IMG/VR virus record: IMGVR_UViG_3300049218_000504
Span: 1 to 30,638 of that record
Origin: a virus
DNA length: 30,638 nucleotides
Reading direction: 5' to 3' (one strand)
Shown: piece by piece, positions 1 to 30,638 of the stretch
Position numbering within the stretch: position 1 is the stretch's first letter
Layout of the letters: each line of letters begins with the position of its first letter
Notes under the pieces: model-generated
Databases searched by the model: none
Seen by the model: only the letters and a program-made list of their open reading frames with translations
What the model was told of the DNA's origin: nothing
Made by a program: the position numbers and the translations under genes

Positions 1-2
1 CA

Positions 3-125
3 AGTATCTGGCGCCTTGGCTTGGCGCCCGATGTTAGCGCGGTTCTGGACCCGCCACATCTGGCGCAGGCCATGTTATGGATTAGATTTCTGCAGCGGCA
101 GAATGTGCATGTCCAAATCATCTGA
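3..125 (+). CDS. Possible C-terminal end of a gene cut by the window edge
   Basis: Reading from base 3 there is an open frame of 40 codons closing with TGA at 123-125. Its translation is compositionally ordinary, with a hydrophobic stretch (AMLWIRFL) near the end, and it would lie upstream of the next phage gene on the same strand. I do not recognise the family. The other two forward frames also read for some distance (one is open to about 150), so this could be chance. It is reported only as a possible truncated gene. Confidence 0.25.
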   Translation, partial: SIWRLGLAPDVSAVLDPPHLAQAMLWIRFLQRQNVHVQII

Positions 126-321
126 GGTTCCCCCGGGTATGCGATGGTACCTGGCCCGGTAATAACGGGACGTTAGTATAACTTGCATTCTATTTTGAAT
201 TATGTCAATTGCTTTTGAGCTTTGAGCCGCAATAGGCCGATCCCATAAACGGTTGCGGTGCAATGATCCGCGCGTTCTGGTCCTGTGGCATTGGGGCGAA
301 TAATCAAAAGATGGGATAAAA

Positions 322-798
322 ATGGTGCAAAATATGACGGGCGATTACGTAGTACGGCGCATTGAACATGCCGGCGCGACGCTGCGCTGCTTGCGAATTA
401 AATCACCCTCGACTTTGCTGGCGCGAGGCAGGATTGAGATATTGCAGGAAGTTGGCGTTGATATGGCGCCGGATCGGGTACGCCTGGCCTATCCTGTGCC
501 ATCGGCGCGAGACGTTTCGTTGATGGACGAGGCATTGTCCTGGATTTGGCTGATTCCGAACCAGGTGAAACGAAGGGTGGTTTCGATGCGTTCGCAATTT
601 CATCCGTATCTGGAGAAGAATATCATCTCCTGGCGGCGATGCGGAGAGATTATTGGTGCAGACCATAAGACGGTAAGGGTTTGGCATGGACAGGCGATAG
701 AACTGATCGCACTGGGTTTGCGTGGCACGGAGATCAAGTCGCCTTCCGGATGCAATATTGTTCCGGATCATGTTCAGCTGCATTGGCTGGAGGGCTGA
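322..798 (+). CDS. Small phage protein with helix-turn-helix-like region (DUF6362-like)
   Basis: This 158-residue soluble protein has an ordered core at about residues 60-135. It contains a run of the form DEALSWIWLIPNQVKRRVV followed by WRRCGEIIGADHKTVRVWH, which looks like a helix-turn-helix (conserved Trp, a turn before G-A-D, recognition helix H-K-T-V-R). Proteins with this arrangement, which I associate with the DUF6362 type, commonly sit just before the terminase genes in alphaproteobacterial prophages. The family assignment is from memory. A role in DNA recognition, either regulatory or during packaging, is inference. There is no membrane segment. The ATG at 322 is preceded by a weak GGGA-type ribosome site, and the frame is open well beyond the core on both sides. 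Confidence 0.6.
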   Translation: MVQNMTGDYVVRRIEHAGATLRCLRIKSPSTLLARGRIEILQEVGVDMAPDRVRLAYPVPSARDVSLMDEALSWIWLIPNQVKRRVVSMRSQFHPYLEKNIISWRRCGEIIGADHKTVRVWHGQAIELIALGLRGTEIKSPSGCNIVPDHVQLHWLEG

Positions 799-1281
799 AT
801 TTTTCTCCGGATCGCACGCGGCAGTGCAATTCGCTGATGCCGGCTGATCGGGCCCATTTGCTCAAGGCCGTGCAGGCGCTCGATGCGCCAAAGAGCAAAG
901 CGTGCTTTGCCGAGGGCAAAGCCCTCATGCAGGATTTCGGGAAGGCGGCAAAAAAAAGTGCTGCCGAGCAAGGTGAACGAGTGCGGGACAGCTGAGCGGC
1001 TGCAATGGGACAATATCCGCGGGCCGCCGGCGATCGGTGGCGGCGCGTTTGCCAGCCACAGCCTAGCGGCCCCGCGGATCGCCGCGGTGCTGGCCGCGCC
1101 ATATAGCCGCGCAGGCATGGGCGCATTGTCCAAATTTAGTACCCAGCCAATACGCAATGCTGTGGCTGACCATATCACGGGGGCATCCCGCCTTAGCGGC
1201 CCAACGGCGGCCAGCGCGTTCCAGCAGAGCAATGACCGAAAGTGAAAAACCGATGACGAATGATGCGATGAGGTGGCTCAC
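799..1281 (+). other. Gene-poor stretch, possibly decayed coding DNA
   Basis: No convincing gene is present. The longest forward open frame (883-1245, 120 codons) starts with an arginine-rich, low-quality segment. It becomes protein-like only in its second half, with small residues and patterns such as ASHSLAAPRIAAVLAAPYSRAG, which could be a remnant of a gene whose start is lost. A 52-codon frame at 838-995 overlaps it. A 17-codon frame (1232-1285) ends by overlapping the GTG of the next broken gene. None has both a plausible start and a recognised family. Confidence 0.35.
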
Positions 1282-1576
1282 GTGAGTATATTAATCGAAG
1301 CGATCCCGAAAGAACAGATGGGTTATGACACGGCTGGGATTGGCTTTTTCGTGACCCGCACTGATTATTCAGATCGACGAAGCGCTGGCTGCCGATGAGC
1401 ATTTCCTTGTTGGCCCACAAGAGCTGATCGAGGCCAAGCGGTGCCTGATGCGCGGCGTTTCGCAGCAGGCGGTGAACGAATTCGACATGGCGTATAAGGG
1501 GGCGTTCAAGGGGGCGTTCAAGGGGGCGTGCGAGCCGGGCGACGATGCGGCTTCGCCGTACCGGACCGAACCGTAG
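1282..1576 (+). pseudogene. Frameshifted small phage gene (HELIE-type protein)
   Basis: A GTG start at 1282, with AGGTGG just upstream, opens a frame reading VSILIEAIPKEQMGYDTAG. That frame then runs out of register and stops at the TGA near 1398. A second frame, reading LIIQIDEALAADEHFLV, continues to a TAG at 1574-1576. The two pieces together match the pattern of a small prophage protein I know only as a hypothetical: an N-terminal strand with a Y-D-T-x-G-D-W motif, then an H-E-L-I-E-A helix and a V-x-x-F-D motif. In this copy the histidine is replaced (PQELIEA), a second sign of decay. Near the end a 12-bp repeat adds KGAF units. The gene is therefore probably non-functional. It sits between the helix-turn-helix gene and the small terminase, its usual neighbourhood. 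Confidence 0.6.
1496..1531 (+). repeat. Three tandem copies of a 12-bp unit
   Basis: The unit AAGGGGGCGTTC occurs at 1496-1507 and 1508-1519, with a one-base variant at 1520-1531. The period is a multiple of three, so the copies encode KGAF-KGAF-KGAC inside the second reading frame of the broken gene. Replication slippage at the G-run is the likely origin. Confidence 0.85.
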
Positions 1577-1640
1577 AATCAAAGAATAACAAGAAGTTAG
1601 TTAAAATAATAAAAATCTTCGAAGCGCGGCAAAAATTCTG

Positions 1641-1669
1641 TTGCCCACCTCCCCAAGATTGATTATACA
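1641..1669 (+). promoter_or_regulatory. Possible promoter for the late/packaging operon
   Basis: TTGCCC and TATACA are separated by exactly 17 bases. Each matches four of six positions of the sigma-70 consensus. An AT-rich tract (about 1580-1620) lies directly upstream, and the region is clearly more AT-rich than its surroundings. It precedes the small terminase gene by about 150 bases, and no better promoter is seen before the packaging genes. This is a pattern match only. Confidence 0.3.
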
Positions 1670-1819
1670 TTTTGTTATGATACGGCTTCGTGCGTAGGAC
1701 TGGCCAACAAAACTGCCGGGCCTGAACTTCCGAAGGTTCATACGAGATATTTGATCTGAATAGAGTCCGAAAGCGGCAGGTTTGCTGCGCGGGCTGCTTC
1801 ATATCGACAGACGATTGGG

Positions 1820-2389
1820 ATGAAGCAGCCGGACAGCAAGGGGGTTGGGATTTTGGATGAGCCTGCTCCGGATATTTGCCGGCCCTTTGTTTTACGGTCT
1901 GATTTGCTTGAAAAAATTTCCCGGTTCGCGCCGCACTTGGGCACCTTGCTAGACGGCCCGAAGGCCGATGCGCGCTCAACGCCGCTTAAGAAAAAGACGA
2001 CAGACGATTTAGTGCGGCTGCTCGAATTCGGCTGGCTGGTGTCGGAAGTTGCGGTAATTTGGCGGGTTGACCGAGCGCGGCTTTCGCAGTGGATTGAGTC
2101 TGATGGGCAGCGCGCAGCGCGAGCCCGGTTGGCCCGTAAAGCTCAGGCCGAAATATGGGATCGGATCGCGCTTGCCATCGGCCTGTTTGCAGCAAGCGAC
2201 ACCGTGGAAATGACCCGGGCCAGGTTATTGATGGATCACTGCAAATGGCGATCCTGCATGTATAATCCTGAGGATTATGTAAAACGGGTGGCTGATAAAA
2301 ACACCAATGAGAATAGGGATTCCCGTGAGCTGACGACTGCGGAGTTGCAGGTTATCGCGCAGGGGGGTGAACTTCCCGGTGGTCTGTGA
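1820..2389 (+). CDS. terS: Terminase small subunit
   Basis: The small terminase would recognise the phage packaging site and hand DNA to the large subunit. The 189-residue protein has a helix-turn-helix-like segment at roughly residues 60-95 (LVRLLEFGWLVSEVAVIWRV then RARLSQWI). A helical part rich in Ala and Arg follows (about 95-150) with the family pattern E-x-x-RAR-x-x-x-D-x-x-KW, then a tail with Y-N-P-E-D-Y and E-L-T-x-x-E-L-x-x-IA. This order is typical of phage small terminases that lie just upstream of the large subunit, although here a glycosyltransferase gene separates the two. The ATG at 1820 follows a weak GGG ribosome site. Confidence rests on the tail pattern plus position. Confidence 0.75.
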   Translation: MKQPDSKGVGILDEPAPDICRPFVLRSDLLEKISRFAPHLGTLLDGPKADARSTPLKKKTTDDLVRLLEFGWLVSEVAVIWRVDRARLSQWIESDGQRAARARLARKAQAEIWDRIALAIGLFAASDTVEMTRARLLMDHCKWRSCMYNPEDYVKRVADKNTNENRDSRELTTAELQVIAQGGELPGGL

Positions 2390-2432
2390 TGCGGGGTGAC
2401 CGGCATTTTACAAATTAAATATAAGGCAATTT

Positions 2433-3368
2433 ATGCATCCGAATTTACTCCATGTGGTCACCTGCATTTCCAATCCGCTGCGTTGGAAAAGCCGGATCGA
2501 ACTCTATAAGAAATTTGCGCGGCATATGGTGGAGAGCGGCGTTCGGCTCACGGTTGTTGAATGTGCGCTGGGTGAGCGCCCATTTGAGCTGTCCGGTGAT
2601 CCGCTGGTTGATTTTGTCGGCGTTCGTCATTCCACGCTCACCTTTAACAAAGAATGCCTGTTGAATATTGGTATTCAGGATGTCGTGCGGCGCGATCCCG
2701 ATGCGCAATATATTGCGGTTCTGGACGCGGATATCCGGTTTCGAAATCCATGCTGGGCCGTTGATACGGTACATGCGCTGCAGCGCTTCGAGGTGGTGCA
2801 GGCCTGGGTAGATTGCTACGATCTGGGGCCGAATGGGCAGCACCTGGAGTTGCATCGCTCGTTTGGCAGGATCTGGCAGGACCAGCAGCCGCTTGTGCAA
2901 GGGCCAAATGCGAAGCAGGGACCTTATCGGTTCGGTCATCCGGGCTATGCCTGGGCTTGGCGCCGGAGCGCTTTGGCGACAGTTGGCTTGTTGCCGGAAA
3001 CCGCTGTATTGGGTGCGGCCGACCACCACATGGCAATGGCATTGGTGGGCCGCGTGAAGGATTCCATTCCAGGCAATCTTGCGGCCGGATATGCCGAACC
3101 GTTGATCAGGTGGCAGGATCGCGCGGCACGGCTCGGTTGCAATTTGGGCTCAGTTCCGGGGACCATCGAACATCACTTTCACGGATCGAAGCAGAAGCGC
3201 CGCTATGTCGAACGCTGGGATATCCTTCATAAATGGCATTTCGACCCCCAACACGACCTGATCAAAAATGAATTTGGCGTGGTGGAGCTGGCCGGCAACA
3301 AACCCGGCCTGCGCATGGATATTGAGCGCTATTTCTCTGAACGCGATGAAGACGCAAACTCGCTTTAA
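2433..3368 (+). CDS. Glycosyltransferase, GT-A fold (family 2-like)
   Basis: The 311-residue protein shows a nucleotide-sugar transferase layout. An N-terminal strand-helix start (LLHVVTCISNP) leads to a metal-binding DAD motif at residues 98-100 (YIAVLDADIRF). A middle segment FGHPGYAWAWRRSAL and an acidic LGAADHHMA motif follow, and then HGSKQKRRYVERW with clustered histidines and basic residues. There is no signal peptide or membrane segment, so it should act in the cytoplasm. The substrate cannot be read from sequence; plausible targets are a phage structural protein or a host surface-glycan precursor. It lies between the small and large terminase genes on the same strand, so it is carried as cargo in the packaging module. 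Its stop codon touches a large palindrome. Confidence 0.8.
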   Translation: MHPNLLHVVTCISNPLRWKSRIELYKKFARHMVESGVRLTVVECALGERPFELSGDPLVDFVGVRHSTLTFNKECLLNIGIQDVVRRDPDAQYIAVLDADIRFRNPCWAVDTVHALQRFEVVQAWVDCYDLGPNGQHLELHRSFGRIWQDQQPLVQGPNAKQGPYRFGHPGYAWAWRRSALATVGLLPETAVLGAADHHMAMALVGRVKDSIPGNLAAGYAEPLIRWQDRAARLGCNLGSVPGTIEHHFHGSKQKRRYVERWDILHKWHFDPQHDLIKNEFGVVELAGNKPGLRMDIERYFSERDEDANSL

Positions 3369-3464
3369 TGCCGACGATGTTGGGGTTTAACCGATAGCAA
3401 GCAAGTCCAGGGGCAGAGCCCCTGGCCTTCCTTGGCATCAGTCCAACCCCAACATCGTCGGCAT
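3368..3464. repeat. 97-bp near-perfect palindrome (47-nt arms, 3-nt loop)
   Basis: The left arm (3368-3414) and right arm (3418-3464) are both 47 bases and flank the triplet AGA. The outer 20 bases of each arm are perfectly complementary. The inner 8 bases (CCAGGGGC / GCCCCTGG) are also perfect, and by my count 40 of 47 positions pair in total. The element begins at the last base of the glycosyltransferase stop codon and ends about 45 bases before the large terminase start. It has no T-run, so it is not a standard terminator. The symmetry fits a REP/MITE-like dispersed element, and CCAGGGGC-type hairpins are, to my recollection, frequent in Acetobacteraceae intergenic DNA. Confidence 0.9.
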
Positions 3465-3509
3465 AAGCGCCGGTTGTGCTCGCTTGCGGTTACCTGAGAT
3501 GAGGTTTGA

Positions 3510-4940
3510 TTGGCGATTTCGCGCGAAGAGGCGGCGCGGCTTTTGCTTGAGCGTGAAGCTGCGCTTTCGTCTTATGCCGCTTATTGTAAAATGGCGGCCG
3601 GCCGGCACAGACTGAAGCCTGCCGCGCATCATTTGCACATCATCAATGCCATTGATGATGTGCTGACGGGAGCGGCGCCGCCTCGATTGTTGGTGATTAT
3701 GCCGCCGGGATCGGCAAAGAGCACTTATGGCAGCTGCCTGTTTCCGGGATATTTTTTTGCGAAGAGACCGCGTGGGTTGTTGGTTGGCGCGTCGCACACG
3801 CAAGACCGGGCCGATGCTTTTTCTCGGGAAGCGATGGAATTTGCGCGAGAAAACCAAATTGAACTTGGCTATAGAATAGGCGGCCGATCGGCGCGTATGG
3901 CGGCTCGGGCCTGGGGTACGAGCACTGGCGGCAGCTATTGGGCGATTGGCGCCGGCAGGAAGATTGCCGGTCAGCGGATGGATTTTGTTTTCGCCGATGA
4001 TCCCGTCGGCAGCTCGGAGGATGTCGAAAACCGCAAGCAGCGCGACAAGCTTTGGCGCTGGTTCTGGATTGATCTTCGTACGCGGCTACGTCCTGGAGGA
4101 CGCATCGTGCTGATGATGACGCGCTGGCATGAGGACGATCTGGCCGGCAGGTTATTGAAAGTCGCGAGGCCGGGCGAGTGGGGTGTTTTGCACATCAAGG
4201 CGGAAGCCGGAGAAGGCGATATTTTGGGACGCCAGCCAGGCGAGATGCTGTGGGAGGATGATCCACTTTATGGCTATGCGAATGAGCTCCGGGTGATCAA
4301 GGCGGAGCACGAGGCATCTGGGCAGATGGCGGTTTGGGAAGCGTTGTATCAGGGCAACCCGACTACGCCGGGGGGCAACATATTCCGCATTGAGAACATC
4401 GGCATAATGGATGCGGAGCCTGCCGGGTTCAATTGGGTTCGCGCATGGGATTTGGCGGCGAGCGATGGGAAAGGCGATTTTACCGTCGGCGTGAAGCTTG
4501 GTGTCGGTCCGCAGAAGCAGCTTGTTATCGGCGATGTGGCGCGGCTGCGCGGTGGGCCGGATGAGGTTGTGCGGGTTATCAAGGCGACGGCGCAGCGCGA
4601 CGGCGTCAGGACGGTGATTGCTCTGCCGCAGGATCCTGGCCAGGCGGGCAAAGCCCAGATTGCGTTTCTGACGCGTGAACTGACGGGATACAATGTAAGG
4701 TCTTCGCCGGAAAGCGGGGATAAGGTGACGCGCGCAATGGTGGCCGCAGCGCAGGCCAATGTGGGCAATATTTTGATGGTTCGAAATGCCGGATGGAATG
4801 CAGCGCTGCTGGATGAGCTGGCCGCGTTTCCAAAAGGTACATTTGACGACCAGGTTGACGCCCTGTGCCGGGGAATTGGCGAACTGGCCGATGTGGCGAG
4901 GCCAGCCCGGCATTTAACATTCGACCATTTGGCGAGGTAG
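3510..4940 (+). CDS. terL: Terminase large subunit (packaging ATPase and nuclease)
   Basis: This is the motor that cuts concatemeric phage DNA and pumps it into the prohead. The 476-residue protein has an ATPase domain with a Walker A-type motif PPGSAKS (65-71), a Walker B strand DFVFADDP (158-165) and a coupling-motif candidate LMMTRWHEDD (201-210). The C-terminal RNase H-like nuclease domain starts near residue 305 with RAWDLAASD, giving the first acidic residues, and ends with FDDQVDA near residue 450, giving the last metal-binding aspartates. Length is normal for the family. The start is a TTG at 3510 preceded by GAGATGAGG, and no upstream ATG fits better. The portal gene follows four bases after the stop. 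Confidence 0.95.
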   Translation: MAISREEAARLLLEREAALSSYAAYCKMAAGRHRLKPAAHHLHIINAIDDVLTGAAPPRLLVIMPPGSAKSTYGSCLFPGYFFAKRPRGLLVGASHTQDRADAFSREAMEFARENQIELGYRIGGRSARMAARAWGTSTGGSYWAIGAGRKIAGQRMDFVFADDPVGSSEDVENRKQRDKLWRWFWIDLRTRLRPGGRIVLMMTRWHEDDLAGRLLKVARPGEWGVLHIKAEAGEGDILGRQPGEMLWEDDPLYGYANELRVIKAEHEASGQMAVWEALYQGNPTTPGGNIFRIENIGIMDAEPAGFNWVRAWDLAASDGKGDFTVGVKLGVGPQKQLVIGDVARLRGGPDEVVRVIKATAQRDGVRTVIALPQDPGQAGKAQIAFLTRELTGYNVRSSPESGDKVTRAMVAAAQANVGNILMVRNAGWNAALLDELAAFPKGTFDDQVDALCRGIGELADVARPARHLTFDHLAR

Positions 4941-4944
4941 CGGC

Positions 4945-6405
4945 TTGGATGCACAGACCTTATGTGAGGGGATGGGTTTGAATGACCCGGACTATCCCCC
5001 GCGCGTCGCGCAATTGCGGTTTCTGACCAAGGTTAGAGACGGCAAGCTTTACGATCATATTCCGTATGATTTTTCGGAAGAGCGGAGCGGCAATGGCGAG
5101 TATGTGCCGTTATTGAAACGGCGGCCTTCGGTTCGGACCGGGATTTGCCGGGTCGTGGTTGAGGATTCCGTTTCGCTGCTGTTCGGCGAGGGACGCTTTC
5201 CGATGATCGAAGCGCCGACGGCGGAGTTGCGTTCCGTAATCAAGGCTTTGGTGGTGGAAACCCGGCTTGGCGAGGTGATGAACGCGGCTGCCATTCACGG
5301 CAGTGTGGGCTCGGTAGCGATCCTGCTGCGCATCCTCTCGGGCCGGGCGTTTTTTGAGATGCTTGATACGATGTATCTGACGCCAAAATGGTCGTTAGAC
5401 GCGCCGGATATGCTCGAGTGCGTGACTGAGCTGCGGAAAGTGAAGGCGCAGCAGCTGCGGGCAGCCGGATATGCTGTTCAGGATGGGGAGTACTGGTTTC
5501 AGCGGGTTTGGGATGCCGACGCCGAGACATGGTATTTTCCGATTACGATAGCGGATTATTCAAGCGGCAAGACGATGCAGGTGGATCCGGGGCGAACCCT
5601 ACTTCACGGTCTTGGCTTTGTGCCAATGGTGTGGATTAAGAATTTGCCGAGCCTGGATAAGATAGATGGTCCATGCACCTTTGAGCCTGCGATCAGCACG
5701 GTCATCGAGATGGATTATCAGCTTTCGCAAGCCGGAAGGGGGCTTAAATATGCCTCGGATCCGACCTTGCTTATTAAAGAGCCGGCGATTGCGGATGAGG
5801 GAAGCATTGTCCGCAGTGCGGGTAATGCTTTGGTCGTTTCCGAAAAGGGCGATGCCAAGCTTTTGGAGATCAACGGCACTGCCGCGGCCGCGGTGGTTGA
5901 ATATGTGCGGGTGTTGCGCGAGGTCTCGCTTGAGTCGATTCATGGCAATCGGACCAATGTCGACAAGATGAGCGGGGCACAATCCGGCCGGGCGCTGGAA
6001 TTGATGAATCAAGGATTGCTGTGGCTGGCGGACAGATTGCGGATTACTTATGGGCAAAATGGTCTGCTACCGTTGATCAGGATGGTCTGTCTGGCGTCGC
6101 ACAAGGTGAGTATCACGGCCGGCGGCAAACCGGTGGGTAGGTTGGAAACGGGTGGGCTTTCTTTGAAATGGGCGCGATTCACGCCGCCAAGCTACGCCGA
6201 GAAACTTCAGGAAGCGCAGGCCTATCGCACATTTCGGGATGGCGGCCTGATGTCGCAGGAGACGGTGATCGGGAAGATTGCTGCGGATAATGACATTGAG
6301 GATTTAGGCGAAGAAATTGCCAAGATAGCGCAGGATCAGGGCGTCATTGATGCCAGGTTGCAACGGCAACAGGCCAGGGTCTCCGCGACGGAAACGGATT
6401 TATGA
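4945..6405 (+). CDS. Phage portal protein (SPP1 gp6-like type)
   Basis: The portal forms the dodecameric ring at one capsid vertex through which DNA enters and leaves. It is 486 residues, right for the family, and sits directly after the large terminase. Features include an N-terminal region with a conserved arginine-rich turn before VVVEDSVSLLFGEGRFP (about residues 70-90). A mixed alpha/beta middle follows, then the wing/stem helices with SLESIHGNRTNVDKMSGAQS, LMNQGLLWLADRLR and a long C-terminal helix rich in Glu and Gln. The family call is from overall pattern and position. The TTG at 4945 is the likely start; an in-frame ATG ten codons later is an alternative. Confidence 0.85.
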   Translation: MDAQTLCEGMGLNDPDYPPRVAQLRFLTKVRDGKLYDHIPYDFSEERSGNGEYVPLLKRRPSVRTGICRVVVEDSVSLLFGEGRFPMIEAPTAELRSVIKALVVETRLGEVMNAAAIHGSVGSVAILLRILSGRAFFEMLDTMYLTPKWSLDAPDMLECVTELRKVKAQQLRAAGYAVQDGEYWFQRVWDADAETWYFPITIADYSSGKTMQVDPGRTLLHGLGFVPMVWIKNLPSLDKIDGPCTFEPAISTVIEMDYQLSQAGRGLKYASDPTLLIKEPAIADEGSIVRSAGNALVVSEKGDAKLLEINGTAAAAVVEYVRVLREVSLESIHGNRTNVDKMSGAQSGRALELMNQGLLWLADRLRITYGQNGLLPLIRMVCLASHKVSITAGGKPVGRLETGGLSLKWARFTPPSYAEKLQEAQAYRTFRDGGLMSQETVIGKIAADNDIEDLGEEIAKIAQDQGVIDARLQRQQARVSATETDL

Positions 6406-6491
6406 TGGCTTGAGTTCAGGCGCGGTGGTCACATGAATACGGACGGATTTGTTCGGGTTTCGCTTAAACTTCGCAGTTACAAGGAAATTAA

Positions 6492-7016
6492 ATGGCAGAT
6501 GATGTGGCGAAGCTGGCCCCCGTTGGCATTTCGGATGCGGTGCTCGGTGGAAAGATTGCAGAGGTGGCCGCCCGCATCTCCGGGACTGTTGACAGCGATA
6601 TGAAGGCAATCCTCGCCGGCGTGCTGAGAGCCGGCGAGAAGACATTGACGGAGATGGATGCGCTGAAGCTCCGCCTTGAGGCTGCAGAAATGGCGACAAA
6701 AGAGGCCGCGGAGGCGTCGGTGAAAAAAATAAAGCGTTCCAACCTGGTTGCGGCAGCGAGGGCGGCGGGAGCCGTTGATGCGACGGAGGCATTGCAATTC
6801 ATCAAGCTGGGCGATGTGACCGTGAACGAAGCGGGGGAGAGCAATGCGACGGAATTGGTTGCGACCCTGAGGGCGGCAAAACCGCATTTATTTGCCAAGT
6901 CCAGCACTTCGGCGGCAGCGGCGGCTCCGGCTGCGACGGATGCGGTGAAGAAGAGTGTTTTGGCGATGACGAAGGAGGAATACGCGGCGGCGAAGGCAGC
7001 CGTTATCAGACGCTGA
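6492..7016 (+). CDS. Probable capsid scaffolding protein
   Basis: This 174-residue, Ala/Glu/Lys-rich, mostly helical protein has a coiled-coil-like centre (about residues 35-90). A low-complexity Ala/Pro linker (about 137-150) is followed by a short basic C-terminal helix, MTKEEYAAAKAAVIRR. Such an architecture directly before the major capsid gene is characteristic of internal scaffolds, whose terminal basic helix binds the coat protein while the rest is expelled or cleaved as DNA enters. No protease gene is seen nearby, so release without cleavage is plausible. The ATG at 6492 has a good AAGGAA ribosome site. A decoration protein is the main alternative, but the coiled-coil profile argues against it. 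Confidence 0.65.
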   Translation: MADDVAKLAPVGISDAVLGGKIAEVAARISGTVDSDMKAILAGVLRAGEKTLTEMDALKLRLEAAEMATKEAAEASVKKIKRSNLVAAARAAGAVDATEALQFIKLGDVTVNEAGESNATELVATLRAAKPHLFAKSSTSAAAAAPAATDAVKKSVLAMTKEEYAAAKAAVIRR

Positions 7017-7081
7017 TTGTTTGACGTTGTGATGGCGGATGGCGCGGCGTGAAACGCTTCGCTTATCCGCCCTAGGTGTAG

Positions 7082-7121
7082 CCGTGCGGGCCGGTTGCCC
7101 GTTTCATCCTGGCCCGCACGG
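7082..7121 (+). promoter_or_regulatory. Stem-loop just upstream of the capsid gene
   Basis: CCGTGCGGGCC (7082-7092) pairs perfectly with GGCCCGCACGG (7111-7121) around an 18-base loop. It ends about ten bases before the GAGGAATA ribosome site of the capsid gene. There is no T-run. It may trim or protect the 5' end of a capsid transcript or attenuate reading from upstream; the role is inference. Confidence 0.6.
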
Positions 7122-7140
7122 GCGATATTGAGGAATAACC

Positions 7141-8463
7141 ATGGCGATTAACAATTTTCCGATTGCTTTGCAGAGCATTATTCAACAGAATTTTCTGGAG
7201 CGCGAATTTCAGACTTCGCTTGAGGCGAAGCTCGGGTTTCGCGCCATCGCCGACCGGATGGATTTTCCCAACACGATTGGCGAGACCATCACCAAAACCC
7301 GCGCCGGTCTGTTGCAGGTGAGCACTACGCCGCTGGCTCCGGCCAATAATACCAATTTCGACAATGGCTTGACGTCTCAGAGTTGGGGCGTTGAGCAATT
7401 TACGCTCTCGATCAACGAATTTGCCAATACCATTGATTTGAATACGGTGACGGAGCGGGTGGGCCTGGCCGGGCAGTTTTTGTTGAACGCATCGCGTCTT
7501 GGCGAGCAGGCTTTTCGGACACTGGATACCTTGGCTCTGAACGCGTTGCGCAATACGTATATGGGCGGCAACACTGCTGTCAGGACAACGCTTGGAAGCG
7601 CCGGTCCGGTGGTTCATGTTGATGATATCCGCGGCTTCCAGACGACCCTGAATAATGCGGGCCAGGTTGTTGCGGTAAGCGGCAGCAATAGCGTGCTGGT
7701 GACGGTTGGCTCGGATTCCTATACGTTGGTGGGTTCGACGCCGGACGGCACCAATGCGAGTGCGGCGATGCAGCAGGGCGGCATATCCGGCACGTTGACA
7801 TTCTCCGGCAATGTCACGGTTGCTGATGCGACTTTGGGCAATGCGGTTGTGTCGGCGATCGCGCCGACCATCCTGCGTCCGAATAATCGCGCAACGACCG
7901 GGACTTTGGTTGCTGGCGATACGCTGCTGATGGTGACGACGATTTTATCTGCTGCCAGCACGATGCGCGATAATAATGTGCCGGACGTTGACGGCGCCTA
8001 TAACTGCTATTTGTCGAATCGTCAGCTGCAGGGACTGTTTTCCGATCCGGCGTTTCAGCTTCTGTTCCGCGGCGCTTACGGATCTCAAGAATACCGGCAG
8101 GGCAGCGTGTTCGAATTGATGGGCGTTCGCTTTGTGCCGGTGAATAACGTGGTGTTGCCGCAGGTGGTGAACGGCAACAATGTTTACCGGGCCATTGTGT
8201 GCGGCCAGGGGGCGCTGATCGAGGGCGATTTTGCCGGGCAGAATGCCGATGATACGCCTGGAAATATCGGCCAGAAGGTTACGATTGACGGCATTACCAT
8301 GATTACCCGTGAGCCGATGGATCGCCTGCAGGAGATTATCGCGCAATCCTGGAAATGGATTGGCGGGTTTTGTGTACCTTCGGACACCACGGCTAATCCC
8401 ACCGTGATCCCGACGGCCAATAATTCCGCGTTCAAGCGGGCGATCGTGATTGAGAGCCTGTAG
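7141..8463 (+). CDS. Major capsid protein
   Basis: This 440-residue protein lies after scaffold and portal, the usual place for the coat protein. The N-terminus (NFPIALQSIIQQNFLEREF) is a helix followed by a region with IGETITKTRAGLLQ, a pattern seen in P22-type and related HK97-fold coats whose N-arm leads into the E-loop. Residues about 175-260 are Gly/Ser/Thr/Val-rich beta sequence and look like an inserted domain, in the position where P22-like coats carry their I-domain. The C-terminal half returns to alpha/beta with a final hydrophobic segment (MDRLQEIIAQSWKWIGGFCV). A strong AGGAAT ribosome site precedes ATG 7141, and stem-loops lie on both sides, suggesting separate control of this highly expressed gene. 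Confidence 0.85.
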   Translation: MAINNFPIALQSIIQQNFLEREFQTSLEAKLGFRAIADRMDFPNTIGETITKTRAGLLQVSTTPLAPANNTNFDNGLTSQSWGVEQFTLSINEFANTIDLNTVTERVGLAGQFLLNASRLGEQAFRTLDTLALNALRNTYMGGNTAVRTTLGSAGPVVHVDDIRGFQTTLNNAGQVVAVSGSNSVLVTVGSDSYTLVGSTPDGTNASAAMQQGGISGTLTFSGNVTVADATLGNAVVSAIAPTILRPNNRATTGTLVAGDTLLMVTTILSAASTMRDNNVPDVDGAYNCYLSNRQLQGLFSDPAFQLLFRGAYGSQEYRQGSVFELMGVRFVPVNNVVLPQVVNGNNVYRAIVCGQGALIEGDFAGQNADDTPGNIGQKVTIDGITMITREPMDRLQEIIAQSWKWIGGFCVPSDTTANPTVIPTANNSAFKRAIVIESL

Positions 8464-8503
8464 CCGTTCGCGCGGCGAAAGCGTTTTTGGGCGGCACAAG
8501 TGA

Positions 8504-8533
8504 AAACGCCGGAAGGGATGGCTTCCGGCGTTT
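8504..8533 (+). terminator. Hairpin terminator after the capsid gene
   Basis: AAACGCCGGAAG (8504-8515) pairs perfectly with CTTCCGGCGTTT (8522-8533) around a six-base loop. The right arm ends in TTT, then GGTTG follows, so the U-tract is short and termination is likely only partial. It lies 40 bases after the capsid stop, and downstream head and tail genes probably depend on read-through. Confidence 0.6.
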
Positions 8534-8596
8534 GGTTGTCGCGAAACGACAGATGATTCGCCAGGCGCAAGTTGTGGCGATTAGGAGTATTTCTGC

Positions 8597-9049
8597 GTGA
8601 GCAACAGCATCACTGAAACTGATCCTTCACAGCAATACGTCACCGCTCCCCTCAGCGATGACGAGAAGGCCAATATTCGGCGTTTCTGCGGCTATCCCGC
8701 TTATGGCGCCGGGCCATCCGGTTTTCAGGGTTGGCGGTTTTTCCAGGCCTTTGGGCTGATGGAATACCGGCTGGGCGTGCAGGCGGATGGTACGCCCAAT
8801 CTGGCGCCGGCGGAACTGAGTATATTGCGTCAATATCTCGCTGCGCTTTTCACGCTTGAGGCGGCCATTCCTGGCGCGGGTGCAAATCTTGATACGGAGT
8901 CTGCTTCGGTTTGGGTGCATAATGCGAACGAGGTTTCCGACAGGACCGCGCTGTTCGACCAATGGTGCCGGCGGCTCTGCCAATTTCTGGGGCTTCCGCC
9001 TGGGCCAGGCTTGTCTGGCGGCGGCAATAGCGTCGATCTGGTCGTATAA
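8597..9049 (+). CDS. Probable head-tail connector / head-completion protein
   Basis: This 150-residue soluble protein follows the capsid gene. The N-terminal half is LSDDEKANIRRFCGYPAYG, then aromatic FQGWRFFQAFGLMEYR. The middle is a helix pair (LSILRQYLAALFTLEAAIPGAG), and near the end is FDQWCRRLCQFLGL. A small helical protein directly after the major capsid gene is usually the adaptor that docks below the portal; this is assignment by position and size, not by a named family. The GTG at 8597 is the only reasonable start. Its TAA overlaps the next ATG by one base, so the two products are probably translated together. Confidence 0.55.
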   Translation: MSNSITETDPSQQYVTAPLSDDEKANIRRFCGYPAYGAGPSGFQGWRFFQAFGLMEYRLGVQADGTPNLAPAELSILRQYLAALFTLEAAIPGAGANLDTESASVWVHNANEVSDRTALFDQWCRRLCQFLGLPPGPGLSGGGNSVDLVV

Positions 9050-9693
9050 TGGTGAGCGGCGCGGCGATTGCGGCAAAGATCAATTACGGGCTGGGACTTT
9101 CCGGATCGAAGGCGGGGTTTCCGGTGCAGTGGTATCGGCCATCGGGTATGGGACCGGTTGTTGCTCCCGGCAATTTATACGGCACCGTGAATGCCCTGGT
9201 TTCGCCAGCGAATAATTTCGTTGCGGCGGCCGGCGAATGGGGAAAAGGCGACCGGTTTGGCGCATTTGATGCGTCGGCCTTTTTGGCCGGTGATTATATC
9301 GTGGGCAGCGACACGCTTTTTGTGGCGGAGATTGTGCCCGGCGCAGCCTGGGTTCGGTTGGTGCTTTGCAATGCGGTTTTGACCTGGTCGACCACCAGCG
9401 ACCCGCCGCCGGGGCCAGGGTTCCGGCCTGGCGTGCGGGTGGCGACGCCGGTTGTAACCGGATGGCCGGGATGGTTGCAGGTTTCAGATCGAAAGTCGCC
9501 CGCCGAGTTGCATTTGCCGGGCGCGGTGGAAATGCCCAGCGTGGCGGTGTTTTTGCCGGCGTCGTTACCCGGCCAGGTATTGCGGGGCGACCAATTGCAG
9601 ACCGGGGATGTCTTGCCCGCCACCTATACCGTGGAGAGTGCAATTTATTCGCCGAACGGGTGGCAGATAACCGCGATGCGAGCCGGGGCGTGA
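9049..9693 (+). CDS. Probable neck / head-closure protein
   Basis: This 214-residue, mostly beta-type protein is rich in Gly, Val and Pro and has no membrane segment. It starts within the stop codon of the previous gene (TAATG) and so is translationally coupled to it. Motifs such as GLSGSKAGFPVQWYRPSG near the N-terminus and VLRGDQLQTGDVL near the C-terminus suggest a compact beta-barrel. Head-closure and stopper proteins of myophages and siphophages are typically of this type and sit at this position. I do not recognise an exact family; a minor head decoration protein is an alternative. Confidence 0.45.
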   Translation: MVSGAAIAAKINYGLGLSGSKAGFPVQWYRPSGMGPVVAPGNLYGTVNALVSPANNFVAAAGEWGKGDRFGAFDASAFLAGDYIVGSDTLFVAEIVPGAAWVRLVLCNAVLTWSTTSDPPPGPGFRPGVRVATPVVTGWPGWLQVSDRKSPAELHLPGAVEMPSVAVFLPASLPGQVLRGDQLQTGDVLPATYTVESAIYSPNGWQITAMRAGA

Positions 9694-9709
9694 CGATGAA
9701 GGGAAGTGG

Positions 9710-10381
9710 ATGATGACGCTAAAGGCCAGCACCTTGTTAAACACCGCGATTGCGAATGAAGGGCTGCGGACATACCCGATGGAGGCAAAGACGCGCGACG
9801 CAGACGCTGCCAAGGCAAGATGTGCGGAACTGGTCGCGCGTGCTGCCGCCGGCGCCGAGGTGAATGCGGCGGAGCTGATGCAGGCGCAGGACGATGTTCG
9901 CATTGCACAGGCCGGCGTTGAAATTGCCGCCGCTATTCAGAGCGGTGTTGAAAAGCGCAAGTGGGAAGCTGAGATTTCAGCCTGGTTCGAGCAGGCTGCG
10001 CAGCTCACAGATGCCGTAGAAAAGCGCTTGGATGAGCGCTTCGAGGCGGCCGCGGAGGTGGATTCCCGAATGGCGGAATTGCACCGCGCGGTGACTCGCT
10101 TCAACGAGGCCGGGCACGGGTTTTCGAGAGCGAAGATTGCGGCGGCTCATTTTACGGCCGATCGCGATGCGCGGATTGCCAGCAATCCGGTTCTTGCGAT
10201 GATGCCGGCTGGGACCCATCCAAAGGCCACGAACGGTTACAATGCCGAAATTCGGCAGGTTGACGCCATTATTTTTAATGCCGGGAGTGGCCTGGAGCGG
10301 CCGGCACCGATTGACAGCCTGGTCCAGCGGGAGGCTTTTTTGTGGGGGCGGATGCCGGCGAAGAAAGGTTCAAAATCTTGA
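9710..10381 (+). CDS. Unrecognised helical phage protein
   Basis: The 223 residues are dominated by Ala, Glu, Arg and Asp and appear almost wholly helical at about residues 25-150, including WEAEISAWFEQAAQLTDAVEKR and similar heptad-like stretches. The C-terminal 70 residues are less regular and end in a basic tail (PAKKGSKS). There is no signal peptide or membrane segment. Two adjacent ATGs (9710 and 9713) could start it, both with GGGAAGTGG upstream. Position between neck-type and tail-type genes suggests a virion or assembly function such as tail completion or an internal head protein, but nothing in the sequence decides this. Confidence 0.7.
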   Translation: MMTLKASTLLNTAIANEGLRTYPMEAKTRDADAAKARCAELVARAAAGAEVNAAELMQAQDDVRIAQAGVEIAAAIQSGVEKRKWEAEISAWFEQAAQLTDAVEKRLDERFEAAAEVDSRMAELHRAVTRFNEAGHGFSRAKIAAAHFTADRDARIASNPVLAMMPAGTHPKATNGYNAEIRQVDAIIFNAGSGLERPAPIDSLVQREAFLWGRMPAKKGSKS

Positions 10382-10446
10382 GCCGTGACCACGCAGTGGG
10401 CAGCGCCGCGGTTGCGCGAGCCGTGCGCATGACCGGCGCATAGACC

Positions 10447-11427
10447 ATGGCCACGATAGATGACGTCGAGCAGGGGGTTTGCAGCGCTCTCGCGGGGGTC
10501 TTGTTTCCCGGCCAGGCCTATCTGCCCGGTGCGGTGGCGACCTGCGTGGTGCCTTGGAGTGGGGCGATTGGCGCACCTGCCTATGCAATGCAGGTCAAGC
10601 TTTACGTTGGTGAGCCGGTCACTGCCGGACTTGAAGCCGATATCCTGGCTGGCGTTTCCAATATCGGTGTGATGCGGGTGGCGGGAGCGACGCGCGACGT
10701 GACGCGGGTCAGTCCATACTGGCTTAAGACAAGTTGCCGCGAGGCGACACTGCTGGCGGTGGCCGGTGAAGGCGCCGTGACCTTTGGCGGGGTGGCTGGG
10801 CCGGGGCAGGTGGTGGGCGTTACCGCGGGGGGGATTTGCTATGCCTATCGCCTGACATCGGACGACAGCCCGGCAACGGTGGCGGCGGCGTTCGCTGCCC
10901 TTATTCCTGCCGCCATGGCGACCGGCGCCGTGCTGACCGCCGCCTCGATTAAAGCGGTGAATGTGGTCGCGGATCAAACAGCGTTCTGGCAGACTGGGCA
11001 GAATGAAACGCAGCTGCAGGTGGCCATCATCGCGGTGCCGTTTGCCGGCGCCGATGGGCCTTTGGTCCGGGCGGCGCTTACGCGCGCGGTGTACGCTGTG
11101 GAATCCGCAACGCGGCCAAATGGCAGCTTGACCCGATTTATCGGTCTGCCGGATGGCACCACCGCGCTGATCATGGGGTCGGATGAGCGCGATGACGATA
11201 CGGTGCGGCGCGACGATATGTGGCGCCGTTGGATCACATTCCGGATTATTTACGATGTAGGAATCACGCAGCTGCAAACCGCGGTACTGGCGCCGCTGAT
11301 TGCGCTGGGGACAGATGCGGCGCGGATTCAGTGGGTCGGCGACGGCGCGGCAGTGACCAGTATTCTTACGGATGGCGCTGGCAATATTCTGACCGATGCG
11401 AGCGGTGATCTGATCGGAGTTTATTAA
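10447..11427 (+). CDS. Unassigned phage structural protein, tail-terminator position
   Basis: This 326-residue alpha/beta protein starts MATIDDVEQGVCSALAGVLFPG and continues with strands rich in Gly, Val and Ala. A tryptophan-containing region FWQTGQNETQLQVAIIAVPF (about 178-200) is followed by a charged segment DDDTVRRDDMWRRWITFRIIYDV (about 245-270). The closing part contains paired SILTDGAGNILTDASGDLIG repeats resembling the short beta hairpins that end some phage tail proteins. The N-terminal opening resembles the start of tail-completion proteins, which also begin with a helix preceding LFPG. Its position before the tail genes fits a tail-terminator or collar protein. The stop codon directly abuts the next ATG. 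Confidence 0.55.
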   Translation: MATIDDVEQGVCSALAGVLFPGQAYLPGAVATCVVPWSGAIGAPAYAMQVKLYVGEPVTAGLEADILAGVSNIGVMRVAGATRDVTRVSPYWLKTSCREATLLAVAGEGAVTFGGVAGPGQVVGVTAGGICYAYRLTSDDSPATVAAAFAALIPAAMATGAVLTAASIKAVNVVADQTAFWQTGQNETQLQVAIIAVPFAGADGPLVRAALTRAVYAVESATRPNGSLTRFIGLPDGTTALIMGSDERDDDTVRRDDMWRRWITFRIIYDVGITQLQTAVLAPLIALGTDAARIQWVGDGAAVTSILTDGAGNILTDASGDLIGVY

Positions 11428-12207
11428 ATGCCGAATGCGGTAACGATTAGCGCGCCGGGGGGCGCATTGGTGGGCGTGGCCTTCGCAGTTTCCGGCACGG
11501 TCAGCCCCGCCGGCGATACCGTGCAAGTGCAGCTTGATACGCAGAATGCCACGCTGCCAACGGGGCCTTGGGATGCTGCGACGACGGCCGCCGGCACGTT
11601 TGCCGGCGTGGTTGCGATTGTGGCGCCCGGGACCTGGTATGTTTGGGCCTATGATCCGATCAGCGGGGCATCCGCGGCATCTTCTGCCATTCGCGTGCCG
11701 ACGGCGGCTTTGAATTTTGTTGAGGGTGTTCCGGTATCAACTTCCACTGCCGCGTCATTGCTGGGCGGCAGTGCGGCGGGCGAAACGCCGGACGCGCTGA
11801 CGATGGCAGCGGCTGCGGCCGATACAGATACGGCCCTTGTGGCGCAGGGTGGTAAAACCCTGTTCGCTCAACCCCTCTCGGCGATTTGGGGGTGGATCCA
11901 AGGGCATTTGCCAGGATATTTGCTGCCGCAAGTCACGGTTGCGGCCGCCGGGACGGTGCAGCTTGATAATTCGGCGCATAATCAGCGGGTTCTGCTGATT
12001 ACCGGGAGCGGCGTGACGATTGTGCCGCTGGCGAGTTCGATGGGGCCTGGATTCGTGTGTGACGTCATTAATGCGTCCGGATCTGGCGTGACGCTTTCGG
12101 GAATGACGACCAATACGGGTGCAGACAGCATCGCTGCCGGCGGGATTGCGCGGATATTGGCAGCGACGCCACCGGGTGAATCGCTCGTTGTGTACGCGAA
12201 GCTATGA
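11428..12207 (+). CDS. Virion-associated protein with N-terminal Ig-like domain
   Basis: The first 90 residues of this 259-residue protein form an Ig-like domain, with alternating hydrophobic strands, a VSGTVSPAGDTVQVQLD core and APGTWYVWAYDP near the end. The same pattern occurs in the protein at 13907-14710 (GTVSP/GSVSP, GTWYVWA/GTYYIWA), so the two share a related domain. A helical linker follows (about 110-150), then a beta-rich C-terminal part (about 160-259) with repeated G-V-T-L/I units like a trimeric surface fold. Ig-like domains on phage heads, tails and fibres bind cell-surface sugars weakly. The gene overlaps the esterase gene by four bases (ATGA). Confidence 0.6.
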   Translation: MPNAVTISAPGGALVGVAFAVSGTVSPAGDTVQVQLDTQNATLPTGPWDAATTAAGTFAGVVAIVAPGTWYVWAYDPISGASAASSAIRVPTAALNFVEGVPVSTSTAASLLGGSAAGETPDALTMAAAAADTDTALVAQGGKTLFAQPLSAIWGWIQGHLPGYLLPQVTVAAAGTVQLDNSAHNQRVLLITGSGVTIVPLASSMGPGFVCDVINASGSGVTLSGMTTNTGADSIAAGGIARILAATPPGESLVVYAKL

Positions 12208-13613
12208 CCGCAAGCGACATTATTAGTCTGGGAAGGCTGGTTATGGCGGCGCCTGGCGTGGCGCTGCAAAGCGGCGGGGCATCGAGCGGTACTGGCGGCG
12301 CCGGCAGCGGCGGTAGCGGGCTTGGCAATATCACTTTGCTGAGTGGGCCGGGCCAGAGCAATGCAGGCTATGCGGAGACGCAAGACGGCGCGTTGCTGGC
12401 GATGGCCCAGGCAACCACGTTCTATCTGCAGGCGGTTGGCGCGCCGGCCGTTTTGACGGCTTGGGTCGATCAGGGTCAGGCCGGCACGGAAGTCTCCGGT
12501 ATTGGCGTGATGGAGATTGTAACGCCAGCGTTGTATGCAGGAGCGTTTTTGGCGAATTCGGCCGGAGCATCATTTTCCGCAGAGACCGCGGGGCTAGCGG
12601 GGCTCGGCGCCTGCGGGACCGGGTATGCCGACTATGTCGGCGCCTTGAGCGAACCACAGCTGGGGCAGGTCGATGCCCTGGTTTCGTATTGGGGCGAGAA
12701 TGATAGCCTGGAATTCGGCCCTGCCGATAAAGGCGTTTACAAGGCGGCAATTATCAACCTGCTTGCGCGGATACGCGACATGCTGGGCAAAACGGCAGCC
12801 GAACTGCCGATGCTTTTCTTCGGCCCGCCGTATGGGTTGCTGCCAAATTATAACACCTACCCGCCGACGTTGCGCGAGGTCTGGGCCGAACTCGATGCGG
12901 ATCCAGCGCAGAATTTCTGTTGGGTTGTGAAGCAGACCTATGACACGATTTCTCGCAATGAGTTGTGGAGTGCCGCGACGGGCGTTGCGAGTGGGGGCAA
13001 TACCGATGGCGGGCACCGGAGCGCCACGGATAATGTAATATTGTTCAAACGCGCGGCACTGCCGGCGGCGCGGGCGATTTTGGAAGCCAACGGATTGTCC
13101 GCGGCGCTTATTCCCGCAGCGCTGGGCGTGGGGACCGGTCCCGAAATTACCGATGCCGTGCTGAGCGGCACGGATTTGACGGTTACCGTTACCCATGATG
13201 GCGGCAACGATCTTGTGGTGCCACTGCTGGCGGCGCAGGGCGTAGGCTTCTCGCTCATGGATGGCGGTACGACAGCGTCGCCGGGGAATATCATTCAGGC
13301 TATTTCCTGCGCGAGGGTGGACTCGACCCATCTGTTGGTCACCCTGGCGAGCCCGCCGGTGAGTGCACATACGCAATGCCGGCTATTATATCCTTGGGCG
13401 GGGGAATATTGGGCCGTGCAACCGGACACCGAGATTGGCCGCGGTTGTGCGGTGACCGATAATTTCTCAACCATCGCGAAACCCGTCGGATACGATATCA
13501 ACGCGGCGCTCGGCAATGGCTGGGCCGCCAACATGCCGCTTGGCACGCCGGTGACCGTTGCCGGAACTGGGCCTTCCGCCGTTGCGGAATTCGGAATCCC
13601 GCTCACCTCTTGA
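12204..13613 (+). CDS. SGNH/GDSL-type esterase, probably virion-associated
   Basis: This 469-residue protein carries the full set of SGNH-hydrolase blocks in order. Block I is GQSN at 50-53 (nucleophile Ser52), block III is GEND at 164-167 (oxyanion Asn166), and block V is DGGH at 268-271 (Asp268 and His271). The GQSN form of block I is the one used by carbohydrate acetylesterases rather than lipases. Residues 22-42 are a Gly/Ser-rich linker. The C-terminal 160 residues are beta sequence containing a LSGTDLTVTVTHDGGNDLVV segment, like a carbohydrate-binding or Ig-type domain. There is no signal peptide, so export would be as a virion part. Removing acetyl groups from host surface polysaccharide is the likely role, but the substrate is inference. 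It lies between two Ig-like structural genes. Confidence 0.75.
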   Translation: MTASDIISLGRLVMAAPGVALQSGGASSGTGGAGSGGSGLGNITLLSGPGQSNAGYAETQDGALLAMAQATTFYLQAVGAPAVLTAWVDQGQAGTEVSGIGVMEIVTPALYAGAFLANSAGASFSAETAGLAGLGACGTGYADYVGALSEPQLGQVDALVSYWGENDSLEFGPADKGVYKAAIINLLARIRDMLGKTAAELPMLFFGPPYGLLPNYNTYPPTLREVWAELDADPAQNFCWVVKQTYDTISRNELWSAATGVASGGNTDGGHRSATDNVILFKRAALPAARAILEANGLSAALIPAALGVGTGPEITDAVLSGTDLTVTVTHDGGNDLVVPLLAAQGVGFSLMDGGTTASPGNIIQAISCARVDSTHLLVTLASPPVSAHTQCRLLYPWAGEYWAVQPDTEIGRGCAVTDNFSTIAKPVGYDINAALGNGWAANMPLGTPVTVAGTGPSAVAEFGIPLTS

Positions 13614-13623
13614 TTGGACGGTT

Positions 13624-13896
13624 ATGTCAGAAGAAGAGGTGAATTTGAGCGTGCTCAAATCGGAAGTCGCACGGTTGAGCATAGACTTCTACGCACATGC
13701 CAAAAAGGTGGACGATTACATTTTGAAAATCATGGAATTCATGTCCGAGGAAATGGGCGCCCGAAAAGAACGGGAAAAGACGATTTCCGAACGTGCGGCG
13801 TCAATTGAAATGACTTGGACAAAAGTGATGGCGCTGGCGGCGATGTTCGGCGCCATCACCTCGCTTCCAACGATTATCCGGATCTTTCATCGCTAG
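13624..13896 (+). CDS. Small coiled-coil protein with one C-terminal membrane segment
   Basis: This 90-residue protein uses the ATG at 13624; a longer upstream frame exists but overlaps the esterase gene. Residues 1-60 are charged and helical with a heptad-like pattern. One hydrophobic segment follows at about 66-86 (VMALAAMFGAITSLPTIIRIF) with a basic end (HR). This layout, a soluble coil followed by a terminal anchor, resembles hemolysin XhlA-type holin partners and also superinfection or membrane-tethered phage proteins. The lysis genes are about 12 kb away, so its position among tail genes is unusual. Its function is unknown. Confidence 0.65.
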   Translation: MSEEEVNLSVLKSEVARLSIDFYAHAKKVDDYILKIMEFMSEEMGARKEREKTISERAASIEMTWTKVMALAAMFGAITSLPTIIRIFHR

Positions 13897-13906
13897 AGGA
13901 ATTCGA

Positions 13907-14710
13907 ATGGCATTTGCCCCAACTCCGCCGCGCGCTAACTTGCCCGCGCAACTTCTATCGATATCATCCATAACCGCGACGGCGGTTCAACAGTCTGGCG
14001 GCACGTCGGGCGGGTCGGGATCGATCTCGATTTCCGGCGCGCCCGCGACGGGCGTCGCCGGGACGGCTATTTCGCTCGCGGGCAGTGTCTCGCCATCGGC
14101 AACGGCGGTGCAGATCGGTCTTTCCGGCTCCGCCAGTGTTGCGCCGAGCAGTTGGACCAATGCGACAGTTTCCGGTTCGGGTTGGACCGGAACGCTTACG
14201 CCATCGGCTGCCGGCACGTATTACATTTGGGCAGAGCAAACGGCGACACCCTCGATTCAGGCGATATCGGGCGCCCTGGTGGTCTCAGCGGCGGGCGGAA
14301 CGGCATTGTCCTATAGTCTCATTGCAGGCTCCGGAAATGCGTCGCTGACCGGCTTGACATTGACGACGACGACATCCGGATCGGCGCCGGCGACCGATTG
14401 GTCTTCGAGTATTGTTCACGGATCAACGGATGTGGCGCCGAATGTCAATCTTTCCGCCATCGGCAGCATCACGGCGGGGAAGTTCTGGTTCGATTTATCG
14501 AATACCAGTGTCACGCCCGGAACCTTCGGCAATGCGCTTTTCAACGGAAGTTCCGTTGCGTTCTACGCCTTCGGCGATGGTTTTGGCGCCCCGACCTGCG
14601 CGCCCGCCGCGCCGAGCACCGCAGGCACCTATTATGGAAAATACGCTTTCTACAACAGCGCCGGCACGCTGCTGGGTGTGTTTACCACCAATGCCATTAC
14701 CGTTACCTGA
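13907..14710 (+). CDS. Ig-like domain virion protein
   Basis: This 267-residue protein starts ten bases after its neighbour, with GAGGAATTCG as ribosome site. After a short leader and a Gly/Ser linker (about residues 30-40), residues about 41-128 form an Ig-like domain. It matches the one at the start of the protein encoded at 11428-12207 (GTAISLAGSVSPSATAVQIGL, then GTYYIWAEQ). The second half (about 133-267) is another beta domain rich in Ser, Thr and Gly that ends in TAGTYYGKYAFYNSAG. There are no catalytic motifs and no membrane segment. It sits immediately before the tail sheath gene, so a decoration or collar-fibre function is plausible. Confidence 0.6.
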   Translation: MAFAPTPPRANLPAQLLSISSITATAVQQSGGTSGGSGSISISGAPATGVAGTAISLAGSVSPSATAVQIGLSGSASVAPSSWTNATVSGSGWTGTLTPSAAGTYYIWAEQTATPSIQAISGALVVSAAGGTALSYSLIAGSGNASLTGLTLTTTTSGSAPATDWSSSIVHGSTDVAPNVNLSAIGSITAGKFWFDLSNTSVTPGTFGNALFNGSSVAFYAFGDGFGAPTCAPAAPSTAGTYYGKYAFYNSAGTLLGVFTTNAITVT

Positions 14711-14724
14711 TAAGGAATAACTTC

Positions 14725-16272
14725 ATGACAATTGTACAACAGGGTGCGATCAATACGACCGCGCTGATTGTTCCCGATCTGTACGTGCAGATCGTTCCGC
14801 CACAAAATCTGTTGCTCAACGGGGTGCCGACGGATGTGCTCGGCATGGTTGGAACGGCGCCGTGGGGACCAGTGAATTCTCCTGTCATTGTCGGCAGCAT
14901 GAGCGATTTTGCTGCGTCCTTTGGGACATTGATCAACCGCAAGCACGACCTTGGGACTGCGGTTGCTATCGCGGTTTTGCAGGGCGCCGCGAATTTCCGG
15001 CTGGTGCGGGTGACCGACGGCACCGATACCGCCGCGAGTTGCGTGCTACAGAGCACCTGCTTGACCATTACCGGAAAATACACCGGCAGCGCCGGCAATG
15101 GCATTGTTGTCACCCTGGCCGCGGGATCGGCTGCGAATACCTTCCAAGCGGTGGTAACGCTGGCAGGGGCGACGCCGGAAATCTACAACAACATTGGCGG
15201 TACCGGAAATGCGTTCTGGGTTAATCTGGCTGCGGCGATCAATAGCGGCAATAGCGCGCTGCGCGGACCTTCGCAGTTGGTTACCGCGGTTGCCGGTGCA
15301 GGCACGGCCGCGCCGGCAATGGCCAGTTACGCCCTTGCTGGCGGCACCGACGGCGTGGCCGCTATTAGCACTGCCTCATTGATTGGTGTTGATACCGCAC
15401 CGCGCACCGGCATGTATGCCTTGCGCGGACAGGGTTGCGGAATTGGGGTGCTATCTGATCTCGACGATTCCACCTCTTGGACGACGCAGGTTGCCTTTGG
15501 GCTATCCGAGGGCGTGTACATGGTGATGACCGGCCCAGCCGGCGACAACATCTCGAATGCTGTTTCCACGAAAGCCAGCGTCGGCCTGGATAGCTATGCC
15601 GGCAAATTAATGTTTGGGGACTGGATTTTCTGGTCCGATCCGGTGAATGTCGTAACGCGGCTTTGCTCGCCGGCCGCTTTTGCAGCGGGGCGCCTGGCTA
15701 ATCTGTCGCCGGAGCAATCGTCCCTCAACAAGCAGATTTATGGCGTGGTTTCGAGCCAAAAGTCAGGCGCGCCAGGTTCGCCGACCTATTCCACCTATGC
15801 GACCGCCGATCTTTCCGCGCTGCTGGGCGCCGGCATTGATGTGATCTCGAACCCGCAACCTGGAGGCGCGTATTGGGGTGTTCGAGGTGGGCATAACACC
15901 TCTTCCAACGACGTTATCGACGGGGATAATTATACGCGTCTGACAAACTATATTGCCGCCACGCTTTCGTCGGGCATGGGCCAATATGTTGGGCAGTTGG
16001 TGAATACGACGCTATTTCAGAACATTAAAGCCACGCTGCTGTCGTTCCTGAGCGGCATGCTTTCGCAAGGCCTACTTGGCAGCACGAATGGCACGCTGCC
16101 TTTTGCCGTCGTGTGCGATCGTTCCAACAATCCGCTTAGCCGAACGGCGCTGGGCTATGTGCAGTCTGACGTGCAGGTTCAATACCAGGCGATCAACGAG
16201 AAATTCATCGTTAATGTGCAGGGTGGACAGTCCGTGGTGGTCTCGCAGACGGCCACGATTCCTCAGCAATAG
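14725..16272 (+). CDS. Contractile tail sheath protein
   Basis: This 515-residue protein is the outer tube that shortens to drive the inner tube through the envelope, equivalent to P2 FI. Characteristic parts are the N-terminal beta arm (PDLYVQIVPP), VLGMVGTAPWGPVNSPVIVGSMSDFAASFG near residue 35-65, and the family segment GAANFRLVRVTDGT. The C-terminal domain includes GAYWGVRGGHNTSSNDVIDG and DNYTRLTNYIA, then a terminal beta arm that links neighbouring subunits. The ATG at 14725 with AAGGAATAA is chosen over a longer upstream frame that overlaps the Ig-like gene. The tube gene follows after 77 bases. Tail class is therefore myovirus-type. Confidence 0.93.
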   Translation: MTIVQQGAINTTALIVPDLYVQIVPPQNLLLNGVPTDVLGMVGTAPWGPVNSPVIVGSMSDFAASFGTLINRKHDLGTAVAIAVLQGAANFRLVRVTDGTDTAASCVLQSTCLTITGKYTGSAGNGIVVTLAAGSAANTFQAVVTLAGATPEIYNNIGGTGNAFWVNLAAAINSGNSALRGPSQLVTAVAGAGTAAPAMASYALAGGTDGVAAISTASLIGVDTAPRTGMYALRGQGCGIGVLSDLDDSTSWTTQVAFGLSEGVYMVMTGPAGDNISNAVSTKASVGLDSYAGKLMFGDWIFWSDPVNVVTRLCSPAAFAAGRLANLSPEQSSLNKQIYGVVSSQKSGAPGSPTYSTYATADLSALLGAGIDVISNPQPGGAYWGVRGGHNTSSNDVIDGDNYTRLTNYIAATLSSGMGQYVGQLVNTTLFQNIKATLLSFLSGMLSQGLLGSTNGTLPFAVVCDRSNNPLSRTALGYVQSDVQVQYQAINEKFIVNVQGGQSVVVSQTATIPQQ

Positions 16273-16349
16273 ACGCTTATTCCGTTCGCATAGGCATTCC
16301 GGCGCTGTGACGCGTCAGGCTCTCATTTTCTTTTCACAAGGAAGTTTTC

Positions 16350-16772
16350 ATGTCGTCATATACCATAGGTGAGGATGTTCGTGCGCAGATTATCGGGCCT
16401 TACGGTCCCATCACCGCGCCTCAGCAGACGCTGATAACGATCGCCACGAACCACACGATTCAAGCATTTCAGGATCTGACTGGCACGACCAATTCGCGGA
16501 CGGTGGTAAAGGGTGTTACTGGCAAGATTACGTTTACCCGCACCAATTCGGATCTGGAAAATCTCGCTGCGCAGATGAGCCAGAACTGGAAGGCCGGCGT
16601 TCCGATTCCGGGGGGAAGTTTTACCTATACGATCAGCGAACTCAATGGTACCGAAACGACCGTTCACCTGAGTCCGGTTTCGTGGATGATCACCAGAATC
16701 GGCGATGCAACGCCAGGACGACCAGTTATGCAGGAACTCAGTTTTGTCGGCGACGGATACCAAACCGTATGA
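16350..16772 (+). CDS. Tail tube protein
   Basis: The 140-residue protein forms the inner tube inside the sheath, equivalent to P2 FII. It has the short beta-barrel pattern expected: a central TGKITFTRTNSDLENLAAQM helix and strand, then a final strand set with VSWMITRIGDATPGRPVMQELSFVGDGYQ. Size and position directly after the sheath are typical. The ATG at 16350 follows AAGGAAG. Its TGA overlaps the ATG of the next gene (ATGA), which couples translation of tube and chaperone. Confidence 0.85.
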   Translation: MSSYTIGEDVRAQIIGPYGPITAPQQTLITIATNHTIQAFQDLTGTTNSRTVVKGVTGKITFTRTNSDLENLAAQMSQNWKAGVPIPGGSFTYTISELNGTETTVHLSPVSWMITRIGDATPGRPVMQELSFVGDGYQTV

Positions 16773-17329
16773 TCGAGATTACGCTGCTCGATGGCCGTAT
16801 TCTTGGAGTGGAGGGTGTCACACCGGCGGAATCGATGAAGTTGGCGGAGGGAACCCGTGAGCTCAGCGGCAATCGCGGATGGTGTACAATGGCGATCATC
16901 GTTGCATCCATCCGAAGTATCGATGGCATTCCGCGGCCATTTCCGACCCATAAGAAGCATATCGAGTCGCTGTTAAAGGATTTGAACGAGGAGGATGTGG
17001 CGGCCATCCGCGCCGCTTATAAGAACGTCGAAACGGCGCCGGTGAAGATCGAATTCAGAAAGCTGTCGCCGTTCGAGCTGCTTAAAATATACGAATTTGC
17101 CGGAGAGTTTAATGACGTACGCGGTTGGGTCGGTCCGGCGACGGTTGCGGCTTCGGTAAGAAAAATTGACGAAACAGCGGTCACCTTTCCTGAAAGCCAG
17201 GCCGATCTCATAGCACTTGTGACTGCGCTGGGGACCGCGGGCTTTGCGGCGGCGAATGTCAGGATGAACGAGAGTTTGGACGCGACCGATGCCAAAGCGC
17301 GGCCGTTGGAGACCGCGGCAAAAAACTGA
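16769..17329 (+). CDS. Tail assembly chaperone, short form (P2 E-like)
   Basis: The 186-residue product lies between tube and tape-measure positions. Chaperones there bind the tape measure and recruit tube subunits while the tail grows, and are absent from the virion. The protein is acidic/basic helical with SPFELLKIYEFAGEF and ADLIALVTALGTAGFAAANVRMNES. The ATG at 16769 overlaps the tube stop by four bases; a longer upstream frame that runs into the tube gene was discarded. The last sense codons are AAA AAC before TGA, which with the preceding A form A AAA AAC, a classic -1 slippery heptamer. A second product extended by 62 residues is thus expected. Confidence 0.8.
   Translation: MIEITLLDGRILGVEGVTPAESMKLAEGTRELSGNRGWCTMAIIVASIRSIDGIPRPFPTHKKHIESLLKDLNEEDVAAIRAAYKNVETAPVKIEFRKLSPFELLKIYEFAGEFNDVRGWVGPATVAASVRKIDETAVTFPESQADLIALVTALGTAGFAAANVRMNESLDATDAKARPLETAAKN
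17320..17326 (+). promoter_or_regulatory. -1 ribosomal frameshift site (A AAA AAC)
   Basis: The heptamer AAAAAAC covers 17320-17326 and is phased A|AAA|AAC in the chaperone frame, directly before the TGA at 17327. The Lys and Asn tRNAs can both re-pair after one backward step (AAA AAA). The ribosome then continues at CTG (17326) and reads 62 more codons to TGA at 17512-17514. The arrangement matches the G/GT and E/E' chaperone systems in position, direction and phase. Confidence 0.8.
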
Positions 17330-17514
17330 GTAGCCGGGCGTTATTTCAGGACGCGGTTCTTATTGTGATGAGTGGTGCGGCCTCTAGCATGGAGGCGGCA
17401 CTGGCCATGTCCGATGTTTGGCGCTCGGCGACAATTTTTGCGATTAAGGAAATCGAGACGGGACGTCGCCGGGAAATGGTCGCGAGCATCATTGAGGCGT
17501 TAAGAGGAAAGTGA
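17326..17514 (+). CDS. Tail assembly chaperone -1 frame extension (E'/T-like)
   Basis: This 62-codon reading frame has no good start of its own. It opens at the slippery site and continues in the -1 frame to TGA at 17512-17514, so the full frameshift product would be 248 residues. The extension is helical (FQDAVLIVMSGAASSMEAAL, then SATIFAIKEIETGRRREMV) and ends in a basic helix, as expected for the tape-measure-binding part of a long chaperone. It overlaps no other gene. Reading it as an independent gene would require a start such as the GTG or ATG near 17365-17370 with no ribosome site, which is less likely. Confidence 0.75.
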   Translation: MSSRALFQDAVLIVMSGAASSMEAALAMSDVWRSATIFAIKEIETGRRREMVASIIEALRGK

Positions 17515-17574
17515 TGCGTTTGCTGTCATTCCATTATGCAATGTCGGCTCAACGGAGATCAAGGAGCGCGTTAT

Positions 17575-19143
17575 ATGTTTGGTTATGACATCGGCGCCCG
17601 CTTCGATATGGATGCTGCCTCGACCGGGCCATTGGGCTATGTTGACGCGCAATACGCCAAAAATTTCGGGGATTTACTGCCGACCGATACGCTTATGGAG
17701 GCGCGTCGTGAAATGGGACTACTGCCCTCTTCTGGCAATTTCGCGGAGCCTGATGCGGCGCTAAATGCGGCATCCGAACTATTGGCCGGGACAGGGGGAG
17801 GTGTTGAGAGAGACGGAGAACCCGAGGGCGGGGCACTGCCGCACCGTGAGAGATCTTTGCTCATTCCCAGTGATGCTACACCTCTAGGCAATTCTCAACA
17901 AAGTGCGGCCAGGTCTGGACGAGATGAAATGGGTGCACGGGCTGACGAGTCGCCAGAAGCAAGGCCCGATTCAGATCTCGGCGGGATGCTGGCCGGTATG
18001 AAATCAGGTTTAGGAGACGCGACCGAATTGGGAAATGCCGATATGGCAGGCAATGCAGCGTCAGCTTGGATGGGCGCTCCAATGCAAGGCGCTGACCCTG
18101 AAGGAGAGGGTGGGTTCTCGTTGGTGGATGAGGCACGCTCGGCCGCAAAGACCGGCAAAGGCCGTTTTGACGTTCCGGACGTTGCTGGATTGCCCAGTGC
18201 CCGATTGGATGTTGATTATGCCCATCCAAGGTCGGCTGAAGCCGTGGAAAGCGTTGCGGAATCAGGTTTTGTCCTGGACACCGTGGGGCGTTTTGGCCGT
18301 CGGGCCAAGCTGGAGACGTCTGCTGCGCCGTTTGCAACGAGCGTTGCCGGCGGCGAAGCGGATGCGTTTGATGAATTCGCTGCTACGGGCATCGTCGGAA
18401 ATGGCGGTTCCGGATGTGGTCATGCTTTGAGTGAACTCGGGGGCTTGTTCGCTACGGCGCGAGACGATGGGATTATTCGCGGCTTCGAGGACCCAATTCC
18501 CGGCGGTAGAATTCCAATTGGCGCGGTAAAGGAAACTGACGCGGCAGATATTGGAGCTGCAATTGCCGGTCTCAATGATCGCTTCGATCAGTTCACCGGC
18601 GCTGTGGCTGCAACCCATGATCGGCGCGAGAGCGTTCTGGACGGTGGAACCCGCCCCGAATCAAGTCTAGAATTGGCCGAAGGGGCAATTGGCGATGTGC
18701 GGGGGGCGTTAAGATCGCAGGTCGATCGGAGCACGCTTTTGCCGATTCATGAATTACCCGAGGGTGGCATCACGGGGCCCGCCGGGATTTGGGCGATGCT
18801 GCGCAATGCTGAGAGGTTTTTGCCGAAGCCGCGCATTGCGGGGAACCGCAGCGAGGAGGCTGCGCCGGGGGAGCAGAGCGAAGGGCGGGAGCGCGACCTG
18901 CCGGGCCTGCTTGGCAAGCTGGCCGCGAGAGGCAGCTTGAATGAGGGCAACCCCGAAGCACTCGATATGCGGGGCTCAAGCATAAGCCCTGACGGGGGAC
19001 GGAGTGGACCTTCCGGGCATAAGAATGACCCGATTTATACGGTCGCGATCAACCAGGCCACGGGAACATTGATGCCTACGGTAGCGACGGCGGGGACCGG
19101 CACGCGCAGCCCAGCCATGCCGGGACAAAGGAATCTAGCGTGA
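17575..19143 (+). CDS. Unusual protein in the tape-measure position
   Basis: The 522-residue protein starts at ATG 17575, preceded by AAGGAGCG. It lies exactly between the frameshifted chaperone and the U-like baseplate gene, where P2-type phages encode their tape measure. It lacks the hydrophobic membrane segments and long uninterrupted helices usual for tape measures. Instead it is rich in Gly, Ala, Asp, Glu and Arg and looks largely disordered, with an isolated helical part (AAIAGLNDRFDQFTGAVAAT, about residues 330-350). If it sets tail length at about 1.5 angstrom per residue the tail would be near 78 nm. It may be a divergent tape measure or a replacement. No catalytic motif is seen. Confidence 0.5.
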   Translation: MFGYDIGARFDMDAASTGPLGYVDAQYAKNFGDLLPTDTLMEARREMGLLPSSGNFAEPDAALNAASELLAGTGGGVERDGEPEGGALPHRERSLLIPSDATPLGNSQQSAARSGRDEMGARADESPEARPDSDLGGMLAGMKSGLGDATELGNADMAGNAASAWMGAPMQGADPEGEGGFSLVDEARSAAKTGKGRFDVPDVAGLPSARLDVDYAHPRSAEAVESVAESGFVLDTVGRFGRRAKLETSAAPFATSVAGGEADAFDEFAATGIVGNGGSGCGHALSELGGLFATARDDGIIRGFEDPIPGGRIPIGAVKETDAADIGAAIAGLNDRFDQFTGAVAATHDRRESVLDGGTRPESSLELAEGAIGDVRGALRSQVDRSTLLPIHELPEGGITGPAGIWAMLRNAERFLPKPRIAGNRSEEAAPGEQSEGRERDLPGLLGKLAARGSLNEGNPEALDMRGSSISPDGGRSGPSGHKNDPIYTVAINQATGTLMPTVATAGTGTRSPAMPGQRNLA

Positions 19144-19979
19144 CCGCGAATTCGGATATTCTATCGGCGATTGCCGCGACCGGCCAGCTGTTTGCAGGGT
19201 ATGGAACGGTAACACTTGGCCCGGTGCAGTTTACCGGCATGGGCTTGCCAACCGCCATTCCGATCGGCGGCAGACAGTTGATGTCGGTGCAACAACTACC
19301 CGGTGGCGCGCGAATTATTGATGTGATGGCCCAGGATGATGATGATATTGGATGGGCTGGATATCTCGACGGACAGTTTGCGACCGAGATCGCGCGTGTT
19401 TTGGACAAAATTCGGCGGTCGGGTCAGGCGGTAACACTGGCTTGGGATGTGTTTTCCTACCAGGTGATCGTTTGCAAGTTTTCCTGCCAGATTCGCCATT
19501 CGCCGATGCCGTACAGGATTTCGTGCACGGTGATTGCTGACAATACGCTGGTTGCTGGCACAACTGCCGTAAATATGACGCTGCAAGTCACGGCCGATCT
19601 TTCGGATGGCAACTCTGTGGCAGCGCTTGGCGCCGTAAGTCAGGGTATCGTCGGTTCAAGCGTCGCGGACGCCGCTGCCACCGCTTCGGCCACGAATGCC
19701 ACGACAGTGGGTAGTGCTGCCTACACTGCGGCGGTGAGTGCGGTGAACGCGGCCGCGACCTCGCTGCAGACAGCCACATTGCTGACAGACGCCACGTTGG
19801 CACCTTTGGGAGCGTCGCTTTCGTCTTTGACACTGGCGGCAACGACGGGCCTCGATACATTTGGATTTTCCACCGAGCTGAACAATGCGTTGGCGGCTTG
19901 CGGCGACGCGGCAAATCTCAGTGCCGCCCAGGGTTATGTTAATCGTGCCCAACAAAATCTGCTGAGGGCAAGCGCATGA
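19140..19979 (+). CDS. P2 gpU-like tail protein
   Basis: This 279-residue protein follows the tape slot. Residues about 45-135 carry the gpU-like pattern: QLPGGARIIDVMAQDDDDIGW, then GYLDGQFATEIARVLDKIRR, then a WDVFSYQVIVCKFSCQIRH strand pair. In P2, gpU is needed to finish the tail tube end. The C-terminal half (about 155-279) is an Ala/Thr/Ser-rich helical extension that the usual gpU lacks, so this may be a fusion or a longer variant. The GTG at 19140 overlaps the previous stop (GTGA), and the stop overlaps the next ATG by four bases. The likeness is from motif order, not a search. Confidence 0.6.
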   Translation: MTANSDILSAIAATGQLFAGYGTVTLGPVQFTGMGLPTAIPIGGRQLMSVQQLPGGARIIDVMAQDDDDIGWAGYLDGQFATEIARVLDKIRRSGQAVTLAWDVFSYQVIVCKFSCQIRHSPMPYRISCTVIADNTLVAGTTAVNMTLQVTADLSDGNSVAALGAVSQGIVGSSVADAAATASATNATTVGSAAYTAAVSAVNAAATSLQTATLLTDATLAPLGASLSSLTLAATTGLDTFGFSTELNNALAACGDAANLSAAQGYVNRAQQNLLRASA

Positions 19980-20167
19980 CCATCGAAGTCACGGTGACGG
20001 GCACAGACTGCTTTATTCTGGCCGCACAATATCTTGGCGATGCGACCGAGTTTTACCGCATTATGGTACAGAATGACTTGACCGATCCGGTTATTTCAGG
20101 ACCCCCCGTCATTCTGGTTATCCCCGATGGTGAGACAAGCGCGACAGATGGGATTCCAACTCTGTGA
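19976..20167 (+). CDS. P2 gpX-like LysM-type baseplate hub protein
   Basis: This very short protein of 63 residues has the compact LysM-like order: strand (EVTVTGTDCFILAA), helix (AAQYLGDATEFYRIMVQN), then a turn and a last strand (PPVILVIPDG). Phage gpX proteins of this size and shape clamp the tail tube to the baseplate hub and are found in many myophages between U and D. The ATG overlaps the preceding stop codon by four bases (ATGA), supporting coupled translation. The call rests on this fold pattern and position. Confidence 0.65.
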   Translation: MTIEVTVTGTDCFILAAQYLGDATEFYRIMVQNDLTDPVISGPPVILVIPDGETSATDGIPTL

Positions 20168-20225
20168 TGCGTAGAAGGGATTTCGAAGTTCGCGCGGCGG
20201 GCGGCGCAGCATTGGGTCGCCGCCG

Positions 20226-21341
20226 ATGAGTCAGAGCATGGTGAACTATCCGAGATTCCGTGTGACGGTCAATGGCGAGGTTTTAGAGGGGGTAAGCAAA
20301 GTAAGCGTTCGGCAGGCAGGCGCTTACCAGATTGGCGGCTTCTGCCTGGTGAAGGGATTTGTTCCAGAGGATGCCTTTCCGGCCGCTTGGTGGGCCGCGA
20401 CAACGACCAAAACGATCTTGGTCGCCATCGAGTTATCGGTTGACGGAGACAGATTCTTTCCGATGATGACCGGCAATGCCGATAGCCATGTTTATGATGC
20501 CATCGAGAACACCATCTCTGTGGCAGGCCGGGATCTGGCCGCGGGTATGATCGACACGAGAATTGTGACCACGTTTAGAAATTTGACGGCCAGCGAGATC
20601 GCAACGCAGTTTGCGGCGGAGCATCGTTTGCAGGCAATGGTGACGCCGACCACGACGATCGTTGGCCGCATTTATGACGTTGACCACGATGAGACCAGTA
20701 GCGGCGACTTCTCTCAAATAACCAACGAGTGGGACCTGCTGTGCAGGTTGGGCGAGGCGGAAGGAATTGTTCCCTATGTTTTTGGAACAACGCTTTATTT
20801 CAATCCAGCCAGCGGCAGCGCACCGGTTTATCCGGTTGAGCTCACGCGGGATTTCAACGGACTGCTTGTTGCGAGCGTGACGGACCTAGTGCTGGAGCGA
20901 CATATGACTTATGCTCGGGACGTCGTTGTCAAGGTAAAATCCTGGAGCAGCCGGCAAAAGACCTCTATTGTTTCGACGGTGCGGACCAGCACCATGGATC
21001 AGAGTTCCGCCGTCGCGCCTAAATCGGCAATTTATTTGTACGAGGTGCCAAACCTGAGCCAAGCGCAGTGTTTGGCCAAGGCGCAGCAACTTGCGCTGGA
21101 TATCTCCCGGCATGAGAGGTGTGCAAGGGTGATTATCCCATCGCTGGCCCTGATGAATCCGCAAACACTGATACCGGTATCGGGCACCGGCACGGATTAC
21201 GACTCAACCTATTATCCACTGACAATCACGTATGAGGTGACGACAGAACGCGGTGCGACGACCTTTGTAGAGGCGACGACTTCATCGCCATTGGGTATCT
21301 ACGACGGTGAAACGGGGCAGCGGCTGGGGGATTTGAAATGA
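20226..21341 (+). CDS. Baseplate hub protein, P2 gpD-like (T4 gp27-like)
   Basis: The 371-residue protein forms the trimeric hub that adapts the sixfold tail tube to the threefold spike. The first half is two beta barrels, with FRVTVNGEVLEGVSKVSVRQ at the start and VAGRDLAAGMIDTRI near residue 105. The middle contains YDVDHDETSSGDFSQITNEWDLLCRLGEAEGI, in which the D-W-E-L-L-type helix is a family hallmark. The C-terminal part includes ERHMTYARDVVVKVKSWSSRQK and a final PLTITYEVTTERGATTFV. The name late control protein D is common for it. The ATG at 20226 has no strong ribosome site; ATG 20238 is an alternative. The stop overlaps the spike gene start. Confidence 0.88.
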   Translation: MSQSMVNYPRFRVTVNGEVLEGVSKVSVRQAGAYQIGGFCLVKGFVPEDAFPAAWWAATTTKTILVAIELSVDGDRFFPMMTGNADSHVYDAIENTISVAGRDLAAGMIDTRIVTTFRNLTASEIATQFAAEHRLQAMVTPTTTIVGRIYDVDHDETSSGDFSQITNEWDLLCRLGEAEGIVPYVFGTTLYFNPASGSAPVYPVELTRDFNGLLVASVTDLVLERHMTYARDVVVKVKSWSSRQKTSIVSTVRTSTMDQSSAVAPKSAIYLYEVPNLSQAQCLAKAQQLALDISRHERCARVIIPSLALMNPQTLIPVSGTGTDYDSTYYPLTITYEVTTERGATTFVEATTSSPLGIYDGETGQRLGDLK

Positions 21342-21922
21342 GTTTCAGCGACGCTGAACGCCGGGAAATTGGCGCCATAGCCTCGCTTTCCGCGGCCAAC
21401 AGGTCCGGCATCGTCACCAGCTGGCAAGCGGTGCCACCGATGGCAAAGGTGCAGATTATGCCGTGGGATCCGGCGGACGGAACCGCCCCTGAAACGGGGT
21501 GGATTCCGGTTTTGTCCAGTGCTGCCGGGGTTCTTGGCAACGGTTGGCGGGTGCTGATCCCACCCATGATTGGCGCCCAAGCCTTTATCCAGCCGGAAGT
21601 TGGCAATGCGCAGAACTGGGTAATCACGGGCTTCTATTTCTCCGATGTGGATTCGGCACCCGCCGGCGCGCAGCCTGGGGAAATTATGATAGAGAATGAG
21701 AACGGGGCGCAGGTTTATCTGCAGGCGGACGGCGTCATTACGCTGGTTACACCGACGCTCAACATCGCCGCTCCCGGAGGAGGGGATGCAACGGTGAACA
21801 TTACGGGTTCGCTAAACGTAACGCGGGAAACGACAACTGCCGATATCGCATTCACGCCGCATACGCATCCCTATATTCCAGGTGGAAACCCGGAAGCACA
21901 AACCGGTGAACCCCAAGGATAA
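21338..21922 (+). CDS. Baseplate spike protein, P2 gpV-like
   Basis: The 194-residue trimeric spike pierces the host outer membrane. An OB-fold comes first (about residues 20-105, with RSGIVTSWQAVPPMAKVQIMPW and VLIPPMIGAQAFIQP). A beta-helix stem follows (about 112-168: GEIMIENENGAQVYLQADGVITLVTPTLN). The tip has the H-x-H motif (His175 and His177, in TPHTHPY) that in P2 and phi92 spikes coordinates a buried iron ion. Gene order hub-spike-wedge is conserved here. The ATG at 21338 overlaps the hub stop codon by four bases. Confidence 0.9.
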   Translation: MSFSDAERREIGAIASLSAANRSGIVTSWQAVPPMAKVQIMPWDPADGTAPETGWIPVLSSAAGVLGNGWRVLIPPMIGAQAFIQPEVGNAQNWVITGFYFSDVDSAPAGAQPGEIMIENENGAQVYLQADGVITLVTPTLNIAAPGGGDATVNITGSLNVTRETTTADIAFTPHTHPYIPGGNPEAQTGEPQG

Positions 21923-21925
21923 GCA

Positions 21926-22285
21926 ATGGGCGACATTTCGCATGTTTATGGCGCTGACATCGATCTCAGCGCCGGCGGAGATTTTCTGTACGTTGCGGAT
22001 GAAACGCAGCAGCATGTTATCAAGCGGCTGTTGACTGCGGCTGGCGCTGACGTCTGGAATTTGACGTATGGCGCAGGGCTGGGGCAATTCGTCGGGCAGC
22101 CTGTTAGTCTACCCGCGATAACAAATGCCATTCTCTCGCAAATCTTCAAAGAGGAGAGTGTTGCGCAATTACCCAATCCCATCGTGTCCGCAACCAAAAA
22201 CGGAACGATCATCACCGTCACGGTAACGTATGCGGATGCCACGACCGGACAAAGCCAGATTTTGACACTGCCGTTGGAAGATTGA
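21926..22285 (+). CDS. Baseplate wedge protein, gpW / T4 gp25-like
   Basis: This 119-residue soluble protein lies between spike and gpJ-like genes. It begins GADIDLSAGGDFLYVADETQQHVIKRLLT. The family core is a helix followed by GAGLGQFVGQPVS and a C-terminal beta pair ending LTLPLED. T4 gp25-like proteins start sheath assembly at the baseplate and carry an EPR-like motif; here the corresponding region reads YGAGLGQFVG, so the exact motif is not clear. The ATG follows AAGGATAAGC. The assignment is supported by gene order and length. Confidence 0.75.
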   Translation: MGDISHVYGADIDLSAGGDFLYVADETQQHVIKRLLTAAGADVWNLTYGAGLGQFVGQPVSLPAITNAILSQIFKEESVAQLPNPIVSATKNGTIITVTVTYADATTGQSQILTLPLED

Positions 22286-22286
22286 T

Positions 22287-23444
22287 ATGCAGCTTTCGCT
22301 TCAAACCAAAAGTCAAATCGTCGCAAATATGACCGCGGCGATACAAGGGGCGGCCGCGACGGGCGGGTTCACGATTTCGATGAATCCCGGATCTGCGATG
22401 CTGGCCTTTGTGAATGCCTGCGCCGGGACCTATTTGTGGCTGCAATGGTTGGCGACTCAGGTACTGAGTGCCGCACGCCTGGCCACCTGTTCGGGCAGCG
22501 ATTGTGATTTGTTCTGTGCGGATTTTGGCTTTCTACGCATTGCTGGAACTGCTGCATCTGGACAAGTGACATTCGCCAGATATAGCACGGGCCAGCAGGC
22601 GATTATTCCTGTGGGTGCCATGATTAAGACCACCGATGGCACACAAAGTTTCGAGCTGGTGGCGGATACGACGCAAGCGGCGTATCTTGCAACATCCTAT
22701 GCCTATATCATACCGCCTGGCGTGGTTAGCATCACGGCGACGGTGCAGAATAGCGCGGTCGGCGTTGCAGGCAACGTTATTGCCGGCGCGCTCGGACTGG
22801 TCACCAGTAATATCCCGTATGTGGATACGGTGACGAACACATTGGCATTTTCCAATGGAATGAACGCGGAAAGTGATACCGCCTTCAAACTCCGGTTTAG
22901 CCTCTTCCTGACCTCGCTGGCGAAGGCGACGCCCATTGCCCTGCAGTCGGCTGTTCTTGGCGTTGCGCAAAATCTCACCTGCGCGGTGTTGTCCGGGGTG
23001 CAGACGGTGGGTGGGCCATTTGCCCCGGGATATGGGGTGATTGCAGCAGATGACGGCAGCGGTGCGACGCCAAGCGCGACTTTGGCGGCAATTGCCGCGG
23101 CCGCTACCGGGCCTTCAATGTTGGCGCTTGGAGCGGTCTGCACTGTCATGCAGGCGCCGGTTATTACCGCCGAGGTCGCTTTGACCATAAGTTGTGCCAC
23201 GGCGGTACAAAAGTCCGCCGCGCTACCGTTGGTTACCGCAGCTGTTTCAGCGTATATTGCCGGGTTGCCGGTGAGTACTTCGGCTATTCCCGCACCTCTG
23301 GCCTATAGTGCGCTTTTCAAAATTGCCTATGGCGCATCTGCGAACGTTACCAATGTCATAGGTGTTACGCTGAACAACGGCACCGCGGACATTGGCGGCG
23401 AAGCCGGCACGGTAGTGCGCGCCGGTAGTGTGGCCGTTAGCTGA
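22287..23444 (+). CDS. Baseplate wedge protein J-like
   Basis: This 385-residue protein has the recognised order of baseplate-J proteins. A helical N-terminus (MTAAIQGAAATGGFTISMNPGSAM) leads to SDCDLFCADFGFLRIAGTAASGQVTFAR, where the domain begins with a conserved G-T-A-A-x-G pattern. A beta-rich core follows (IPVGAMIKTTDGTQSFELVAD, then VQNSAVGVAGNVIAGAL). The rest has ESDTAFKLRFSLFLTSLAKATPIALQSAVLGV, a signature helix. It crosslinks wedges around the hub. Start and stop fit tightly between the W-like and I-like genes, with a TGATG overlap on its right. Confidence 0.9.
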   Translation: MQLSLQTKSQIVANMTAAIQGAAATGGFTISMNPGSAMLAFVNACAGTYLWLQWLATQVLSAARLATCSGSDCDLFCADFGFLRIAGTAASGQVTFARYSTGQQAIIPVGAMIKTTDGTQSFELVADTTQAAYLATSYAYIIPPGVVSITATVQNSAVGVAGNVIAGALGLVTSNIPYVDTVTNTLAFSNGMNAESDTAFKLRFSLFLTSLAKATPIALQSAVLGVAQNLTCAVLSGVQTVGGPFAPGYGVIAADDGSGATPSATLAAIAAAATGPSMLALGAVCTVMQAPVITAEVALTISCATAVQKSAALPLVTAAVSAYIAGLPVSTSAIPAPLAYSALFKIAYGASANVTNVIGVTLNNGTADIGGEAGTVVRAGSVAVS

Positions 23445-24295
23445 TGACCGACATTGTATCAAGTACGATTGCGACATTGCCCAGTGGGCAGACGATTGAT
23501 TTTCAGGTTCTGAACAATAATGGCGTTCTAACGACAGCCATCGTTCCGATTTATGATCAAACGGATTATACGGGCCGTCTGCTGCGATTGTTGCCGGCCG
23601 GCTGGTTTCCCGCCGTGGCGCCGCGCGTGTTGGCCGTCTTGCAGGCACCGGCGCTGATGTTTTCGCTAGCTTACGGGATGATAATTTTCGCCAAGGCGCA
23701 GCAACGGGTGGCTTCGGCGAGTGGGGCATTTTTGGACCTCGCCGCGCAGGATTACTTCGGTCGTACTTTTCCAAGGTTGGAGTATGAACTTGATCCGGCC
23801 TATGCCAAGCGGATCCGGTATAATTTGACGGCGCCGAGAGGCACCTATAACGGCATGACTTCAATGCTTGAGCAACTCACTGGAAATAGCCCAGTGATAT
23901 TTCAGCCGAATGACGTTGTGCAGACGGGTGGATGGGCCACGCAGAGCAATGCAGAGGCCGGTGGCGGCGTGTTTGCGTTTTATGATGCGGCGGGTGAAGG
24001 CGGTGCCGGGCTTTGGGGCTCAATGGCGCTGCCCTGCCAGATATTCATTACGATTACGGCCCCACTAACCGGCTATTACAGCTTTGCGGATCTGGGCGGC
24101 GTTTCAACCCAGAATATGCCGCAGGTGGGTGGCGGATACGGGTTTGCAGCGCAAAGCATGCCGGCGGCCGGGGGCGGGCTACTTGCTTTCATCGACCCGG
24201 ATTCGGTGCCCGGGGCGATCACGAATTCGATCATTTATCAACAGATCGCTGAGTGGATGGCGGTTGGTTACGTCGCTTGGACCCTGATAATTTAA
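23444..24295 (+). CDS. P2 gpI-like baseplate/tail protein with added C-terminal part
   Basis: This 283-residue protein overlaps the J-like stop by one base (TGATG). Residues about 37-145 show the gpI-like N-terminal domain: YTGRLLRLLPAGWFP, then FLDLAAQDYFGRTFPRLEYELDPAYAKRIRYNLTAPRGTYNGMTSMLEQLTG-like order with conserved R and E positions. Residues about 150-283 form an additional Gly-rich beta domain (GGGVFAFYDAAGEGGAGLWG, GGGYGFAAQS). The usual P2 gpI, about 175 residues, has no such addition, and it may carry a fibre-attachment or surface function. The family call is from pattern and position. Confidence 0.65.
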   Translation: MTDIVSSTIATLPSGQTIDFQVLNNNGVLTTAIVPIYDQTDYTGRLLRLLPAGWFPAVAPRVLAVLQAPALMFSLAYGMIIFAKAQQRVASASGAFLDLAAQDYFGRTFPRLEYELDPAYAKRIRYNLTAPRGTYNGMTSMLEQLTGNSPVIFQPNDVVQTGGWATQSNAEAGGGVFAFYDAAGEGGAGLWGSMALPCQIFITITAPLTGYYSFADLGGVSTQNMPQVGGGYGFAAQSMPAAGGGLLAFIDPDSVPGAITNSIIYQQIAEWMAVGYVAWTLII

Positions 24296-24307
24296 TTGGA
24301 GCTTTGA

Positions 24308-25741
24308 ATGACTGATCGTGTGATAAGCTATGCCGGCGCTTTGCCGCGCATTGAGGATTTTTTGTCCATTGGCAAATACGCAATGGTCGGCGTGGGTGCG
24401 GTCGCTGAGGCCATACTCGGACAGGGGACACAGGTGGCCGGCCTTGCGGTGACGGCAATTGCGAACAATGCGGTGGCCGGTTCAGCGTTCGCTGTCAATG
24501 TCGGGCGCGGCTTTATTTTCTCATTTCAGGAGACCGACCCGACAGCTTACGGCGTATTGGGAGCGGATACGGCGACGAATGTGTTAAAGACCGGAATTCT
24601 GTCGACCGGCGTGAGTGTGGGACTTGCAAACGCGGCGCCGGCATCGGCCGGCTACTCTACGAATTATCTGATTTCTGCGGCATTTGTCGAGCAGGATATC
24701 AACCAATCGGTATTGCCCTACTACAATGCGGCCACGCCGACGCAACCGTTCAGTGGTCCAGCGAATAATTCGGCGGCGCAGGTTACAACGCGACAGGACA
24801 CGATTTTACTTCAGGCCACAGCAGGAGCGCCGGCACCCACGGGCTCGCAAACAATCCCTTCGACGCCGGCGGGTTATGTGGCTTTGTATATTGTGACGGT
24901 AAACAATGGGGACACCGCGACGAACAGCGCGCAAATCTCGGTTGCACCCAATGCGCCGTTCATCACTTCAGCCGGGCAACTCTTGCAGGTTATTCAAAGC
25001 GGTTCGATAAATTATGCTAGCGCCGGGGGCAGCGCCAATCTTATCACCCTGTCGCTGACACCGGCATTAACCGCCTATAAGGATGGGACCTGGGTCAATT
25101 TTAAAGCCGCGGGAACGAATTCGGCGGCTGCATTTGTCAGTGTCGATGGACTCTCCAATCTCCCGGTTCTGCAGGGCGGAGTCGCGTTATCCGGCGGAGA
25201 GATCCAGGCAGACTGGTCCTATGGGGGGGTTATTCTATCCGGCAGTTTTCACTTATTGGCGTCGGGCGCGGGTTCGATGAATATTGCAAGCGGCAGAGCT
25301 TTATCTCACGCCGTCAATATGTCGCAATTTCCGGTCCGACTGTTTTTTTCGGCCTCGCAGGCCGGCATAATCAACGCGCCGGCAAATAGTACAACATATA
25401 CCATTGAGAATATAACTATTACGTTTCCGACGGCAAGCAAGAGCGGCGCGTTTCGTGCCAATGCCAGGCTTGTAGGCGAGGGAACTGCGACCGCCGCGAG
25501 TGTGCGGCAAAACTTTCAAAACATCCTCACTGACGGGTCGAATAGTTGCATCGGCAATGCCTCATTGGTTGCCGCTTTGGCGGTGGGCGATACGTGGGGA
25601 ACGGCCGATACTTTTCTGACGTCCGGTACTTACGCACCGGGTTCAGAAGTGACTTTTACCCATCAAATTCGTACGGGCGGCGGGGGGTCGGACTTCACGA
25701 TCCAGAACTCGTTTATGGAAATTATTGTTGAGGAAGCTTAG
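24308..25741 (+). CDS. Tail fibre protein
   Basis: This 477-residue protein follows the I-like gene, the expected place for the receptor-binding fibre. The first 170 residues match a recognised fibre-attachment pattern: MTDRVISYAGALPRIEDFLS, then helical VAEAILGQGTQVAGL, then FSFQETDPTAYGVLGADTA, and a YYNAATPTQPFSGPANNS segment. Similar N-termini are found in many P2-type tail fibres. The rest is beta-structured and variable (Ser, Thr, Asn and Gly-rich), ending HQIRTGGGGSDFTIQNSFMEIIVEEA, which should be the receptor-binding tip. No fibre-assembly chaperone gene follows. The ATG at 24308 has GGAGC upstream. Confidence 0.85.
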   Translation: MTDRVISYAGALPRIEDFLSIGKYAMVGVGAVAEAILGQGTQVAGLAVTAIANNAVAGSAFAVNVGRGFIFSFQETDPTAYGVLGADTATNVLKTGILSTGVSVGLANAAPASAGYSTNYLISAAFVEQDINQSVLPYYNAATPTQPFSGPANNSAAQVTTRQDTILLQATAGAPAPTGSQTIPSTPAGYVALYIVTVNNGDTATNSAQISVAPNAPFITSAGQLLQVIQSGSINYASAGGSANLITLSLTPALTAYKDGTWVNFKAAGTNSAAAFVSVDGLSNLPVLQGGVALSGGEIQADWSYGGVILSGSFHLLASGAGSMNIASGRALSHAVNMSQFPVRLFFSASQAGIINAPANSTTYTIENITITFPTASKSGAFRANARLVGEGTATAASVRQNFQNILTDGSNSCIGNASLVAALAVGDTWGTADTFLTSGTYAPGSEVTFTHQIRTGGGGSDFTIQNSFMEIIVEEA

Positions 25742-25842
25742 CCGATGCATAGCAGCGGGCTGATAGGTAGGCGGCGTGCTTGGCGCGATGTGCTCTTATC
25801 CGGGAATGTGATGTTTGGAACACCCGACGCGAGGGCGCCGCG

Positions 25843-26109
25843 ATGAAGGGCTTCATAGCGGAACTTTTTAAAGCGCCTGATGGCGTGAAGGCAGATGAAA
25901 TCGCTGTGCTTGCTGTGGTGGTCGGGATCCTGTTCGTCCTCACGTTGACCATCTTTCTGGGTCTGGAACTCTACGATGTGACGAGTCTTGGTCACCGTTG
26001 GGTTCCTTTGGATTTCTCGAACGCGGCGGCTGTCCTTTTTGGCGCGGCCGGCTCCGTCTTGGCGGCCATCACTTTGGCGATGGGCGTTAAAGCTAAGTTT
26101 GGAGGTTAG
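25843..26109 (+). CDS. Putative holin, two membrane segments
   Basis: This 88-residue protein starts at ATG 25843 (GAGGG upstream) at the beginning of the lysis block. Hydrophobic segments lie at about residues 20-43 and 60-82, separated by a polar loop (YDVTSLGHRWVPLDFSNA), and a short basic tail (KAKFGG) follows. Two-span topology with both ends on the same side is typical of class II holins. Position directly before the spanins and endolysin supports it. I do not recognise a named holin family. A longer frame beginning upstream with TTG at 25780 was rejected because the ribosome site favours this ATG. Confidence 0.7.
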   Translation: MKGFIAELFKAPDGVKADEIAVLAVVVGILFVLTLTIFLGLELYDVTSLGHRWVPLDFSNAAAVLFGAAGSVLAAITLAMGVKAKFGG

Positions 26110-26110
26110 A

Positions 26111-26497
26111 ATGCCCATTGTTTTGTTGCCGCTTCTAAGGCGGTTCTGGCTTTATCTGCTTATCGCAGGCGTTTGCTTCTTTGTTGGAGGTTACGCGGGT
26201 TATCGATTTGAGGTGGGTGCCGTGCAAGTTCAAAAACTAGCGCTCGCAACACAGCAGAAAGATGATGCGGCGGCCATCGCTGCTGCGAATGCCATCGCGG
26301 CATCCGAATTGGCACAGGCCGAAGCCAATGCAAATGCTGCCGAAGCGCGGCTGGCATCGGCGAATGCGCAGGCTGGAGTGCGAGAGGCGACGCTGACGGG
26401 CCAGATCGACGCGCGGGCAGCACAACCGGGCCAGGACGCGCCGGACTCGCCGGTTCTGGCCGCCGCGCTGGACGATTTGGCGAAGGCAAACCCATGA
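26111..26497 (+). CDS. Inner-membrane spanin (Rz-like)
   Basis: This 128-residue protein starts one base after the holin stop. There is one N-terminal membrane segment (about residues 12-30, preceded by a basic RR). A long alanine/glutamate-rich coiled coil follows (about 45-115), as expected for the periplasmic part of an i-spanin. Spanins link inner and outer membranes for the last step of lysis. The next gene encodes a lipoprotein and overlaps by four bases (ATGA), the arrangement of a two-component spanin pair. The predicted coil has many Ala and Gln, less charged than lambda Rz. Confidence 0.75.
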   Translation: MPIVLLPLLRRFWLYLLIAGVCFFVGGYAGYRFEVGAVQVQKLALATQQKDDAAAIAAANAIAASELAQAEANANAAEARLASANAQAGVREATLTGQIDARAAQPGQDAPDSPVLAAALDDLAKANP

Positions 26498-26781
26498 AAG
26501 CGGCAAGCAAAGGGGAACGGTGTTTAATGGTGAACGCCTGCCTGGCTTTCGGTGCCATGCTTTGTCTTGCGGCATGTGCGAGTTCGCCGCCGGCAATGGT
26601 GCTGACCAAAAGTCAAGTTGAACGCATAACCGTGCCTTCCGCATTATTGACGGTGGATGCGGAGCCGGGTCTGCCAAGCAGTAGGATGCAAAGTGCCGCG
26701 GCAGATTACATTGTGCACCTGAAGTTCAATGATGACGCGTGTCACGCGGATGTTGCCGCGATTGCGGCTACGCAACAATAG
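26494..26781 (+). CDS. Outer-membrane lipoprotein spanin (Rz1-like)
   Basis: The ATG overlaps the i-spanin stop by four bases. In the 95-residue protein the lipobox is L25-A26-A27-C28 at the end of a hydrophobic signal sequence (CLAFGAMLCLAAC), giving a mature lipoprotein that begins Cys-Ala-Ser-Ser-Pro-Pro. The rest is short and helical and has no proline-rich run, unlike classical Rz1. The gene is partly offset rather than embedded in the i-spanin gene, a form common in myophages. A second in-frame ATG at 26527 would leave the lipobox intact. Confidence 0.75.
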   Translation: MKAASKGERCLMVNACLAFGAMLCLAACASSPPAMVLTKSQVERITVPSALLTVDAEPGLPSSRMQSAAADYIVHLKFNDDACHADVAAIAATQQ

Positions 26782-26898
26782 CTTGGACAATCTCCCGCAT
26801 CAACAATGATGTCACGGGAGCCAGCGCGGGAACGCCGAGCCGCGCGCGGATTGTGCCGATAGAGACGCGAGAGAGTTCGCAATTCAGGACGAAACCCC

Positions 26899-27387
26899 AT
26901 GGCCAATTATACGGATGCTCAGATTGAGCAAGCGGAGGAGGTTGCGCTTTCGATCGCGAAGCCGTTTGAGGGCTTTGAGCCAAATCCGTATCCCGACCCC
27001 GGGACCGGGGCGGAACCTTGGGCGATCGGGTTTGGATCCACGCATGATGCCAGCGACAAGCCGGTGACACCCCAAACGCCGCCCATTGCCTTTGGTGAGG
27101 CCTGCGATCTTGCGATGCGGGATATGTATCGGGCGTTCCAAGCGATTGCGGGCGAGATTGCGGCGCCGATGACGGTGCATGAAATTGCTGCCGTGATGGA
27201 TTTCGTTTATAATGTCGGCGCGGGAAACTTTAAAAACTCGACGTTATTGAGACTGATCAACTTGAAGCAATATGCGCTGGCGGCGCAGCAGTTTGAACGT
27301 TGGGACGAGGCCGGCGGGAAGGTGATGGCAGGGCTTCTGCGGCGTCGCTTGGCGGAGGAACAAATTTTTGAGACCAAGGACGGTTAG
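26899..27387 (+). CDS. Endolysin, phage-type lysozyme (GH24)
   Basis: The 162-residue muramidase cuts peptidoglycan between MurNAc and GlcNAc. The catalytic triad can be placed: Glu24 (FEGFEPNPY), Asp33 in YPDPG, and Thr48 in GFGST. The E-to-D distance of 9 matches T4 lysozyme, while the D-to-T spacing is longer because of a GTGAEPWAI-type loop typical of alphaproteobacterial GH24 enzymes. The C-terminal domain has GAGNFKNSTLLR and VMAGLLRRRLAEEQIFE, another family signature. There is no signal or SAR anchor at the N-terminus, so release depends on the holin. A 117-base gap without a gene separates it from the o-spanin. Confidence 0.93.
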   Translation: MANYTDAQIEQAEEVALSIAKPFEGFEPNPYPDPGTGAEPWAIGFGSTHDASDKPVTPQTPPIAFGEACDLAMRDMYRAFQAIAGEIAAPMTVHEIAAVMDFVYNVGAGNFKNSTLLRLINLKQYALAAQQFERWDEAGGKVMAGLLRRRLAEEQIFETKDG

Positions 27388-27624
27388 CGCGTAAACCTCC
27401 TCGGTCGCGGCGATGCGGCCTTCCCTGGCCCGGCGGTTGCATGACTGCTGCTGCCGGCGTGGGGTTTCTCGGCATACTCTGCCTTAAGGATGCCTTGCAG
27501 CGGGATCTGGCGAAGGTAGACTGCCAACGGCCATATTGAGTATTTTTGGTTCTTTGTTTAACCGTGAGTCCTGCAGGCAAGCGGTTTTAAGCATGGCCGA
27601 AATAACCATGAAGGCAGGCAGGAA

Positions 27625-28164
27625 ATGTCCAGTTCCCCGCGCATCCCCTATCCCGATAACGCCCCGGTCCCGCCAGGTGCGCTGAATGTCGAACGCATGT
27701 TTTTCCACATGCCGCCCGACCTTCTCTCCGGCTTCGGCGCCTTCGCCCAATCCGTCATGGCGACCAAGGCGCTTGACCCGTTATTGCGGGAGCTTGCCAT
27801 TCTGCGGGTAGGGCATCTCTCGAACGCACCTTACGAAATCCATCAGCACAGTGCCTTTGCCCGCCATCTCGGGATGGCGGAGGCTAAAATTGCCGCCATC
27901 GCGATCGGCGCTGATGCCCCGGTTTTCGATACCAGGGAGCGAGCGCTGCTTACATTTGTGGACGAGCTGGTGCTGCGCGTGCGGCCGACGGACGCCTCGC
28001 TTGCCGCCATCCGCGAACATCTCGACCTTCCCGCTTTGTTTGCGCTGATGCTGGCGACCGGCCAATATATGCTGGTCTGCCGTATCCTGGAGACCACGGG
28101 TGTACCCATCGAAGACGAGCCCGGAATCGGCGTCGCCCGCCTCAGCGCGACGCAGCAGCGTTAA
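27625..28164 (+). CDS. Carboxymuconolactone decarboxylase-family protein
   Basis: This 179-residue single-domain protein has the CMD-fold signature LRELAILRVGHLSNAPYEIHQH (about residues 54-75), then FARHLGM and a later SLAAIREHLDLPALFALML segment. The catalytic Cys-x-x-Cys of AhpD peroxidases is absent (N-A-P-Y), so it is nearer to the decarboxylase or other non-peroxidase branch with Tyr70, Glu71, His73 and His75 near the pocket. Its substrate is unknown. GGCAGGAA precedes ATG 27625. Codon use and content are chromosomal rather than phage-like, so the phage region probably ends in the 27388-27624 gap, where I see no further gene. Confidence 0.88.
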   Translation: MSSSPRIPYPDNAPVPPGALNVERMFFHMPPDLLSGFGAFAQSVMATKALDPLLRELAILRVGHLSNAPYEIHQHSAFARHLGMAEAKIAAIAIGADAPVFDTRERALLTFVDELVLRVRPTDASLAAIREHLDLPALFALMLATGQYMLVCRILETTGVPIEDEPGIGVARLSATQQR

Positions 28165-28176
28165 GTGCGAAAAACT

Positions 28177-28240
28177 GGCGCTATCGGACTCACTGCAAAT
28201 CACCGGACAAACACTGCGGGTGGATGGCGGGTCTGGCTGA
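28177..28240 (+). pseudogene. 3' remnant of a short-chain dehydrogenase/reductase gene
   Basis: In the frame ending at TGA 28238-28240 the last codons read ITGQTLRVDGGSG. I-T-G-Q-x-L-x-V-D-G-G is the C-terminal hallmark of SDR enzymes. Nothing upstream in this frame resembles an SDR; the decarboxylase-family gene ends at 28164 in another frame. The remnant therefore marks a deletion or replacement that removed the rest of the SDR gene, perhaps once next to the decarboxylase-family gene. Confidence 0.7.
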
Positions 28241-28270
28241 TCGCCCTTTGGACTTGTGAAAAGCTAGAGC

Positions 28271-28297
28271 GGGCCGGGAGCGATCCCGGCCCTTTTT
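28271..28297 (+). terminator. Strong rho-independent terminator
   Basis: GGGCCGGGA (28271-28279) pairs perfectly with TCCCGGCCC (28284-28292) around the loop GCGA. TTTTT follows at 28293-28297. It ends transcription from the decarboxylase-family gene and SDR remnant. The convergent fasciclin gene lies just downstream on the minus strand. Confidence 0.9.
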
Positions 28298-28353
28298 CCA
28301 TGATGGATGTCGGCTCAGCGGAGCCGAATCCGCCGTCCGATTGCCAATTGCAT

Positions 28354-28935
28354 TTACGGTATTAGGACCTTGTTGACGACCTGAATAACACCATTGGACT
28401 GGTTTACGTCAGCGATGGTGATTTCGGCGGCGTCGCCCTTGCTGTCGATCACTGCAACGGAATCTCCCGACATTTTGAAGGTCAGATCCGGGCCGTCAAC
28501 CGTAGGGAGAGTCGCGGTGCCATTTCCCTTGACGATCAGGGCTTTCAAATCAGCCAGCTCATATTTTCCGGAGAGTACGTGATAGGTCAGAATTTTCGTG
28601 AGCATTGGCTTGTTCTCAGGCTTTAGCAGCGTTGGCACGGTACCGGCCGGCAGTGCGGCAAACGCCTGGTTCGTCGGAGCAAAAACGGTGAACGGGCCCG
28701 GGCCCTCGAGCGTTGGCACCAGTCCGGCCGCTTTGACTGCGGCCACGAGCGTTGTGTGATCTTTCGAATTGACCGCATTTTCAACGATATTTTTGGTTGG
28801 AACCATGGCGGCGCCGCCCACCATGGGGTCGGGACTGGACATGCTGGTGCTGCTCATTGCCATCGATTGCGCCGGCCCGATCGCGGGGATCGCGGCACAC
28901 GCGGCTGACAGTAATAGGATATAAGAAAATTTCAT
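28354..28935 (-). CDS. Secreted fasciclin-domain protein
   Basis: The 193-residue protein has an N-terminal signal peptide (MKFSYILLLSAACAA, cleavage near residue 23). A Met/Ser-rich linker (about 25-45) is followed by one fasciclin (FAS1) domain at about 46-193. Hallmarks are NIVENAVNSKDHTTLVAAV, PGPFTVFAPTNQAFAAL, TYHVLSGK and the terminal GVIQVVNKVLIP. FAS1 proteins of bacteria are periplasmic or secreted, with proposed roles in surface adhesion or stress, but no function can be read here. A good ribosome site AGGAGCG lies seven bases before its ATG on the minus strand. It converges with the decarboxylase-family gene and the terminator at 28271. Confidence 0.92.
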   Translation of the reverse strand: MKFSYILLLSAACAAIPAIGPAQSMAMSSTSMSSPDPMVGGAAMVPTKNIVENAVNSKDHTTLVAAVKAAGLVPTLEGPGPFTVFAPTNQAFAALPAGTVPTLLKPENKPMLTKILTYHVLSGKYELADLKALIVKGNGTATLPTVDGPDLTFKMSGDSVAVIDSKGDAAEITIADVNQSNGVIQVVNKVLIP

Positions 28936-29087
28936 GTTTGGCGCTCCTGCTTGGTGATCCTGGCCCGGATGGGATGGATACGGGAGCTACGCAGAGCCGG
29001 CGCCGGCAGATGCAAAGAGAATTCTTAAAACCGGAAATGCATGGGCCGGGCTTCCAAACACCCCGTTCGCGCACCGCCGAAGCCGCC

Positions 29088-29117
29088 GCAAGGCTGGCAA
29101 TCGCAAGGCTGGCAATC
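29088..29117 (+). repeat. 15-bp tandem duplication
   Basis: GCAAGGCTGGCAATC occurs twice in a row (29088-29102 and 29103-29117). It falls at the end of the broken AraC-type regulator on the minus strand and keeps its frame (ASLAI twice). Confidence 0.9.
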
Positions 29118-29523
29118 GGCGAAGCCGGCCGCTTCGTATAATGGGTCAGCTGCCGGGCCGCCACCAACAGGCCCGGCAAATGCGCCTCGATAGCGCTGGC
29201 ATGGCCAGCCACCTTCCCAGACTGCTCCCAGCCAGGCCTTGCGGCCGGCCTTCCAGCGCCTGGTTCTGCCGGACCGACAGGCAGCGCGGGGCGGCGAACA
29301 GGGTGGTAAAATCCGGCTTGCGCCGACCGCTTTTCCGGAAACGTGTCCGCCGCGGTGAGCACCCAGCCAGGGTATCCGGCTCGAAGGTGAAGCCATGCAC
29401 CGAACGGGCCGGAACCAGGCGCGGGCAGGGCGCGCCAAACCTGATTGGTTTCCTCTCCGCAACCATCAGCCTGGCGCCGGATTTGCCGAAGCTCGGCATC
29501 GGCCGCCGCAAATCTTGCCCCAT
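29110..29523 (-). pseudogene. Frameshifted AraC-family regulator (PobR-like cupin part)
   Basis: No single minus-strand frame reads through, but pieces in two frames together follow the cupin domain of AraC regulators. One frame gives PCPRLVPARSVHGFTFEPDT, the next gives GWVLTAADTFPE, the first gives LFAAPRCLSV, and the second gives AIEAHLPGLLVAARQLTHYT. In order these fit the effector domain of PobR-type regulators (VHGFxFxPxTxGWVLT is its strand pair). The C-terminal helix-turn-helix domain is absent. At least two frameshifts and loss of the DNA-binding part make it a pseudogene. A long minus frame through 28781-29560 that overlaps the fasciclin gene is a by-product of this decay. Confidence 0.55.
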
Positions 29524-29576
29524 TTCGCAATGATCCGGTGGGGCGGGAGAAATCTCCCATAACGCTTTGAAAATGC

Positions 29577-29652
29577 TGGCTCCCGAAGTTGGACTCGAAC
29601 CAACGACCGAGCGATTAACAGTCGCTTGCTCTACCAGCTGAGCTATTCGGGA
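29577..29652 (-). tRNA. tRNA-Asn (GTT)
   Basis: On the minus strand the sequence starts TCCCGAA and ends TTCGGGA-G-CCA, giving a perfect 7-bp acceptor stem, discriminator G and encoded CCA. The D arm (AGCTCAGCTGGTAGAGC), the anticodon loop with GTT (GACTGTTAATC) and the T arm (GGTTCGAGTCC) are all present. The total is 76 bases. A well-placed promoter lies just upstream on the same strand. Confidence 0.97.
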
Positions 29653-29663
29653 TTACTCCGCCG

Positions 29664-29692
29664 CCTATAGCCAACCCGATCCTGAATGACAA
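29664..29692 (-). promoter_or_regulatory. Promoter of tRNA-Asn
   Basis: Read on the minus strand, TTGTCA (complement of 29687-29692) and TATAGG (complement of 29664-29669) are separated by exactly 17 bases. The -10 box ends 11 bases before the first base of the tRNA. The boxes match the sigma-70 consensus at five and four positions of six. Confidence 0.75.
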
Positions 29693-29776
29693 TGCCTTGT
29701 GGCTATGCCAGGACGCCCGGTTTCGGTTGAATTTCGCAATGCCGTCGCGTAGGTCGGAGCTGGCGCTAAACTTTAA

Positions 29777-29821
29777 GCGGGCGTGGTGGAACGGGTAGAC
29801 GCGCCGGCCTCAAAATCCGGT
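29777..29821 (+). pseudogene. 5' half of a tRNA-Leu, truncated after the anticodon arm
   Basis: The segment matches the intact tRNA-Leu at 30208 from its first base through the anticodon arm, with only a few differences, then diverges completely. The differences in the anticodon stem are partly compensatory (CTGG/CCAG in the intact copy, CCGG/CCGG here), so it derives from a functional but different gene copy. One stem position (C opposite T) is no longer paired, and the T arm and 3' acceptor are missing. It is therefore a tRNA remnant, likely an integration-site half. Confidence 0.8.
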
Positions 29822-29892
29822 TTATTGTCAAGAGTTTATCTGGTTTTAACTGTAAGTTCAATGAGTTATGGTAATTTCTCACTCAGGAATTT

Positions 29893-30060
29893 GCCAACAC
29901 ACTTCCTGCACATTTTGAGATTTCTGCGGCACCATTACGCTACAAGGCGCCGATATACCGGCACATCACGCGCTATTAGGGGGGAAAACTTCACGTCTAC
30001 AAGCGTGATAAGGGCCGTTTTTGGCGGTGTCCTGCCTTCTTAGAGGGGAAAAATCTTCGG
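29893..30060 (+). pseudogene. Decayed N-terminus of a tyrosine (phage-type) integrase
   Basis: In one frame the translation gives PAHFEISAAPLRYKAPIYRH, then a stop (TAG 29977-29979). Three codons later comes KLHVYKRDKGRFWRCPAFLEGKNLR, split here only by the stop. The part V-Y-K-R-D-K-G-R-F-W-x-x-x-A-F-L-x-G-K is typical of the N-terminal arm-binding region of alphaproteobacterial phage integrases. The frame loses resemblance after about 30060 and the catalytic domain is absent. It is followed about 150 bases later by an intact tRNA-Leu and preceded by a half tRNA-Leu, which supports its origin from an element integrated at tRNA-Leu. Confidence 0.6.
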
Positions 30061-30168
30061 CGCCCTAGACAATCGACCCCGGTCTCAGAGCGGGACAGGG
30101 GCGTTGGATATTCCAAGTTTGGCCGGGTTAAGGCAAAAAACGAGGGGCCGTGACGGCGTTGCCCTATC

Positions 30169-30197
30169 TTGGCAGCAAGGATGGGCGTCGCTATAGC
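30169..30197 (+). promoter_or_regulatory. Promoter of tRNA-Leu
   Basis: TTGGCA (30169-30174) and TATAGC (30192-30197) are separated by 17 bases, and the tRNA begins 11 bases after the -10 box. Boxes match consensus at five and four of six positions. The spacing to the gene equals that seen for the tRNA-Asn promoter. Confidence 0.8.
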
Positions 30198-30207
30198 AAG
30201 CTCATCC

Positions 30208-30294
30208 GCGGGCGTGGTGGAACTGGTAGACGCGCTGGACTCAAAATCCAGTTCTGGCAACAGAGTGTCGGTTCGATTCCGACCGCCCGCACCA
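30208..30294 (+). tRNA. tRNA-Leu (CAA)
   Basis: The 87-base gene has acceptor arms GCGGGCG and CGCCCGC, discriminator A and an encoded CCA. The anticodon stem-loop is CTGGA-CTCAAAA-TCCAG, giving anticodon CAA (reads UUG). A long variable arm (TCTGGCAACAGAGTG) is present as expected for leucine tRNAs, followed by a T arm with GGTTCGATTCC. A good promoter precedes it. Confidence 0.97.
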
Positions 30295-30453
30295 CGTAAT
30301 TTTAAATCCCTCCCTTTAAGATAGCGCGGTCCGCTCGCCGGATCGCGCCGGGAGCGCGCGGCCTAGCCGTGTGCAACAGCGGCCGAACGGCCCTTTTCCC
30401 TTCCTGTTCAGATGGATGGCTTCTAGGCTAGCCCGATTGACAAATGGGGCGCG

Positions 30454-30472
30454 GACCTGCTCCGAGCAGGTC
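30454..30472. repeat. Short perfect inverted repeat
   Basis: GACCTGCT and AGCAGGTC flank CCG. It lies in the 258-base stretch between tRNA-Leu and the insertion element, where I see no gene. No T-run follows on either strand, so a terminator is unlikely. A protein-binding site is possible. Confidence 0.5.
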
Positions 30473-30552
30473 AAAAGCAACTTCTCTAGCGTCAGACCAC
30501 ATTTCGACATGGAGAGTTGATCGTGCGGTCGCCAGTCAAGATGCCTTCAACC

Positions 30553-30638
30553 TGTGAATCGGCGTGGAATAAGGACCCCTTTATGGGGGTAATCGGCGTC
30601 CAATAGGGACCCCCATTTTTGGGGTTCACATTGGCTTT
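30553..30638 (+). mobile_element. Left end of an IS21-family insertion sequence (continues past the window)
   Basis: From TGTGAATCGGCGTGGAATAA onwards the sequence has the IS21-type terminal organisation. Two related units, AATCGGCGTGGAATAAGGACCCC (split over 30557-30579) and AATCGGCGTCCAATAGGGACCCCC (30591-30614), are the multiple transposase-binding repeats of the family. The end begins with TG, as in IS21. The istA and istB genes would lie to the right, beyond the window, so completeness and exact identity cannot be judged. Confidence 0.75.

Follow-up and report, generated by a model that had tools for sequence, protein, structure and literature searches.

Organization of the locus

The window, by which we mean the whole stretch of DNA analysed here, is an IMG/VR virus record of 30,638 nt. 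Late genes of a contractile-tailed prophage (terminase, portal, capsid, tail sheath and endolysin) extend up to about position 27387; the left end of this prophage and its integrase fall outside the window. An inverted repeat was noted at 3357-3475, at the end of the prophage reading frame 2433-3368, its 58-nt arms (79% complementary) being separated by a loop of 3 nt. Beyond the prophage, ARAGORN and Rfam identified a tRNA-Asn gene on the minus strand (29577-29652), which marks the locus as a divergent neighbour and, in most members of the genus examined below, adjoins tRNA-Leu(CAA). This shared arrangement makes it probable that the host of the window belongs to the genus of the 38 species compared. 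Since the tRNA-Asn 3′ end borders the prophage in the window (322-27387), in the viral contig IMGVR L179 (1-4330) and in G362 (L247; judged there by the endolysin gene), this tRNA gene is probably the attachment site of the prophage. Carboxymuconolactone decarboxylase-like and fasciclin genes (27533-28938) lie between endolysin and tRNA-Asn and may be either prophage cargo or genes of the locus; the pair also occurs in a related prophage contig (L002, 4-1406, 81% DNA identity) and is missing from IMGVR L179. The end of the window (30555-30638) shares 83-85% identity with short stretches of Defluviicoccus and Methylocystis plasmids, and is probably an insertion-sequence end where the assembly broke.

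All remaining features are on the plus strand. A tRNA-Leu 5′ half of 46 nt (29777-29822), recognized by its similarity to the intact copy and to tRNA-Leu genes of relatives, lies 431 bp upstream of the single intact tRNA-Leu(CAA) called in the window (30208-30294; ARAGORN, and Rfam with 57 bits), with integrase remnants in between. The two copies are 91% identical over 46 nt (self-match E value 5e-10) and head the list of direct repeats in the window. The half, now an orphan, is 95.7% identical to the uninterrupted tRNA-Leu genes of relatives; an exact-match search of viral contigs with it returned no match. It is preceded by the native tRNA-Leu promoter region (29727-29776), with TTGAAT at 29727-29732 where relatives carry a TTGATT-type motif, and this region now stands before the orphan half only. 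The intact gene has a promoter of its own, as originally predicted, consisting of TTGGCA (30169-30174), a 17-nt spacer and TATAGC (30192-30197). A simple promoter scan of the window did not list it because the scan demands T as the last base of the −10 box.

A decayed integrase in the spacer

The original prediction had placed a decayed integrase start between the two tRNA-Leu copies. The peptide GGKLHVYKRDKGRFWRCPAFLEGKNLR (29980-30060; 27 aa), which falls in a reading frame starting at 29821, proved to be 67% identical (7e-13) to a complete integrase found at the same locus in the genome G094, and the corresponding DNA is 72.5% identical over 80 nt. Alignment with G094 and IMGVR L179 showed that the start codon has been lost. 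The alignment of the window with G094 is nearly gapless through the tRNA half, the left arm of the element (29823-29979, also collinear with IMGVR L179) and the first 80 nt of the integrase; it picks up again close to the integrase stop codon and extends across the promoter and the tRNA gene. About 1.1 kb of the integrase middle is therefore missing from the window relative to G094 and IMGVR L179. By alignment with the same two sequences, albeit at low similarity, a probable C-terminal remnant ending in a TGA stop codon (30151-30153) was tentatively placed at about 30085-30153. In the left arm of intact elements, TTACACA direct repeats recur with 11-bp spacing (9 observed versus 0.36 expected in shuffles); degenerate forms are retained in the window at the same register (AACACACTTCCTGCACA, 29896-29912).

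Empty and occupied sites in relatives

DNA searches covered the whole order first, then 38 species of one genus, in most of which the tRNA-Asn/tRNA-Leu locus was found; many of these genomes are probably metagenome bins. A single uninterrupted tRNA-Leu(CAA) occupied the locus in 22 of the 38 species, 88-184 bp from tRNA-Asn and behind a TTGATT-type native promoter. These single-copy genes are the precise empty sites of a tRNA-targeted element. In one further genome, G265, tRNA-Asn and tRNA-Leu are 16.8 kb apart with apparent housekeeping genes in between, which we took to be a rearrangement and not an element.

The complete structure was found at the same locus in one species (G094) and in one viral contig (IMGVR L179), so that both the uninterrupted gene and the full element sought between the copies were recovered. 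It consists of the native promoter and 5′ half, an arm of ~130 bp, a single tyrosine-integrase gene, a TTGGCA-N17-TATAG promoter and an intact tRNA-Leu. In G094, tRNA-Asn is followed after 97 bp by the half (832-882), about 130 bp, a 436-aa integrase, about 50 bp and tRNA-Leu (2375-2461), the element measuring 1,543 bp between equivalent tRNA positions. IMGVR L179 has a G094-like layout of half, integrase and tRNA-Leu, but its integrase is frameshifted; its tRNA-Asn is 100% identical to that of the window, and related prophage tail genes lie on the same side. Elements are thus ~1.5 kb long, with the integrase as sole content.

The same architecture was present at three further loci, in leucine genes reading CAA or UAA, one of them in another genus. 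The first, identical in G382 and G494C53, occupies a tRNA-Leu(CAA) gene not adjoining tRNA-Asn; these two were counted as one since a 9.6-kb stretch is 99.99% identical between them. The second, in G395 and G492C225, occupies a tRNA-Leu(UAA) gene. The third, in G423 (another genus of the same family), lies beside tRNA-Asn and its rebuilt gene reads UAA. These findings bear on an alternative that involves no mobile element, in which part of tRNA-Leu was duplicated in tandem and one copy then decayed. Two direct copies close together are what such a duplication would leave. However, complete integrase elements fill the same interval in relatives, collinear with the spacer of the window, the promoters of the two copies differ and each belongs to the type expected for its class, and the layout recurs at at least five distinct loci, in tRNA-Leu genes of two kinds. 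The presence of integrase elements at this very locus refutes a tandem duplication, which we regard as extremely improbable.

The UAA cases are complicated by introns, because in G395, G492 and G423 the rebuilt gene contains a group I intron or is truncated at one. In G395 and G423 the anticodon loop of the rebuilt tRNA-Leu(UAA) is split by such introns (Rfam RF00028; L164 5905-6110, minus strand, and L178 3005-3184, plus strand). The orphan halves of these two genomes lack the intron of their rebuilt genes, which may have arrived with the element or entered later. A weaker group I match (46.7 bits, below the Rfam cut-off; L285 852-1070) was seen in G382:C35 within an apparent tRNA-Arg(CCU) gene, the classic site of such introns in Alphaproteobacteria. 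The occurrence of introns in these UAA genes raises the question whether the window could hold the remains of a split or intron-containing tRNA-Leu gene, interrupted in the anticodon loop. Rfam gives no intron match in the window, though, and the reading is refuted by the absence of a second 3′ exon (there is one 3′ half only) together with the alignment of the spacer to integrase element DNA; we give it virtually no chance of being correct.

Element origin of the promoter and 5′ end of the rebuilt gene

Promoter types were scored with regular expressions on the 60 nt upstream of each tRNA copy. The TTGATT-type motif precedes the genes of all 22 empty sites and, in G094, IMGVR L179 and the window, also the half next to tRNA-Asn, whereas TTGGCA-N17-TATA precedes every rebuilt CAA gene (G094, IMGVR L179, G382/G494C53 and the window). 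The tRNA sequences split in the same way: position 32 is U in the rebuilt gene of each complete CAA copy, but C in its half and at every empty site. Taken together, the two splits indicate that the element contributed both the promoter and the 5′ part of the gene now in use, as had been proposed; the arrangement is a 5′ fragment upstream of a tRNA gene whose 5′ end is supplied by the element. The U32/C32 split further places the crossover 3′ of position 32, in agreement with the predicted integration in the anticodon region. Identity between half and intact gene ends around tRNA position 46-51, and we infer a crossover interval of roughly positions 33-46.

The copies in the window depart from this pattern in one respect. 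The intact tRNA-Leu there has C32, unlike the U32 of complete elements, and U28-A42; therefore either it came from a donor that differed from the complete elements recovered, or base 32 has reverted. Compensatory stem differences had been cited as evidence that the two copies come from different lineages. One such pair is real (28-42, C-G versus U-A), but the other difference, C at position 31 of the half, disrupts a stem pair and apparently reflects the decay of that copy.

Five other species bear older scars in which the promoter has been swapped, each with TTGGCA-N17-TATA before the gene. In G284 and G292 the half is eroded, the new promoter stands at the gene and the native promoter on the Asn side is still recognizable by comparison with G277; in G491, G501 and G492 the new promoter alone remains at the locus. 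In G382/G494C53 an element-type promoter already precedes the half itself, an arrangement suggesting that integration took place a second time, at a previously swapped site.

An integrase-only element or the scar of a larger island

The tyrosine recombinase gene is present inside the complete elements, the window keeping a remnant only. Its product matched the phrog_1 integrase family (5.9e-30); the match to Pfam Phage_integrase was weak (9e-4, below the cut-off), and the R, LRHT and terminal Y motifs are visible in the alignment. Six integrases from these elements form one clade (support 100/100) relative to integrases found beside tRNA-fMet or tRNA-Glu. For the G395-G492 pair dN/dS is 0.053, and more distant pairs have pN of 0.15-0.18 versus pS of 0.75-0.81. 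Such strongly non-neutral change shows that selection has preserved the gene, consistent with a working recombinase. Related integrases are encoded by four plasmids (50-56% identity) and by none of the phage records at 1e-20. We saw no excisionase gene within the 1.5-kb element.

A second explanation supposes that a large island or prophage lost its cargo and left this scar, the integrase-only form being a common remnant of such islands. Related integrases (50-57% identity) do lie beside tRNA-fMet or tRNA-Glu in longer contigs, a prophage adjoins at tRNA-Asn, and in G094 and G284 this tRNA-Leu gene also serves as the site of conventional islands. Against this, copies whose integrases are only 62-63% identical and which occupy different target genes all place the integrase within about 50-100 bp of the rebuilt gene with no cargo, and their integrase frames are intact and under purifying selection. 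Among the genomes sampled, none had cargo between the half and the intact gene. Element and prophage also occur apart: in G094 the element is present without the prophage, with non-phage genes at tRNA-Asn, and in G362 the prophage endolysin gene lies beside tRNA-Asn while tRNA-Leu is empty. We accordingly rejected the element as part of the neighbouring prophage, and consider the large-island origin quite improbable.

The region is thus very probably the decayed remnant of a ~1.5-kb integrase-only integrative element that targets tRNA-Leu genes. This reading draws on the empty site, the complete element and its architecture, the promoter types, the integrase remnant and the integrase clade, all of which were observed directly. 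The original prediction of an element later mostly deleted holds for the loss of ~1.1 kb, but the element was a 1.5-kb integrase-only one, not a large island.

Proposed course of integration and decay

Comparison of the sequences suggests the following course, in which the mobility of the element, its circular form, the exact crossover point and transcription from the new promoter are all putative. A circle would carry a tRNA promoter, a tRNA-Leu 5′ half, an anticodon-region core, the putative arm-type integrase binding repeats and one tyrosine-integrase gene, into which the element's own tRNA promoter would read. Recombination with a chromosomal tRNA-Leu gene would split that gene, leaving the chromosomal promoter and 5′ half as an orphan at the left end (attL side, 29727-29822) and, at the right end (attR side, 30169-30294), fusing the element promoter and 5′ half with the chromosomal 3′ half to give a working tRNA-Leu(CAA). 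After integration, the chromosomal promoter would point through the orphan half into the integrase, and the element promoter into the rebuilt gene. In the window the integrase appears to have died in place, through loss of its start codon and deletion of ~1.1 kb of its middle. The apparent lack of an excisionase may be the reason why copies decay instead of leaving.

Conventional islands lie 3′ of the same tRNA-Leu in G094 (L228, 3461-16874) and G284 (L229, 1190-8505), each ending in a displaced 3′ fragment. Both encode a 1,934-aa helicase-like protein and a RES-domain reading frame, and that of G094 also carries type I restriction-modification genes; inspection of their reading frames by eye revealed no integrase. 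A broader scheme can be imagined, in which a self-standing family of minimal parasites serially swaps tRNA-Leu promoters and 5′ halves and dies in place without an excision partner, its integrase possibly mobilizing the integrase-less defence islands on the 3′ side through shared att cores. We think this rather unlikely; if true, the working tRNA-Leu of G094 would be an assembly from two different mobile elements.

Relation to known systems

Replacement of the 5′ half had been described as less usual than that of the 3′ half, and a 5′ tDNA fragment is indeed recorded for 159 of 3,919 islands in Islander, which rejects candidates <2 kb (PMC4383910). Those islands share with the present elements a tyrosine integrase, a rebuilt tRNA gene with the displaced 5′ fragment upstream, and a site in the anticodon region; they differ by the 2-kb minimum, as the elements described here are integrase-only and ~1.5 kb long. 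The G094 element (1,543 bp) fails this ≥2 kb length rule, which belongs to the database and not to biology. Conventional tRNA islands and prophages, which restore the 3′ half, use the same chemistry and anticodon sublocation, but there the tRNA keeps its own promoter, unlike the swap seen here. The sister integrases at tRNA-fMet have this usual layout, with an intact tRNA directly upstream of int.

Recombinant bacterial tRNA genes use the original promoter with very few exceptions, and those formed by pTN3-like archaeal integrases acquire a new one (PMC8371274). These archaeal integrases, in tRNA-Leu, resemble the present elements in that the element supplies this promoter; they differ in that the integrase promoter is used and the integrase gene is split on integration, whereas here int remains whole and a separate tRNA-type promoter is supplied. 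Together with the Islander counts, this makes tRNA 5′-end replacement a known but rare kind of integration. The dusA integrases (PMC4482086) likewise use a site inside the 5′ end of a conserved gene, but their target is protein-coding and they are carried by islands or prophages with cargo. In the literature that could be searched we found nothing specific on the integrase-only form or on its decay series. Within that literature, an integrase-only, promoter-swapping family below the Islander cut-off, with a decay series, appears to be a new form.

Because these elements are smaller than the size limit of a standard island finder, the class may be undercounted. A single genus displays the whole series, from the empty and the occupied site through decay and relic to erasure. 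A one-gene, putatively mobile element has permanently replaced the promoter and front half of a working leucine tRNA of the bacterium, and the promoter-swapped tRNA-Leu genes constitute a natural experiment on changing tRNA promoters.
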